Assembly: GCA_023388355.1 (NCBI GenBank)
Contig: JAEWGI010000054.1
Coordinates: 84,441 to 148,440 of the forward strand
Length of the DNA: 64,000 bases
Reading direction: 5' to 3'
Source of the DNA: Pseudomonadota bacterium
Lineage (GTDB): Bacteria > Pseudomonadota > Gammaproteobacteria > Xanthomonadales > Xanthomonadaceae
The notes below the pieces were generated by a model that was not told where the DNA came from, did no database searches, and worked only from the letters and a program-made list of their open reading frames with translations. Position numbers and translations under genes: made by a program. Below are positions 1-64,000 of this stretch, one piece after another. Each line of letters starts with the position of its first letter. The first letter of the stretch is position 1.

Positions 1-812
1 GCAGCGAGCTGCCGGACGAGGAGGAGCAGTTCCGCGCCTACCGCGACGTGGTGCTGGGCATGACCGGACGCGCGGTCACCATCCGCACCATGGACATCGG
101 CGCCGACAAGGCCGACCGCACCGGCCTGGCCCTGGCGGACGAGCCCAATCCGGCGCTGGGTCTGCGCGGCGTGCGCCTTTCGCTGGCGCGCACCGACGTG
201 TTCCGCACCCAGCTGCGGGCAATCCTGCGCGCCTCGGGCTACGGGCCGCTGCGGGTGCTGGTGCCGATGGTGAGCGCGCGCGAGGAGATGCTGGCCGTGG
301 CCACGCTGCTGCGCGAGGTGGCGCAGGAGCTGCGCGACGAGGGCCGCGAGATCGGCGAGCACGTGCCGCTAGGGGCGATGATCGAGGTGCCGGCGGCGGC
401 GATCGCGCTGCAGTCCTTCATCGGCACGGTCGACTTCATTTCCATCGGCACCAACGACCTGACCCAGTACCTGCTGGCCGCCGACCGCGGCAACGACGCG
501 CTGGGCGAGCTGTATTCGCCCCTGCACCCGGCGGTGCTCAGGCTGCTGCATTCGGTGATCCGGATCGCGCGCGCGCGCGGCAAGCCGGTGGCGGTGTGCG
601 GCGAGATGGCCGGCGACCCGGCCCTGACTCCGCTGCTGCTGGCCCTGGGCCTGGAAGAGCTCAGCCTGCACCCGGCCACCCTGCTGGAGGTGCGACGCGC
701 GATCCGCGCCCAGCGGCTCGACGCACTGCGGGCCGCGGCCCCGGCGCTGCTGCGCTGCCCCGACCGCGCCGCGATCGAACGCTGGCTCGCGCGCAACACC
801 CCACCGCTGTAG
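1..812 (+). CDS. ptsI: PTS enzyme I (phosphoenolpyruvate-protein phosphotransferase), C-terminal part
   Basis: The reading frame is open from base 3, so the gene starts before the window; 269 C-terminal residues are present. Enzyme I moves phosphate from PEP to HPr at the head of the phosphotransferase relay in the cytoplasm. What remains is the PEP-binding TIM-barrel and dimerisation domain. Visible motifs are SIGTNDLTQY and VCGEMAGD, which carries the active-site cysteine. The phospho-histidine domain lies outside the window. In xanthomonads ptsI usually follows ptsH and precedes mgtE, and mgtE does follow here after 167 bp. A PtsP-type enzyme with an N-terminal GAF domain cannot be excluded from this part alone, but the neighbour favours ptsI. 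Confidence 0.9.
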   Translation, partial: SELPDEEEQFRAYRDVVLGMTGRAVTIRTMDIGADKADRTGLALADEPNPALGLRGVRLSLARTDVFRTQLRAILRASGYGPLRVLVPMVSAREEMLAVATLLREVAQELRDEGREIGEHVPLGAMIEVPAAAIALQSFIGTVDFISIGTNDLTQYLLAADRGNDALGELYSPLHPAVLRLLHSVIRIARARGKPVAVCGEMAGDPALTPLLLALGLEELSLHPATLLEVRRAIRAQRLDALRAAAPALLRCPDRAAIERWLARNTPPL

Positions 813-903
813 TCGGTTTGAGGCGGCGGGGCGCAGGACGGACGGAAACCTCCCGGGCATCCGCAAGCCGCTCGCAGGCTGGGCAACATGCGCGGCCGCA
901 GGC

Positions 904-909
904 GATAAT
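904..909 (+). promoter_or_regulatory. Candidate -10 box upstream of mgtE
   Basis: GATAAT lies about 70 bp before the mgtE start, in the 167-bp gap after ptsI. No convincing -35 is visible. I see no magnesium riboswitch in the short leader. Confidence 0.25.
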
Positions 910-979
910 GCACGCATGAACGCCTGACCGGCCGCGCCATCCCGCGCGGCATGCCCTCGCATCACCGGAGCCGCAGCGC

Positions 980-2341
980 ATGGCAGAAGCCGTCCGCCAC
1001 GACAAGACCGCGCGCCAGCTGCGCCTGCTGTCGGATGCGCTCGACAGCGGTCGCCTCGGCCCGGTCCGGCGCATGGTCCACACCCTGGCCCCGGCCGAGA
1101 TCGGCAACCTGCTCGAGTCGCTGCCGCCCGACAAGCGCATGGTGGTCTGGGGCCTGGTCGACCCGGACGACGACGGCGAGGTGCTGGTCCACGTCGGCGA
1201 CGAGGTGCGCGAGAGCCTGATCGCGGACATGGACCAGGACGAGCTGGTCGCGGCGGTCGAGGACCTGGACATCGACGACCTCGCCGACCTGGTCGAGGAT
1301 CTGCCCGACGCGGTGATCGATGCGCTGCTGCGCTCGATGGACCGCGACAACCGCGAGCGCCTGGAAAAGGTGCTGTCCTACCCCGAGGACACCGCCGGCC
1401 GCCTGATGAACCCGGACGTGGTGACGGTGCGCGCCGACACCACGGTCGACGTGGTGCTGCGCTTCCTGCGCCTGCGCGGCGAGCTGCCCGAGCACACCGA
1501 CCACCTGTACGTGGTCAACCGCCGCCACCAGCTGATCGGCTGGGTGGCGCTGCAGGACCTGGTCACGCGCGACCCGGGCACGCCGATCAACCAGCTGATC
1601 GATGACGAGCTCGAATCGCTGCACGTCGACGCCTCGGCCGAGCAGGTCGCGCGCCAGTTCTCCGACAGCGACTGGGTCTCGGCGCCGGTGGTGGACGACG
1701 GCAACGTGCTGCTGGGCCGCATCACCATCGACGACGTGGTCGACATCATCCGCGAGCAGGCCGAGCACCAGGCGTTGGGCGCGGCCGGCCTGGACGAGGA
1801 CGAGGACCTGTTCTCGCCGGTTCCGCGCGCGGTGCGCGGCCGCGTGGTCTGGCTCGGCATCAACCTGCTCACGGCCTTCCTCGCCGCCGGCGTGATCGGC
1901 CAGTTCGACGCCACCATCGAGCAGATCGTGGCGCTGGCGGTGCTGATGCCGATCGTGGCAGGCATCGGAGGCAACGCCGCGGTCCAGGTGCTGACCCTGA
2001 TGGTGCGCGGCATCGCGCTCGGCCAGGTCGGCGCCAGCAACGCCAGCATCCTGCTGTGGAAGGAGCTGCGGGTGGCGCTGATCAACGGCCTGCTGATCGG
2101 CGGCCTGGTCGGACTGGTCGCGCTGGTCTGGTTCGGCAGCTGGCTGCTGGCGCTGGTGATCGCCTCGGCGCTGGTCATCAACTTCTGCTCCGCCGCGCTG
2201 GCCGGCGTGGCGGTGCCGCTGCTGCTCAAGCGCATGGGCGTGGACCCGGCCGTGGCCGGCACGGTCGTGGTCACGGCCGTCACGGACGTCATGGGATTCT
2301 TCAGCTTCCTCGGGCTCGCCACGCTCGTCATCCTGCGCTGA
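980..2341 (+). CDS. mgtE: Magnesium transporter MgtE
   Basis: This 453-residue inner-membrane Mg2+ channel of the MgtE/SLC41 family has the usual length. A helical acidic N-domain covers about residues 15-135. A CBS pair follows at about 140-260 and gates the pore by sensing cytoplasmic Mg2+. Five membrane helices occupy about 285-453. Family signatures are visible: GIGGNAAVQ near residue 330, and TAVTDVMGF near 435, whose Asp436 matches the pore metal site. The N-domain and CBS region is very rich in Asp and Glu, as expected for Mg2+ sensing. The gene lies downstream of ptsI. It overlaps nothing and is followed after 20 bp by a lipoprotein esterase, so co-transcription is possible. Confidence 0.95.
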   Translation: MAEAVRHDKTARQLRLLSDALDSGRLGPVRRMVHTLAPAEIGNLLESLPPDKRMVVWGLVDPDDDGEVLVHVGDEVRESLIADMDQDELVAAVEDLDIDDLADLVEDLPDAVIDALLRSMDRDNRERLEKVLSYPEDTAGRLMNPDVVTVRADTTVDVVLRFLRLRGELPEHTDHLYVVNRRHQLIGWVALQDLVTRDPGTPINQLIDDELESLHVDASAEQVARQFSDSDWVSAPVVDDGNVLLGRITIDDVVDIIREQAEHQALGAAGLDEDEDLFSPVPRAVRGRVVWLGINLLTAFLAAGVIGQFDATIEQIVALAVLMPIVAGIGGNAAVQVLTLMVRGIALGQVGASNASILLWKELRVALINGLLIGGLVGLVALVWFGSWLLALVIASALVINFCSAALAGVAVPLLLKRMGVDPAVAGTVVVTAVTDVMGFFSFLGLATLVILR

Positions 2342-2361
2342 ATCGTGACCGGAGATCCGTC

Positions 2362-3159
2362 ATGCGTCTGTCTGCGTCGTTGCTCCTCGTCCTCGTGCTC
2401 GGCGGCTGCGTGAGCATCTCCCCGCTGGCCACGCGCGGCATGTTCCTGGAACGGGAGATCGAGGTCGAGGGCAGCACGCATCGCTACCAGGTGTTCGCGC
2501 CGGCGCGCTCGGTGGTCGACGACAAGGCCCCGGTGATCGTGTTCCTGCACGGCTCGGGCGAGCGCGGCGACGACAACCGCAGGCAGGCCGAGGTGGGGCT
2601 GGGTCCCTACGTGCGCGGCCGCGCCGGCGGGTTCCCCGCGATCGTCGTGTTCCCGCAGGCGCCGCAGGGCGCCGAGTGGAACCAGATGACGGACGTCGTC
2701 CTGGCCCAGCTCGACGCGGCCACCCGCGAGTTCGACGGCGATCCGGACCGCACCTACCTCACCGGACTGTCGATGGGCGGCTACGGCACCTGGGACCTGG
2801 CGCTGCGCCACTCCTACCGCTTCGCCGCGCTGGTGCCGGTGTGCGGCGGACTGCTGCATCCGGACCGGCCTTCGATGGCGGTCGGCGGCCTGGAGCACGA
2901 GGACGATCCCCATGCGGCGGTGGCGCGGCGCCTGCGCGACATGCCGGTGTGGATCTTCCACGGTGCGCGCGACAGCTCGGTTCCGGTCGAGTACTCGCGC
3001 AATCTCCACGCCGCGTTCCAGGCCGCCGGCGCCCGCGATGCGCGCTACACCGAGTTCCCGGAAGCCGGGCACAACAGCTGGGACCTCGCCTACGCCACGC
3101 CGGAGCTGTGGGACTGGCTGTTCTCGCAGTACCGGGTGGATGCGTTCCGGCAGCAGTAG
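2362..3159 (+). CDS. Lipoprotein carboxylesterase/phospholipase-like alpha/beta hydrolase
   Basis: This is a 265-residue predicted lipoprotein. A short signal peptide ends in the lipobox VLGGC with Cys16 as the lipidation site. The frame is open further upstream inside mgtE, but ATG 2362 is chosen because it begins the signal peptide. The alpha/beta-hydrolase triad can be read as Ser137 in GLSMGG, Asp204 in HGARD, and His237 in AGHNSW. An oxyanion region HGSGERGDD lies near residue 63. The family is related to putative esterases and phospholipases of the LpqC/PHB-depolymerase type. It probably acts on ester substrates in the periplasm or at the outer membrane; the substrate is unknown. Confidence 0.85.
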   Translation: MRLSASLLLVLVLGGCVSISPLATRGMFLEREIEVEGSTHRYQVFAPARSVVDDKAPVIVFLHGSGERGDDNRRQAEVGLGPYVRGRAGGFPAIVVFPQAPQGAEWNQMTDVVLAQLDAATREFDGDPDRTYLTGLSMGGYGTWDLALRHSYRFAALVPVCGGLLHPDRPSMAVGGLEHEDDPHAAVARRLRDMPVWIFHGARDSSVPVEYSRNLHAAFQAAGARDARYTEFPEAGHNSWDLAYATPELWDWLFSQYRVDAFRQQ

Positions 3160-3191
3160 GCCCGCGCGCGCGACATCCGCCGCCCCCGCGC

Positions 3192-4130
3192 TCAGCCCCG
3201 CCCCAGCAGCGCCTCCAGCACCGCCATCCGGACCGCCACGCCGTTCGCCACCTGGCGCAGGACCAGCGACTGCGGGCCGTCGGCAACCTCGTCGGTGATC
3301 TCGACGCCCCGGTTCATCGGCCCGGGGTGCAGCACCACCGCGGCATCCGCGGCGCGGCGCAGGCGCGCGGCGGTCAGGCCGTAGTCGCGGTGGTAGTCCT
3401 CGAGCGAGGCGACCAGGCCCTCCTCCATGCGCTCGCGCTGCAGGCGCAGCATCATCAGCGCGTCGACGCCCTCGAGCGCGGCGTCGAGGTCGTGGGACAG
3501 GGTGCAGCCGGCAAAGCTGTCGTCGTCGGGCAGCAGCGACGCCGGCCCGCAGACGCGGATCTCGCCGGCGCCGAGCGTGCGCAGCGCGTGCAGGTCGGAA
3601 CGCGCGACGCGCGAGTGCCTGACGTCGCCGACGATCAGGAATCGGCGGCGCGAGAAGTCGTCTCCGAAGGCCTGGCGCAGGGTGAGCATGTCGAGCAGGC
3701 CCTGGGTCGGGTGCGCGCTGCGGCCGTCACCGGCGTTGACCAGGGCGCTGCCGGGATCAGCCGCCGCCGCCAGGTCCGCGACCGCTCCGTCGCCGGAATG
3801 GCGCACGACAAAGCCGCGCACGCCCATCGCCTCGATGTTCTTCAGGGTGTCGCACGCGGTCTCGCCCTTGGTGGTCGAGGAGGTCGCGGCGTCGAAGCCG
3901 AGCACGTCCGCGCCCAGGCGCTGGCTGGCACGCTGGAAGCTCAACCGGGTGCGGGTGGACGGTTCGAAGAACAGCGTGCACACCGCGGTTCCGGCCAGGG
4001 CCTGGCGCGCGTCGGCGCCGTCGGCGAAGGCCTGGGCGCGGTCGAGCAGGGCGACCAGGGCCGGGCGCGGCAGGCCGTCGAGGGTGAGCAGGTGGGCAAG
4101 GCGGCCGGTGGCGTCGGTCTGGGCGGTCAT
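3192..4130 (-). CDS. pyrB: Aspartate carbamoyltransferase catalytic subunit
   Basis: PyrB joins carbamoyl phosphate and aspartate in the second step of pyrimidine synthesis in the cytoplasm. At 312 residues the length fits. Carbamoyl-phosphate motifs are clear: FFEPSTRTR at residues 54-62, SSTTKGE at 84-90, and HPTQG at 140-144. No pyrI-like regulatory subunit is nearby. A TTG 18 bp upstream is in frame, but ATG 4130 is preferred because a GACAAT -10 box lies 6 nt before it, which predicts a leaderless mRNA. The gene follows ruvX on the same strand, separated by hairpin repeats. Confidence 0.96.
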   Translation of the reverse strand: MTAQTDATGRLAHLLTLDGLPRPALVALLDRAQAFADGADARQALAGTAVCTLFFEPSTRTRLSFQRASQRLGADVLGFDAATSSTTKGETACDTLKNIEAMGVRGFVVRHSGDGAVADLAAAADPGSALVNAGDGRSAHPTQGLLDMLTLRQAFGDDFSRRRFLIVGDVRHSRVARSDLHALRTLGAGEIRVCGPASLLPDDDSFAGCTLSHDLDAALEGVDALMMLRLQRERMEEGLVASLEDYHRDYGLTAARLRRAADAAVVLHPGPMNRGVEITDEVADGPQSLVLRQVANGVAVRMAVLEALLGRG

Positions 4131-4136
4131 GCCGCT

Positions 4137-4142
4137 ATTGTC
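4137..4142 (-). promoter_or_regulatory. -10 box of pyrB, leaderless spacing
   Basis: On the minus strand GACAAT ends exactly 6 nt before the pyrB ATG at 4130, so transcription would begin at or next to the A of the start codon. The same spacing recurs at five other genes in this window. Confidence 0.5.
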
Positions 4143-4245
4143 CAGCAAACGCCCGCACTGCAGGAGCGGCTCCCCTGGAAGGGCGGCGGGCCAGCACCGT
4201 GCCGGGCCACTTCACGCGCGCCTACGGCGTGCGCCCCCATCCCAA

Positions 4246-4307
4246 CCTTCCCCCGCACGCGGGGGAAGGAGCAGGGCGACAGCCTCCCCCCCGCACGCGG
4301 GGAAAGG
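4246..4307. repeat. Two tandem GC-rich hairpins between ruvX and pyrB
   Basis: CCTTCCCCC at 4246-4254 pairs perfectly with GGGGGAAGG at 4261-4269 around the loop GCACGC. A second, slightly degenerate copy with the same loop lies at 4283-4307. They sit 3' of ruvX and 5' of pyrB. They may end ruvX transcription, although no T-tract follows. Confidence 0.5.
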
Positions 4308-4339
4308 GGCAGAGGCAGCAGCGCCTGGGTGCGTCAGGC

Positions 4340-4894
4340 TCAGCCGGGAGAATCGGGGTCGGAGTCGATTTCCCGGTCGGAAGGAGCGGCAGCTGCGGCA
4401 TCCGGAGGGGAAAACGACTCTGACTTTGACCCCGCCACCAGCATCGCGTCCCCGGGCGCGGCGAACCATCGCTCGACGATCACCGCCGCCGCCACCGCAT
4501 CGAGCGCCGCCGCGTCGCGCCGCCGGCGGCGGCCTTCGGCCCGGTCCAGCGCGAACCGCTGCGCGGCCTCGATCGAGCTGGCGCGCTCGTCGACCATCGC
4601 CACCGGCAGCCCGTAGCGGCTCCTGAGTTCGCCCGCGAACGCGCGGGCGCGGGCGCGGATCGGCTGGTCGCCGCCGTCCAGGGTCATTGGGTCGCCGACC
4701 ACCAGGCCGTCCGGACGCCATTCGCGCTGCAGCCGGTCGATCGCGGCCCAGTCGACCTGGTCGCCGTGCACGTCGATCACCGCCAGCGCGCGCGCGCCGT
4801 GGCCGTACGGGCTGCCCACCGCAACCCCGATCCGGCGCGCGCCGACGTCGAAGCCGAGCACGGTGCCGTCGACGCGGATCGCGTCGGCGCTCAT
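4340..4894 (-). CDS. ruvX: Holliday junction resolvase-like / pre-16S rRNA nuclease YqgF (RuvX)
   Basis: This YqgF-fold RNase H-like nuclease acts in 16S rRNA 5' end maturation or Holliday-junction processing. The motifs [14 protein letters not shown] (residues 14-27), VVGDP (65-69), [11 protein letters not shown] (100-110) and the late Asp/Ala helix carry the acidic active site. The ATG overlaps the yqgE stop (ATGA), so the two genes are translationally coupled, the common order in gammaproteobacteria. At 184 residues it is about 30 longer than typical. The extra tail from about residue 150 is encoded by an inverted REP-like pair, see repeat 4355-4433, and is probably not functional protein. 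Confidence 0.93.
4355..4433. repeat. Inverted REP-like pair (BIME) inside the ruvX 3' end
   Basis: A GGGGTC-GGAGTCGATTTCCC unit at 4355-4374 faces its inverted relative at 4407-4433, whose complement reads GGGGTCAAAGTCAGAG then TCGTTTTCCCC. Paired units of this kind (BIMEs) are normally intergenic. Here the pair is in frame at the end of ruvX and replaces the ancestral stop. Confidence 0.6.
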
Positions 4895-5457
4895 GCGTGG
4901 CCCACGTGCCCCGCCATCCGCATCAGGTCGACGCCGATCTCGCCGGCGGCGGCCTGCCAGCGCTGGTCCAGCGGCAGCGAGAACAGGATCGCCGGCCGGA
5001 CCGGCGCGGTCAGCCAGCTGTTTTCGGTCAGCTCGAACTCCAGCTGCCCCGCGCCCCAGCCGGCGCAGCCAAGCGCCACCGTGGCGTGTTCCGGGCCTTC
5101 GTTCTTCGCGATGGCTTCGAGGATGTCGCGCGAGGTCGTGACCCACAGCCCGTCGGCGACGGCAAGCGAGGAGTCCCAGCCGCGCGTGCCGTCGTGCATC
5201 ACGAAGCCGCGCTCCGGATGCACCGGCCCGCCGGCAAGCACCCGCTGCTCCAGCAGCGCCGGATCCTCGCAGCCGATGTCCATCTGCTGCAGTACCTCGC
5301 CCAGGGTGTAGTCCGAGGCACGATTGACCACCACGCCCATCGCGCCTTCGTCGTCGTGCTGGCAGATCAGCGCGACCGTGCGCGCGAAGCCAGGATCGGC
5401 CAGGGTCGGCAGCGCGATCAGCAGCTGGTTGGCGAACGAGGGCGGCTGGCTGGACAT
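4891..5457 (-). CDS. yqgE: YqgE/AlgH family protein
   Basis: This 188-residue DUF179 protein is related to AlgH of Pseudomonas, a putative transcriptional or redox-linked regulator whose biochemical role is unsettled. Family features visible are [10 protein letters not shown] and [18 protein letters not shown] near the N-terminus, [16 protein letters not shown] near residue 75, and [15 protein letters not shown] near 130. The start is ATG 5457, with TAGAAT 6 nt upstream, again a leaderless arrangement. It overlaps ruvX by 4 bp, and the two form a conserved operon. Confidence 0.94.
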
Positions 5458-5463
5458 GAGGCC

Positions 5464-5469
5464 ATTCTA
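5464..5469 (-). promoter_or_regulatory. -10 box of yqgE, leaderless spacing
   Basis: TAGAAT on the minus strand lies exactly 6 nt before the yqgE ATG at 5457. Confidence 0.55.
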
Positions 5470-5499
5470 GCCCTCCCTGCCGGGCGGCTCCGGCCGCGT

Positions 5500-5958
5500 T
5501 CAGCCCGGGCCGAACTGCTGCTCCTCCGGCGTGGCCAGGCGCACGTCCACCACTTCCACCCGCGCTTCCACCGTGCGCCCCGCCAGCGGATGGTTGCCGT
5601 CGACGGTGACGCGCTCGTCGTCGATCGCGGTCACCACCACCTCCAGCGGCCCGCGCGCGGTCTGCGCCGAGAGCTTCGCGCCCACCTGCGGCGCCGCCGC
5701 GGCCTGCAGGCGCTCGCGCGGCACCACCTGCACCAGCTCCTCATGGCGTGGGCCGAAGCCCGATTCGGGGGCGATCGTGACCCGGAAGGTGTCGCCCGGC
5801 GACTTCCCGGCCAGCGCCTGCTCCAGGCCGGGCATGACGCTGCCGGTGCCGTGCATGTACACCAGCGGCGCATGGCCGTGGGTGGAGGCGATGAGCTGGC
5901 CCTGCTCGTCGTGCAGGCTGAAGTGGACGGTGGCAATGCGGCGATCGGCGATGTCCAT
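5500..5958 (-). CDS. FKBP-type peptidyl-prolyl isomerase, SlyD-like
   Basis: At 152 residues this is a cytoplasmic proline isomerase and chaperone of the SlyD/FkpB class. The FKBP half-domains are seen in YMHGTGSVMPGLEQAL and the conserved DGNHPLAGRTV near residues 120-130, with the chaperone insert between them. The His/Cys-rich metal tail of E. coli SlyD is absent, so nickel delivery is unlikely. The frame starts at 5985 with MRAVPRSDAMDI, but the ATG at 5958 (MDIADRRIAT) fits the family better. It is monocistronic, between yqgE and the divergent tag. Confidence 0.88.
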   Translation of the reverse strand: MDIADRRIATVHFSLHDEQGQLIASTHGHAPLVYMHGTGSVMPGLEQALAGKSPGDTFRVTIAPESGFGPRHEELVQVVPRERLQAAAAPQVGAKLSAQTARGPLEVVVTAIDDERVTVDGNHPLAGRTVEARVEVVDVRLATPEEQQFGPG

Positions 5959-6044
5959 GGCGTCGCTCCGGGGGACTGCGCGCATGGTCGCGCGGCGCAG
6001 CCGCCGCGGGCAAGCCGGGCATACCCGCGGGTCCCGCGCGCCGC

Positions 6045-6050
6045 TATGCT
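6045..6050 (+). promoter_or_regulatory. -10 box of tag, leaderless spacing
   Basis: TATGCT ends 6 nt before the tag ATG at 6057, so the mRNA should be leaderless. No good -35 is seen. Confidence 0.5.
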
Positions 6051-6056
6051 GCGGCC

Positions 6057-6602
6057 ATGGCGAGCTACTGCGACTACGCGCCCGGGCATCCGCTGCACGG
6101 GCCCTACCACGACCGCGAGTACGGCTTCCCGCAGCGCGACGAAGCGGCGCTGTTCGAGCGGCTGCTGCTTGAGATCAACCAGGCCGGCCTGAGCTGGGGG
6201 ACGATCCTGGCCAAGCGCGAGGGTTTCCGCCGCGCCTACCACGGCTTCGACGTCGACGCCGTCGCCGGCTACGGCGAAGCCGACGTGGCGCGCCTGCTGG
6301 CAGACCCGGGCATCATCCGCAACAGGCTCAAGGTGGCTGCGGCGATCCACAACGCCGGCGTGGTGCGCGGCATGCGCGGTTCGCACGGCGGGTTCGCGGC
6401 GTGGCTGGATGCGCATGTGCACGATGATGACGGCCGCCCGCGCGACAAGGCATCCTGGGTGAAGCTGTTCAAGCGCACTTTCCGCTTCACCGGCGGCGAG
6501 ATCACCGGCGAGTTCCTGATGAGCCTGGGCTACCTGCCCGGCGCGCACCGCCCGGACTGCCCGGTGGCGAAACGGCTGGCGCGGCTGCGGCGCGAGGCCT
6601 GA
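6057..6602 (+). CDS. tag: DNA-3-methyladenine glycosylase I
   Basis: Tag removes N3-methyladenine from alkylated DNA to start base excision repair. The 181-residue protein has the family length. The N-terminal Cys5 with HDREYG (residues 18-23), the NQAGLSW region (41-47) containing substrate-contact residues, and the C-terminal H-x3-C of the HhH-GPD-related zinc-binding snap (GAHRPDC) are all present. It stands alone between the SlyD-like gene and the convergent superoxide dismutase gene. A strong hairpin follows. Confidence 0.95.
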   Translation: MASYCDYAPGHPLHGPYHDREYGFPQRDEAALFERLLLEINQAGLSWGTILAKREGFRRAYHGFDVDAVAGYGEADVARLLADPGIIRNRLKVAAAIHNAGVVRGMRGSHGGFAAWLDAHVHDDDGRPRDKASWVKLFKRTFRFTGGEITGEFLMSLGYLPGAHRPDCPVAKRLARLRREA

Positions 6603-6618
6603 GCGTCCGGAAAGCAGA

Positions 6619-6638
6619 CGGGCCGCTTGCGCGGCCCG
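6619..6638. terminator. Bidirectional hairpin between tag and sodA
   Basis: CGGGCCGC (6619-6626) pairs perfectly with GCGGCCCG (6631-6638) around TTGC. It lies between two convergent genes and can serve both. Only short T runs flank it. Confidence 0.7.
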
Positions 6639-6662
6639 TTGCGGTGCGGCTGCGGGGCAGGA

Positions 6663-7289
6663 TCAGCCCTTCACGGCTTCCTGGTAGCGACGCTCGACCT
6701 CGTTCCAGTCGACCACGTTGTAGAACGCGCCGATGTAGTCCGGGCGACGGTTCTGGTACTTCAGGTAGTAGGCGTGTTCCCACACGTCCAGGCCCAGGAT
6801 CGGGGTATTGCCCGAACCCACGCCCTTCATCAGCGGGTTGTCCTGGTTGGCGCTGCTCTCGACCGAGAGCTTGCCGCCCTTGTCGACCGACAGCCACGCC
6901 CAGCCGGAGCCGAAGCGCGTCAGCGCGGCCTTGGTGAAAGCTTCCTTGAAGGCGTCGAAGCCGCCCAGGTCGCTGTCGATATGCTTGGCCACCTCACCGA
7001 CCGGGTTGCCGCCGCCCTTGGGCGACATCACCGTCCAGAACAGCGAGTGGTTGGCGTGGCCGCCGGCGTTGTTGCGCAGCGGACCGCGCTTGTCCTCGGG
7101 CAGCGCATCGAGGTTGGCGATGATCTCCTCGGCGCTCTTGCCGTCCCAGTCCGTGCCTTCCAGCGCCGCGTTGGCGTTGTTGATGTAGGTCTGGTGGTGC
7201 TTGGTGTGGTGGATCTCCATCGTCTGCGCATCGATGTGCGGCTCGAGCGCGTCATAGGCATACGGCAGCTTGGGGAGGGTAAAGGCCAC
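6663..7289 (-). CDS. sodA: Superoxide dismutase, Mn type
   Basis: This cytoplasmic 208-residue dismutase of the Fe/Mn superfamily converts superoxide to hydrogen peroxide and oxygen. The four metal ligands are visible: His in EIHHTKHH, His in [10 protein letters not shown], and Asp and His in [11 protein letters not shown]. Mn-type features are the ANQDNPL stretch and GLDVWEH, in contrast to the ATPL-TVDVWEH of Fe enzymes. GTG 7289 is the better start. It gives the usual [11 protein letters not shown]-terminus and has GGAG 5 nt upstream, whereas ATG 7301 lies inside that ribosome site. The gene converges with tag. Confidence 0.95.
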
Positions 7290-7406
7290 GGCGATCTCCA
7301 TTCGGGTTCAGGGGTCCGCACTATTGTGCCGGCTGCGGAGTAAAAACGGGATCAACCGGCGCGCAATGCTGCTTTCCGGCGCGCGCCGGGTCGACCCCGG
7401 CGGCCG

Positions 7407-10130
7407 TCACTCCCTCGGCGGGAAGGCGTGCTCGGCACTGAGGCTCGACAGCGACAGGTTGGGGTTGTAGGCGGGATCCGACTGCAGCAGCGGTCCCCAG
7501 CGCCGCAGCATCGTCTCCACCTCGCCGGCAAAGCGCGCGCGCTTCTCGTCGCTGTCCTCGGCCCCGCGCGACGCAGATTCGTGGTGGTAAAGCTCGGCGA
7601 AGGGGGTCCACAGGTTGCGGTAGCCGGCCTGGCGCAGGCGCAGGCAGAAGTCGATGTCGTTGAAGGCCACCTGCAGCGACTCGTCCAGCCCGCCAACCTG
7701 CGCATACAGCTCGCGACGCACCACCAGGCAAGCACCGGTGACCGCCGACAGCTGCTGGGCCACGCGCGCGCGGCCGCCGTGGCCCGGATAGCCGCGGGGC
7801 ATGCCAGAGTACAGGTGCGCAGCCACCCCGTGGATGCCCAGCACCACGCCGGCGTGCTGGATGCGGTCGTCGGGGTAGTAGAGCATCGCCCCGACCGCGC
7901 CGATCCCCGGACGCACCGCATGCGACACCATCTCGCGCAGCCAGTCGCGCGAGATCACCTCGATGTCGTTGTTGACCAGGCCGATGACCTCGCCATCGCA
8001 CTGCCCCGCGGCCCAGTTGTTGATCGCGGAGTAGTTGAACGGGGCATCGAAGCGCAGCACCCGCACGCCGCTGCGATGGCGAAGCAGATCCAGGTAGTCC
8101 AGCGCATCGGCTTCGCTCGAGCCGTTGTCGATCACCACCACCTCGAAGTCCGGGTAGTCGGTGCGTTCGAGCAGGCTCTCCACGCAGGTGCGCAGCAGTT
8201 GGGCGCGGTCGCGGGTGGGCACCAGCAGGCTCACCCGGGGCGCCGGGTCGGGCAGCGGCCAGTGCACCCGGTAATGACCATGGGAAAGCTCCACGGCGCG
8301 GGCGCCGGGATGGCTGCGCGACAGATGCTCGTCCACGGCGCGCGCGCCGGCCGCGCCGGCGTAGTCCTTGGCGTCGCGGCTGAGCGCGGTCGAACCCTCG
8401 ATCGCGCGCCAGTGGTACAGCACCTTCGGGATGTGACGGATGCGAGCCGGATCCAGGCCTTCGCTGCAGCGCAGGACCAGGTCGTGGTCCTGGCTGCCCT
8501 CGAAGCCCGCGCGGAAACCTCCCACCGCCCGCACCCGCGCGGCGCGGATCACGCTCAGGTGGCAGACGTAGTTCTGGCTGCGCAGCAGGTCCGGGTTCCA
8601 GTCGGGCTTGAAATAGGGATCGAAGCGGCGGCCGTGGCGGTCGAGCTTGTCCTCGTCCGAGTACAGCAGCTCGAGTGCCGGATCGGCGACGATGGCCTCG
8701 GCCATCTCCAGCAGCGCATGCGGGCGCAGTTCGTCGTCGTGGTCGAGCAGGGCGACGTAGTCCCCCGTCGCGATCTCCAGCGCGCTGTTGGAGGCGCGCG
8801 AGATGTGCCCGTTCCGGGTCCGCCGGACCACCTGGATGCGCGGATCCTGCGCCACGTATTCATCGAGCACGCGGGCCACGGCCGGGTCGGGCGAGGCGTC
8901 GTCGGCGATGCACAGCTGCCAGCGCGGATAGGCCTGCGCCCGCGCGCTGTCGATGCAGCGCCGCAGCCAGTGTTCCGGCGTGTTGTAGACCGGCACCAGC
9001 ACCGAGAAGGTCGGCCCGCCGTCGAGCGCGTCCGCACGCAGGCGCATCCGCTCCAGCTCCGGCGCGCCGATGGTGTCAAAGCAGTGCACCCAGGCCGCGT
9101 ACGGATCCATGTCCAGGTCGTGCAGGCCGTTATAGCGGCGCAGCAGTGCGTCCGCACCCGCGGCCAGTCCGCCGGCCCTCGCGTCGCCCAGGAATCGTGC
9201 CGCCTGGCTCCACAGCGATCCGGAGCGCGCCGCGCAGCCGCGCAGCATCTCCCACAGCGCGCGCAGGCGTCCGACGCGCGCCAGGCCGAACGACTCCACC
9301 TGCAGCTCCACGTCGGGCCACGGCGGGCGCAGCACCAGCGACTGCGCCGGATTGTCGAGCATCAGCAGCAGCGGCCGCGCCGTCGCCTGCGCCTCCACCG
9401 ACAGCACCAGGCCGTGGTCGGGGGCCGTGCCGTGGCCGCGGTCGGGCTGCAGGAGAAGCGGATGCAGCTGCCCGTCCGCGCCCCGGCAGGACAGCCGCAG
9501 CAGGTACCAGCCGGCTTCGACCCGACGCCATGGCGGCACCCGCTGCAGGCGCAGCCCTCCATCGATCGGAGTCCCCGGCTGCGCGGCGAACGCGGCGCGG
9601 GTTTGCGGGCGGACCGGCGCCAGCACCGCCGCTTCGGTCCGCCTCGGCCACGGCGCGCCGCGGTAGCGCACGATCCTGCGTCCGGGCGCGGGCGCGCCGT
9701 GCAGGTACAGGTGGCGGTGGTAGGCCTCCACCAGGGCCAGGGCCAGGCCGCGCGGGCCGCGCAGCAGGCCCGGCAGGATGCGCAGCGCGGCCGCCAGCCG
9801 AGCCTGTGCGCCGCCGACGGCGCCACCGGACGCCGCCGCCCACATCGCGCGCAGCGCGGTGCGGCGGTCGATGCGCTCGCACCTCAGGCCGGCATCGACA
9901 GGCGTGGACAGTCCCAGCCGCCAGTGGCCCTGGCCGATCGCGACGATGCCTTCGGCCACACCGTCCGACACCTCCATCGGCGACTGCTGCTCGCGCGCGT
10001 CCGGTGCTTCGCCCAGCAGCACGATGGCCGGCCCGGCGGCGGCCGTTCGCGGCCAGGGAGCGGAGATCCGGTACCAGCCGGATTCAAACCAGGTGGGCTG
10101 GCCTGCCGGCAGCGGGGCGTGTTCGCGCAT
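7407..10130 (-). CDS. Tandem GT2 family glycosyltransferase (cell-surface glycan synthesis)
   Basis: This is a 907-residue protein with two GT-A domains of family GT2. The first, about residues 372-600, begins with FSVLVPVYNT and has LLDHDDEL as the DXD-like site. The second, about 632-870, begins with VSLLVPTRDR and has LVNNDIEV. The arrangement resembles bifunctional rhamnosyl- or galactosyltransferases of O-antigen and surface-glycan pathways. The first 370 residues match nothing I recognise. They contain two related beta-strand-like segments (FESGWYRISAPWP; EAGWYLLRLSCRG), perhaps carbohydrate-binding modules. No membrane helix is obvious. The frame extends to 10448, but ATG 10130 avoids overlap with the divergent prmA. 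It is a lone gene, not in a visible polysaccharide cluster. Confidence 0.82.
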   Translation of the reverse strand: MREHAPLPAGQPTWFESGWYRISAPWPRTAAAGPAIVLLGEAPDAREQQSPMEVSDGVAEGIVAIGQGHWRLGLSTPVDAGLRCERIDRRTALRAMWAAASGGAVGGAQARLAAALRILPGLLRGPRGLALALVEAYHRHLYLHGAPAPGRRIVRYRGAPWPRRTEAAVLAPVRPQTRAAFAAQPGTPIDGGLRLQRVPPWRRVEAGWYLLRLSCRGADGQLHPLLLQPDRGHGTAPDHGLVLSVEAQATARPLLLMLDNPAQSLVLRPPWPDVELQVESFGLARVGRLRALWEMLRGCAARSGSLWSQAARFLGDARAGGLAAGADALLRRYNGLHDLDMDPYAAWVHCFDTIGAPELERMRLRADALDGGPTFSVLVPVYNTPEHWLRRCIDSARAQAYPRWQLCIADDASPDPAVARVLDEYVAQDPRIQVVRRTRNGHISRASNSALEIATGDYVALLDHDDELRPHALLEMAEAIVADPALELLYSDEDKLDRHGRRFDPYFKPDWNPDLLRSQNYVCHLSVIRAARVRAVGGFRAGFEGSQDHDLVLRCSEGLDPARIRHIPKVLYHWRAIEGSTALSRDAKDYAGAAGARAVDEHLSRSHPGARAVELSHGHYRVHWPLPDPAPRVSLLVPTRDRAQLLRTCVESLLERTDYPDFEVVVIDNGSSEADALDYLDLLRHRSGVRVLRFDAPFNYSAINNWAAGQCDGEVIGLVNNDIEVISRDWLREMVSHAVRPGIGAVGAMLYYPDDRIQHAGVVLGIHGVAAHLYSGMPRGYPGHGGRARVAQQLSAVTGACLVVRRELYAQVGGLDESLQVAFNDIDFCLRLRQAGYRNLWTPFAELYHHESASRGAEDSDEKRARFAGEVETMLRRWGPLLQSDPAYNPNLSLSSLSAEHAFPPRE

Positions 10131-10235
10131 CGGATCGGGTCGTCGTCGGGAGGGCGCGGTGCCTGGGCCGGGCCCGACGCAGTAGCGCGCAAGTATACGG
10201 GATGCCCGCATGCCCTCCATGCGCACCTGCGGCGC

Positions 10236-10241
10236 TAGACT
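10236..10241 (+). promoter_or_regulatory. -10 box of prmA, leaderless spacing
   Basis: TAGACT lies exactly 6 nt before the prmA ATG at 10248. Confidence 0.5.
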
Positions 10242-10247
10242 GCCGCG

Positions 10248-11165
10248 ATGCCGTTCCTCGAACTCACCGTCCGCTGTCCACAGGCCGAGCAGCCACGGCG
10301 CGAGCATGCGCTGGAGGACGTGGGGGCGCTTGCGGTGACCCTGCTCGATGCCGACGCCGGCACCAGCGACGAGCACGCGATCCTCGAACCGGGCGTGGGC
10401 GAAACGCCGCTGTGGGACGAGGTCGCGCTGTGCGCGCTGTTCCCGCACGACGCGGACGCGCTACTGCTGCTGGCGGCGCTGGATGCGTTCGATCCGGCGC
10501 TGGACTGGACCGGCGCGGCGTTCCGCCAGGTGGCCGATCAGGACTGGGAGCGGGCATGGATGGACCAGTACGCGCCGATGCGCTTCGGTGCGCGCACCTG
10601 GATCGTGCCCTGGGACCACGCGCTGCCCGACGCGGCGCGCGCGGCCGATGCGGCGGTGGTGCGGCTCGATCCCGGGCTGGCGTTCGGCTCGGGCACCCAT
10701 CCCACCACCTCGCTGTGCCTGCAGTGGCTCGACTCGCTGGCCCCGGAGGGGAACCTCGAAGGCGCCATGCTGCTCGATTTCGGCTGCGGCAGCGGCATCC
10801 TCGCGCTGGCGGCCCTGGCCCTGGGCGCGGCCACCGCCGACGCGGTCGACAACGATCCGCAGGCGCTGCAGGCCACCCGCGACAACGCGATCCGCAACGG
10901 ACTCGACCAGGGCCTGCGGGCGTGGTCGCCGGAAGACGCGCCGGCCGGCCCCTACCCGGTCGTGGTCGCGAACATTCTCGCCACCGCCCTGGACACGCTG
11001 GCGCCCACGCTTGCCGCGCGCACCGCGCCGGGCGGACGCATCGCCCTGTCCGGCATCCTGGACGGGCAGCAGGACGCGCTGATCGAACGCTATGGCGAAT
11101 GGTTCGATGGCCTGGCCGTCGCGGTCGAGGGCGACTGGGTGCGGATCGACGGCGTGCGCCGATGA
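10248..11165 (+). CDS. prmA: Ribosomal protein L11 methyltransferase
   Basis: PrmA uses S-adenosylmethionine to trimethylate ribosomal protein L11 at several sites. The 305-residue protein has the usual substrate-recognition N-domain and a Rossmann methyltransferase domain from about residue 140. Signatures are [19 protein letters not shown] motif [14 protein letters not shown], and VVVANILA for the acceptor region. It opens the run prmA - DUF3426 - fis - purH - purD. A 45-bp gap precedes the DUF3426 gene. Confidence 0.96.
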
Positions 11166-11210
11166 CGCGCGCCGCGTGGGGGCTCCACAACGGCGTGGTT
11201 GAATAGCGCC

Positions 11211-12617
11211 ATGTTCATCAACTGCCGGCACTGCCACGCGCTGGTCGCCACCGATCCGGCCACCGACCTGCCGCCCGAGCGCTGCCCGCGCTGCGCCGGC
11301 GTGCTGCGTCGCACCGATGCCGGAACGGTGCCGGACAGGCCGCGGGCCGGCGCCGCCGCAACGGGCGGCGGGGATGTCGCCACCGGCCCCGGGACCGCGG
11401 CGCCAGCGCACGTCCCCGCGTCGCCGCCACCCGGACCCGCGCCGACCCCGCGCGCAGACCAGGACGCCCCGGCGGCGCAGGACCGGCCAGACGCGGACGC
11501 GAACACCGCAACCGCGCCCGGCGTCGCTGCGACCGGCGGTGAATCGGCGGGTGACGCCATCGCGGCCGCCGATCCGGCTCCGGCTCCAACTGCAACTCCG
11601 GCCCCGGCCCCGGCCCCGGCTCCAACACCAGCTCCAACACCAGCTCCGGCTCCAGCTCCAGCTCCAGCTCCAGCTCCAGCTCCAGATCCAGATCCAGATC
11701 CAGATCCAGATCCAACTCCAGATCCAACTCCAGATCCGGCTCCAGATCCGGCTCCAACTCCGGCTCCAACTCCGGCTCCAACTCCGACCCCAGCTCCGGT
11801 TCCGACTCCGGCTTCTGCATCCACAGCCGCGACCGCCACCGATGCCGTCGCCGGCGCGGAGCAGGAACCGCCGCCGGCGTCGCCCGCAGCGGCCGACGAA
11901 CCTGGCGATGCCGCAACCGCCACCGGACCTGCGCCAGAAGCGGAGCAAGCCTCGCCCGGGCAGGCGGACACGCCGACCGCGGACGCGCCGGACCCTGCCG
12001 GGGCCAGCGCCCCTGTGCAGCGCGACGCGCAGGCTTCGCCCGAAGCCCGGCCCCCGACGCCACCGCTGGACGACGCTTCCGCGACGACCGACCCCGCCGC
12101 CCCTGTCTTCACGGCCCGACCCGCAGGCGCCGCCGCACGGCCCACGGACCGGCGGCGGCGCACCCTGGTCGCGGTCGCGATCGCCACCCTGGCCCTGCTG
12201 CTGGCGCTGCAGATCGTGCTCGCCGACCGCGAGCGGCTGGCGGCCGATGCGCACTGGCGGCCGCTGGTCGCCGCCGCCTGCGGCCTGCTCGGCTGCGAGG
12301 TGCCGCCGTGGCGCGAACCCTCGGCCATCGTGCTGGTCTCGCGCGACGTGCGCCCGCATCCCGACGCCGGCAACGCGCTCCGCGTACGCGCCAGCTTCCG
12401 CAACGACGCGCGCTGGCCGCAGGCCTGGCCGCGGCTGCTGCTCACGCTGTCGGATGTCGACGGGCGCGCGGTGGCCGCGCGCGCGTTCGAACCGGTCGAA
12501 TACCTCGGCAGCACGCCCGGCTCGCCGATGGCGACCGGACAGACCGCGGACATCGAGCTGGACATCCACGAACCCTCCGTGGCCACGGTGTCCTACGCGT
12601 TCGACTTTCGGGAGTAG
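11211..12617 (+). CDS. Zinc-ribbon and DUF3426 membrane protein with Pro/Ala/Asp repeat linker
   Basis: This is a 468-residue protein of unknown function. The N-terminal zinc ribbon is MFINCRHC with a second CPRC pair (MJ0042-type). Residues about 121-202 are a low-complexity AP/DP/TP repeat, extended by further Pro/Ala-rich sequence to about 300. One membrane helix lies at about 320-342 ([17 protein letters not shown]). The C-terminal DUF3426 domain follows, about 360-468, presumably on the far side of the membrane. ATG 11211 is chosen because it starts the zinc ribbon directly. The neighbour order prmA upstream and fis downstream is conserved in the family. The repeat DNA uses CCA, GCT and GAT codons, unlike the surroundings. 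Confidence 0.85.
11571..11815. repeat. Imperfect hexanucleotide repeat tract inside the DUF3426 gene
   Basis: About 40 units of six bases run in tandem, built from CCAGCT, CCAGAT, CCGGCT and CCAACT variants. Runs of identical units, for example six GATCCA units near 11690-11715, suggest recent expansion by slippage. All units keep the frame, so length changes alter only the linker. Confidence 0.85.
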
Positions 12618-12725
12618 TCCGCGGTCGCGGACACGGGCGTCCCCACTCCAGCCCGATGCGGCCCGGCGTGGCAGGGCACAGCCGACGACAAGCGCGGCCC
12701 CCGCCCTCCTTTGGTCGAATTCGCA

Positions 12726-12755
12726 TTGTCCGATGCGACCACATGGCGCTAGACT
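12726..12755 (+). promoter_or_regulatory. Sigma70-like promoter of fis
   Basis: TTGTCC (12726-12731) and TAGACT (12750-12755) are separated by 18 bp. Transcription would begin near 12762, downstream of ATG 12743. The fis start must therefore be later. Confidence 0.45.
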
Positions 12756-12811
12756 CGACCGCCCGCGATGACCGGCCGCGCCGCATCGCCCAGGCCGCCG
12801 CCGAGCATCCA

Positions 12812-13084
12812 TTGAACGCCCCGGAACACGTCGACAGCAACGTCCGCAGCGCGCCGCGTGCGCCGCTGCGCGACCACGTGGCCAATTCGGTGCGTCGCTA
12901 CCTGGGCGACCTCAACGGCAGCGACGCCGACAATCTCTACCAGATCGCCCTGCGCGAGCTGGAGATCCCGCTGTTCCTGGAAGTGCTCGAGCACTGCGAC
13001 GGCAACCAGAGCCGCGCCGCGACCATGCTCGGCATCCATCGCGCAACGTTGCGCAAGAAACTTCGCGAGTACGGCATCGCCTGA
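12812..13084 (+). CDS. fis: DNA-binding protein Fis
   Basis: Fis is a nucleoid protein and regulator that bends DNA as a dimer. The C-terminal helix-turn-helix is clear ([21 protein letters not shown]), preceded by the dimerising helices ([22 protein letters not shown]). The TTG at 12812 gives 90 residues, the normal Fis size, and begins M-NAPEHVD. The upstream ATG 12743 would give 113 residues but lies before the predicted transcription start. Both are in frame. In xanthomonads fis lies directly upstream of purH, as here. Confidence 0.9.
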
Positions 13085-13148
13085 GCGGCGGACCGCCGCG
13101 ACCGCCCGGGGCCGACGCGCGCGGCGCCGGCGCCAGCCGCGCGGCGGC

Positions 13149-13154
13149 TATAAT
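13149..13154 (+). promoter_or_regulatory. Consensus -10 box of purH
   Basis: A perfect TATAAT lies 29 bp before the purH ATG. No -35 match is evident, which suggests reliance on an activator or on an upstream transcript through fis. Confidence 0.5.
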
Positions 13155-13183
13155 TTCGCCCCCGCTTCAAGCCGCGAGCCGCA

Positions 13184-14770
13184 ATGACCGTCGATCTCCT
13201 GCCCGTGCGCCGGGCGCTGCTGTCCGTCTCCGACAAGACCGGCCTGGTCGAACTGGCCACGGCGCTGTCGGCGCGCGGCGTCGAGCTGCTGTCCACCGGC
13301 GGCACCGCGAAGGCGATCCGCGAGGCCGGGTTGCCGGTGCGCGACGTCAGCGAGGCCACCGGCTTCCCGGAGATGATGGACGGCCGGGTCAAGACCCTGC
13401 ACCCGGTGGTGCATGGCGGCCTGCTCGGCCGCGCCGGCACCGACGAGGCGGTGATGGCGCAGCACGGCATCGCCCCGATCGACCTGCTGGTGCTCAACCT
13501 GTATCCGTTCGAGTCGGTGACCGCGAAGGCCGACTGCACGCTCGCCGACGCGGTGGAGAACATCGACATCGGCGGCCCGGCGATGCTGCGTTCGGCGGCC
13601 AAGAACTTCGCCCGCGTGGCGGTGGCCACCTCGCCCGACCAGTACCCCGGCCTGCTCGCCGAACTCGAGGCCAGCGACGGCGCGCTGTCGGCCGCCACCC
13701 GCTTCGCGCTGTCGGTGGCCGCGTTCAACCGCGTGGCGCAGTACGACGCGGCGATCAGCAACTGGCTCTCGGCGGTGACCGATACGTCCTCCGACGTACC
13801 GGTGCGCACCCCGTTCTCCGCCCAGGCCAACGGCAGCTTCGTCAAGGTGATGGACCTGCGCTACGGCGAGAATCCGCACCAGCAGGCCGCCTTCTACCGC
13901 GACCTGCATCCCGCGCCCGGCTCGCTGGCCACGTTCGAGCAGCTGCAGGGCAAGGCGCTGAGCTACAACAACATCGCCGATTCCGACGCGGCCTGGGAAT
14001 GCGTGCGCCAGTTCGACGCGCCGGCCTGCGTGATCGTCAAGCACGCCAATCCCTGCGGCGTGGCCGTGGGCGCGGGCTGCGGCGACGCCTACGAGCAGGC
14101 CCATGTCACCGATCCGACCAGCGCCTTCGGCGGCATCATCGCCTTCAACCGCAGGCTCGACGCGGCGACCGCCAGGCTCATCCTCGACCGCCAGTTCGTC
14201 GAGGTGCTGCTGGCGCCGGACTACGACGAAGGCGCGCTGGAGTACGCGAAGAAGAAGGCGAACGTGCGCGTGCTGCGCATCCCGATGGCGCCGGTGTCAG
14301 CTGGCTTCATCGACACCAGGCGCGTGGGCTCGGGCCTGCTGCTGCAGACCGCCGACGATCGCGTGGTGACGCGCGGGGAGCTGAAGGTGGTGACGAAGCT
14401 GTCCCCCACCGAGGCCCAGTTCGCCGACCTGCTGTTCGCGTGGAAGGTGGCGAAGTTCGTCAAGTCCAACGCGATCGTCTATGCGAAGGACCACCGCACC
14501 ATCGGCGTGGGCGCCGGGCAGATGAGCCGGGTGTACTCGGCCCGCATCGCCGGGATCAAGGCCGCCGACGCCGGTCTGGTGGTCGAGGGTTCGGCGATGG
14601 CCTCGGATGCATTCTTCCCCTTCCGCGACGGCATCGACGCCGCGGCGCAGGCGGGCATCAAGGCCGTGATCCAGCCCGGCGGCTCGATGCGCGACGCCGA
14701 GGTGATCGCCGCGGCCGACGAGCACGGCATCGCCATGGTGTTCACCGGCGTGCGCCACTTCCGGCACTGA
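13184..14770 (+). CDS. purH: Bifunctional AICAR transformylase/IMP cyclohydrolase
   Basis: PurH carries out the last two steps of IMP synthesis. The 528-residue protein shows the N-terminal MGS-like cyclohydrolase domain (residues 1-150; [27 protein letters not shown]). The C-terminal formyltransferase domain has [14 protein letters not shown], the catalytic KHANPCG, and [12 protein letters not shown]. The frame is intact and of standard length. It precedes a lipoprotein gene and purD, so two purine-pathway genes are close together and probably share control. Confidence 0.97.
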
Positions 14771-14777
14771 GCCGGCC

Positions 14778-15191
14778 ATGCGACCGACCCTGCCCGGCAC
14801 CGCCGCCAGCGCCCTGCTGCTGGCGCTGGCCGCCTGCGGCAGCCCCGACAGCGTTGCGCTGCAGCAGGCGCGCGATTCGATCGCCGCCACCCTGCCCGAA
14901 CCCTACTTCGAAGATCTGGTCATCGAATCGGTGGCGGTCGAAGGCAGCGCACTGGTGCAGCTGGTGCGCAGCCCCGAGGGCAGCGCCGCGGCCATCCGCG
15001 CCCACCCGCGCTTCGAGGAGCTGCGCCAGTCGGAGCAGGATGCGCTTCCCGACCTGTGCGCCAGCCCCGCGATCGCGCCGCTGGCGGCCACCGGCGCGCG
15101 CCTGGTGCGACGCTTCATCGATCGGGAAGGCGACGTGTTCTTCGAAGTGGAGATGCCCGCCCATGCCTGCGACGATGCCACGCGTGAATAG
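14778..15191 (+). CDS. Hypothetical lipoprotein between purH and purD
   Basis: This is a 137-residue protein starting 7 bp after purH. The signal peptide ends in the lipobox LALAAC, with Cys20 followed by Gly-Ser. The mature part is acidic, with two further Cys (PDLC, HACDD) that could form a disulphide. I recognise no domain. The purD gene follows after 96 bp. Its conserved position suggests read-through from purH rather than a role in purine synthesis. Confidence 0.75.
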
Positions 15192-15287
15192 CGCCCTGCA
15201 CGCCGGCGCGCGAAGCGCAGCGGGCGCACGCCGTCATTCCATCCCGACCTGCCGCGCGATGCAGCCGCGCGCACACAGGAGTCCTGC

Positions 15288-16577
15288 ATGAAAATCCTCG
15301 TCATCGGTTCCGGTGGCCGCGAGCACGCGCTGGCGTGGAAGCTGGCGCAGTCGCCGCGCGTGTCCGGGGTGATCGTCGCGCCCGGCAACGCCGGCACCGC
15401 CACCGAACCGCGCTGCCGCAACGTCCCGGTCAAGGTCGGCGACCTCGATGGCCTGCTGCAGCTCGCGCGGGACGAGGATGTCGCGCTGACCGTGGTCGGC
15501 CCCGAAGTGCCGCTGGTGGCCGGGATCGTGGACAGGTTCCGCGACGCCGGCCTGCGCATCTTCGGCCCCACCGCCGCGGCCGCGCAGCTGGAGGGCAGCA
15601 AGGCCTTCGCCAAGGCGTTCCTCGCCCGCCACGGCATTCCAACCGCGTACTACGCCGTGCACAACGAGGTCGACGCCGCCCTGGCCTATATCCGCGAGAA
15701 GGGCGCGCCGATCGTGATCAAGGCCGACGGCCTGGCCGCGGGCAAGGGCGTGGTCGTGGCGATGACGCCGGACGAGGCCGAGACCGCGGTGCGCGACATG
15801 CTTTCCGGCAACGCCTTCGGCGACGCCGGCGCGCGCGTGGTGATCGAGGAGTTCCTGGAAGGCGAGGAGGCCAGCTTCATCTCCATGGTCGACGGCCGCA
15901 CCGCCCTGCCCATGGCCACCAGCCAGGACCACAAGCGCGTGGGCAACGGCGACACCGGCCCCAACACCGGCGGCATGGGCGCCTACTCGCCCGCGCCGGT
16001 GGTCACGCCCGAAGTGCACGCGCGGATCATGCGCGAAGTGGTCGAGCCGACCGTCGCCGGCATGGCCGCCGACGGCGTGCCGTTCAGCGGCTTCCTCTAC
16101 GCCGGGCTGATGATCGACGCGGACGGCGCGCCGAAGGTGATCGAGTTCAACGTGCGCTTCGGCGATCCGGAAACCCAGCCGGTGCTGCTGCGCCTGCAGT
16201 CGGACCTGGTCGACCTGCTCGAGGCTGCGCTGGACGGCCGCCTCGATACCGCCGGGGCGGTCTGGGACCCGCGTCCCTCGCTGGGCGTGGTGATGGCGGC
16301 GCGGCCGTATCCCGGCACCCCGGTCACCGGCGAACCGATCAGCGGCCTGGACGCCGTGCCGGCCGATGCCAAGGTCTTCCATGCCGGCACCGCGCTCGAC
16401 GGCCAGGGACGCGTGGTCAGCGCCGGCGGCCGGGTGCTGTGCGTGACCGCGCTGGGCGACAGCGTGGCCGACGCGCAGCGGCGTGCGTACGCCGGCGTGG
16501 ATGCGATCGAGTGGGCCAGCGCCTTCCACCGCCGCGACATCGGCTGGCGCGCGATCGCGCGCGAACAGGGCGACTGA
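15288..16577 (+). CDS. purD: Phosphoribosylamine-glycine ligase (GAR synthetase)
   Basis: PurD joins glycine to phosphoribosylamine with ATP in step two of purine synthesis. The 429-residue ATP-grasp enzyme has the N-domain [18 protein letters not shown]-grasp motifs [11 protein letters not shown] (residues 145-155) and [11 protein letters not shown], and the metal site region [11 protein letters not shown] near residue 287. It starts at an ATG with AGGAG 6 nt upstream. An aminotransferase gene starts 3 bp after its stop and is very probably co-transcribed. Confidence 0.97.
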
Positions 16578-16580
16578 GCC

Positions 16581-17720
16581 ATGCGCGGTCGCGTCGAACC
16601 GTTCCGCGCGATCGCCATCAGCCAGCTGGCGCGCACGCTGGAAGCCGCCGGCCGCTCCGTGGTGCACATGGAGTTCGGACAGCCGTCCACGCCGGCGCCG
16701 GCTGCGGCCCTGGCGGCGGTGCGCGAGGCGCTGGACCGCGACCCGCCCGGCTACTGGGAAAGCGAACCGCTGCGTGTGCGCATCGCCCGCCACTATCGCG
16801 AGCGTCACGCCGTGGACGTGGACCCGGCGCGCATCGTGCTGACCTGCGGCGCATCGCCGGCGCTGCTGTTGGCCCTGCTGTCGCGCTTCGACACCGGCGA
16901 CCGCATCGCCTTCGCCCGCCCGGGCTACGTCGCCTACCGCAATACCACCGTGGCCGCCCGCCTGCGGCCAGTGGAAATCGGCTGCGGGCCGGACGCGCGC
17001 TACCAGCTCTCCGCCGCCGCGATCGCCGCGCTGGACCCGGCCCCGGCCGGCGTGATCCTGGCCAGCCCGGCCAATCCCACCGGCACCATCATTCCCGCCG
17101 GGGAGCTCGAGGCCATCGTCGGCGTCTGCCGCGAACGCGGCATCGTGCTGGTCTCCGACGAGATCTACCACGGCCTGCACTACGGCCAGGCCGCGCACTC
17201 GGTGCTGGAGTACGCGCCCGACGCGCTGGTGGTCAACAGCTTCTCCAAGTACTACAGCATGGTCGACTGGCGCCTGGGCTGGCTGCTGGTGCCCGGCGAC
17301 ATGGTCGACACCGCGCGCGCCTACGCCGGCAACCTGTTCCTCACCCCGCCCTCGCCCAGCCAGCAGGCCGCGCTGGTGGCGATGGACTGCGTCGACGAAC
17401 TGGAAGGCCACCGCGCGACGTATGCGCGCAACCGCGACCTGCTGCTCGACGCGCTGCCGTCGCTGGGACTGGAGCGCATCGCGCCGCCGGATGGCGCCTT
17501 CTACCTGTGGGCCGACGTGGGCCACCTCACCGACGACAGCCTGGCCTTCTGCACCCGCATGCTGGAAGAGACCGGCGTAGCCCTGGCGCCCGGCGTGGAT
17601 TTCGATCCGGTCGATGGCCACCGCTACATCCGCTTCAGCTTCGCCCCGGCCACCGCGCACATCGGGGAGGCGCTGCGGCGGCTCAAGCCGTGGCTCGCCG
17701 CGCAGCCCCGCATCGGCTGA
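16581..17720 (+). CDS. Class I/II PLP-dependent aminotransferase
   Basis: This is a 379-residue fold-type I aminotransferase of the cytoplasm. PLP-contact residues are visible: Asn165 in ANPTG, Asp193 and Tyr196 in SDEIYHG, the Schiff-base Lys223 in SFSKYYSM, and Arg231 in WRLGW. The sequence is closest in style to aspartate/aromatic aminotransferase-like proteins with broad substrates; the substrate cannot be read from sequence. It begins 3 bp after purD and ends the purine cluster, with a convergent dioxygenase gene next. Confidence 0.9.
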   Translation: MRGRVEPFRAIAISQLARTLEAAGRSVVHMEFGQPSTPAPAAALAAVREALDRDPPGYWESEPLRVRIARHYRERHAVDVDPARIVLTCGASPALLLALLSRFDTGDRIAFARPGYVAYRNTTVAARLRPVEIGCGPDARYQLSAAAIAALDPAPAGVILASPANPTGTIIPAGELEAIVGVCRERGIVLVSDEIYHGLHYGQAAHSVLEYAPDALVVNSFSKYYSMVDWRLGWLLVPGDMVDTARAYAGNLFLTPPSPSQQAALVAMDCVDELEGHRATYARNRDLLLDALPSLGLERIAPPDGAFYLWADVGHLTDDSLAFCTRMLEETGVALAPGVDFDPVDGHRYIRFSFAPATAHIGEALRRLKPWLAAQPRIG

Positions 17721-17751
17721 GGCGCCGCAGGGCTGACGCGCCGCAGCTCGA

Positions 17752-18612
17752 TTACACGTTGGCAGCGTCCGGCGGCAGGCTGGTGTCCATGGCCGCGGCA
17801 CCCTCGTCGCTGTGCTGGATGGCATGGTTGCCCGCGTCCAGCGCGTACGCGGTCATCGACAGCGAACCGTAGCTGTAGCCCTCGATCAGGGGCTGCGTCG
17901 GCCGCTGCGCCGCGGCCGCCAGTCCGGCGACGTAGAGCAGCGGCAGGAAATGGTCGGTGATCGGCACCGCGGTGCGGTAGTCCGGATGCGAGGCCAGCGA
18001 GGCGATCTCGTGCGGCGCCTCGCGCATCAGCTCGCGCGCCCGCTCGTCGAAGCGCTGCGCCCAGTCGAAGCCGGCGTCGGGCTGCTTCCAGTCGATCGCG
18101 CGCAGGTTGTGCACCACGTTGCCGCTGCCGAGCACCAGGATGCCGCGCTCGCGCAGCGCCGCCAGCTTCGCGCCCAGCTCCAGGTGCCACTCCAGCGGCT
18201 TGCGCGTGTCCAGCGACAGCTGCACCACCGGGATGTCGGCATCGGGAAAGGCGTGCACCAGCACCGACCAGGTGCCGTGGTCCAGGCCCCAGCTGTCGCC
18301 ATCGGCGCCGACCCGGTCGGGATGCGCCAGGTCGGCCACCTCCTCCACCAGCTCCGGCAGCCCGGGCGCGGGGTACTGCACGTCGAACAGCGCCTGCGGG
18401 AAACCGAAGAAGTCGTGGATCGTGCGCGGCCGCGGCATCGCCGTGACCGCCAGCATCGGCACGTACCAGTGCGCCGACACCGCCAGGATCGCCCGCGGCC
18501 GCGGCACGCCGGCCCCGAACGCCCGCCAGGCGTCGGTATAGCGGTTGCGCTCGAGCGCGTTCATCGGACTGCCGTGGCCGAGGAAGGCGGCGGGCATGAG
18601 GGGGGCGGTCAT
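17752..18612 (-). CDS. 4,5-DOPA-extradiol-dioxygenase-like protein (YgiD/DODA family)
   Basis: This 286-residue class III extradiol dioxygenase (LigB fold) uses a non-haem metal. Likely ligands are His13 in FLGHGSPMN, a histidine in SAHWY near 47, and the late His in ITDHFLPLLYVAG near 232; LGSGNVVHNLR is a family signature. Bacterial members (YgiD) open catechol rings such as L-DOPA in vitro, but their natural substrate is unclear. A TAGAGT -10-like box lies about 26 bp before the ATG. It is a single gene, convergent with the aminotransferase. Confidence 0.92.
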   Translation of the reverse strand: MTAPLMPAAFLGHGSPMNALERNRYTDAWRAFGAGVPRPRAILAVSAHWYVPMLAVTAMPRPRTIHDFFGFPQALFDVQYPAPGLPELVEEVADLAHPDRVGADGDSWGLDHGTWSVLVHAFPDADIPVVQLSLDTRKPLEWHLELGAKLAALRERGILVLGSGNVVHNLRAIDWKQPDAGFDWAQRFDERARELMREAPHEIASLASHPDYRTAVPITDHFLPLLYVAGLAAAAQRPTQPLIEGYSYGSLSMTAYALDAGNHAIQHSDEGAAAMDTSLPPDAANV

Positions 18613-18865
18613 GGGCGCTCCGACGGCAGGCGGCGCTCCACTCTAGCAACGGCGCGTCAAGCCGACGCGATCATGGGCCATGCACCCTGCGTGCCCCCGG
18701 GGCCTTGGCCTGACGGGTCGAACCGGGCACGGCGAAAGCAAGATCCCCCGCTGCGTTCGCGACAGGACGGAAGAAGCACGGCAGGCGTGGTGGCGCCACA
18801 AGCGCCCCACGGTCGCTCGGGCCGCTACCTGCTTCAGGCTGTACCAGTCCGCCGCCCCGCGCCGC

Positions 18866-18871
18866 TACACT
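18866..18871 (+). promoter_or_regulatory. -10 box of the MFS-acyltransferase gene
   Basis: TACACT lies 23 bp before the ATG at 18895. A GGAGG ribosome site at 18886-18890 fits a short leader of about 17 nt. Confidence 0.4.
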
Positions 18872-18894
18872 CGCGATGACTTCCCGGAGGCCGC

Positions 18895-20847
18895 ATGGCA
18901 ACCGACGACACCGCATCCAGTTCCGCGCGGCGCGACCGCCATTCGCAGTTCGACCTGCTGCGCCAGCGCCGCTTCCTGCCCTATTTCACCGTGCAGGCGC
19001 TGGGCGCGTTCAACGACAACGTGTACCGGCAGGCGATCATCGGGCTGCTGGGGGCGATGCTGGTGGCCGGGACGATCTCGGCCGAATCGCGCGCGCTGTA
19101 CACGCAGCTGGCGCCGGCGATCTTCATCCTGCCCTACTTCCTGTTCTCGGCCACCGCCGGGCAGATCGCCGAGAAGCTGGAGAAGCAGCGGCTGATCGTG
19201 ATCACCACGACGATGGAGATCGCGATCATGTCGCTGGCCGCGATCGGCTTCCTGCTGCAGAACATGCCGCTGCTGCTGGTGGCGTTGTTCTGCACCGGGC
19301 TGCAGTCGACGCTGTTCGGGCCGGTGAAGTATTCGATCCTGCCGTCGGTACTCAAGCCCGAGGAGCTGACCGGCGGCAACGGCCTGGTCGAGATGGGCAC
19401 GTCGATCTCGATCCTGCTGGGGATGATCTTCGGCGGCTCGATCTTCCTGCTCGCCGGCGCGGCCGGGCCGTACGTGGCGGCGGTGTCGATCATCGCGCTG
19501 GCGATCGCGGGCAATCTGGTCGCGCGCCGCATCCCGCGCGTGGACGCGGGCGAGCCGGGGCTGCGCATCGACTTCAACATCGCGCGCCAGTCCTGGCGCA
19601 TCTGGCAGCTCACCCGGCGCCAGCCGGCGGTGCGCAACGCGGTGCTGGGGGTCTCGTGGTTCTGGTTCGTCGGCACCGTGCTGACCGCGCAGCTGCCGGT
19701 GTATGCCGAAGCCAACCTCGGCGGCACGCAGGCGCTGTACATCTTCGCGCTGGCGCTGTTCTCGATCGGCGTGGGCGCCGGCTCGCTGCTGTGCGAGAAG
19801 CTGTCCGGACGCACGGTCGAGATCGGCCTGGTGCCGCTGGGCGCATTCGGGGTGAGCGCGTTCATGCTCGACCTGTACTTCGCGCGGCCCGGCGCGGCGC
19901 TGGCGGCCGGGATGTCAGTGCGCGAGTTCGTCGACGCGGCGGGCAGCTGGCGGATCATCGCCGACCTGACGGGCATCGGCCTGTTCACCGGCTTTTTCGT
20001 CGTGCCGCTGTTCGCGCTGATCCAGAGCCGCACGCCGAAGGCCGAGCTGGCGCGGGTGATCGCCGGCATGAACATCCAGAACGCGGCCTTCATCGTGGCC
20101 GCGGCGGTGATCGGCATCGCGCTGCAACAGCTGCTGGGCTGGACGATTCCGCAGCTGTTCCTGGCGCTGGCGATCGCCAACGCGCTGGTCGCGATCTGGA
20201 TCTTCAGCATCGTGCCCGAGTTCTTCATGCGCTTCGTCAGCTGGCTGATGGTGCGCACGCTGTACCGGCTGGAGCTGCACGGGATCGAGAAGCACGTGCC
20301 CGACGAGGGGCCGGCGCTGATCGTGTGCAACCACGTCAGCTACATGGACGCACTGATCCTGGCGGCGACGATCCCGCGGCCGGTGCGCTTCGTCATGTAC
20401 TGGAAGATCTTCAACATCCCGGTGATGCGCTGGATCTTCCGCACCGCGCGCGCGATCCCGATCGCCGGGGCGCGCGAGAATCCCGAGCTGATGCAGCGCG
20501 CGTTCGATGCGATCGACGCGGCGCTGGCCGAGGGCGAACTGGTCGGCATCTTCCCGGAGGGCACGCTGACGAAGGACGGCGGGATCGCCACGTTCAGGCC
20601 CGGCGTCGAGAAGATCCTCGAGCGCGCCGCCGCGCGCGGACAGGTGGTGCCGGTCGTGCCGATGGCGCTGCGCGGGATGTGGAGCAGCATGTGGAGCCGG
20701 CGGGATTCACGGCTTGGGCGGATGCGGGTGCCGCGGCGGTTCCGCGCGCATGTGGCGGTGATGGCGGAAGCGCCGGTGCTGGATGCAGGCGTGACCGCGG
20801 AGCGGCTGGAAGATCGCGTGCGGAGGCTCCGGGGAGACGCGGCCTAG
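18895..20847 (+). CDS. MFS transporter fused to 1-acylglycerol-3-phosphate-type acyltransferase
   Basis: This is a 650-residue inner-membrane fusion. Residues 1-430 are a 12-helix major facilitator domain like the lysophospholipid flippase LplT (FNDNVYRQAII, SILPSVLKPEELTGGNGLVEM). Residues about 445-640 are a PlsC-type acyltransferase with H480-x4-D485 (NHVSYMD) and FPEGT. Together they could flip lysophospholipids inwards and reacylate them. In E. coli, LplT works with Aas, which also has an AMP-ligase (acyl-ACP synthetase) domain; that third domain is absent here. The ATG has GGAGG 4 nt upstream. Confidence 0.88.
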   Translation: MATDDTASSSARRDRHSQFDLLRQRRFLPYFTVQALGAFNDNVYRQAIIGLLGAMLVAGTISAESRALYTQLAPAIFILPYFLFSATAGQIAEKLEKQRLIVITTTMEIAIMSLAAIGFLLQNMPLLLVALFCTGLQSTLFGPVKYSILPSVLKPEELTGGNGLVEMGTSISILLGMIFGGSIFLLAGAAGPYVAAVSIIALAIAGNLVARRIPRVDAGEPGLRIDFNIARQSWRIWQLTRRQPAVRNAVLGVSWFWFVGTVLTAQLPVYAEANLGGTQALYIFALALFSIGVGAGSLLCEKLSGRTVEIGLVPLGAFGVSAFMLDLYFARPGAALAAGMSVREFVDAAGSWRIIADLTGIGLFTGFFVVPLFALIQSRTPKAELARVIAGMNIQNAAFIVAAAVIGIALQQLLGWTIPQLFLALAIANALVAIWIFSIVPEFFMRFVSWLMVRTLYRLELHGIEKHVPDEGPALIVCNHVSYMDALILAATIPRPVRFVMYWKIFNIPVMRWIFRTARAIPIAGARENPELMQRAFDAIDAALAEGELVGIFPEGTLTKDGGIATFRPGVEKILERAAARGQVVPVVPMALRGMWSSMWSRRDSRLGRMRVPRRFRAHVAVMAEAPVLDAGVTAERLEDRVRRLRGDAA

Positions 20848-20865
20848 GCAAGGCCTGAACGACTC

Positions 20866-21008
20866 CCGTCATTCCCGCGAATGCGGGAGGCGCCGTGCAA
20901 CGGACGGATGTCCGGTCATCCATGGATGCAGGGCTTTGAACAGCCAGGCCCCTGGATTCCGGCTTGACCAGCCTGGGGCTGTTGCAAGGCGATTCGCGGG
21001 AATGACGG
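20866..21008. repeat. Palindromic element with 15-bp perfect terminal inverted repeats
   Basis: CCGTCATTCCCGCGA (20866-20880) and its exact complement (20994-21008) bound a 143-bp element. It fills the 221-bp gap between the acyltransferase fusion and ampE. An internal core at 20964-20991 (TTGACCAGCC...) is shared with the elements at 35171 and 39343. No ORF is inside; it is MITE-like. Confidence 0.7.
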
Positions 21009-21068
21009 ACAGGGATGATCTGTCCCGACCTTCACCAGGGGAAGCGATCGGCCTTCGGCTTGCCGCGC

Positions 21069-21986
21069 TCAGCTCACCCAGCCGGCGATCACGAACAGCG
21101 CCAGCAGCGCCAGCCACAGCACCAGCGCGCGCCAGACCAGGCTCATGGCGTCGCGCAGTTCCGGCATTGGCCCCAGCTCGTATACCAGCGCGCTGCCCGG
21201 CGGCACGCCGGCATCGGCATATTCCTCGGCCTCGTCGGCAAGCTCGCTGCGCACGCCGGCGCGCCCGGCGGCGGCGAGGAAGCCCGCATCCAGCCGCAGC
21301 GAGGCGCCGCCGGCGTCGCGCCAGGCGCCGGCCACCATGTCGAAATTGCCCACCAGCGCCAGCGCCAGGGTGGCCGCCTGGGCCGCGGGCCAGTCGAGCA
21401 GCGCAAGCAGCCGGCGCGCGCCGCGCACCACCGGCTGGGGCAGGCGCGCGGCCACCCTGTCCTCGGCGGCCACCGCCAGCAGCCGATACGCCAGCGCGCC
21501 AACCGCGCCCAGCAGCAGGAACCAGAACAGCACCCCGAACCAGCGCCGCAGCGAAGCCTCGAACACCGCACCCACCAGCGCGGCCGGACGCAGGCTCACC
21601 GCATCGCGACGGGTCGCCGGCCACAGCCGCGCCGCCGCGGCGCGGCGGCCCTCGGCGTCGGGTGCATCGAGAACGTCCTCGACGTCGCGGTCCAGGTCGC
21701 GCGGCCCCCAAGCGTGGAACAGCACCGCGACCGCGAACAGCAGCCCCGGCAGGCCGAACATCACCCCGTGCAGCAGCCACTGGACCAGCGCCACCAGCAG
21801 CAGCGGCGGCAGCAGCGCCAGCGCGATGCCGTAGCGTCCGCGCCACGCATCGCTGGCGTCCAGGCGCGCGTCCAGCCAGTCCAGCCAGGCCTCGAACCAG
21901 GCCTGGCTGCGCAGGAAGGCCGTCAGGTCGCGCGCCAGGTGTCCGAGCACCAGGGCGACGACGACCGCGAGCAGGGCGGCGAACAT
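21069..21986 (-). CDS. ampE: AmpE-like inner-membrane protein
   Basis: This 305-residue protein has about four membrane segments (residues 1-18, 60-90, 155-185, 285-303). It resembles AmpE, an inner-membrane protein of beta-lactamase induction that is related to cobalamin-biosynthesis CobD-like proteins. Family features are the central FEASLRRWFGVLFWF segment and the N-terminal MFAALLAVVVALVLGH. No ampD is adjacent, whereas in enterobacteria they form an operon. TAGAAT lies 6 nt before the ATG (leaderless type). Confidence 0.75.
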   Translation of the reverse strand: MFAALLAVVVALVLGHLARDLTAFLRSQAWFEAWLDWLDARLDASDAWRGRYGIALALLPPLLLVALVQWLLHGVMFGLPGLLFAVAVLFHAWGPRDLDRDVEDVLDAPDAEGRRAAAARLWPATRRDAVSLRPAALVGAVFEASLRRWFGVLFWFLLLGAVGALAYRLLAVAAEDRVAARLPQPVVRGARRLLALLDWPAAQAATLALALVGNFDMVAGAWRDAGGASLRLDAGFLAAAGRAGVRSELADEAEEYADAGVPPGSALVYELGPMPELRDAMSLVWRALVLWLALLALFVIAGWVS

Positions 21987-21992
21987 GCGCCG

Positions 21993-21998
21993 ATTCTA
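21993..21998 (-). promoter_or_regulatory. -10 box of ampE, leaderless spacing
   Basis: TAGAAT on the minus strand is exactly 6 nt from the ATG at 21986. Confidence 0.55.
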
Positions 21999-22088
21999 GG
22001 GCCGGGCGGCGGGCGGGGCGAATGGCGCGCGCGCCGGAACGGGCGCGGGCGAAGCGATCGGAGCGGCCGATCGCGGCCCGGGCCGCGC

Positions 22089-22979
22089 CTACGATGCGGC
22101 GGCCTGGTACCAGTGCTCGACCAGCCAGCGCGAGATCGACAGGCGCGGCGACAGCAACAGTCCCGATTCGCGGGTCTCTCCGCGCAGCGCGGCGCCGATC
22201 TCCCCGCGGCTGAACCAGCGCGCGTCCTCGAGCTCTTCGTCGCTGGGGCGCGGCTCGTCGGGTTCGGCCTCGGCGATGAAGCCAAGCATCAGCGAGGACG
22301 GGAACGGCCATGGCTGCGAGGCCAGGTAGCGACAGCTGCGCACGCGCACCGCCGACTCCTCGAACACCTCGCGCACCACGGTCTGTTCAAGCGTTTCGCC
22401 CGGCTCGACGAAGCCGGCCAGGGTGGAATAGCGCCGCGCCGGCCAGTTCGCCTGGCGGCCCAGCAGCAGCCGCTCGCCGTCGCTGACGGCCACGATCACC
22501 GCCGGATCGGTGCGCGGGTAGTGTTCGCTCGCGCAGGCATCGCAGCGGCCCAGCCAGCCGGCGCGCTCGAAGCGCAGCCGCCCGCCGCAGGCGCCGCAGT
22601 GGCGATGGCGCGCGCGCCAGTGCAGCACCGCACGCGCCTGGGCGAAGGCGGTGGCCTCGCGCAGCGGCCAGTCCGCGGCGGCGGTGCGCAGGTCCACGCG
22701 CGGCGCGGCGGCATCGGCGCCAGGATCGGGCGCGGCGAACCAGGCGCGGCCGCCCTCGACCCCCAGCAGCACCGCCTCGCGCTCCAGCGCCGGATGCGCC
22801 GCGCCGGCCTCGTCCAGCGGCGCGCCCCGGCCATCGCACAGCGCGCGGCCTTCGGCATCGAGCCGCAGCAGCCGCGCCGCCGGCCACAGTCCGGCCAGCC
22901 GCCCGGACTGCGTGCGCAGGAATTCGGCCCGGTCGAGCGCGCCTGCGACGAAGGCGAAGGCCGGGATCGCGCCGGCCAC
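22089..22979 (-). CDS. nudC: NADH pyrophosphatase / NAD-RNA decapping hydrolase NudC
   Basis: This 296-residue Nudix hydrolase cleaves NADH and removes NAD caps from RNA. A zinc ribbon with two Cys pairs (HCGACGG; CDAC) lies at about residues 127-150. The Nudix box runs GFVEPGETLEQTVVREVFEE, and the NudC signature SQPWPFPSSLM follows. The order ribbon-Nudix-SQPWPFP is diagnostic. It lies 5 bp downstream of erpA on the same strand, so the two are probably co-transcribed. Confidence 0.95.
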   Translation of the reverse strand: MAGAIPAFAFVAGALDRAEFLRTQSGRLAGLWPAARLLRLDAEGRALCDGRGAPLDEAGAAHPALEREAVLLGVEGGRAWFAAPDPGADAAAPRVDLRTAAADWPLREATAFAQARAVLHWRARHRHCGACGGRLRFERAGWLGRCDACASEHYPRTDPAVIVAVSDGERLLLGRQANWPARRYSTLAGFVEPGETLEQTVVREVFEESAVRVRSCRYLASQPWPFPSSLMLGFIAEAEPDEPRPSDEELEDARWFSRGEIGAALRGETRESGLLLSPRLSISRWLVEHWYQAAAS

Positions 22980-22984
22980 GGGAT

Positions 22985-23347
22985 TCAGACCACGAACGAC
23001 GACCCGCAGCCGCAGGTCGATTTCGCGTTCGGGTTGCGGATCGTGAACTGGGCGCCGTGCAGGCTCTCGGCGTAGTCCACCGAGGCGCCCATCAGGTACT
23101 GCAGGCTGAGCGGATCGACCACCAGGGTGACGCCATCGGTGGTGATCGCCAGGTCGTCCTCGGCCTGCTGCTCGTCGAACTCGAAGCCGTACTGGAAGCC
23201 CGAGCAGCCGCCGCCCTGGATGTAGACGCGCAGCTTCAGCGCCGGGTTGCCTTCCTCGGCGATCAGCTCGCGCACCTTGCCGGCCGCGGCCGGGGTGAAG
23301 TCGAGCGGACGCTGCAGCGCGAGATAGTCGGGGGCGGGCGAAGACAT
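22985..23347 (-). CDS. erpA: Iron-sulphur cluster insertion protein ErpA
   Basis: This is an A-type Fe-S carrier of 120 residues. The three conserved cysteines are present: [12 protein letters not shown] near residue 48, and the C-terminal TCGCGSSF pair. It delivers clusters to apoproteins in the cytoplasm, for example in isoprenoid synthesis. It lies between the DUF6776 gene upstream and nudC 5 bp downstream on the minus strand. Confidence 0.95.
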
Positions 23348-23404
23348 GCAGGCAGGATGGGGGCCGCGCGCCGCGACTTCAAGCGCCGCCGCGGCACGCT
23401 GCGT

Positions 23405-24133
23405 TCAGTCCGCTGCCGGCGCCTGCCGCACCGCCTCGCCCCAGGCCAGGGTCTTCTCCACCTCCGCGCCCGAGGCCGGGACCAGGCGCGCATGCACGCG
23501 CAGCGGCTGGAACCCCGGCGGCAGCACCACCTCGCCCTCCACCTGCTGGAAATACTTGAACGAGTACTCCACCCCCGGCGCATCGGGCTGCTGGCGCAGG
23601 GTGGGCCAGTCCAGCCGCTCCAGCCGGCCCTCGCGGGTGCCCTCGACCTCCAGCATCAGGTGGCCGGCGCTGACCGCGCCGCGGTTCAGGTTCTGGGTCA
23701 GGGTGGCGGTGTAGTGCCAGGCCTGGTCGGTCTGCGGGGTCAGCACCAGCTCGTGCACGGCCAGGCCACGCCGCTTCTCCGTGGAGCCGACGAAGCGCTC
23801 GTAGAAGGCCACGTCCGCGCGCAGCGCCGAGATTTCCTCGTCGCGCTCGGCCAAGGTGCCCTGCAGGTCGCGGTTGGCCTCGCGGCTGATCTGGTCGGAG
23901 CGGGCCAGGGTGGCGACCTCCTGCTCCAGTACCCCGATCCGCGCCTGCGCGGCGGCCGTGTCCACGCCCGCGCCGCCGCCCGGCGCGGACACCGTGGTCC
24001 ACACGCCCCACAGCCCGAACGCGATCGCGGCCATGAACACGCCAAGCACCGCGTAGCCCGCCGGCGAGTACGGCACCACGTCGGCGGGCGCGGGGCCGTC
24101 GGCGTCCGGCCGGCTGGAAGAAGATTCGGTCAT
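23405..24133 (-). CDS. DUF6776-like membrane-anchored coiled-coil protein
   Basis: This is a 242-residue protein. A short cytoplasmic N-terminus is followed by one membrane helix at about residues 25-47 (GYAVLGVFMAAIAFGLWGV). A coiled coil runs from about 60 to 110 (IGVLEQEVATLARSDQ..., DEEISALRADVAFYERFV). A periplasmic beta-rich domain ends the protein. I match it to DUF6776 by its neighbourhood with erpA and its build; the role is unknown. ATG 24133 is chosen over the frame start at 24169 because TATACC lies 6 nt before it. Confidence 0.7.
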   Translation of the reverse strand: MTESSSSRPDADGPAPADVVPYSPAGYAVLGVFMAAIAFGLWGVWTTVSAPGGGAGVDTAAAQARIGVLEQEVATLARSDQISREANRDLQGTLAERDEEISALRADVAFYERFVGSTEKRRGLAVHELVLTPQTDQAWHYTATLTQNLNRGAVSAGHLMLEVEGTREGRLERLDWPTLRQQPDAPGVEYSFKYFQQVEGEVVLPPGFQPLRVHARLVPASGAEVEKTLAWGEAVRQAPAAD

Positions 24134-24139
24134 CGGCCC

Positions 24140-24145
24140 GGTATA
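24140..24145 (-). promoter_or_regulatory. -10 box of the DUF6776 gene, leaderless spacing
   Basis: TATACC (minus strand) ends 6 nt before the ATG at 24133. A TATACT for the divergent DUF4126 gene lies at 24183-24188. Confidence 0.4.
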
Positions 24146-24182
24146 GCGATGCGCGCGCGCCTGCGTCAAGGCGCGCCCGCCC

Positions 24183-24188
24183 TATACT
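24183..24188 (+). promoter_or_regulatory. -10 box of the DUF4126 gene
   Basis: TATACT lies 60 bp before the ATG at 24249. No clear -35 is seen. Confidence 0.4.
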
Positions 24189-24248
24189 CCGGCGACAGGC
24201 GCCGCCAATGGCGATGCCCTGCCGCTTTCCGGCCCGCGAGGAGTGTCC

Positions 24249-24833
24249 ATGTCCGAAGCCCACCTGTTCGCCATCGGAGTGCTGCTGGCCTGGCTGGCGG
24301 GCATCCGCGCCTACCTGACCGTGTTCGGGGTCGGCCTGGCCGGCGCGCTGGGCTGGCTCGACCTGCCGCCGGCGCTGGAAGCCACCACCTCGCCCTGGGT
24401 GCTCGGCGTCTCGGGCGTGCTGGCGCTGGCCGAGTTCCTGGCCGACAAGATCCCCGGCGTGGACTCGGCCTGGGACCTGCTGCAGACCCTGGCGCGGGTG
24501 CCGGCCGGCGCCTTCCTCGCCGCCGCCGCGCTTTCGCCCGACGGCGAGCTCGGTGCCGGCATGCTCGCCGCCGGCGCCGGCGTGGCCCTGACCAGCCATG
24601 CGGTCAAGGCCGGCTCGCGCGCCCTGCTCAACACCTCGCCCGAGCCGGTGAGCAACTGGACCGCCTCGGCCACTGAGGACGTCGTGGTCGTCGGCGCGCT
24701 GGGCCTGATGTGGAGCTATCCGTGGCTGGTGCTGGGCGCGGTGGTGGCGATCGGCGTGGGCCTGTTGCTGCTGCTGTGGTGGGTCTGGCGGCGCCTGTTC
24801 CGGCGCGCGCCGAGGCCGCCCGCCGCGGCCTGA
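24249..24833 (+). CDS. DUF4126 domain membrane protein
   Basis: This 194-residue hydrophobic protein has about four membrane segments. The family pattern is visible: an N-terminal GIRAYLTVFGVGLAGALGW, the ADKIPGVDSAWDLLQT segment, and GVALTSHAVKAGSRALLNTSPEP. Its function is unknown. ATG 24249 has GAGGAG 5 nt upstream and is preferred over GTG 24243, which lies inside that site. It ends 219 bp before the signalling pair at 25053. Confidence 0.85.
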   Translation: MSEAHLFAIGVLLAWLAGIRAYLTVFGVGLAGALGWLDLPPALEATTSPWVLGVSGVLALAEFLADKIPGVDSAWDLLQTLARVPAGAFLAAAALSPDGELGAGMLAAGAGVALTSHAVKAGSRALLNTSPEPVSNWTASATEDVVVVGALGLMWSYPWLVLGAVVAIGVGLLLLLWWVWRRLFRRAPRPPAAA

Positions 24834-24923
24834 GCAGGCGGTCACGGTTCCGTCCGTTCCGCAGCCGCCCGCTGGCGCGCGCAGACGGGGCAGGCATGCG
24901 ATAGTCGCAAGGCCGCATTGGAC

Positions 24924-24929
24924 GATAAT
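24924..24929 (+). promoter_or_regulatory. Candidate -10 box upstream of the REC-EAL gene
   Basis: GATAAT lies about 124 bp before GTG 25053 in the gap after the DUF4126 gene. No other feature is seen in this gap. Confidence 0.25.
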
Positions 24930-25052
24930 GCCGGCCCCAGGGGGAATGGATGATTCGCGTGGCTGCCCAGGCAGGCTCCCCGCTCCGTTGGCTGTCCCGG
25001 CGCGCATCGTGCGCGGTTGCCGGCGCACGCGCTTTGCGGCAAGGTTCCGGCG

Positions 25053-26879
25053 GTGTCTGACGCCAACAATCGCCAACGCGCGGAATTCCCGCCCACCGGG
25101 TACTGGCGCCGCTGGTGCGAGGATGCCGCGCCGGCGGCATTGCCGAGCGTCGAAGCCGCGCCCGAGCCGGTGGCCGCACCGTCGCCGCCCTCCACGTCCA
25201 CGCCCGCGCGGCCCGGCCAGGACGCCTCGCCCTGGCGGGTGCTGATCGTCGAGGACGATCCCAGCCAGGCCCTGTTCGCCGAAAGCGTGCTCAACGGCGC
25301 CGGGATGCAGGCGCAGGTGGCGTCGGTGACCAGCGAGGTGATGGCGGCGATGGAGCAGCTGCGGCCGGACCTGGTGCTGATGGACCTGCACATGCCGGGG
25401 CTCGACGGCGCCGAGCTGACCGCCCTGATCCGCGAACACTCCGAATTCTCGCCCACCCCGATCGTGTTCCTGACCGGCGACGAGGATCCCGAGCGCCGCT
25501 TCGAGGCGCTGGACCTGGGTGCCGATGATTTCCTGCGCAAGCCGGTGCGGCCCAAGCACCTGATCTCGGCGGTGCAGAACCGGATCGTGCGCGCCCGCGC
25601 GCTGCAGTCGCCCGCCGCCGCCACCCACCGGCACCCGGCCACCGGGCTGCACACCCGGCCGCAGATGCTGCAGATGCTCAACGCCGCGGTGCCCGGCGCC
25701 AGCGACGGGGCGACCTTCTTCGTCGAGGTGGCCGGCACCGCCGCGCTGCGCGACCGCTTCGGCTACGCCGCGCTGGAGACGCTGCTGACCGACGCCGGGC
25801 GCCGCCTGGGCGAGGTGGCCGACAGCCACGCCGCCGCACGGCTGAACGACAACACCTTCCTGGTGCTCGCCACCGGCCTCGCGCCCGATGCGCTGGCCCC
25901 GTTCGCACGCCAGCTGCGCGATGGCCTGGGCGAACACGCGTTCGGCGTCGGCGAGGAGCGGGTGCGCCTGCGCGCGGTGGTGGGCTATGCCGACCTGGGG
26001 CTGGGGTTCGAGGATCCGGGCGATGCACTGTCGGCCGCCGAAGAGGCGCTGCGCGCCGCGCGCAGCCACTCGCACGGGGTGGCGGCATGGCAGCGGCCGG
26101 TGTCGGTCGAGGACCAGACCCTGTCGGTGCTGGCGCAGGAGCTGCGCGATGCGCTCGCCTCCGGCCGGCTGCAGACCGCGTTCCAGCCGATCGTCGCCGT
26201 CGCCGGCGGCAACGACGCCCAGTACCAGGTGCTGCTGCGGCTGCACGACGCCAAGGGCACCGAACACGGCGCCGGCCAGGTGCTGGCGGCGGCGGCCCGG
26301 ATCGGCGCCACCCTCGAAGTCGACCGCCGGGTGCTGGAAATCGCGGTCGGCGCGCTGCGCCGGCAGCAGCAGGAAAACCGCGCCCTGCGCCTGTTCGTCA
26401 CCCAGTCCCCCTCGACGCTCTCGCACCGGGGGCACGCGCAGTGGCTGCTGCAGTCGCTGGCCGAGGCCGGCGTGGACGGCGCCTCGCTGGTCGTGGACGT
26501 GCGCCAGGAAGACGCGCTGGTGCACGCCCTGTCGCTGCACGAGTTCTGCCACGAGATGGTGGTGGCCGGGGTCCAGCTGTGCCTGAGCCAGTACAGCTAC
26601 GGCCCCGAGGCCAACGCCCTGCTGAGCCAGCTGCCGCTTGGCTACGTGCGCCTGGCGGCGCGCTATTCGAGCCAGCTGCACGAGCCGGCGGTGCGCGACG
26701 AGATGCGCAGCGCGATCGACCATGCGCACCGCCTCGGACTGCAGGTGATCGGCCAGCAGGTGGAGGACGCGCAGTCGGCGGCAACGCTGTGGATGACCGG
26801 GGTCGACTTCATCCAGGGCAACCTGGTGCAGCGGCCGGCCGGCGAACTCGAATTCGATTTCCAGAACTCGGTGCTGTAG
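25053..26879 (+). CDS. FimX-like response regulator with degenerate GGDEF and EAL domains
   Basis: This is a 608-residue cytoplasmic signalling protein. A receiver domain lies at about residues 60-178 with acidic DD at 68-69, phospho-acceptor Asp111 (LVLMDLHMPG), and Lys163. A GGDEF-like domain (about 195-345) has RLNDNTF where RxGGDEF is expected, so no cyclase activity. The EAL domain (about 358-600) has YQVLLRL instead of an ExLLR motif and is probably inactive, but FQPI and DFIQG are kept. By analogy with FimX it may bind c-di-GMP and pass the signal on, for example to type IV pili; this is inference. GTG 25053 has AAGG upstream. The kinase gene starts 9 bp after its stop. Confidence 0.83.
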   Translation: MSDANNRQRAEFPPTGYWRRWCEDAAPAALPSVEAAPEPVAAPSPPSTSTPARPGQDASPWRVLIVEDDPSQALFAESVLNGAGMQAQVASVTSEVMAAMEQLRPDLVLMDLHMPGLDGAELTALIREHSEFSPTPIVFLTGDEDPERRFEALDLGADDFLRKPVRPKHLISAVQNRIVRARALQSPAAATHRHPATGLHTRPQMLQMLNAAVPGASDGATFFVEVAGTAALRDRFGYAALETLLTDAGRRLGEVADSHAAARLNDNTFLVLATGLAPDALAPFARQLRDGLGEHAFGVGEERVRLRAVVGYADLGLGFEDPGDALSAAEEALRAARSHSHGVAAWQRPVSVEDQTLSVLAQELRDALASGRLQTAFQPIVAVAGGNDAQYQVLLRLHDAKGTEHGAGQVLAAAARIGATLEVDRRVLEIAVGALRRQQQENRALRLFVTQSPSTLSHRGHAQWLLQSLAEAGVDGASLVVDVRQEDALVHALSLHEFCHEMVVAGVQLCLSQYSYGPEANALLSQLPLGYVRLAARYSSQLHEPAVRDEMRSAIDHAHRLGLQVIGQQVEDAQSAATLWMTGVDFIQGNLVQRPAGELEFDFQNSVL

Positions 26880-26888
26880 GGCCCGCCG

Positions 26889-29960
<3,072 letters not shown>

Positions 29961-29973
29961 GTCCGCTGCGCCT

Positions 29974-29992
29974 CGCGCGCCCATGGCGCGCG
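29974..29992. terminator. Hairpin between convergent kinase and bfr genes
   Basis: CGCGCGCC and GGCGCGCG form a perfect 8-bp stem around CAT, between two convergent stops. No T-tract is present, so its role as a terminator is only suggested. Confidence 0.3.
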
Positions 29993-30000
29993 GGGCCGGA

Positions 30001-30471
30001 TCAGTCCTCGATCTTGCTCTGCAGGTAGTTCTGCTCGCCCACCCGCTCGACCAGGTCAAGCTGGGTCTCGAGCCAGTCCACGTGCCCCTCCTCGTCCTCG
30101 AGGATGTCGGCGAACAGCTTGCGGCTGACGTAGTCGCCGACCGTTTCGCAGTGCGCGACCGCCTCGCGCAGCAGCGGAATGCCTTCCAGCTCCAGGGCCA
30201 GGTCGCAGCGCAGGATCTCGACCGGACGCTCGCCAATCTTCAGCTTGCCCAGCGCCTGGAAATTGGGCAGACCTTCGAGGAACAGGATGCGCTCGGCCAG
30301 CGCGTCGGCATGCTTCATCTCGTCGATCGATTCCTCGTACTCGTGCTTGGCCAGCTCCTCCAGACCCCAGTTCTTCAGCATCTTGGCGTGCAGAAAGTAC
30401 TGGTTGATCGCGGTCAGCTCGTTGTAGAGCGCCTTGTTGAGATAGCGGATGACCTCGGCGTCGCCCTTCAT
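30001..30471 (-). CDS. bfr: Bacterioferritin
   Basis: This 156-residue iron-storage subunit assembles into a 24-mer with haem between subunits. The ferroxidase Glu/His pattern and the haem-ligand Met in [11 protein letters not shown] (about residue 52) are present, as is the second half-site [20 protein letters not shown] 30471 ([13 protein letters not shown]) is preferred over ATG 30477 because GGAAG sits 6 nt before it. A TAGAGT box lies upstream. The ferredoxin gene bfd lies just behind it on the same strand, the usual iron-release partner. Confidence 0.96.
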
Positions 30472-30582
30472 GGACATCTTCCGTACAAGCGTGGGACAGG
30501 CCACTCTAGCGCCAGGCGCAAACGCATGGCGGAACACGAATCGGGTGCATTTGTATCCGCGCGCGGCGCGGGCCGGCCGCGC

Positions 30583-30792
30583 TCAGGCGGCGTGCAGCAG
30601 CGGCAGCGGGGTCACGGCCGCTGCGGGCGCCGGACGCGCGGCTTCGAGCAGGGCGCTGGCGGTGTCGATGCAGCTTCCGCAGCAGGCGCCGGCGCCGGTG
30701 CGCATGGTCAGTTCGGACAGCGACCCGCAGCCGGCCTCGACGGCGCTGCGGATGTCGTGTTCGGTAATCCCGTTGCAGATGCAGACGTACAA
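30583..30792 (-). CDS. bfd: Bacterioferritin-associated ferredoxin
   Basis: This 69-residue [2Fe-2S] protein reduces and releases iron from bacterioferritin. The BFD pattern C-x-C at the N-terminus (YVCICNGIT) and CCGSC near residue 38 supply the four cysteines. TTG 30792 is taken as the start because it gives the normal MYVCICNG N-terminus. The ATG at 30861 would add 23 residues and lies upstream of the predicted promoter. A Fur-like site at 30832-30850 suggests repression by iron. Confidence 0.88.
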   Translation of the reverse strand: MYVCICNGITEHDIRSAVEAGCGSLSELTMRTGAGACCGSCIDTASALLEAARPAPAAAVTPLPLLHAA

Positions 30793-30831
30793 GGTGCGCG
30801 ACCGGTAGCTGGGCGTGGCGCTATTTCGCCA

Positions 30832-30850
30832 CAACATGAGAATGAGTGTC
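30832..30850 (-). promoter_or_regulatory. Fur-like box overlapping the bfd promoter
   Basis: GACACTCATTCTCATGTTG on the minus strand matches 11 of 19 positions of the enterobacterial Fur consensus. It overlaps a perfect -35 TTGACA at 30852-30847. The matching -10 is weak. The position fits iron-repressed bfd expression. Confidence 0.5.
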
Positions 30851-30947
30851 AACACGACCATTCATCCTATTGCCCCGAACGTCCGCCACGATCGACGCCA
30901 GCTGCAAAGACGCCAATCCAATCAGCCACTTGCAGCGTTCAGACGGT

Positions 30948-31523
30948 TCAGTCCCGGCCCCGCACCGGGCTGCCGCCGCCCCGCTGGCGGACCCTGCGGC
31001 GGCCGCGCCCCGGCTCCACGCTGGCCGCGGGAATCGCCTGCGGGCCGGCGATCTGGCGCGCGAACGGCGCCAGGTGGCGCAGCGCGCTGGCGTAGACGCC
31101 GCGCTTGAACATCACCACGTGCTCCATCGGGTACCAGAAGTCGACCCAGCGCCAGTGGTCGAACTCGGGCCGCTCGGTCAGGTCCAGGCGCAGGTCGCTT
31201 TCCTGGCCGGTGAGCTGGAGCAGGTACCAGACCTGCTTCTGGCCGATGCACACCACCCGGTCGTTGCGGCGGATCGCGTTGTGCGGCAGCCGGTAGCGCA
31301 GCCAGCCGGGCGTCACGCCCAGCACCGCCACGTGCTCGGGCAGCAGCCCGGTCTCCTCCCGCAGCTCCCGGTACATCGCCTCGATCGGCGTCTCGTCGCT
31401 GTTCATCCCGCCCTGCGGGAACTGCCAGCCGTCGCGGCGCACCCTGCGCGCCCAGAACACGCGCCCGTCCGGATGCATCAGCACGATGCCTACATTAGGG
31501 CGGTATCCGTCCGGATCGATCAC
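30948..31523 (-). CDS. rppH: RNA pyrophosphohydrolase RppH
   Basis: This 191-residue Nudix enzyme removes pyrophosphate from 5' triphosphate RNA ends and so triggers decay. [15 protein letters not shown] at the N-terminus, WQFPQGGM, and the Nudix box around [20 protein letters not shown] are characteristic. The start is GTG. The C-terminus has an extra Arg/Gly-rich tail (residues about 165-191), possibly RNA-contacting or simply variable. The gene lies between bfd and the tRNA. Confidence 0.95.
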
Positions 31524-31661
31524 GATGCGGACTCCAAAGATCTACTGCGCCCGACTCTGCCACGGTCGCCGGGAAAGTGCCAACTCCAGCCCCCGGCGTT
31601 GACGTCGCCACCGTGCGCGTCGACAATAACCGGCTCGCCGCTACGCGGCGCGAACGATTCT

Positions 31662-31738
31662 GGCTATGTAGCTCAGCCGGTTAGAGCACAGCACTCATAA
31701 TGCTGGGGTCGGTGGTTCGAGTCCACCCATAGCCACCA
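31662..31738 (+). tRNA. tRNA-Met (CAT), elongator
   Basis: This is a 77-nt cloverleaf with encoded CCA. The acceptor stem GGCTATG pairs with CATAGCC, the D-loop is AGCTCAGCCGGTTAGAGC, and the T-arm has GGTTCGAGTCC. The anticodon CAT is at 31696-31698 in loop CTCATAA. The anticodon stem is CAGCA/TGCTG, not the GGG/CCC of initiator tRNA, and the sequence is very close to the E. coli elongator tRNA-Met. tRNA-Ile2 (lysidine) is less likely. Confidence 0.95.
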
Positions 31739-31785
31739 GAATCCGCGGCTGACAGAGGCTTGCAGCCCCGCCGCGACCGCCGCCG

Positions 31786-32412
31786 ATGCCCGACGACGCC
31801 ACGCCGCCATCCCCGTTCTGGCCACGACTGGCCATCGCCGGCCTGTGCGCGTTCGCGCTGTCGGCGCTGGCGCTGCACCTGCTGCGGCCGGACCTGGATC
31901 CGGTCGAGCGCCAGATGAGCTTCTATCTGATCGGCCCCTGGGGCCCGCTGCTGCAGGCCGCCTATGCCGCACTGGCGGTGGCGATGGTCTGTCTGGCGTG
32001 GGGCCTGTACCGGGCCGCGCCCGCATCCGCGCGCAGCGCCGCTCCGCTGCTGGTGTTCGCCCTGGCCGCGGCCTCGCTCACCACCACCGCCTATGCCCGG
32101 ACGGACATGCCTGGCGTCGACCGCACCCTGGAAGGCCTGGTCCACGGGCTCAGCGCGCAGGCGGCGTTCCTGCTGGCGACCACAGGCCTGGTCCTGCAGG
32201 CCCTGCGGCTGCACCGCGATCCCGCCTGGCGGGCGCAGGCGCGCTGGCTGCTGCCCTGGGCGCTGGCCTGCTTCGCCGCGGTGTGGATGCTGGCCCTGTG
32301 GCGTGAGCTGCCGCGCGGGCTCGCGCAGAAGACGGTGATCGCAATGATCGTCGCCTGGCTCGGCACGACGGCATGGCTGCTTCTCGCCCGGACGAGGCCC
32401 GTGCGTCGGTAG
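31786..32412 (+). CDS. DUF998 membrane protein
   Basis: This 208-residue protein has six likely membrane helices. A conserved first-loop motif of DUF998 proteins is visible (DLDPVERQMSFYLIGPWG, residues 35-52), with ARTDMPG near residue 105 in the second loop. The function is unknown; the family is scattered in bacteria. It follows the tRNA by 47 bp, and tRNA 3' flanks are frequent sites of insertion, but no attachment repeat is seen. Confidence 0.8.
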   Translation: MPDDATPPSPFWPRLAIAGLCAFALSALALHLLRPDLDPVERQMSFYLIGPWGPLLQAAYAALAVAMVCLAWGLYRAAPASARSAAPLLVFALAAASLTTTAYARTDMPGVDRTLEGLVHGLSAQAAFLLATTGLVLQALRLHRDPAWRAQARWLLPWALACFAAVWMLALWRELPRGLAQKTVIAMIVAWLGTTAWLLLARTRPVRR

Positions 32413-32816
32413 GAACGGCGTGTGCCGCGACTGCAGCCGCGACCCGATGCGCGCGACCAGACCGATGCGCTGTTCACGCTGACGCCGCCGCAGCGCCAAC
32501 ACCGACGCGCAACGACCGCGTGTCACAGCGCAGGCCGCGCGCCCTGCCGCGTCACGCGCAAGCGATCCGATCCATCTGCAACAACCCTGAACTCCGCGCA
32601 TTGCAAGCGCAGATCTGTGCATGCGATCACTCTCCGTGCGATGAATACGCCGTGGAAACGGGTGATTCAGCCTGCAGTTAGGCGCGCACGTCCAAGAATT
32701 CCGGGCAAGGGGATCCACACAACGCGATGCTGACGTCGACCATCGGCCGGCGGGGGTGACCCTGTCCCCGTCTCCGACGCAAGCACCGTCCGCCTGTCCT
32801 GCTTCCGGTAGACCCC
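32413..32816. other. 404-bp gap without a supported gene
   Basis: The codon pattern is irregular here and G+C is slightly lower than around it. Short frames exist on both strands but look like chance. I see no repeat or convincing promoter. It may hold the regulatory region of the lipoprotein gene at 32817. Confidence 0.4.
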
Positions 32817-35078
32817 ATGACTGCGCACCACTTCCCCAACCTCCGGAAAGGATTCCGCATCGGCCTCGGCATCGCCGCCGCCCTGGTCCTGTCCGCGTGC
32901 GGCGCGCAGTTGCCGGTGTCGCAGGCCGCCATCGACGAAGCGGTCGAAGCGGCGCCCGCTTCCGCCGCCGCGCCGGCGGCCGCGCCGCGCGCCGCGGCCG
33001 CCGCCACCAAGGCGGTGACCGTGCAGAACCCGATCCTGTTCGTCACCCAGGTCCCGACCGACGGCGACCCCTTCGCCAGCCGGGTGTCGACGTTCGCCAA
33101 CCATTTCCCGCAGATCGATGCGGTGCCGCGCGGCGGCGACCTGATGATCCGCTACCCCGACGGCACCCTGCGCAACCTCACCAGGGAAGCCGGCTACGGC
33201 ATGGACGGCCAGCAGGGCGCCAACGCGATCGCGGTGCGCGAACCGGCGGTGCACTGGAGCGGCGACAAAGCGGTGTTCAGCATGGTCGTCGGCGCGCCGG
33301 TGCGGCAGTACGCCAACAGCAGCGGCAAGTGGCAGCTGTACGAGGTGAGCGGCCTGGCGCGCGGCCAGACCGCGCGCATCACCAAGGTCGCCAACCAGCC
33401 CACCGGCTACAACAACATCTCGCCGATCTATGCCAGCGACGACCGGATCCTGTTCACCTCCGACCGGCCGCGCAACGGACAGGCGCACCTGTATCCGCAG
33501 CTCGACGAGTACGAGAGCACGCCCACGGTCACCGGCATCTTCAGCCTCGACCCGTCGTCCGGCGCGCTGCGGGTGCTCAACCACGCGCCCAGCGGCGCGT
33601 TCTCGCCGACCATCGACAGCCATGGCCGGGTGATCTTCACCCGCTGGGACCACCTGCAGCGCGACCAGCAGAACGCGACCACCTACGGTCCGGTCAACTA
33701 TGCCAGCGAGGCCGCGAACGCCGCGCGCCTGTCGGACCGCGGCGAGAGTTTCCCCGAATCGCGCACCGGCATGGGCAGCGCCTATGGCCAGGTCAACGGC
33801 TTCACCTACAACCTGTTCACACCCTGGCAGATGAACCAGGACGGCACCGAGGAGCTGAGCCTCAACCACATCGGCCGCCACGAGATGTCGTTCCGCTACC
33901 TGCCGCGTTCGTTCGCGGGCGACCGGGCGCTGGCCGATACGGTCAACACCTCGCTGTTCGCCAACCGCACCGAGATCGACATCGACTCGGGCCTGTTCAA
34001 CCTGCGCGAGGATCCGCGCAACCCGGGCATCTTCTACGCCATCCACGCCAACGAGTTCGACGAAGGCACCTCGGGCCGGATCGTGCGTGTGACCGGCGCG
34101 CCCAGCCTCACCGCCGACCAGATGACCATCAGCCAGGTCTCGGCCAGCGGCGGCCGCTACCGCAACCCCTTGCCGACGGCCTCCGGCCACTTCGTGGCCA
34201 GCTACACGCCCAGCTCGAATTTCCAGCGCGGGATCGAACTGCGCCTGCGCCAGCTGGAGACCAACGCCAGCGGGCAGCTGGCGGCCGGCGATCCGCTGAC
34301 CGGCGGCGGCATCAGCAAGTCGGTGTCCTGGTGGACGCCCGACCAGTCGCGCTCCTACAGCGGCCTGCTGTGGGAAATCGAGGCGGTGGAGGTGGTGGCG
34401 CGCACGGCGCCGCCGGCGCCCACCACGCCGCTGGCCGCGCCCGAACGCGCCGTGCTGTCCGAGGAGATGGTGGGCGAAGCCAGCCTGCGCGAGTGGATGA
34501 AGGCCCGCAATCTCGCCCTGGTGGTGGTGCGCAACCAGACCAGCCGCGACCGCGCCGACCGCCAGCAGCCGTTCAACCTGCAGGTGCCGGGCGGGATCAA
34601 GACCGTCAACGGCAGCGGCCAGCTCTACAACATCTCGCACTTCCAGGTGTTCCAGGGCAACCAGGTACGCGCCTACACCAAGTTCAAGAGCGGGCGCCGG
34701 GTGCTGGCGCAGCCGATGTCGGTGCAGGGCAACCCGGCGCATTCCGGGCCGGCGGGCAGCGTGACCATCGCCAGCGACGGGTCCTCGGCCGCCTTCGTGC
34801 CGGCCAGCCAGGCCCTGACCTGGCAGACCACCGACGCCAACGGCGAAGCGGTCGTGCGCGAGCGGGTGTGGGTGACGATGCAGCCGGGCGAGATTCGCAC
34901 CTGCAGCGGCTGCCACGGCGAGAACACGCGCAACCAGGCCGGCAACGCCGCTTCGCAGGCCAAACCCGAAGCGCTGCGCGAGCTGCTGCGGCACTGGAAG
35001 CAGGGCCAGGGCGGCGATGGCGGCGGCGGCACGGCGCGGCGACGCAACGGCTCGGGCCCGCTGTCGCCGGGTGGCTGA
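32817..35078 (+). CDS. HzsA-related (hydrazine synthase alpha-like) lipoprotein with CxxCH motif
   Basis: This is a 753-residue predicted lipoprotein. A lipobox LVLSAC puts the lipid on Cys28. An Ala-rich linker follows to about residue 65, then a long beta-rich region with propeller-like repeats. The stretch VPRGGDLMIRYPDGTLRNLT near residue 105 matches the middle domain of hydrazine-synthase alpha-like proteins. A single c-type haem motif, C696-S-G-C699-H700, lies near the C-terminus. Anammox HzsA has more haem sites, and no nitrogen-oxide genes are nearby, so hydrazine synthesis is not implied. A periplasmic redox or electron-transfer role is inferred. Confidence 0.72.
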   Translation: MTAHHFPNLRKGFRIGLGIAAALVLSACGAQLPVSQAAIDEAVEAAPASAAAPAAAPRAAAAATKAVTVQNPILFVTQVPTDGDPFASRVSTFANHFPQIDAVPRGGDLMIRYPDGTLRNLTREAGYGMDGQQGANAIAVREPAVHWSGDKAVFSMVVGAPVRQYANSSGKWQLYEVSGLARGQTARITKVANQPTGYNNISPIYASDDRILFTSDRPRNGQAHLYPQLDEYESTPTVTGIFSLDPSSGALRVLNHAPSGAFSPTIDSHGRVIFTRWDHLQRDQQNATTYGPVNYASEAANAARLSDRGESFPESRTGMGSAYGQVNGFTYNLFTPWQMNQDGTEELSLNHIGRHEMSFRYLPRSFAGDRALADTVNTSLFANRTEIDIDSGLFNLREDPRNPGIFYAIHANEFDEGTSGRIVRVTGAPSLTADQMTISQVSASGGRYRNPLPTASGHFVASYTPSSNFQRGIELRLRQLETNASGQLAAGDPLTGGGISKSVSWWTPDQSRSYSGLLWEIEAVEVVARTAPPAPTTPLAAPERAVLSEEMVGEASLREWMKARNLALVVVRNQTSRDRADRQQPFNLQVPGGIKTVNGSGQLYNISHFQVFQGNQVRAYTKFKSGRRVLAQPMSVQGNPAHSGPAGSVTIASDGSSAAFVPASQALTWQTTDANGEAVVRERVWVTMQPGEIRTCSGCHGENTRNQAGNAASQAKPEALRELLRHWKQGQGGDGGGGTARRRNGSGPLSPGG

Positions 35079-35127
35079 GGCTGTCGACGCGCTCTCGACT
35101 CATACGGATTCGCATCGATGTTTCAGG

Positions 35128-35262
35128 CTGTCATCCCGAGCCGCAGGCGAGGGATCCGTGGAAAGGCGGATTGACCAGCCTCCGGCTGTTGTGAAGCGTT
35201 TCTCCCTTCGGTCGAGATGACAACTCTGCGGTCGAGATGACAGTCTGCAGTCGGGATGACGG
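35128..35262. repeat. Palindromic element of the TTGACCAGCC family
   Basis: CTGTCATCCCGA at the left faces three tandem TCGRGATGAC units at the right (35212, 35232, 35251). The core TTGACCAGCCTCCGGCTGTT lies at 35171-35190. It fills the gap between the HzsA-like gene and the next convergent gene. Confidence 0.6.
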
Positions 35263-35292
35263 TTGTTCCACGCGTCCGAACGCGAATCCGAC

Positions 35293-35679
35293 TCAATCGG
35301 CCGGCGCGTCCTCGCCGTAGCTCAGCCACAGGCTGGCGTGCTTGCGGTCGATGAAGACCTGCGCCTGCAAGCCCGATTCGATCGCCATCAGCACGCAGTG
35401 CTCCACCGTGTCCAGCCCACCCGGCTTGACGTGGGCGATGCGCAGCGCGCCGAGGCGCGGGCCGACTTCCTGCACCAGCACGCGCCACTCCCCGGCGCCG
35501 AGCGGCGGCCCCTCCAGTTCGTCGATCAGCAGCAGTTCGCGCGCCGGCTGCGCCTGCTGCGCATCGGCGATCGCGCGCCAGTAGGCCAGGGTATTGGCCA
35601 GCGTGTTCGCCCCGGTGACGTGCGCATGCAGCCGTCCGCCGGCCTCGCGACGCAGTTTGATGCGAACATCGTCGTCCAT
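35293..35679 (-). CDS. Hypothetical protein, possible STAS/SpoIIAA-like fold
   Basis: This 128-residue soluble protein shows alternating strand and helix segments (LLLIDELEGPP, ALRIAHVKPGG, CVLMAIESGLQAQVFID, ASLWLSYG). That pattern resembles the SpoIIAA-like fold seen in many small xanthomonad proteins, but without a recognisable phosphorylation motif. I do not recognise the family with certainty. The codon pattern is typical of the genome, so the gene is probably real. It stands alone between two intergenic stretches. Confidence 0.6.
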   Translation of the reverse strand: MDDDVRIKLRREAGGRLHAHVTGANTLANTLAYWRAIADAQQAQPARELLLIDELEGPPLGAGEWRVLVQEVGPRLGALRIAHVKPGGLDTVEHCVLMAIESGLQAQVFIDRKHASLWLSYGEDAPAD

Positions 35680-35926
35680 TTCGCACCTCCCGCCTTCATG
35701 GCGTGGGTGGGCGGCGACATGGCGCGGGGCGACGGTTCAAGCCCGCAGGAATCCTGCCGCTTCCGGTAACGCCCCGACGCCGCAAACGCAAACGCTCACC
35801 GCTCCTGGCCGCATCCTAACGCCAATCGCGGGGAAAGGCCCATGCGCGGCCGGACTGTCCGCGGTCACGCCCGGATCACCGCGCCTGGTCCACGCTCGCA
35901 GCTCCGCTTTCCCCGCAGGAGTGGCC

Positions 35927-36142
35927 ATGTCGATCCTCAAACTGCTCGCGGCCGGTGCCCTGGGCTTCGTCGCCTACCGGGCCTGGCAGCAGCACCAGGC
36001 GAATCGCGACCTCGAACCGCTGGCCGACGACGGTACCGGCACCGCGCCGCACGGCGACCCCGTGCTGGTCGGCGAACGGATCGACATGGCGCCCGCGCAG
36101 CGCAGCGCCTCGCATTCAAGCCGCGGATTCGGCGAGCCCTGA
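35927..36142 (+). CDS. Small single-pass membrane protein
   Basis: This is a 71-residue protein. One short hydrophobic segment lies at residues 4-17 (LKLLAAGALGFVAYRAW), then a basic-to-acidic tail (HQANRDLEPLADD). AGGAG sits about 6 nt before the ATG, which supports translation. The family is unknown. The size and composition resemble small inner-membrane proteins of xanthomonads. Lower-confidence gene. Confidence 0.6.
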   Translation: MSILKLLAAGALGFVAYRAWQQHQANRDLEPLADDGTGTAPHGDPVLVGERIDMAPAQRSASHSSRGFGEP

Positions 36143-36239
36143 GCCGCAGGTGTCGCGGAGCGCGGGATTCGTGCGCGCCGCCGGGGATCGCGGCTGAAGC
36201 TTGCTCCTGGAGCAGCGACGCCGGCGGCGTACCGGCGCG

Positions 36240-36911
36240 CTACCAGGGCAGCGGCGTTCCGTTCGCATGCAGGAAGCTGCCGCTGTCGTGCAGGGTGAGC
36301 GCGTCGATGCGCGCGATGAGGTTGGCCGCGGCTTCGTCCGGGCCGATGTCGCCCTGTCCGCCAAGCATGTCGGTGGCCACCCGTCCGGGATGCAGCAGCA
36401 CCACCGCGATACCGCGCGGCGCGAGGTCGACGGCAAGCGACTTGCCGATGGCGTTCACCGCCGCCTTCGACGCGCGGTAGCCGTAGTACGCGCCCGAGCC
36501 GTTGTCGGCCACCGAGCCCATGCGGCTGGTGACGATGCCGATCTTCGCCGCCGGCGCGAGCAGATGCTGCAGCGCCGCGGCCACGCGCAGCGGGCCAAGC
36601 GCATTGACTTCGAACTGGCGCTGGATGCGCGCGAACGCGTCCGCGTCCAGCGCGTCCAGGCGTTCGTTGGTGAAGATGCCGGCGTTGAGGACCAGTCCGT
36701 CGATCCGGCGGTCGCCAAGCCGCGCCGGCAGCGCCGCGACCGCGCGCGCATCGGCCACGTCCACGCCATCGACCACCTGCGCGCCGGTGGCGGACAGCGC
36801 GGGGCTGGCCTCGCGGCAGACCGCGACGACTTCGTCTCCGCGCGCGCAAAGCTGCTGCGTCAGCGACAGGCCGATTCCGCGGTTGGCGCCGGTGATCAGA
36901 TAGCTGGCCAC
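36240..36911 (-). CDS. SDR family NAD(P)-dependent oxidoreductase
   Basis: This 223-residue classical short-chain dehydrogenase has the cofactor motif TGANRGIG (residues 7-14), NAG near 81, the catalytic Ser in TSRMGS, and Y-x3-K in YYGYRASKAA. The form is close to CsgA/carbonyl reductase-like members; the substrate is unknown. GTG 36911 is chosen: AGGA lies 6 nt upstream, and a TACAAT -10 at 36941-36946 gives a leader of about 22 nt. The longer frame to 36995 crosses this promoter. Confidence 0.88.
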   Translation of the reverse strand: MASYLITGANRGIGLSLTQQLCARGDEVVAVCREASPALSATGAQVVDGVDVADARAVAALPARLGDRRIDGLVLNAGIFTNERLDALDADAFARIQRQFEVNALGPLRVAAALQHLLAPAAKIGIVTSRMGSVADNGSGAYYGYRASKAAVNAIGKSLAVDLAPRGIAVVLLHPGRVATDMLGGQGDIGPDEAAANLIARIDALTLHDSGSFLHANGTPLPW

Positions 36912-36940
36912 GTGGGTTCCTGTGCACGACTGGGGGCCGC

Positions 36941-36946
36941 ATTGTA
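36941..36946 (-). promoter_or_regulatory. -10 box of the SDR gene
   Basis: TACAAT on the minus strand lies 29 nt before GTG 36911. No strong -35 is seen. Confidence 0.4.
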
Positions 36947-37056
36947 GGACCGCGCCTGTTGCGATGACCTGACCGCGTTTTGCCGCGGCCTGCATCGCGG
37001 CGATGCGCCGCCGTGCGTCCCGACTGACGGCCGCCCTGCCCCCCGTGGCCCGCTGC

Positions 37057-37062
37057 TATGAT
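37057..37062 (+). promoter_or_regulatory. -10 box of the DUF2167 operon
   Basis: TATGAT is followed directly by an ATCCGGA/TCCGGAT hairpin (37061-37079) in a leader of about 100 nt. The hairpin could influence start-up or stability of the operon mRNA. Confidence 0.4.
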
Positions 37063-37167
37063 CCGGACGCGCTCCGGATGGATCCGGCCCGGAGGCGCCG
37101 CAGCCGCCGGGGGAAACGGGCGGACGGTCGGGGAGCCGGGATCGCCAGACAAACCAAGGACACCAGA

Positions 37168-38034
37168 ATGACGCGCCTCATGCTTGCGCTCTGCATGGCC
37201 GTTGCGGCCTGCCTGTTGCCGATGGCACCGGCCATCGCCCAGGACGAATCCGATCCCGTTTCGCAGCTGCCCTGGCAGCACGGCCCGACCGTCGGCAGGA
37301 TCGGCGATCGCGCCACGATCAAGGTGCCCGAGGGCTACGCCTTCCTCGATGCGGCCGCGACCCGGCGCTTCAACGAACTGCTGGAGAACCCGCCCACGGC
37401 GGTCGACGAGTACGTGATCGCGCCGGACGACCTGGACTGGATCGCGTTCTTCAGCTTCAGCGATATCGGCTACGTCAAGGACGACGAGACGCTCGATGCC
37501 GACGAGGTGCTGTCAAGCATCCGCGACGGCCTCGAACACGGGAACGAGGAGCGCCGCAGCCGCGGCTGGGACACGCTCAAGCTGGTGGGATGGTCGTCCG
37601 AACCGCAGTACGACCAGCAGATCCGGGCGCTGGCCTGGGCGATCCTGCTGGAAAGCGAGTCCTCGGGTTCGCAGGTGGTCAACTACAACACCCGCCTGCT
37701 CGGACGGCGCGGCGTGATGGAAGTGACCGTGGCCGCCGATCCCGAAACCCTGCAGCCCGCGATCGCGGACTTCAAGGGCCTGGTGCCGGGCTATGCCTAC
37801 GTCGCGGGCGAAGGCTATGGCGAGTTCCGGCCCGGCGACCACGTGGCCGAGATCGGGCTGGCCGCGCTGATCACCGGCGGCGCTGCCGCGGTCGCGTCGA
37901 AGAAGGGCTGGTTCGCCGCGATCGGCGTGGCCATCGCCAAGTTCTGGAAGCTGCTGCTGGTGGGCGTGGTCGGGGTCGGGGTCGCGATCCGCAAATTCTT
38001 CGGCGGTGGCCGCAAGGATCCGGCGGGCGAGTGA
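37168..38034 (+). CDS. DUF2167 family membrane protein
   Basis: This is a 288-residue protein with a signal peptide (cleavage likely after APAIA, residue 24). It has an extracytoplasmic domain with the DUF2167 pattern (GDRATIKVPEGYAFLD, WIAFFSFSDIGYVKDDE, GWSSEPQYD), and two C-terminal helices at about 228-275. The family is unassigned. In enterobacteria and pseudomonads it is often linked to stress or envelope loci. It heads a tight operon: the next gene overlaps by 4 bp (GTGA). ATG 37168 is the only start that gives the signal peptide. Confidence 0.85.
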   Translation: MTRLMLALCMAVAACLLPMAPAIAQDESDPVSQLPWQHGPTVGRIGDRATIKVPEGYAFLDAAATRRFNELLENPPTAVDEYVIAPDDLDWIAFFSFSDIGYVKDDETLDADEVLSSIRDGLEHGNEERRSRGWDTLKLVGWSSEPQYDQQIRALAWAILLESESSGSQVVNYNTRLLGRRGVMEVTVAADPETLQPAIADFKGLVPGYAYVAGEGYGEFRPGDHVAEIGLAALITGGAAAVASKKGWFAAIGVAIAKFWKLLLVGVVGVGVAIRKFFGGGRKDPAGE

Positions 38035-38753
38035 ACGTGCTGGAGGCCGAAGTCCTGCTGGTCGTGGCGCTGTTCGCGCTGTACCTGCAGGACTCGGCGC
38101 AGCTGCTGCACTTCGACGAGGTGCTGGTCGAAGGCGGCGGCCGGCGCTGGCGCGTGTCCACCGGCTCGGCGCTCGAGCTGCGCGGACGCTTCCTGTCCCT
38201 GCCCGCCCCGCTGCTGCCGATGCGCACGCGGCTGCGCGCAAGCTGGCTGCACGCCGATGCCGCGCCCGTCGACACGCCGGCGGCGCTGGCCCGGTTCGAG
38301 CGCACGCTGTGGCCGGTGCGCATCGGCTGCGTGCTGACCTGCGCGATCCTGCTCGGCGTGATGCCGTGGCTGCTGCTGGGTTCGCGCGACCCTGTGCAAC
38401 TGCTGGCCGCGCTGCTCGCGACCTGGCTGCTGATCGTGGCCATGTCCGCCTGGCTGGCGCTGCGCCACGCCGCACTCGGCCTGTCCCGGCGCCAGCTGGG
38501 CGGGCTGGCGCTCGAATCGCTGCTGTGCCCGCCGCATGCGATCAACCTGTATCGCAGGCTGTGCGCGCTGCGCGGCTTCCACGGCGACCCGATCGCGTTT
38601 GCCGCCGCCCACCTGCCCGAACACGAACGCCTGCAGCTGCAGGCGTCGATCGAGGCGCGCCTGGACCTGTTCGCCCAGGCCGACGAGAACGCCGACGGGC
38701 GCGTCGCCGGTCTCGCCGCCGCGCGCGCGCGCGTTGCGGGCCTGCTGGCATGA
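38031..38753 (+). CDS. Hypothetical membrane protein in the DUF2167/J-domain operon
   Basis: This 240-residue protein starts at a GTG overlapping the DUF2167 stop and ends in an ATGA overlap with the J-domain gene. An N-terminal helix (VLEAEVLLVVALFALYL) and two helices at about 98-140 are visible, with a soluble tail of about 90 residues. I recognise no family. Its double overlap means it is made together with its neighbours, so it is likely part of the same complex. Confidence 0.72.
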   Translation: MNVLEAEVLLVVALFALYLQDSAQLLHFDEVLVEGGGRRWRVSTGSALELRGRFLSLPAPLLPMRTRLRASWLHADAAPVDTPAALARFERTLWPVRIGCVLTCAILLGVMPWLLLGSRDPVQLLAALLATWLLIVAMSAWLALRHAALGLSRRQLGGLALESLLCPPHAINLYRRLCALRGFHGDPIAFAAAHLPEHERLQLQASIEARLDLFAQADENADGRVAGLAAARARVAGLLA

Positions 38754-39127
38754 GCCTGCTTGAAATCCTGGTCGGCGCCAGCGGACTAGCGATCGGCTAC
38801 TGGCTGGTCAACGTGTTCCTGTCCTCGCCCCGGCCCTCGTCCGATGCGCCGCAGGACCAGGCGGACGACGCGAACCTGCCGCACGTCATCGACATCGGCG
38901 CGCGGCACTGGACCGAAGTGCTGGGCGTGGCCGAGGACGCGGACGAAGCCCAGGTCACCGCCGCCTACCGGCGCCGCATCTCCGAATACCATCCCGACCG
39001 CGTGGCGATGATGGCCGACGAGATCCGCGCCCTCGCCGGCGAGCGCACCGCGGAAATCAACGCCGCTTACGAGCAGGCGATGCGGCAGTTCAGCGGTCGA
39101 TTCCCAGCTCGCGATAGAACGCGATGA
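38750..39127 (+). CDS. Membrane-anchored J-domain protein
   Basis: This is a 125-residue protein. An N-terminal helix (residues 3-24) anchors it, an acidic linker follows, and a J domain at about 51-112 carries HPD at 81-83 (YHPDR). It would stimulate an Hsp70 such as DnaK at the inner membrane on the cytoplasmic side, similar in layout to DjlA or TerB-linked J proteins but shorter. It is the last gene of the three-gene overlapping operon, suggesting a chaperone input to the DUF2167 complex (inference). Confidence 0.82.
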   Translation: MSLLEILVGASGLAIGYWLVNVFLSSPRPSSDAPQDQADDANLPHVIDIGARHWTEVLGVAEDADEAQVTAAYRRRISEYHPDRVAMMADEIRALAGERTAEINAAYEQAMRQFSGRFPARDRTR

Positions 39128-39212
39128 CCACGGGATCGGTGCGCACGTCGCGCATCGAGATCGGGCGGGCCAGACTGATGCCGTCGAGGGTGCGGGCGCG
39201 CCCGCGCGGCCT
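39090..39212 (-). pseudogene. Possible 3' remnant of an unrecognised gene
   Basis: A 40-codon frame on the minus strand reads ARTLDGISLARPISMRDV... and ends ...FYRELGIDR before a stop. It has a natural-looking protein composition, no upstream start, and another stop in front. It overlaps the end of the J-domain gene. It may be the truncated tail of a gene lost when the repeats at 39285-39500 arrived. I cannot name the family. Confidence 0.25.
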
Positions 39213-39317
39213 TCAGTGCACGACACCGCAATCGGGCTCCGCCAGGGAAGTTCCCGGCAATCCGCTTCCGCCGTCATCCCCGCAGAAGCGCACTACTGCC
39301 CGAACAGGGTCTAAAAA

Positions 39318-39424
39318 CTGTCATTTCGACCGAAGGGAGAAACGCTTCATAACAGCCGGAGGCTGGTCAATCCGCTTTCTCCCCGCGCCCAAGGCCAGAT
39401 TTCTCCCTTCGGTCGAAATGACAG
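39318..39424. repeat. MITE-like element with 25-bp perfect inverted ends
   Basis: CTGTCATTTCGACCGAAGGG (first 20 of 25 bases) at 39318-39342 and its exact complement at 39400-39424 enclose a 57-bp centre. The centre contains the TTGACCAGCC core in reverse (39343-39370). Further partial repeats flank it to about 39505, so the 426-bp gap 39128-39553 is mostly repeat. Confidence 0.75.
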
Positions 39425-39553
39425 GGCGGGCGCTCTCCAACAGTCCACAGGACTGGTCATCCACGGACGTACGCTTCTGAAGAACAGAATCCCGTCATAC
39501 CCGCTTGACCAGCCATGCGTCCGTTGAAGGCCGCGGGAGCGATGGAAGTTGCC

Positions 39554-41134
39554 CTACTCGGCTGCCCTGCACACGTAGCTGTCCGCCGCCGCCACATCGC
39601 CACCCTCGTAGTGCGCATGGGTCGGATACGGGCACAGCGGGCGCTCGCCATCCACCGCGGCGCCCTTCGCGAGCACGCGCCCCGGCGGCTGGCCCTGCTC
39701 GACCCACTGTACCAGCGGCGTGAGCAGGTCGAACTGGTCGCGCGACGTGCCGCCGCCGCAGTGGCCCATGCCGGGCACGAAGTAGAAGCGGCTGGCATCG
39801 TCCCAGGCCTCTCGCCCGTTGGCCGCCGCGGCGCGCTTGTAGTAGTCCAGCGTGTCCCAGGCCGAGAACCACGGATCGCTGACGCCGTGGTAGTAGATCA
39901 CCTTGCCGCCGCGGCCGAGGAAGGTGCCGAGGTTGGTCCAGACGTTGGTGTCGGTGAGCATCTGCACCGCGTCGGCGCGGACCTTGCGCGCCTGCGCATC
40001 CACGTCGAAGCCGTCCGCCGCCGGCATCACGGCGGCCAGGATGTCCGGCCCGTCCGCGGGCAGGAAGCCCGGGATGCCGGCGCCTTCGGAGACGATGCCG
40101 GTATCGTAGGGAAAGTCCACGTACAGCGGCGCACCCGCTGCATCGCGCGGCGCCTTGAACGCCTCGGTCAGTGCGGTCACCTGCGCCGCCGACAGGCACT
40201 CGCGGTCCCGGCCGGCGCTGCACTGCAGGCGCGTCGGCTGGAAGCGGCAGGCCGCCACGTTCTCGATCACCCCGTCGGCCAGACCGTCCAGCGCATCGCA
40301 CTGGGCCAGCAGTCCGCGGTGGATCAGCGCCTTGTCGGCGGCCGAGAACGTGCGCGACAGCTGCGGCGCTCCGTCGGCATCGCGCGGCGCGGCCTTGGCG
40401 AAGCTGGCGCGGGCGTGGGCCAGGGCCAGGTTCGAATAGCCGGTGCGCATGGCCGGCGCGGCCACCAGCGCGCCGTCGAACAGCTCCGGATGGCGCTGCG
40501 TGGCCAGCATGGTTTCGCGGCCGCCGGTGGAGCAGCCGGCGATGTAGGAATGTCGCGGCGCGCGACCGTAGTGGCGTTCGATCAGCAGCCGCGCCGCCCG
40601 CGTGGTGGTCTCCACCGAGGCGTGGGCGAAGTCCAGCGCGGCGCGCTGGTCCTGCATGAAGGACGCATCGAAGCCCTCGCCCTCGTGGCCGCTGTCGGTT
40701 GACACCACGGCAAAGCCGCGCGCCAGCGCAGGCGCATCGCCCGCTCCGGTGGTGCCCAGCGGCGGTGCGATCGATCCGTTCAGTCCGCCACCGCCCTGGA
40801 ACAGGAAGCGGCCGTTCCAGTCGTGCGGCAGCGCCAGCTCGAACCCGATGCCATAGCGCACGCCACCGGCACCGATGCGGTCGCCGATGCGGCCGGACAC
40901 CTTGCAGTACGCGGGCAGCGCGACCGGGATCGGCGGCAGGTAGGGTTGCGCGCGCACCGTGTCCGGCGCGGCGGCAGGCACCCGTTCGGCCCCGGTCACT
41001 TCCAGGCCCAGGCGCTGGTCCCGAAAGCCCACGAGGTCCGCGCAGGCCTCCACGCCCCCGCGCGCCGCGGCGCTGTCGCCTGCAATCGCACCCGCCAGCA
41101 TCAGGCCCACCAGGGGCGCGGCCACCATTCGCAT
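39554..41134 (-). CDS. Tannase/feruloyl esterase family hydrolase, secreted
   Basis: This 526-residue enzyme has a signal peptide (residues 1 to about 25). The nucleophile is in GCSTGGRE (about residue 187). The acid and base are expected in the DPWFSAWDTLDYY region and in PGMGHCGGG near 455, which carries the conserved His and one Cys of the CS-D-HC motif; the partner Cys is in GCSTGG. Family members cleave gallate or feruloyl esters, or MHET. The substrate here is unknown. ATG 41134 is chosen with GGGAGAG upstream; the TTG at 41152 is unlikely. A lone gene. Confidence 0.88.
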   Translation of the reverse strand: MRMVAAPLVGLMLAGAIAGDSAAARGGVEACADLVGFRDQRLGLEVTGAERVPAAAPDTVRAQPYLPPIPVALPAYCKVSGRIGDRIGAGGVRYGIGFELALPHDWNGRFLFQGGGGLNGSIAPPLGTTGAGDAPALARGFAVVSTDSGHEGEGFDASFMQDQRAALDFAHASVETTTRAARLLIERHYGRAPRHSYIAGCSTGGRETMLATQRHPELFDGALVAAPAMRTGYSNLALAHARASFAKAAPRDADGAPQLSRTFSAADKALIHRGLLAQCDALDGLADGVIENVAACRFQPTRLQCSAGRDRECLSAAQVTALTEAFKAPRDAAGAPLYVDFPYDTGIVSEGAGIPGFLPADGPDILAAVMPAADGFDVDAQARKVRADAVQMLTDTNVWTNLGTFLGRGGKVIYYHGVSDPWFSAWDTLDYYKRAAAANGREAWDDASRFYFVPGMGHCGGGTSRDQFDLLTPLVQWVEQGQPPGRVLAKGAAVDGERPLCPYPTHAHYEGGDVAAADSYVCRAAE

Positions 41135-41278
41135 CCAGTCTCTCCCGGTCAACAGTGCGCAGCCGCGATCCGGCCGTGCGTACCGCCCATCGTAGCGGCC
41201 GGCACGGTGTCCGGGGTCAGCGATGCCGCGCGGGCCCTGCCTGCGAACGGCGCGCCACCTCCGTCCCGGCTTCGCTCC

Positions 41279-43267
41279 TCAGAGCGGCCAGACCAGCAGG
41301 ATCATCGGGATCGCCACCGCCAGCACCACAAGTTGCACCGGCAGGCCCAGCCGCCAGTAGTCGCCGAAGCGGAATCCGCCCGGACCCAGGATCAGGGTGT
41401 TGTTCTGGTGTCCGATCGGGGTGAGGAACGCGCACGATGCGCCCACCGCGACCGCCATCAGGTAGGGATCCGCGCTCACGCCGAGCGTTGCTGCCGCACC
41501 GATGGCGATCGGGCACATGACCGCCGCGGTCGCGGCGTTGTTCATCAGGTCCGACAGCGTCATCGTGACCACCAGGATGAGGGCCAGCCCCACCACGGGA
41601 TGGCCCTGGGCCACCGACTCGAACAATACCCGGGCGATCAGGTCGGCGGTGCCGGTCGATTCCATCGCTCCGGCGACGGGGATCAACGCCGCCAGCAGCA
41701 CGACCACCGGCCAGTCGATGGCGGTGTAGACCTCGCGCGGCGGCACGGTGCGCAGCGCCATCGACACGACCACGCCCAGTGCGAACGAAACGGCCGCAGG
41801 CACCAGCCCCAGCGCCGCGACCAGGATCGCCAGGACGAGGATCAGCGCCGCAGTGATCGCCTTGCGCTTGTCGGGAATGCGCAGCGAGCGCTCGGCCAGC
41901 GGCACGCCGCCGAACTCGGAGGCGAATTCGGAGATCGACGCCTGGGTGCCCTGCACCAGCAGCAGGTCGCCTTCCTCGAACAGCTGCGAGCGCAACCGGC
42001 GGCGCGAGCGGTGGCCGGCGCGTGAGATCGCCAGCACGTTGATGCTGTAGCGCGAGCGCAGTCCCAGCCCCCTTGCCGACCGCCCCGCCAGCCCGGAGTT
42101 CGGCAGCACCGCGATTTCCTGCAGCACGATGTCGGCATGCGGCGTGCGCGCGGCGTCGCGCCGGGCCGCGGCCTCCGCTTCGGCGTCGTCATCGCCATCC
42201 GGGTCCTCGCCGCCTTCGTCGCCACGGCCTCCACGCCCGTCGGTATCGGCATCCCGGGCGTCGGCCTGACCTGCCGCAGCCGTGCCCGCCCCCGTCCGCA
42301 TCGGCGCCGCGCCGGAATCCTGCGTCGGGACGCCATCGGCCCCACCCTCACGGCCATCTTCCGCGTCGTCGTCGCGCACGTCCTCCTCGAGCTTCGCGCC
42401 CAGGCTGGACAGCACATCGGACAGCGCGTCCGCATCGACCTCCACCACCAGCACGTCGCCGGCCAGCACCACCCGCGACGGATGCGGCGCGTACACGCGC
42501 AACTGCGCATGCACCATGCCCACCACCTGCGCGTCGTGCTTCTCCAGCACGGCCTCGATCTCGCCAACCGACTTGCCGACCGCACTGGCTCCTTCCGGGA
42601 TGCGCAGCTCGGTGAGGTAGGCCCCCGGATCGAAGCCCTCCACCGCCGCCTCGCGCCGGACCGGCACCAGCTTCCAGCCGCCAAGCACGATCAGCAGCAC
42701 GCCCGCGACCGCGACCGCCGCACCCACCGGCGTGTAATCGAACATCGCGAACGGCTCCGCTCCGGCTTCCCCGGTGCGGAATCCCGCCACGATGAGGTTT
42801 GGCGGCGTGCCGATCAACGTGGTCATGCCACCGAGGATCGAGCCGAACGCCAGCGGCATCAGCACCTGCCCGGGCGCGAGATCCTGCTTGCGCGCCATCT
42901 GCACGGCAACCGGCATGAGCAGCGCCAGCGCGCCGACATTGTTCATGAAGGCCGACAGCAACGCCGCCAGCCCCGTCAACGCGGCGACCGAGAGCATCGG
43001 CCCTGCGTTGCCGGGCAGGGCCTTGCGGGTGAGCGCATCGACCGCGCCGGACGTCTGCAGCCCCCGACTGAGCACCAGCACGCAGGCCACCGTGACCACC
43101 GCCGGATGCCCGAAGCCGGCGAATGCCGCCTCCGGGCGCACCAGGCCGACACCCACGCAGGCCAGCAGCGCCGCAGCTGCGACCATGTCGTGCCGCCAGC
43201 GTCCCCACAGGAACAGCCCGACCGTGGCGGCCAGGATGACGAGGATCAGGATCTGGTCGGTCTGCAT
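41279..43267 (-). CDS. SLC13 family anion permease with RCK_C (TrkA-C) domains
   Basis: This is a 662-residue DASS/CitMHS-type transporter. Two membrane bundles (residues 1-215 and 460-662) carry the inverted-repeat signatures FMNNVGALALLMP with GTPPNLIV, and LMNNAATAAVMCP with TPIGHQNNTLI. Two RCK_C domains lie between them (about 220-300 and 375-450). They are separated by a 70-residue acidic low-complexity insert of Asp, Glu, Gly and Ala not usual in the family. The likely substrates are sulphate or dicarboxylates driven by sodium, not readable from sequence. A lone gene. Confidence 0.88.
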   Translation of the reverse strand: MQTDQILILVILAATVGLFLWGRWRHDMVAAAALLACVGVGLVRPEAAFAGFGHPAVVTVACVLVLSRGLQTSGAVDALTRKALPGNAGPMLSVAALTGLAALLSAFMNNVGALALLMPVAVQMARKQDLAPGQVLMPLAFGSILGGMTTLIGTPPNLIVAGFRTGEAGAEPFAMFDYTPVGAAVAVAGVLLIVLGGWKLVPVRREAAVEGFDPGAYLTELRIPEGASAVGKSVGEIEAVLEKHDAQVVGMVHAQLRVYAPHPSRVVLAGDVLVVEVDADALSDVLSSLGAKLEEDVRDDDAEDGREGGADGVPTQDSGAAPMRTGAGTAAAGQADARDADTDGRGGRGDEGGEDPDGDDDAEAEAAARRDAARTPHADIVLQEIAVLPNSGLAGRSARGLGLRSRYSINVLAISRAGHRSRRRLRSQLFEEGDLLLVQGTQASISEFASEFGGVPLAERSLRIPDKRKAITAALILVLAILVAALGLVPAAVSFALGVVVSMALRTVPPREVYTAIDWPVVVLLAALIPVAGAMESTGTADLIARVLFESVAQGHPVVGLALILVVTMTLSDLMNNAATAAVMCPIAIGAAATLGVSADPYLMAVAVGASCAFLTPIGHQNNTLILGPGGFRFGDYWRLGLPVQLVVLAVAIPMILLVWPL

Positions 43268-43370
43268 GGGGCGCCGCGGCGGGTAGCAGGCTGCAGACTA
43301 CGGGCCTCGCCGTGGCGATGCCATCACGGCCCGCGAGCGGCTGCCCGCGCGCCGGCGCATATCGCCTTCC

Positions 43371-44387
43371 TCAGAAGTCGGCGTCCAGCACGATCCGGTA
43401 GCGGGCCTTTCCGGCTCGAAGATGATCCAGCGCCTCGTTGACGCGGCTCATCGGGAAGTGCTCGGTTTGCGGCGCCACCCCGTGGCGGGCCGCGAAGCCG
43501 AGCATGCTGTCGATCGCACCGCGCGAGCCCGTGGGCGAGCCGGACAGCGACTTCTGGCCGCCGATCAGCCCGAACGCCGGGACCGCGATCGGCTCCAGCG
43601 GCACGCCGACCACGTGCAGCCGCCCCTTCGGCGCCAGCGCGCCCAGCAGGCCGGGCCAGTCCAGCGAGGCGTTGACCGTGTCGATGATCAGGTCGAACGT
43701 GCCGGCCAGCTGCTTCAGCGCCGCGGCATCGCCGGTGGTGACCACGCGATGCGCCCCAAACGCGCGCGCCTCCTCCTCCTTGGAGGCGCTGGTGGTGAAC
43801 GCGGTGACCTCGCAGCCCCAGGCCCGGCAGAACTTCAGCGCCATGTGCCCCAGTCCACCGATGCCGATCACGCCCACCCGCGCGGTGGGCGGGATGCCCA
43901 GCTCGCGCAGCGGCGCGAACACGGTGATGCCGCCGCACAGCAGCGGACCGGACTCGGCCGCGTCCAGGCCGTCGGGCAAGGGCGACACCCATACCCAGTG
44001 CGCGCGCACCTTCTCGGCAAAGGCGCCGTGGCGCCCGCCGATGGTGGCCTGCACCTGGCGGCACAGATGCTGCTCGCCGGCCAGGCAGGCATCGCAATGC
44101 AGGCAGCTGCGCGCGTTCCAGCCCAGGCCAACGCGCTGGCCCAGCGCCACGCCCTTGGCGTGCTCGCCCAGTGCCGTCACCCGCCCCACCGCCTCGTGGC
44201 CGGGCACGAACGGATAGGCGGTGAAGCCCCACTCGTTGTCCAGCATCGACAGGTCGGAATGGCAGAGGCCGCAGTGCTCGACCGTGATCTCGACCTCCTC
44301 GGCGCCCAGCGGACCGGGGTCGTACTCGAACGGTTCCAGCGGGGCGCCGGCTTTGGGGGCGGCCCAGGCGCGGTAGGGGGTGGTCAT
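43371..44387 (-). CDS. Zinc-dependent NAD(P) alcohol dehydrogenase
   Basis: This 338-residue medium-chain dehydrogenase is cytoplasmic. The catalytic zinc site includes CGLCHSD and PGHEAVG; the structural zinc site has CLHCDACLAGEQHLC. The Rossmann motif GIGGLGHMALKF lies near residue 175. The layout matches the YahK/cinnamyl-type aldehyde reductase group. The cofactor is likely NADP(H), but this is not certain. It ends close to the SLC13 gene on the same strand, with a gap of about 100 bp. Confidence 0.92.
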   Translation of the reverse strand: MTTPYRAWAAPKAGAPLEPFEYDPGPLGAEEVEITVEHCGLCHSDLSMLDNEWGFTAYPFVPGHEAVGRVTALGEHAKGVALGQRVGLGWNARSCLHCDACLAGEQHLCRQVQATIGGRHGAFAEKVRAHWVWVSPLPDGLDAAESGPLLCGGITVFAPLRELGIPPTARVGVIGIGGLGHMALKFCRAWGCEVTAFTTSASKEEEARAFGAHRVVTTGDAAALKQLAGTFDLIIDTVNASLDWPGLLGALAPKGRLHVVGVPLEPIAVPAFGLIGGQKSLSGSPTGSRGAIDSMLGFAARHGVAPQTEHFPMSRVNEALDHLRAGKARYRIVLDADF

Positions 44388-44480
44388 GGCAGGTCACTCG
44401 ACTGGAGACGACCGGCACGATACGCCAGCGGCGCGAAGCTGGCCGTGACAGCAGCCGCGAGCGGCCTGCCCTCTGGAAGA

Positions 44481-44503
44481 AATGCCCCTGACACCATTTC
44501 CCC
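44481..44503. repeat. REP-like unit (TGACACCATTTCCCC)
   Basis: AATGCCCCTGACACCATTTC with CCC is one mismatch from units at 46533-46554 and 47585-47606. It lies in the gap between divergent alcohol dehydrogenase and 44633 genes. Confidence 0.5.
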
Positions 44504-44632
44504 GTACGCCGCGCGATCGCCACACCGCCGACCTGCCCCGACCGGCGCCGCCTGATCACGCGGCAGATGTCCAGTCCTATCCAGCGTGCACCGCTTTGCC
44601 TAAGCTCGTCGGCCATTTCGTCAGGAGGCAGC

Positions 44633-45457
44633 ATGGAAGTCAGGATTTTCAGTGGCCACGAGGTCGATGTCGGGTCGTCGCCAAACGTGGTGGTCGGGCA
44701 AGTCGAAGCCGCGGACGTGGACGCACTGGGCGAAGCCGCCTGCACGGCCATCCTCGACAGCGTGCTGGCCCATCTGGAGAGCACCCCGCTGCGCGCCGAT
44801 GCACCGGTCCCTCATTGGACGTTCGCCCTGGTCGCGGACGGGGAACTGGCCGCGCTCGAGCACGCGATCTACCAGCAGGCGGCCGCGTTTCCCGCGCTGC
44901 ACGAGCGTATCCACGCACTGGTGCGGGCCACCGCCCAGGGGGCCGGCGGGCACCGCCCCTGGGCCGATGAAGAAACTCCCACCGGCGCGGCCGGCGCGAC
45001 CGCGCTGGCGCTGCAGTCGCGGGACCGGATCCCTGCCTACCTCGACTACCTGCGCGAATGCGATCTCGACCACGAGGTGCTCCAGGCTGACGAGCTGGAC
45101 GCCATCGTCCAGGCCCACGGCTGGAACGACGACACCATCGCCCTGGTCGTGGCCCGGCTCACCCATTGCTGCGGACAGCACGGCGAGGAACAGGTCGGCG
45201 CCTGGCTGGAGGAAAGCGGGCTGGACGAATACCTGGAAGCGGCCAGCGGCCGCGCCGGGCTGCTCGCCGAAGTGCGCCGCGCGCTCAGCATCGCCCCGAT
45301 CCCGGCCTGGGGTCGCCAGGACCGTGCGACCGGTGCAGTGGCATGGACCGGGGACGGCCTCGAGCTCCAGCTGGAACTGCTCGGGCAGCTGTTGGACGAG
45401 GACGAACTGGAGGCGATGCGGACGCACGCCGTGGCTGCCGTGGGACTCGTCGACTGA
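44633..45457 (+). CDS. Hypothetical acidic protein
   Basis: This is a 274-residue soluble, acidic protein with no recognised domain. The frame begins at 44567, but ATG 44633 has an ideal AGGAGG 5 nt upstream. A pattern of short amphipathic helices and a Trp/Asp-rich region (GHRPWADEE) is visible. The codon pattern is normal. It lies alone between two repeat-bearing gaps. Confidence 0.65.
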   Translation: MEVRIFSGHEVDVGSSPNVVVGQVEAADVDALGEAACTAILDSVLAHLESTPLRADAPVPHWTFALVADGELAALEHAIYQQAAAFPALHERIHALVRATAQGAGGHRPWADEETPTGAAGATALALQSRDRIPAYLDYLRECDLDHEVLQADELDAIVQAHGWNDDTIALVVARLTHCCGQHGEEQVGAWLEESGLDEYLEAASGRAGLLAEVRRALSIAPIPAWGRQDRATGAVAWTGDGLELQLELLGQLLDEDELEAMRTHAVAAVGLVD

Positions 45458-45494
45458 GGCTTCGCCGACACCTGCCGGCGCATGGCCAGGGATC

Positions 45495-45594
45495 CTCTGA
45501 ACAAAGCGATATTGTCATTCCGAACGCAGTGAGGAATCTTGAGAAATCAACTACATAGATTTCTCGCTGCGCTCGAAATGACAGTTGTTCAGAG
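45495..45594. repeat. MITE-like palindrome downstream of the 44633 gene
   Basis: CTCTGAACAA (45495-45504) pairs with TTGTTCAGAG (45585-45594). Inside them TGTCATTCCGAACGCAGTGAG faces an imperfect complement CTCGCTGCGCTCGAAATGACA. It is about 100 bp long, lower in G+C than its surroundings, without an ORF. A different family from the TTGACCAGCC elements. Confidence 0.6.
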
Positions 45595-45711
45595 CTTTTC
45601 CAGGGAAGCAGACCTGACCCCGTTCCCCGCAGCGAATTCTTAACGCAGCGGCGCGCGCCTTGTCCTAGCGTTACGCACGTTCCGCCCATCCACGCATCGG
45701 GGGAAGTCAAC

Positions 45712-46446
45712 ATGATCAAGAAGCTCGCGGCCGAATTCGTCGGCACGTTCTGGCTTGTCCTGGGAGGATGCGGCAGTGCCGTACTGGCGGCCAGCTTCGG
45801 CGGCGCCGGCAATCCGATGGGCATCGGCTTCGTCGGCGTGGCGCTGGCCTTCGGCCTCACCGTGCTCACCGGCGCCTACGCCCTCGGGCACATCTCGGGC
45901 GCGCACTTCAATCCTGCGGTGAGCGTCGGGCTGTGGGCTGGCGGACGCTTCCCGGCCAGGGACCTGCTGCCCTACATCGTCGCGCAGACGCTGGGCGCGG
46001 TGGCAGCGGCCTTCATCCTGCTCCAGATCGCCAGCGGCAGCCCCGCCTTCGCGATCGACGCCGGCAGCGCCGGCGCCTTCGCGACCAACGGCTTCGGCGA
46101 CCTGTCGCCGGGCGGCTATTCGATGGCGGCCGCGTTCCTGTGCGAAGTGGTACTGACCGCCTTCTTCCTGGCCGTGATCATGGGCGCCACCCATCAGCGC
46201 GCACCGGCAGGATTCGCGCCCATCGCGATCGGCCTGGCCCTGACCCTGATCCACCTGATCAGCATCCCGGTCACCAACACCTCGGTGAACCCCGCGCGCT
46301 CGACCGGCGTGGCGGTCTTCGTCGGCGGCGCGCAGGTGGCGCAGCTGTGGCTGTTCTGGCTGGCGCCGATCATCGGCGGCGTGCTCGGCGGCATGCTCTA
46401 CAAGTGGCTGGGCCAGGATCGGCCGGACATCGTCGGCAACGGCTGA
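45712..46446 (+). CDS. aqpZ: Aquaporin Z
   Basis: This 244-residue six-helix water channel of the inner membrane has both NPA half-helices: HFNPAVS near residue 65 and VNPARS near 190. The selectivity-filter Arg follows the second NPA. The [21 protein letters not shown]-terminus is typical of AqpZ. GGGGAAG precedes the ATG. It is the last gene before the inserted low-G+C segment. Confidence 0.95.
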
Positions 46447-46532
46447 ATCCAGCATCGGGGAGCGGGGCCTGCGGGCTCCGCCTCCGATTCCGATTCAAAG
46501 CCCGGCCCACTGCCTCAGACAGCAACCCGAAC

Positions 46533-46554
46533 AAATGTCCCTGACACCATTTCC
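46533..46554. repeat. REP-like 22-bp unit, left copy
   Basis: AAATGTCCCTGACACCATTT then CC, identical to 47585-47606, so the DUF3883 gene is bracketed by a direct repeat. Confidence 0.6.
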
Positions 46555-46638
46555 GCACGTCGGATCTCGACTAGGACCTGGCCCTCAAGCTCCCAGGTTC
46601 GGGGTAACCTGGACGGGGATCTCCAGGGGTGGCGCCGC

Positions 46639-47490
46639 ATGGCGACGGGCGAGGACTGGTCACGGCTGGAAGTGGAAGCGTGCGTCGCGGACTACCTGCA
46701 CATGCTGGAGTTGGAACTCAATGGCCAGCAGTTCAACAAGTCCGCGCGCATCCAGGGCTTGATGCAGAAGCTCGACGGGCGCAGCAAGGCGTCAGTGGAG
46801 TACAAGTTCCGCAACATCAGCGCGGTGATGCAGGAACTGCAGTGGCCCACCGTCAGTGGGTACAAGGCCCTGGAGAACTACCAGTTGCTACTGCTTGAGG
46901 TCGTGGAAGCGCAACTGGGCCACAGGCCAGCGCTGCAGGTAGCGGCCGAGCACGCGGTGACGCGGCCGGCAGCCATCGCGGAAGCTGTAGTCGACGAGCA
47001 GGTCTGGATCCCCAAGCCGAAGCCCAAACGCCTGAAGGAGGCACCGCCACAGTATGCGCCGCGCTTCTCCCCCGCGCGCCGCGACTACCTGGCCCGAGAG
47101 TCGCACAACCGCTCCCTGGGCAGGGCAGGCGAACTGTTCGTCATGGAGCTGGAGGCGCAGCGCCTGCACGCCGCCGGCTGCAAGGTGCTGGCCGAGCGTG
47201 TCGAGCAGGTCTCCGAAACGCAGGGCGACGGCCTGGGCTTCGATGTACTGTCCTTCGAGAGGGACGGCCGCGAACGCCTGATCGAGGTCAAGACCACGGC
47301 CTTCGGAGAACTCACACCATTCTTTGTGTCACGCAACGAACTGGCGCGCTCCAACGCGGACGCCGAGCGCTACCAGCTCTACCGCGTGTTCGACTTCCGC
47401 AAACGCCCTCGCCTGTTCAACCTGCCCGGCGCCATCGAATCCCATTGCCAGCTGGATGCGACGACCTTCCTAGCGCAGTTGGCAGGCTGA
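46639..47490 (+). CDS. DUF3883 domain protein
   Basis: This is a 283-residue soluble protein. The C-terminal half (about 155-275) is DUF3883, which resembles PD-(D/E)XK nucleases: GFDVLSFERDG followed by RLIEVKTT gives D...E-x-K. The N-terminal helical part (1-95) has the pattern of DNA-binding domains often attached to it (HMLELELNG, RSKASVEYKFRNISAVM). DUF3883 is common in restriction and defence islands but also occurs alone. Here it stands between repeats next to a restriction-modification unit, so a defence or DNA-end-processing role is inferred only. Confidence 0.8.
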   Translation: MATGEDWSRLEVEACVADYLHMLELELNGQQFNKSARIQGLMQKLDGRSKASVEYKFRNISAVMQELQWPTVSGYKALENYQLLLLEVVEAQLGHRPALQVAAEHAVTRPAAIAEAVVDEQVWIPKPKPKRLKEAPPQYAPRFSPARRDYLARESHNRSLGRAGELFVMELEAQRLHAAGCKVLAERVEQVSETQGDGLGFDVLSFERDGRERLIEVKTTAFGELTPFFVSRNELARSNADAERYQLYRVFDFRKRPRLFNLPGAIESHCQLDATTFLAQLAG

Positions 47491-47584
47491 TCCCACGTCG
47501 CGCTGATCGGCTCATGGATCAATGATTACGCGTGACGGCCGGACTCCTCCTTTCACCACCGAGGGCGGAGCTGACTCCCCGGAA

Positions 47585-47623
47585 AAATGTCCCTGACACC
47601 ATTTCCCCCTGACACCATTTCCC
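47585..47623. repeat. REP-like unit, right copy plus tandem second unit
   Basis: The first unit matches 46533-46554 over 22 bp. The second (CCCTGACACCATTTCCC) follows directly in tandem. Confidence 0.6.
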
Positions 47624-47932
47624 CACCTGGGGAATTGGACTCCAGATCGCCGTGCTACTCAAAACCGGGGGGACGTCGGATGGATCCTGCCTGTAGATAA
47701 TGAACCCGACCCCATTTCCCGGCTTGACGGGGGAGCTTACGCGTCATCAACCCGTCCTATTCCTTCGGCCTGGCCATGACGGACAAGGGGTAAACGACCT
47801 ACCCGGAGCCGGGAGCAGTTCGTTCTGTCCTATTGCCCCGGGCCGCGAAATGCTGACCCCGTTGTTCGGCTTGGTCGACGGTCTTACCTTCTGAGAATCT
47901 ACCTTGATCTAATCGAGTCGAGCTGCCCCCCG

Positions 47933-47969
47933 TTCTCAGATGCACCATAGTGGTGTAATGTGGTGCATC
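47933..47969 (+). promoter_or_regulatory. Predicted promoter and RHH operator of the restriction-modification unit
   Basis: TTCTCA (47933-47938) and TAATGT (47956-47961) are spaced by 17 bp. A palindrome with 9-bp arms GATGCACCA (47939-47947) and TGGTGCATC (47961-47969) spans the spacer and overlaps the -10. TGGTG recurs at 47951 and 47961, exactly 10 bp apart, plus CACCA at 47943. Repeated pentamers at one-turn spacing are typical operators of ribbon-helix-helix proteins. The gene directly downstream codes for such a protein. Confidence 0.6.
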
Positions 47970-47986
47970 CTTTCCGGACGCGCCAG

Positions 47987-48208
47987 ATGGTCAGCAAATC
48001 GACAACAGAACGCGACGTGGGGCTGAGGAGCACGCGGCTCTCGGTCAGTTTTCCTGCTGATCTGTACGAAACCCTCGAAGGGCTCGCTAGAGAGAAGAAG
48101 GTGTCGCTGGCCTGGGTGGTCCGCGATGCGGCAGAACAATACATACGAGATCAGTGGCCGCTGCTTGAAGCACCGTTAGCAGCGGGCAGTGGGCGAAGAG
48201 TCAAATAG
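47987..48208 (+). CDS. Ribbon-helix-helix regulator of the restriction-modification unit
   Basis: This is a 73-residue protein. The beta-strand RLSVSFPADLYETLEGLARE followed by a helix and VSLAWVVRDAAEQYI matches the CopG/Arc-type ribbon-helix-helix fold. The GTG at 47960 is also in frame but lies in the operator and near the -10, so ATG 47987 is preferred. The methyltransferase gene starts 14 bp after its stop. It probably binds the palindrome just upstream and represses its own operon, in place of the helix-turn-helix C protein of other systems (inference). Confidence 0.75.
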   Translation: MVSKSTTERDVGLRSTRLSVSFPADLYETLEGLAREKKVSLAWVVRDAAEQYIRDQWPLLEAPLAAGSGRRVK

Positions 48209-48222
48209 GAAAATACAAGCCC

Positions 48223-49347
48223 GTGCACAAATTTTTTGAGTTCTTCGCTGGCGGTGGGATGGCGCGTGCAGGCTTGGGCGAGGGTTGGGACTGCGCGTTT
48301 GCCAATGACTTCGACCCCAAGAAGGCGGCGATTTACGCAGCTAATTGGGGTTCGGACGAATTGCATGTCGGCGATGTAGCGAAGATTAGAGCCGAGGATC
48401 TTCCAGGTTGGCCAGACTTGGTGTGGGCGTCATTTCCTTGCCAGGACCTGTCGCTTGCTGGGGCAGGAGCCGGCCTTGACGGCAACCGGTCGGGGACGTT
48501 TTGGCCGTTCTGGGAACTGGTGCGAAAGCTCGCTAAGGAGAACCGTGCGCCAAAGCTCGTGGTCCTGGAGAACGTTTGCGGAGCACTCACTTCACACGGG
48601 GGGCGCGACTTCTCTGCGATCTCGTCCGCCTTATCTGGAGCGGATTATCGCTTCGGTGCTGTAGTAATAGATGCAGTGCGCTTCCTTCCGCAGTCGAGAC
48701 CTCGCCTGTTCTTCATCGGCGTGGCCGGAGACATTGAAGTTCCACCCCATCTTCGTGCGTCCCAACCGCAGTTGCCGTGGCATAACGATGCCTTGGTGAA
48801 TGCTCACAAGGATTTGTCTGGACGTGCGAAATCCAAATGGGTCTGGTGGAATCTGCCCTCTCCAGCGCCGCGTCTTACGACGTTTGCAGACCTCGTAGAA
48901 GATGAGCCTCAAGGTGTTAAATGGCATACGCCTGAAGAGACGAAGAAACTGCTTGACATGATGACCCCCCTCAACCGTTCAAAAGTTGAGAGTGCGCAGA
49001 AGAGCAAGAAGAAGATGGTGGGTGCGCTGTATCGCAGGACGCGAAATGGCGTTCAACGAGCAGAGGTTCGTTTCGATGATGTTGCTGGATGCCTGCGCAC
49101 ACCTGGTGGTGGTTCGAGTCGACAAACGATTCTCGTTGTTGACGGGAGACGAATTCGTTCTCGGCTTCTGTCCCCCCGCGAGGCGGCAAGACTGATGGGG
49201 TTGCCGGATTCTTACCGGTTGCCCGACAACTACAACGAGGCCTACCACTTGGCCGGAGACGGTGTGGCTGTGCCAGTTGTCCGCTTTCTTGCTACCAATT
49301 TGCTTGAAAAGATCCTGCCTCAACGGCAGATCGCGGTAGCGGCCTAG
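48223..49347 (+). CDS. DNA C5-cytosine methyltransferase (type II restriction-modification)
   Basis: This 374-residue enzyme has all main motifs: SAM motif I FFEFFAGGG (4-12), motif IV FPCQ with catalytic Cys73, motif VI LENV with Glu116, motif VIII Q157-S-R-P-R, and the C-terminal motifs including the RLLSPREAARLMGLPDSYRLP region. It transfers a methyl group to C5 of cytosine at an unknown site. The start is GTG with AGGA upstream. G+C and codon use are well below the flanking genes, a sign of transfer. It lies between the RHH gene and the nuclease gene, 64 bp before the latter. Confidence 0.94.
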   Translation: MHKFFEFFAGGGMARAGLGEGWDCAFANDFDPKKAAIYAANWGSDELHVGDVAKIRAEDLPGWPDLVWASFPCQDLSLAGAGAGLDGNRSGTFWPFWELVRKLAKENRAPKLVVLENVCGALTSHGGRDFSAISSALSGADYRFGAVVIDAVRFLPQSRPRLFFIGVAGDIEVPPHLRASQPQLPWHNDALVNAHKDLSGRAKSKWVWWNLPSPAPRLTTFADLVEDEPQGVKWHTPEETKKLLDMMTPLNRSKVESAQKSKKKMVGALYRRTRNGVQRAEVRFDDVAGCLRTPGGGSSRQTILVVDGRRIRSRLLSPREAARLMGLPDSYRLPDNYNEAYHLAGDGVAVPVVRFLATNLLEKILPQRQIAVAA

Positions 49348-49411
49348 ACTTCGTCGCAGTTTGATTTGCAAGTCGTTATCCTTGGCGGATGTACCACCGG
49401 GGAGCTCAGTC

Positions 49412-50152
49412 TTGAGCGCGGCAAAGATCACTACCGATAACATCAACGTCCCGTCATTTGAAACCGAGGATCTTCGCAAGAACTTGTCGGCTTTCCTCGA
49501 CACGGCTTTCAAAGACCCCACTACGGGGGTGGAAAGTAAGGTCGGAAACTTCACTTGGGGCGTCTATGCATTCTTCGACTATGACGGTGAGCCTATCTAC
49601 GTCGGCCAGACGAATGAGAAGTTGCGTACGCGCATTCGACGACATCTGACGAATCAAAGGACAGACGCCGTGGCCATGTCGGTGCTAGATCCATTTGAAG
49701 TCTATGAGATCGAAGTTTGGCCTCTGCCCGGTTTTCAGAGGAGCATGACGAAGGCGGAGAAAGAGTCGGCAAAGGCGCATTTGAATGCGCTCGAATCATT
49801 GGTCTACGAATGCGCGATCGAAAAGAGTGAGTTCAAGGCGGTTCTCAATGAAAAGGACCCGCCGCGTCCAACTGTTAGCGTGAAGCTACCGAAGTCCTTC
49901 AGGATGAGGATCGTGTCTGATGAGGTTTATAGGCTCCGATCTCATCCCGACTTCCGTATTGCACGACGTGCGCTAGTTATCTCCAGATTGGCGCAGGTAA
50001 TATCGGAGCGAAAAGTTCAAGGCGGCTTGCGCAGGGTCTTGCTTACGCAAGCGAAGCGATTGCAGTGGCTCGCTGATCGGCGGTATGTCGCACTAGGTGG
50101 GGCTGCGTCAGTGGAGAAGAAGAGTGGCGAAGAGGATGATAGCGATGAGTGA
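49412..50152 (+). CDS. GIY-YIG nuclease, predicted restriction endonuclease
   Basis: This 246-residue protein has a GIY-YIG core: G50-V-Y, then Y63-V-G, the Arg helix LRTRIRRHL (R72/R74), and Glu near 128-133. The region before residue 45 and the C-terminal 110 residues are unassigned and may read DNA. GIY-YIG restriction enzymes of the Eco29kI type are known next to C5 methyltransferases, which supports this role. TTG 49412 has GGGGAG upstream and is preferred over TTG 49361. G+C is low. The site recognised is unknown. Confidence 0.8.
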   Translation: MSAAKITTDNINVPSFETEDLRKNLSAFLDTAFKDPTTGVESKVGNFTWGVYAFFDYDGEPIYVGQTNEKLRTRIRRHLTNQRTDAVAMSVLDPFEVYEIEVWPLPGFQRSMTKAEKESAKAHLNALESLVYECAIEKSEFKAVLNEKDPPRPTVSVKLPKSFRMRIVSDEVYRLRSHPDFRIARRALVISRLAQVISERKVQGGLRRVLLTQAKRLQWLADRRYVALGGAASVEKKSGEEDDSDE

Positions 50153-50321
50153 GTCAGAGCCCACTCCAAAAGAAGGGGGCTCCTGGATCGAGGATGAGCG
50201 ACCTTCGACCTCATGCCTACGTGCCCACCACCAGGGGGGAGAGCGCCATGGAGCTGCAAGAAGCGCCCGCCTAGGAGCTACTGGTTCCGCGTATCTCATC
50301 GCTGACTGCAGCGTGCGGTGA
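50145..50321 (+). CDS. Possible small ORF overlapping the nuclease stop
   Basis: This is a 58-residue frame from ATG 50145, overlapping the nuclease stop by 8 bp in another frame. It has a hydrophilic composition with no recognised domain. The overlap is like translational coupling, but no strong ribosome site is seen. It may be a truncated third gene of the unit or chance. Confidence 0.25.
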   Translation: MSESEPTPKEGGSWIEDERPSTSCLRAHHQGGERHGAARSARLGATGSAYLIADCSVR

Positions 50322-50538
50322 ACTTGTTGTCACCGCACGATGGCCAATCGCCTCACAGCCGCGGCTACCAAATCCGCCGGCCATCCTAGAGGCTGCGCGC
50401 AGGCGGAAGGGCGTGGAGCAGATCTAATTGGCCGGGCTTGGGCGACAGAGTAACGGGGGTCATGTTCACTTTTTCTAGCAGCCAAGAGAAGAACGGGCGG
50501 CTCAAGGCCGCCCGTTCTTCTGTCTCAGCGATTTCAGG
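50322..50538. other. Gap between the restriction-modification unit and aceE
   Basis: Apart from the terminator at 50488-50520, nothing coding is seen. G+C rises again toward aceE. Confidence 0.4.
50488..50520. terminator. Strong bidirectional terminator after aceE and the restriction unit
   Basis: A perfect 14-bp stem (GAAGAACGGGCGGC / GCCGCCCGTTCTTC) around TCAAG lies between two convergent gene groups, with T-rich flanks on both sides (TTTTTC at 50470, TTCTTCTGTCTC). It probably belonged originally to aceE. Confidence 0.85.
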
Positions 50539-53232
50539 TCACACCCCCAACGGATTCGGCTTCTCCTGATCAATCTTGTACAGCTTGATCGCCCGGGCCG
50601 CATCCTTCGCCGTCATCTTCCCGTCCTTCGCCAGCGCGTCGATCGCCGCGTGGGCGATGTAGTAGCGGTCCACCTCGAAGTGGCGGCGCAGGTTGGCGCG
50701 GGTGTCGGAGCGGCCGAAGCCGTCGGTGCCGAGGACGGTGTAGGTGCGCGGGATGAAGCCGCGGATCTGGTCGGTGAAGTTGCGCACGTAGTCCGAGGCG
50801 GCGACCACTGGGCCCGCGGGGCGGGACTCCAGGCATTCGGTGACGTGGGCCTTGCGGGGCTTGGAGTCGGGGTGCATGCGGTTCCAGCGCTCGACGTCGT
50901 AGCCGTCGCGGCGCAGTTCGGTGAAGCTGGGGCAGGACCAGATGTCGGCGGTGACGCCGAAGTCCTTGTCCAGCAGTTCGGCCGCGGCGATGGCCTCGCG
51001 CAGGATGGTGCCGCTGCCCATCAGCTGCACGCGCACCTCGCCCTTCTTGAGCTTGGCGCCGGCGTCCTTGAGCAGGTACATGCCCTTGATGACGTTCTCG
51101 GCCGCGCCCTCGGGAAGGTCGGGGTGGCTGTAGTTCTCGTTCATCAGGGTCAGGTAGAAGTACTCGTCCACCTGGTCCTCGACCATGCGCTTCATGCCGT
51201 GCTGCACGATCACCGCCACTTCGCCGGCGAAGGTCGGGTCGTAGCTGCGGCAGTTGGGGATGGCGCCGGACAGCAGGTGGCTGTGGCCGTCCTCGTGCTG
51301 CAGGCCCTCGCCGTTGAGGGTGGTGCGCCCGGCGGTGCCGCCGAGCAGGAAGCCGCGCGCGCGCATGTCGGCCGCCTGCCAGGCGGCGTCGCCCACGCGC
51401 TGGAAGCCGAACATGGAGTAGTAGATGTAGAACGGGATCAGCTGCAGATTGTTGGTGCTGTAACTGGTGGCGGCGGCCATCCAGGAGGCGAACGCGCCCG
51501 CCTCGGTGATGCCTTCCTGCAGCACCTGGCCGGTGGCGTCTTCGCGGTAGTACATCAGCTGGTCGCGGTCGACCGGCTTGTACTTCTGCCCTTCCGGCGC
51601 GTAGATGCCGATCTGGCGGAACAGGCCTTCCATGCCGAAGGTGCGCGCCTCGTCGCAGACGATGGGCACCACGCGCGGGCCAACCTGCTTGTCGCGCAGG
51701 ATGATGTTGAGCGACTGCACGAAGGCCATGGTGGTGGACATCTCCCGCTCGCCGGTGCTCTTGGTGAGCCGTTCGAACACCTCGCGCTTGGGCGCGGTGA
51801 GCGACTCGTCGGCCTTGCGGCGACGCTTGGGCACGAAGCCGCCCAGCGCGTTGCGGCGCTCGAGCAGGTACTGCACCTCGTCGGACTTCTCGCCCGGGTG
51901 GTAGAACGGGATCTGGCCGTCCTTGAGCTGCTCGTCGTCGACCGGGATCTTGAAGCGGTCGCGGAACGCGCGCACCGCGTCGTCGTCGAGCTTCTTGGTG
52001 TTGTGGGTGGGGTTGAGCGCCTCGCCGGCGCTGCCCAGGCCGTAGCCCTTGACCGTCTTGGCCAGGATCACGGTGGGCATGCCCTTGGTCTTCATCGCCT
52101 TGTCGTAGGCGGCGTAGACCTTGTGCGGGTCGTGGCCGCCGCGGTTGAGGCGCCAGATGTCCTCGTCGGACAGGCTGGCCACCATGGCGGCGGTTTCCGG
52201 GTACTTGCCGAAGAAGTGCTCGCGCGTGTAGGCGCCGCCGAAGGCCTTGCAGTTCTGGTATTCGCCGTCGACGGTTTCCATCATCAGCTTCTTGAGGATG
52301 CCCTGCTTGTCGTTGGCCAGCAGCGGATCCCAGTAGCTGCCCCAGATGGTCTTGACCACGTTCCAGCCGGCGCCGCGGAACTGGCTTTCCAGTTCCTGGA
52401 TGATCTTGCCGTTGCCGCGCACCGGGCCGTCCAGGCGCTGCAGGTTGCAGCTGACCACGAACACCAGGTTGTCCAGGCCCTCGCGGCCGGCGATCGACAG
52501 CGCGCCCAGGCTCTCGGGCTCGTCGGTTTCGCCGTCGCCGAGGAAGCACCACACCTTGCGGTCGGACTTGGGCAGCAGGCCGCGCGATTCGAGGTACTTC
52601 CAGTTGCGCGCCTGGTAGATCGCGGCGATCGGGCCCAGGCCCATCGACACCGTGGGCACCTGCCAGAAGTCGGGCATCAGCCAGGGGTGCGGGTAGGACG
52701 AGATGCCGCGGCCGTCGACTTCCATGCGGAAGTTGTCGAGCTGCGATTCGCTGATCCGGCCCTCGAGGAAGGCGCGCGCGTAGATGCCCGGCGAGCTGTG
52801 GCCCTGCGGGGCGACGAGGTCGCCAGGATGGTCGCCGTCGGCGCCACGGAAGAAGTGGTTGAAGCCGACGTCATACAGCGTGGCCGAGCTGGCGAAGCTG
52901 GCGATGTGGCCGCCAAGGTCGCCGGGCTTGCGGTTGGCGCGCACCACCATGGCCATCGCGTTCCAGCGGATGATCGAGCGGATCTTCCACTCCAGGGTCT
53001 GGTCGCCGGGGATCTTCGGCTCCAGGTGGGGCGCGATGGTGTTGATGTATTCGGTGGTCGGGGCGAACGGCAGGTGGGCGCCGGCGCGGCGGGTCAGCTC
53101 GACCATGTCCTGCAGCAGCTGATGCGCGCGCTCGGGCCCGCTGTGGTCGATCACCGCCTTGAGCGATTCGATCCACTCCCGGGTTTCGGTGGGGTCCGGG
53201 TCGTTGTGCAGCACATCGGTCAGCCAGTTCAT
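50539..53232 (-). CDS. aceE: Pyruvate dehydrogenase E1 component, homodimeric type
   Basis: This 897-residue thiamine-diphosphate enzyme decarboxylates pyruvate and passes the acetyl group to E2 lipoate. N-terminal NDPDPTETREW is typical of the alpha2 form. The ThDP motif runs from GDGETDEPES to the CN about 30 residues later (near residue 230-260). ATG 53232 is chosen: GGAG lies 7 nt upstream, and the protein begins MNWLTDVLHNDPDP. ATG 53238 is possible; the longer frame to 53529 is not. A TAGAAT -10 at 53292-53297 gives a 50-nt leader. E2 and E3 genes are not in the window. Confidence 0.97.
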   Translation of the reverse strand: MNWLTDVLHNDPDPTETREWIESLKAVIDHSGPERAHQLLQDMVELTRRAGAHLPFAPTTEYINTIAPHLEPKIPGDQTLEWKIRSIIRWNAMAMVVRANRKPGDLGGHIASFASSATLYDVGFNHFFRGADGDHPGDLVAPQGHSSPGIYARAFLEGRISESQLDNFRMEVDGRGISSYPHPWLMPDFWQVPTVSMGLGPIAAIYQARNWKYLESRGLLPKSDRKVWCFLGDGETDEPESLGALSIAGREGLDNLVFVVSCNLQRLDGPVRGNGKIIQELESQFRGAGWNVVKTIWGSYWDPLLANDKQGILKKLMMETVDGEYQNCKAFGGAYTREHFFGKYPETAAMVASLSDEDIWRLNRGGHDPHKVYAAYDKAMKTKGMPTVILAKTVKGYGLGSAGEALNPTHNTKKLDDDAVRAFRDRFKIPVDDEQLKDGQIPFYHPGEKSDEVQYLLERRNALGGFVPKRRRKADESLTAPKREVFERLTKSTGEREMSTTMAFVQSLNIILRDKQVGPRVVPIVCDEARTFGMEGLFRQIGIYAPEGQKYKPVDRDQLMYYREDATGQVLQEGITEAGAFASWMAAATSYSTNNLQLIPFYIYYSMFGFQRVGDAAWQAADMRARGFLLGGTAGRTTLNGEGLQHEDGHSHLLSGAIPNCRSYDPTFAGEVAVIVQHGMKRMVEDQVDEYFYLTLMNENYSHPDLPEGAAENVIKGMYLLKDAGAKLKKGEVRVQLMGSGTILREAIAAAELLDKDFGVTADIWSCPSFTELRRDGYDVERWNRMHPDSKPRKAHVTECLESRPAGPVVAASDYVRNFTDQIRGFIPRTYTVLGTDGFGRSDTRANLRRHFEVDRYYIAHAAIDALAKDGKMTAKDAARAIKLYKIDQEKPNPLGV

Positions 53233-53291
53233 CGCCATGCTCCGCCGCGGCCCGCTGGCCACGTGATGTTCAGGGGAAAGTTCAGCCCCCG

Positions 53292-53297
53292 ATTCTA
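53292..53297 (-). promoter_or_regulatory. -10 box of aceE
   Basis: TAGAAT on the minus strand, about 60 nt before the ATG. No -35 is obvious. Confidence 0.45.
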
Positions 53298-53384
53298 ACA
53301 GGGGGCCGGGGTCGGCCGGCCGGCGCGGGAGCGGTGCGGGCCGGGCCACCATGCGCCGGCGCACTGCCGCAGGCGCGCCGGGAC

Positions 53385-53390
53385 TATGAT
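53385..53390 (+). promoter_or_regulatory. -10 box of the PP2C gene
   Basis: TATGAT lies 32 bp before the ATG at 53423 and diverges from aceE. CAGGAGA at 53409 serves as the ribosome site. Confidence 0.45.
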
Positions 53391-53422
53391 CGCGGCACGG
53401 GCATCCGCAGGAGACCCCGGGC

Positions 53423-55855
53423 ATGGAACGCGAGCCGCAGCACCGCAACGCCCCCCGCTGGCGCGACAGCCTGCGCACGCGGGCGTCGCTGTGGTCGGCG
53501 CTGCTCAACGTGGTGCTGGTGGCGGCCACGACGCTGGCGTTCTACGTCGGCGCACGCATGCTCGCGGTGCAGAACGCGCGGATCGAGGCGCGCGCGCTTA
53601 CCCGCCAGGGCGCGCTCAACGTCGAGGCGATCCTTGAGTCGGTGCAGGTCAGCGGCCGCACCCTGGCGGCGGGCGCAACCGGGATCGGCACCGAACCGCT
53701 GCACCTGCGCTCGCTGCTGCTGGCCAGCCTGGCGGGCGACCCGGACATCGCCGGGGCGATGATCGTGGTCGAACCGGGGCGACTGGCGCCTGACGATCCT
53801 GGTTTCACCTGGTACGTTCGCCGCGAGGGCGGCGGCCTGGTCGAACGGTCGGTACAGGACCTGGGCTACGACTACCGCAGCATGCCCTGGTACGTGCGCA
53901 CGATGGCCTCGCCGCAGCCGTGGTGGTCCGAACCCTATGCCAATGCCGCCACCGCGGGGGTCGACTTCAGCACCTACAACCTGCCGCTGCGCCTGCCAGG
54001 CGAGAGCGAACGGATGCCGGCGTTGGGCATGGTGAGCCTGGACGTGCCGGTGTCACGGCTGCTGCAGGGGCTGCTGGTGGACATGCCGGACGGGGTCGGG
54101 CTGCAGCCGGTGCTGTTCTCGCCCGAGGGACTGGTGGTGGCGCATCCGGATCCGGCGGTGCGCCGCCGGCGGCTGGACGCGCTGGTCGAGCACGACGGTC
54201 GCGCCGACCTGGCGCCGCTGGCGCAGGCGCAGGCCGGGCGCCACGCGGTGGAGTTCGTGCACCACCATCCCGTCAGCCGCGAGCGCTTCATCACCCACGC
54301 AGCGCCGGTGGGCGACAGCGGCTGGACCTTCGTCATGTCGGCCTCGGAAACCTTCATCCTGCGCCAGCTGCGCACGGTGGCGCTGTGGGGGGCGCTGATC
54401 GGCCTGCTGGTGCTGCTGCCGGCGCTGATGCTGGTGCGGCGCTACGCCGGGCGGCTGCTGCAGCCGATCGAGGACCTGACCGATTCGGCGCGCCATTTCG
54501 CCAACGGCGAGTTCGACTACCCGCTGCCGCACACCGGGCGGCGCGACGAGGTGGGAGTGATGGCGCGCGCGTTCAACGTCGCCCGTGGCTCGATCAAGCG
54601 CCAGATGCGCGAGATCGAGCAGATGGCGGTGGCGCAGCAGAAGCTGGATAGCGAGCTGGCGATCGCGCGCGAGATCCAGCGGTCGATGCTGCCGGCCGCG
54701 CGCGTGGTCGAGCATGGCGGCGTGCGCGTGGACCTGGGCGCGGTGCTGGAACCGGCCAAGGCGGTGGGCGGCGATTTCTACCAGTTCGCCGAACTCGACG
54801 ACGGCGCGCTGTGGTTCGCGATCGGCGACGTGTCCGACAAGGGCGTGCCGGCGGCGCTGTTCATGGCCCGCACCGCGGCGGTGCTGGAAGGCCGGGCGCG
54901 GCGCCACGCCTCGCCGGGCGCGGTGCTTGCGGCCGCCTCGCGGCGGCTGGTGGAAGGCAACGAGACCTGCATGTTCGCCACCGTGCTGTGCGGCCGGCTG
55001 GACATCGCCAGCGGCCGCTGCCTGCTGGCCAGCGCCGGGCACGAAGCGCCGGTGCTGGTGCACGCGCACGGACCGGTGGAGACACTGGAACTGGAAGGCG
55101 GCCCGCCGCTGGGCTTCGAGCCGTTCGACCGGGTGGCGGTGCGCGAGGTGGTGTTGCCCGACGGCGCGACCCTGGTGGCCTGGACCGACGGCGTGACCGA
55201 GGCCTTCGACGCGCGCGATCGCGCCTATGGCGACGCACGCCCGCGGCGGGCGCTGCGGCCCGGCGAGTCCGCCGGGCGGACCTGCGAGCGGCTGTTGCAC
55301 GATGTGCAACACTTCGTCGACGGCGCGGCGCAGTCCGACGACATCACGGTGCTGGCGATCCGCCGCACGCGCATCGCGCTGCCCGGCCCGCTTCCCAACG
55401 ACGACGGCGACGCCAGCGGGACCAACCCGGAGGCCACGAGCGTGCACACGAGCATTCCCGGCGACCCGGCGCGCATCGGCGAACTCACCGCGGCGGTCGA
55501 GACCACGCTCGCCGCGGCCGGCGTGGACCGCGCAAGCATCCACGATGCGCGCCTGATCGTGGAGGAGCTGGCCTGCAACGCGATCATCCACGGCGAGGCC
55601 GGCGCGGACACGCGCCTGCGGCTGCGCCTGCAGCTGGACGATGCACGGCTGCTGCTGGAGCTGGACGACAACGGCCCCGCGTTCGATCCGACCACGGCGA
55701 CCGCGCCCGACCTGGCGGCCCCGGTCGGGCAGCGTCCGGTCGGCGGACTCGGCCTGCACCTGGTGCGCGCGCTCGCGCACAGTCTCGACTACCGGCGCCA
55801 CGACGGCCACAACCTCGTGCGCGCCACCCTGCGGATCAATGCCGACACCGGCTGA
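53423..55855 (+). CDS. Membrane PP2C phosphatase (RsbU/SpoIIE-like) fused to HATPase kinase domain
   Basis: This is an 810-residue inner-membrane switch protein. The order is helix (about 22-44), dCache-like sensor (about 50-310), helix (317-340), and HAMP (340-395). A SpoIIE-type PP2C domain (about 416-640; VGGDFYQF, GDVSDKGVPAALFMA, WTDGVTEA, QSDDITVLAI) follows. A GHKL kinase of the RsbW type lies at about 690-808 (VEELACNAIIHG, DDNGPAFDP, GGLGLHLVRAL). It could both phosphorylate and dephosphorylate the STAS antagonist encoded 10 bp downstream. The ligand of the sensor is unknown. Confidence 0.92.
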   Translation: MEREPQHRNAPRWRDSLRTRASLWSALLNVVLVAATTLAFYVGARMLAVQNARIEARALTRQGALNVEAILESVQVSGRTLAAGATGIGTEPLHLRSLLLASLAGDPDIAGAMIVVEPGRLAPDDPGFTWYVRREGGGLVERSVQDLGYDYRSMPWYVRTMASPQPWWSEPYANAATAGVDFSTYNLPLRLPGESERMPALGMVSLDVPVSRLLQGLLVDMPDGVGLQPVLFSPEGLVVAHPDPAVRRRRLDALVEHDGRADLAPLAQAQAGRHAVEFVHHHPVSRERFITHAAPVGDSGWTFVMSASETFILRQLRTVALWGALIGLLVLLPALMLVRRYAGRLLQPIEDLTDSARHFANGEFDYPLPHTGRRDEVGVMARAFNVARGSIKRQMREIEQMAVAQQKLDSELAIAREIQRSMLPAARVVEHGGVRVDLGAVLEPAKAVGGDFYQFAELDDGALWFAIGDVSDKGVPAALFMARTAAVLEGRARRHASPGAVLAAASRRLVEGNETCMFATVLCGRLDIASGRCLLASAGHEAPVLVHAHGPVETLELEGGPPLGFEPFDRVAVREVVLPDGATLVAWTDGVTEAFDARDRAYGDARPRRALRPGESAGRTCERLLHDVQHFVDGAAQSDDITVLAIRRTRIALPGPLPNDDGDASGTNPEATSVHTSIPGDPARIGELTAAVETTLAAAGVDRASIHDARLIVEELACNAIIHGEAGADTRLRLRLQLDDARLLLELDDNGPAFDPTTATAPDLAAPVGQRPVGGLGLHLVRALAHSLDYRRHDGHNLVRATLRINADTG

Positions 55856-55865
55856 GGAGCTGCGC

Positions 55866-56252
55866 ATGTCCCACCTGATCATCAATGCCGAACCGGCGCG
55901 CAACGACGTGCAGAGCGTGGCCCTTGGCGGCCGCCTCGACACCCATACCGCGGGCGAACTCGACCAGGCCCTGGCGCCGCTGCTCGACGTCCCGGCGCTG
56001 CGTTCGCTGGTGCTGGACCTGCGCGCGCTCGAATACATCAGCAGCGCCGGGGTGCGCTCGATCTTCCGCGCGCGCAAGGCGCTGGCCGGGCGCGGCGGGC
56101 GGGTGCTGGTGGTCAATCCGCAGCCGCAGATCCAGAAGGTGTTCGACCTGGTCAAGGCGGTGCCGCTGGACGAAATCTTCTCCTCCGTCGCCGAAGCCGA
56201 CGCCTACCTGGCGGCGATGCAGCGCAAGGTGCTCGAAGGCGACGACGACTGA
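55866..56252 (+). CDS. STAS domain anti-sigma factor antagonist
   Basis: This 128-residue STAS protein is the expected substrate of the upstream phosphatase/kinase. The phosphorylation site is in EYISSAGVRSIF (Ser59/Ser60). In partner-switching systems the unphosphorylated form binds a kinase or target and releases the output. No sigma factor or other target is encoded here, so the output is not visible. A GAGG-like site precedes the ATG; it starts 10 bp after the PP2C gene. Confidence 0.9.
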   Translation: MSHLIINAEPARNDVQSVALGGRLDTHTAGELDQALAPLLDVPALRSLVLDLRALEYISSAGVRSIFRARKALAGRGGRVLVVNPQPQIQKVFDLVKAVPLDEIFSSVAEADAYLAAMQRKVLEGDDD

Positions 56253-56462
56253 GGCGGGGCGGGCCGCGGCGGGTCTTCGCACTGCCTGCACGCGAAGATC
56301 GGCAGTATTCGCGGTTTTCCGGCCGGACGTTGACGCGTCCGTGCCGGCCCCGGGCCGCTTGCCCTCCGGGATCGTGTCGGCAATGATCGCCATCGCAGGG
56401 GAGTGAGGCGCCGAGGCCGGCGTCCCGGGTTCCCGTGCCCCGACCGGCCCCCAACCTGCACG

Positions 56463-58268
56463 ATGCCTCCTTCCGCCCTTCCACAACCATTGTCCAACTG
56501 GCGCCTGCCCGCGATCGGCCTGGCGGTGGTGGTGATCGTGGTCACCCCGTTCCTGCTGCTGCGCCAGGCCGCGGCGGACATCGACGGGGCCTGGCAGATG
56601 GTGACCCACAGCCTCGAAACCGAAGCCGCCGTGCACCGGCTGGCCGCGGACATGCGCAGCCTGGAATCGGGCGCGCTGTCGCTGGCCGCCGGCGTGGACA
56701 ACGCGCTGCTGCGCGAGCGCGTTCTCGCCAGCCGGGCGCGGATCCTGCCCACCCTGCAGGAGCTGCAGCAGCTGACCCGCAACGACGACGCGCAGCTGGT
56801 GCGCATCGGCGCGCTGCAAACCAACGTGCTGCTGCGCAAGGCGCACGCCGACCGCATCATCGATGCCGAGGCCGAAGCGACCGCCAACGACATCGACGCG
56901 ATGGTGGCGCGCTATCCCATCCACGACCTGATCGAGGAGATCATCACCGCGGAGCAGGGCGTGCTGGCCGTTCGCCAGGCCCGCGCGGAGCGCGTGGACC
57001 GGCGCGCGCGGCTGGCCACCTGGGCGGCGATGGCCGCGCAGCTGCTGCTGCTGGGCGGCCTGCTGGCGTATGCCACTCGCCAGCTGTCGCACCGCCTGCG
57101 CGCCGAGAGCGACGCCCAGCGCGCCAGTACGCGCGCCGGGGTCGTGCTCGACACGGTGCGCGAGCCGATCGTCCTGCTCGACGCCGACCAGAAAGTGGTG
57201 ATGCACAACGTCGCGTTCGCCGAGCTGTATGGCGTGAAGGACGACGCGCGCGGGGAGTCGCTCAAGGATATCGGCGACGGCGCCTGGGACAACGAGCCGA
57301 TCCTGAGGCGGCTGGCGGACGTGCTCTCGCGCGGCCGCGAGCTGTGGGACCACGAACAGGTGCAGCGCACCGCCGACGGCGTCGAACGCACCATGGTGAT
57401 CAACGCCCGGCGCATGCCGCTGCCCGACATCCACGAGGATGTCGCCCTGCTCACCGCCAGCGACATCAGCGTGCAGAAGGCCAGCGACCGCCAGATCCGC
57501 GAACTCAACCGCCAGCTCGAAGGCAAGATCGAGCAGGTCTCGGACGTGAACCGGGAGCTGGAAGCCTTCAGCTATTCGGTCTCGCACGACCTGCGCGCAC
57601 CGCTGCGCCACATCGCCGGATTCGGCGACAAGCTCGGTCGCCACCTCGGCGAGGGGCTGGACGACAAGGGGCGCCACTACCTCGAGGTGATGGTGTCCTC
57701 GGCCCGGCGCATGTCGGCGCTGATCGACGACCTGCTGGTGTACTCGCGCCTGGGTCGCAGCGCGCTGCGCGTGCAGACGGTGGACATGCAGTCGCTGGCG
57801 GCCGAGACCCGCGCCATGCTCGATGCCAACAACGCCATCGAATCGCCCGGCCACGAGATCGAGTGGCGCATCTCGCCGCTGCCGGTGGTGATCGGCGACG
57901 AGAACATGCTGCGCCAGGTGTGGCTGAACCTGCTCGGCAACGCGGCCAAGTACAGCCGCGGCAGCGAGCCGGCGGTGATCGAGGTCGACTACCGCCAGGC
58001 TGCGGACGGCTCGCACGAGTTCGAGGTACGAGACAACGGCGCCGGCTTCGACATGCAGTACGCTGGCAAGCTGTTCGGCGTGTTCCAGCGCCTGCACGCG
58101 GCCAGCGAGTTCCCCGGCACCGGCATCGGCCTGGCCAGCGTGCGCCGGGTGCTGGCCCGCCACGGCGGCCGGATCCGGGCCGAATCCGAGCCCGGCCGCG
58201 GCGCCACCTTCCACTTCACCCTTCCCGCCGCCGGCGACCTGCCCGCACCAAACGAGAACGCACCATGA
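56463..58268 (+). CDS. Sensor histidine kinase with CHASE3-like and PAS domains
   Basis: This is a 601-residue inner-membrane kinase. A helix (about 13-36), a four-helix extracytoplasmic sensor resembling CHASE3 (about 37-180), and a second helix (185-205) form the input. A PAS-like domain (about 222-335) precedes HisKA with His375 (SYSVSHDLRAPLRHI) and the ATPase domain (about 480-595; NAAKYSRG, DNGAGFD, GTGIGLA). The layout matches phytochrome-like SHDLRAPL kinases. GTG 56403 is also possible, but ATG 56463 gives the natural N-terminus. The response regulator overlaps the stop by ATGA. Confidence 0.9.
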   Translation: MPPSALPQPLSNWRLPAIGLAVVVIVVTPFLLLRQAAADIDGAWQMVTHSLETEAAVHRLAADMRSLESGALSLAAGVDNALLRERVLASRARILPTLQELQQLTRNDDAQLVRIGALQTNVLLRKAHADRIIDAEAEATANDIDAMVARYPIHDLIEEIITAEQGVLAVRQARAERVDRRARLATWAAMAAQLLLLGGLLAYATRQLSHRLRAESDAQRASTRAGVVLDTVREPIVLLDADQKVVMHNVAFAELYGVKDDARGESLKDIGDGAWDNEPILRRLADVLSRGRELWDHEQVQRTADGVERTMVINARRMPLPDIHEDVALLTASDISVQKASDRQIRELNRQLEGKIEQVSDVNRELEAFSYSVSHDLRAPLRHIAGFGDKLGRHLGEGLDDKGRHYLEVMVSSARRMSALIDDLLVYSRLGRSALRVQTVDMQSLAAETRAMLDANNAIESPGHEIEWRISPLPVVIGDENMLRQVWLNLLGNAAKYSRGSEPAVIEVDYRQAADGSHEFEVRDNGAGFDMQYAGKLFGVFQRLHAASEFPGTGIGLASVRRVLARHGGRIRAESEPGRGATFHFTLPAAGDLPAPNENAP

Positions 58269-58705
58269 GTGAACTTCGCACCATCCTGCTGGCCGAGGAC
58301 AGCCCCCATGACGCGGAGATGGCGATCGACGCCCTGCGCGAGGCGAACCTGGCCAACCCCATCGTCCACGTCGAGGACGGCGTCGAGGCGCTGGACTACC
58401 TGCTGCGCCGCGGCCGCTGGGCCGACCGTCCGGACGAGGACCTGGCGGTCCTGCTGCTGGACATCAAGATGCCGCGCATGGACGGCCTGGAAGTGCTGAC
58501 CGAGATCCGCAAGACCGACCGCTTCAGGTCGCTGCCGATCGTGGTGCTGTCGTCGTCGCGCGAGGAAAGCGACCTTGCCCGCAGCTGGGACCTGGGCGTG
58601 AACGCCTACGTGGTCAAGCCGGTGGACGTGGACCAGTTCTTCGACGCGGTGCGCACGCTCGGCCGGTTCTGGGCGGTGCTCAACGAGCCGCCGCGGAAGG
58701 ACTGA
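58265..58705 (+). CDS. Single-domain response regulator (Rcp1-like)
   Basis: This 146-residue receiver-only protein has phospho-acceptor Asp66 in LLLDIKMPRMDG, acidic residues in LAEDS, and Lys in VVKPVD. The extended loop around WADRPDED is typical of Rcp1-like regulators paired with SHDLRAPL kinases. It has no output domain. It overlaps the kinase stop by 4 bp (ATGA), so they are a cognate pair. Confidence 0.93.
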   Translation: MSELRTILLAEDSPHDAEMAIDALREANLANPIVHVEDGVEALDYLLRRGRWADRPDEDLAVLLLDIKMPRMDGLEVLTEIRKTDRFRSLPIVVLSSSREESDLARSWDLGVNAYVVKPVDVDQFFDAVRTLGRFWAVLNEPPRKD

Positions 58706-58711
58706 GCGGCC

Positions 58712-59140
58712 GTGGCCACGCCTGCGCCCGATGCCGCGCCGGACGCGGCGCCCGATGCCGCGCCCAATGCCGCCTTGCGGGTGCTGCTGGTGGACGATTC
58801 GCAGGACGACGCCGAGCTGGCCGAGTTCGCGTTGCGCAAGGCCGGGCTGGCGGTGGAATGCCGTCGCGCCAGCACCGCCGCGGGGCTGGAGCAGGCGCTG
58901 CGCGCCTTCGCGCCGCAGGTGGTGGTTTCGGACGTGAACCTGCCGGGGTTTTCCGGCGTCGAGGCGCTGGCGCTCACGCGCGCGTTCGATCCATCGCTGC
59001 CGTTCGTGTTCCTCACCGGCGGCACCGCCCCCGGCGACGCCCCGCCGCCGGCCGAAAGCCTGCTGCTCAAGGACAACCTGGACGCCCTGCCGACGCTGCT
59101 GCGGCAATTGCTGGCCGGCCACGGCGCCACGCACGCGTAG
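58712..59140 (+). CDS. Second single-domain response regulator with Ala/Asp-rich N-terminus
   Basis: This 142-residue receiver has Asp74 in VVSDVNLPG, LLVDDSQDD for the acidic pocket, and Lys in LLLKD. The N-terminus (residues 3-20) is a short repeat of APDA. The start is GTG 58712, 6 bp after the previous stop. With two receivers for one kinase, phosphate branching or a sink is possible (inference). Confidence 0.85.
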   Translation: MATPAPDAAPDAAPDAAPNAALRVLLVDDSQDDAELAEFALRKAGLAVECRRASTAAGLEQALRAFAPQVVVSDVNLPGFSGVEALALTRAFDPSLPFVFLTGGTAPGDAPPPAESLLLKDNLDALPTLLRQLLAGHGATHA

Positions 59141-59252
59141 CCCGATCGGGGGCATCCCGCCCTGACACCCGCGGCGGGACAGCACCCGGGCGACGTGCGA
59201 AACTCCCGGCGTGCCGGCGCCTCTCCCCGTCAATCTCGCCTCCCGCGATGCG

Positions 59253-59744
59253 ATGCCATACGCGGCCAGGGTCGCCGCCGCGATGCTCGTGCTGGCGGCG
59301 CTGGCGTTCGGCGCCCTGTGCCTGTCGCAGCTCTGGCGCGACAATGCCGCACCCGACATCGATCCGCGAGCCTATCCGGCCGCCCGCGAGGGGCGCTATG
59401 CATTGGCCGTGGACCGTTGCGACCGTACCGCCAAGAAGCTCACCGTGCAGGGCTGGCTGGTGCTGCCGGGACAACCGCGCGAGGCCCGACGGTTGCGCGT
59501 GGCGGTGGCGCAAAACGGCCGTTGGCGGGCGCTGGACACGCGCCTGCATGATCGGGACGACGTGGCCGGGCGCGCCGCGGCGGATACTTCCGTGGCCGGC
59601 TATTACCGGCATTCCGGCTTCGAAGCTTCGGTGGACCTGGCGCGGGCCGGAATCGTAGGACCCATCGAGGCGGTCGCCGTCGCCCACGACAGCAGCGCGG
59701 GCGCCGCACTGGTCGCCCTGCCGTGTCCCGGGCTGGTGCCATGA
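59253..59744 (+). CDS. Hypothetical membrane-anchored protein
   Basis: This is a 163-residue protein with an N-terminal helix (residues 5-27) and a beta-rich extracytoplasmic domain (KKLTVQGWLVLPG, LRVAVAQNGRWRAL). I do not recognise the family. GTG 59211 is in frame and would add 14 residues; neither start has a strong ribosome site. The stop overlaps the ATG of the next gene (ATGA), so they act together. Confidence 0.65.
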   Translation: MPYAARVAAAMLVLAALAFGALCLSQLWRDNAAPDIDPRAYPAAREGRYALAVDRCDRTAKKLTVQGWLVLPGQPREARRLRVAVAQNGRWRALDTRLHDRDDVAGRAAADTSVAGYYRHSGFEASVDLARAGIVGPIEAVAVAHDSSAGAALVALPCPGLVP

Positions 59745-61081
59745 GCGCTGCGATGGCCCGACGTTCCGGCGTATGGCTCCCCGCCCTGCTGGTGCTGACG
59801 GTGACCGGCCTGCACCTGGCCGCCATCGGAAACACGCCGGTCGCCGATGACCACTACTTCTCGAAGGCGCTCCAGGAGCGCAGCCTCATCGAGTACTTGC
59901 AGTTCCGCTACCAGCGCTGGACCGGGCGACTGGCGATCGAGGCGGTGCTGGCCCTGCTGGTGGCGCACGGGCTGGCGTGGAAGCTGCTCAATTCGGCCAT
60001 GCTGATTCTGTTCTGCCATTCCGCCGGGCGACTGGGACTGCGCGGGGCGGGCCGGGAGATGATGCCCGGCGCCCCCGCCTTGCTCGCGTTCGCCCTGTTC
60101 CTGCTGATGGCACCGGCGGTGTTGTACGAGTCGGCCTGGTGGCGCACCGGTGCGATCAACTACCTCTGGCCGGCGGCAACCGGCCTGTACAGCCTGCTGG
60201 CGTTGACAGACCGCAATCGCAACACCCCGCTGCGCCGCCTCGCCTGCCTGCTGTCCGCGGGTTTCGCCAGCCAGCAAGAGCAGTTCGCGCTGTTGCTGTT
60301 GCCGGTCGCGACATGGCTGATGCTGACCGATCGCGATGCCCGGCCCCGCGACCGCGCCTGGGATCTGGCGCAGTGGCTGTTCATGCTGGCCAACGCCGCA
60401 CTGCTGTTCTGGGCCCCCGGCTCGCGCAACCGCTATTTCGCCGAGATCGGCACCCATTTCCCGGACTACGGCTCGCTCGACCTGTTCGACCGTGCTGCGA
60501 TCGGCGTGGAGCTGATGCATGCCGGCATGGTGGACCCGGCGAACCTGCTGGCGGTGGTGGCCGCAGCGCTTGCGCTCGTGCTGCTGGTGCGCTGGCCGAC
60601 CGGCGCGCTGGTGAAAGCCACCCTGATGCTGCCGTTGGCCTATGTACTGGTGCTGGCACTGGCACAGACTGTCCTGCCCGACCCGCACGCCCTGCGCGGC
60701 TATTTCGCGCCGCCTCCGATGGGTGGTGCGGCCGCGTCTTCGTTGCGCACTTACGCGATGCACGCCTGGCTGGCCACGGTGAGCGTTGGCCTGGCGCTCG
60801 CCTGCAGCCTGGCGCTGGCGCGCACGCCGCTGGACCTGCTGCGCAACGTCGCCGTCTTCGCGCTGGGCCTCGGCCTGGTATTCGTGCTGGGCCATTCGCC
60901 AACTGCCTACGCGTCAGGCAGTCGCATCCACTTCGTCGCCCAGGTGGTGCTGCTGGTCGCCACATTGGGCCTGCTTGGCGCATTGCGCGAGCGGTTCGGC
61001 GCACGGGCGTGGTGGCTGGCCGTGTCGTTGATCGCGGTGCTCGCGCTCAGCCGGATCCTGGGACTGCTCGGCGTGGGCTGA
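59741..61081 (+). CDS. DUF6056-like polytopic membrane protein
   Basis: This 446-residue protein has about 10-11 membrane helices. The first loop has PVADDHYFSKAL, and later RWTGRLAIEA and ESAWWRTGAINYLWPA. That pattern of acidic first loop and Trp/Arg second loop is seen in GT-C-type glycosyltransferases and DUF6056 proteins. It could transfer a sugar from a lipid carrier at the outer face of the inner membrane (inference). Coupled by overlap with the gene before it. Confidence 0.68.
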   Translation: MSAAMARRSGVWLPALLVLTVTGLHLAAIGNTPVADDHYFSKALQERSLIEYLQFRYQRWTGRLAIEAVLALLVAHGLAWKLLNSAMLILFCHSAGRLGLRGAGREMMPGAPALLAFALFLLMAPAVLYESAWWRTGAINYLWPAATGLYSLLALTDRNRNTPLRRLACLLSAGFASQQEQFALLLLPVATWLMLTDRDARPRDRAWDLAQWLFMLANAALLFWAPGSRNRYFAEIGTHFPDYGSLDLFDRAAIGVELMHAGMVDPANLLAVVAAALALVLLVRWPTGALVKATLMLPLAYVLVLALAQTVLPDPHALRGYFAPPPMGGAAASSLRTYAMHAWLATVSVGLALACSLALARTPLDLLRNVAVFALGLGLVFVLGHSPTAYASGSRIHFVAQVVLLVATLGLLGALRERFGARAWWLAVSLIAVLALSRILGLLGVG

Positions 61082-61151
61082 GAGGGCCGGGGCCGCGGGC
61101 AACCTCGACCGGACCGCCGCACGCGGTAGCGCATCTGCGCAGCGGCGCGGG

Positions 61152-63470
<2,319 letters not shown>

Positions 63471-63497
63471 GGTCGGTCGGGCGGCGGCGGAAGCCCG

Positions 63498-63503
63498 ATT
63501 CTA
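63498..63503 (-). promoter_or_regulatory. -10 box of maeB
   Basis: TAGAAT on the minus strand, 27 nt before the maeB ATG. Confidence 0.4.
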
Positions 63504-63661
63504 GCCGTTCGCCCCCGGCACCTCCCGCACGATCCCCGCACCCGGCACGCAGGAACCGGCCGAACGCACGCGCGCAGCGCCTGGGAGGTGGCGCGCCCGC
63601 CGCCAGCGCCGGTTGCGCCAAGGCTCCGCCGCCCACGCGGACATACCGTACATCCGCAAAG

Positions 63662-63798
63662 CCCATAGGTTGGGGTAAGCGCAGCGAACCCCAACGACCC
63701 ACGCCGCGCGCCCGACAAGCGCCCGGGGCGCCGGGCCGGCACCGTTGCCTGGCGTGACCTGCGCGTTGGGGTTCGCTTCGCTTACCCCAACCTATGGG
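63662..63798. repeat. 137-bp palindromic element, copy 1
   Basis: CCCATAGGTTGGGGTAAGCG and its exact complement form 20-bp terminal inverted repeats. A second inner inverted pair (GCGAACCCCAAC / GTTGGGGTTCGC) follows. No ORF is inside. A second copy lies 79 bp away. Confidence 0.8.
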
Positions 63799-63805
63799 TC
63801 TGCGT

Positions 63806-63880
63806 TCAGGCGGGATCGCCGTTCGAAATCCGGTCGAGGCGGATGCGGTTGGCGAACAGCGAGAACGCCAGCAACAGCAT
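63806..63880 (-). pseudogene. 3' remnant of a membrane-protein gene cut by repeat copy 2
   Basis: A 24-codon frame reads MLLLAFSLFANRIRLDRISN then GDPA and stop. It has the look of the last helix and tail of a membrane protein, but the sequence upstream of the ATG is repeat copy 2 (the ATG itself comes from the repeat end). The original gene cannot be named; its 5' part, if present, lies beyond the window. Confidence 0.4.
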
Positions 63881-64000
63881 AGGTTGGGGTGAGCGCAGCG
63901 AACCCCAACGACCCACGCCGCGCGCCCGGCAAGCGCTCGGAGCGCCGGCCCGGCACCGTTGCCTGGCGTGACCCGCGCGTTGGGGTTCGCTTCGCTTACC
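63878..64000. repeat. Palindromic element, copy 2, cut by the window end
   Basis: It begins CATAGGTTGGGGTGAGCG and is about 94% identical to copy 1 over the visible part. Its left end abuts the gene remnant at 63806-63880. Confidence 0.75.

Follow-up and report, generated by a model that had tools for sequence, protein, structure and literature searches.

A putative restriction-modification operon headed by a ribbon-helix-helix protein gene, and the recurrence of this gene and its operator-like element in other methyltransferase operons

Restriction-modification (R-M) systems that enter a new cell have to solve a problem of timing: the host needs protection before the nuclease is active. The available part of a 2025 review describes the regulation of R-M genes by C proteins, by antisense RNA, by promoter methylation, and by autoregulation of the methyltransferase (PMC12707154). 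According to the same text, C proteins bind DNA via a helix-turn-helix (HTH) and typically activate their own promoter together with the nuclease gene. Ribbon-helix-helix (RHH) proteins are known from operons of another kind: omega and PaaR are repressors of three-gene toxin-antitoxin operons, acting at a repeated operator (PMC3874152, available part). As for the nucleases, a GIY-YIG catalytic domain is present in the type II enzymes Eco29kI, Cfr42I, and Hpy188I (PMC4081073, available part). A literature search, most subscription papers being outside its reach, returned no description of an RHH controller of an R-M system; in the available part of the 2025 review no word begins with "ribbon" (PMC12707154), and the RHH passage in that of PMC3346939 concerns a partition protein.

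The locus described here joins these themes. In the window, i.e., the whole stretch of 64 kb that was analyzed, genes for an RHH protein, a C5 methyltransferase, and a GIY-YIG nuclease follow one another on the + strand between 47939 and 50152 (Table 1). The first two are separated by 14 nt, and the methyltransferase and nuclease genes by 64 nt, or by 13 with the upstream nuclease start. The original prediction of three tight genes of these families is borne out by their order, strand, and family matches, including the HMM search that it had proposed, in which all three proteins match Pfam families (RHH_5/RHH_1, PF00145, and PF01541). A C5 methyltransferase gene adjoining an endonuclease gene is the arrangement of a type II R-M system. 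The G+C content of the operon (0.52-0.60) is below that of its flanks (0.63-0.71), and beyond it, on the side away from the NOV_C-domain gene, lies an opposite-strand ORF that we take to encode pyruvate dehydrogenase E1. An Rfam scan of 47000-50600 gave no match, and a DNA search of E. coli genomes gave none either. A tRNA as integration site was rejected, the sole tRNA found being at 31662.

Table 1. Coordinates, within the window, of the putative operon and its neighboring features
Feature	Position	Strand	Basis or remark
NOV_C-domain gene	46639-47490		One side of the operon; matches PADLOC candidate family PDC-S36
Operator-like element	47939..47969	+	Inverted arms GATGCACCA/TGGTGCATC and inner TGGTG; upstream of RHH homologues too
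CACCA	47943-47947
Conserved core TGGTGTAATGTGGTGCA	47951-47967
Alternative RHH start (GTG), 82 aa	47960	+	Lies inside the operator-like element
Putative ribbon-helix-helix regulator, 73 aa	47987..48208	+	Pfam RHH_5, RHH_1; homologue P0121
C5-cytosine DNA methyltransferase, 374 aa	48223..49347	+	PF00145, TIGR00675, PADLOC
GIY-YIG nuclease, 246 aa, putative restriction enzyme	49412..50152	+	PF01541, conserved residues, model

The product of the first gene matches RHH_5 at 1e-07 and RHH_1 at 3.6e-07, both above the gathering score, and its 82-aa form reaches 32 and 30.3 bits against the respective curated cut-offs of 26 and 20.5. At E up to 0.001, Pfam gives these two families and no helix-turn-helix. 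A search of the PDB by sequence returns CopG-family proteins, ORF56, and CdbA only, the best E being 0.0022. The homologue P0121 is 90% identical and has an identical start; within a set of 30 RHH rows, the closest relative (61%) is that of locus L118, which precedes another C5 methyltransferase. By its Pfam domain the protein thus resembles the MetJ/CopG/Arc-type repressors, whereas an AWVVRDAAEKYxxxxWPLL-like region, conserved in its family, sets that family apart.

The methyltransferase is matched by PF00145 (7.6e-46) and by TIGR00675 of NCBIfam (2.3e-43), and in PADLOC by DruM2 PDLC00028 (546 bits) and MTase_II PDLC03243 (372 bits). PCQ, ENV, and QxRxR are legible in its translation, and we take these to be the motifs of C5 methyltransferases. 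Membership in Druantia is unsupported: among four neighboring proteins that were scanned, the methyltransferase alone has a match to the Dru models.

The nuclease matches PF01541 at 6.2e-07. Its residues Y52, Y63, R74, H78, E128, and N146, presumably catalytic as in the rest of the superfamily, are invariant in 32 aligned sequences, and the motif with its catalytic-type Tyr, Tyr, Arg, and Glu places the protein in the GIY-YIG superfamily. Loss of the catalytic Arg/Glu had been named at the outset as grounds for giving up the prediction; R74 and E128 are both retained. Translation more likely starts at TTG 49412 than at TTG 49361, because the database copy has 246 aa and most of the aligned homologues begin near there. 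A structural model (pLDDT 80.2) contains a GIY-YIG domain followed by a helical C-terminal part; its best GIY-YIG fold match is UvrC, Hpy188I turns up only weakly in Foldseek (E 2.9), and the listed rows do not include Eco29kI. Eco29kI-type GIY-YIG enzymes had been cited in the original prediction as known restriction endonucleases. Kinship with Eco29kI is unsupported on sequence, although a kinship of fold may exist: neither Pfam nor NCBIfam lists an Eco29kI family for the nuclease (E up to 0.001), and a sequence search of the PDB up to E 1 gives nothing except weak matches to UvrC. The nuclease resembles Eco29kI, Cfr42I, and Hpy188I in its catalytic domain, and it adjoins a DNA methyltransferase, but it differs from them in its helical C-terminal part, and its sequence matches neither the families nor the structures of these enzymes. 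It also matches three phage records, one of them at 75%; a search of 200 genomes from the order of Nitrosovibrio found only the genome already known.

Ahead of the RHH gene lies the palindrome that had been described as operator-like. Its arms (47939-47947 and 47961-47969) are complementary at 9/9 positions, with an additional TGGTG between them at 47951-47955, so that the two TGGTG boxes of the element are 10 bp apart. When up to 3 mismatches are allowed, the 17-nt core has one match in the 64 kb window, compared with 0.07 expected from shuffles. Repressors of the MetJ/CopG/Arc type, with the MetJ boxes as an example, likewise act at boxes that are palindromic or repeated and spaced by roughly one helical turn.

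Where else does this RHH protein occur, and what lies next to it? The protein alone was searched for in whole genomes (1387 look-ups, some genomes repeated), in viral contigs (6 loci), and in plasmids (41 records, 35 from Xanthomonas; 13 were fetched for analysis, and the other 28 are all from Xanthomonas). Strong homologues were defined as those scoring at least 45 bits with the profile of the window-type family (A1), a cut set after the scores had been seen; the window itself and a Nitrosovibrio locus (L012) were left out. Among the resulting 31 loci (12 genome, 6 viral, and 13 plasmid), the next gene encodes a DNA methyltransferase in 29 (10/12, 6/6, and 13/13, respectively), a figure that corresponds to fewer than 29 independent events, because the Xanthomonas plasmids are closely related, as are the Eco57I plasmids. 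The calls are based on Pfam, on record annotation, or on visible resemblance alone (L110 to L108; L134 and L136 to L135), and L134 is counted although its reading frame carries no annotation and seems to be interrupted; the piece compared with Pfam gave no match.

The methyltransferases are of several kinds. C5 enzymes follow the RHH gene in L105, L118, L125, and L127, and also in L106 and L109, where a Vsr-like gene intervenes; N6_N4 enzymes follow it in L091, L107, L108, L110, L132, L145, L146, and L147, an MT-A70 enzyme in L090, and Eco57I/N6-type enzymes in L119, L126, L128-L131, L133-L137, L143, L144, and L148. In the Xanthomonas records L126, L134, L135, and L137 a BsuBI/PstI nuclease is annotated after the methyltransferase. 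In the two exceptions, both among the 12 genome loci (L113 and L114), the next gene encodes an ATPase resembling TrlF/Ppl, as judged by Pfam for both and by PADLOC and NCBIfam for L113. Closely related RHH proteins can be found with different partners: that of viral contig L110 is 83% identical to those of the Xanthomonas plasmids L126 and L135, and in a tree built from 30 short sequences the three cluster with L108 and L144 at support 0.976, while L110 has an 875-aa methyltransferase like that of L108, and L126 and L135 have an Eco57I-type methyltransferase with a PstI-type nuclease. A phage search with the homologue P0163 as query gave no match.

A middle tier of 10 loci (29-44 bits), kept outside the count above, is more mixed: a methyltransferase comes next in five (L117, L120, L121, L122, and L149), a SNF2/DrmD-like helicase in three (L092, L123, and L124, the family having been tested on L124 only), and unrelated genes in two (L115 and L116). 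The weak matches L093-L103, together with L115 and L116, have no match to 11 reference methyltransferases. In the databases these RHH genes are labeled "CopG family transcriptional regulator" or "ribbon-helix-helix domain-containing protein"; as far as could be seen, they have been catalogued and apparently not recognized as a controller family.

The operator-like element follows the same distribution. The 200 bp upstream of each RHH gene were scanned with the pattern TGGTGTAAWGTGGTGCA, which is present with 0-4 mismatches in 31/31 strong loci, its consensus having been drafted after inspection of most of the loci later used to test it. In the first scanned set, shuffles equaled the observed match in 0-2 of 100 per strong locus. 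The strong loci scanned once the pattern was fixed (L143-L148) have it in 6/6 cases with 0-3 mismatches; the weak match L149, also scanned at that stage, has it at 6. Best matches in the middle tier are at 3 to 6 mismatches, and the 11 weak loci L093-L103 reach the pattern only at 6-8. In 23 loci, the window and L012 included, the core positions G1, T3, G4, A6, G11, T13, and G14 (counted from 0) are invariant, and in most of them an inverted CACC lies about 8 bp upstream of the core.

The window-type RHH is not the only small protein in this position. A second RHH-like family (A3) precedes the methyltransferase in 39 of 80 genome loci related to the window through the GIY-YIG nuclease, or 44 of 88 once plasmid and phage loci are included. 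Its consensus is DRINLRLSxETFxAIDxARxxRPGNVSRNTWITEAIEEKLAR, and its gene often overlaps the methyltransferase start. Two of the four proteins tested match Pfam RHH_1 at 14.4 and 15.2 bits (cut-off 20.5) and the other two do not; a monomer model of low confidence (pLDDT 65.9) has an extended segment and then two helices, with no meaningful fold match. It is likely that this family, too, consists of RHH proteins. GGCGCC-N5-GGCGCC occurs in its start region in 43/44 loci, whereas 356,639 bp from other parts of these loci contain 7 matches, the pattern having been derived from the loci on which it was counted. Plasmid pAX22 has a similar protein and element ahead of a methyltransferase-DUF4928 pair. 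A common ancestor of the A1 and A3 families was considered and dropped, as the hhalign comparison of their profiles was not significant.

Is the GIY-YIG protein the restriction enzyme of this operon? In 78 of the 80 genome loci the nuclease has a relative of the methyltransferase nearby, and the remaining two begin at contig edges. The C5-GIY-YIG pair is thus common in itself; the window-type RHH family is present in just one of the 80 (L012). The methyltransferase might instead be effectively an orphan, with the GIY-YIG protein as an accessory nuclease, for instance in the repair of deaminated 5-methylcytosine. In support of this view is the fact that 23/80 loci carry, besides the methyltransferase and the GIY-YIG gene, an additional putative type II nuclease (profile score at least 398), which resembles the PADLOC type II restriction enzyme PDLC03501 in the two proteins tested. 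Moreover, the methyltransferase can have other partners: the PDLC03501-like nuclease in L125 and L127, with no GIY-YIG relative in the stretch examined (L105 has a 104-aa piece), and a DUF4928 protein in L138, L139, and L141 (Pfam on L138 only). However, no PDLC03501-like gene reaches that score in 55/78 loci with the methyltransferase, some of which are cut short by contig ends; in two (L009 and L041) a weak match lies downstream. A Vsr-like gene is already near in 16/80 loci, so that the repair role is often taken and the GIY-YIG protein is disfavored as a Vsr substitute, and the swapping of partners around one methyltransferase is the pattern expected of alternative restriction enzymes. An accessory role is therefore unlikely, and the GIY-YIG protein is likely to be a restriction enzyme here; given the 23 loci with another candidate, it is likely, but no more than likely, to be the sole one.

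The role of the RHH protein raises related questions. Does it work like a classical C protein, activating the operon, repressing it at high level, and letting the nuclease come late? The three half-sites of the element would suit such a scheme, and so would the outcome of the promoter scan, since an activator-dependent promoter fits a region in which no sigma-70-like promoter was found (shuffles, mean 1.3). Yet the genes form one apparent operon in one direction, in which activation would give the methyltransferase no head start over the nuclease, and the RHH regulators omega and PaaR are described, in the available part of the source, as strict repressors (PMC3874152); activation is thus quite unlikely. 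Or, is the operon controlled by methylation of promoter DNA instead of by the RHH protein alone? The second-family element holds GGCGCC twice, a palindrome open to a C5 methyltransferase, but this sequence is absent from the window element, and for the window such control is improbable. Least of all would one expect an antitoxin-like or partition-type protein that merely happens to lie beside a methyltransferase, a reading with very little probability: several of the weak matches L093-L103 do adjoin genes that by eye look like toxin partners, but these have neither the methyltransferase nor the element, while the strong homologues front methyltransferase operons in 29/31 cases and have the element in 31/31.

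The best reading remains the one originally proposed, an R-M operon in which an RHH protein stands where a C protein would be expected, now backed by the recurrence of the RHH gene and by the element upstream of it. We put at roughly three in four the probability that the genes in the window are a type II-like R-M operon whose first gene encodes a dedicated autoregulator. By comparison of sequences, the RHH protein would be an autoregulator that can move between R-M operons, a counterpart of the HTH C proteins, and this analogy is strengthened because its homologues front unrelated methyltransferase operons with a common upstream element. Like the C proteins of PvuII, BamHI, Esp1396I, and Kpn2I, it is a small putative DNA-binding protein encoded with R-M genes, has a repeated element beside its start, and occurs with systems of differing specificity; it differs from them in being a ribbon-helix-helix protein that fronts a single RHH-M-R operon. 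In organization the likeness to omega and PaaR is also evident, an RHH gene coming first, behind a repeated operator or operator-like element, in an operon that combines a protective with a harmful function, but there the pair is an antitoxin and a toxin, and here a methyltransferase and a nuclease.

The most likely mechanism is autorepression of the single RHH-M-R transcript, by which the RHH protein would control both enzymes. RHH dimers would bind the CACCA/TGGTG half-sites, i.e., two TGGTG about one helical turn apart and one inverted copy, and would thereby occupy the promoter or its immediate vicinity and so repress the entire transcript. In a newly entered cell, which has no RHH protein, the operon would be strongly expressed, with the methyltransferase encoded ahead of the nuclease; RHH protein would then accumulate and keep both enzymes low. 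The regulator and its operator may have been reassorted as a cassette among R-M operons of differing chemistry, and possibly other defense operons.

With somewhat less confidence, these genes probably represent a second, undescribed family of R-M controllers: an RHH protein with a portable operator, CACCA-n3-TGGTG-n5-TGGTG, shuffled among C5, N4/N6, MT-A70, and Eco57I-type operons, with relatives perhaps in DISARM-helicase-like and TrlF/Ppl-like defense operons, and with a separate RHH-like family, that of GGCGCC-N5-GGCGCC, having taken up the corresponding position. The window-type RHH family, which is often on plasmids and has its own putative operator, would amount to an independent way of timing R-M systems. 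If the reading is true, the common operator means that a system already established in the cell could repress one that arrives later, and cross-talk or mutual exclusion may arise between otherwise unrelated immune systems on plasmids. It would also predict which defense operons have a common switch and so can interfere, and the RHH gene with its element would offer a search key for R-M and defense operons whose other genes are unrecognized.

The regulator family of the window's restriction-modification operon, a ribbon-helix-helix (RHH) protein, also precedes genes of other kinds. At two loci (L113 and L114), a TrlF/Ppl-like ATPase gene takes the place of the methyltransferase behind a window-type RHH. 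An SNF2-type helicase gene immediately follows a weaker RHH match at three others (L092, L123 and L124), where the operator-like sites have 3-4 mismatches to the conserved core; the helicase of L124 matches DISARM DrmD (392 bits). At L116, an AIR-synthase-type ORF adjoins an RHH match that is weak (33 bits), and an operator-like site with 3 mismatches is present. At L018, a locus with a relative of the window's GIY-YIG nuclease, a gene resembling the window's NOV_C-domain gene sits 3' of the nuclease gene.

Coordinates of the genes discussed
Feature	Location	Context
TrlF/Ppl-like ATPase	L113:892-2523	window-type RHH and operator-like site precede
TrlF/Ppl-like ATPase	L114:1574-3154	window-type RHH and operator-like site precede
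NOV_C-domain gene	window 46639-47490	just upstream of operon; PADLOC candidate defence family PDC-S36, 357 bits
Methyltransferase of window's family, DUF4928 protein	L138:2224-4515 (plasmid pAX22)	DUF4928 in nuclease position
504-aa protein	L109:5802-7316 (viral contig)	behind Vsr-C5 methyltransferase pair, under RHH and operator-like site

Which enzymes might cut beside such methyltransferases? Plasmids related to pAX22 likewise carry a DUF4928 protein where the nuclease would be, beside the same methyltransferase family; because of this position, DUF4928 may be a restriction enzyme. As for the 504-aa protein, nothing was found in PADLOC or NCBIfam, and it is a candidate for a new restriction enzyme.
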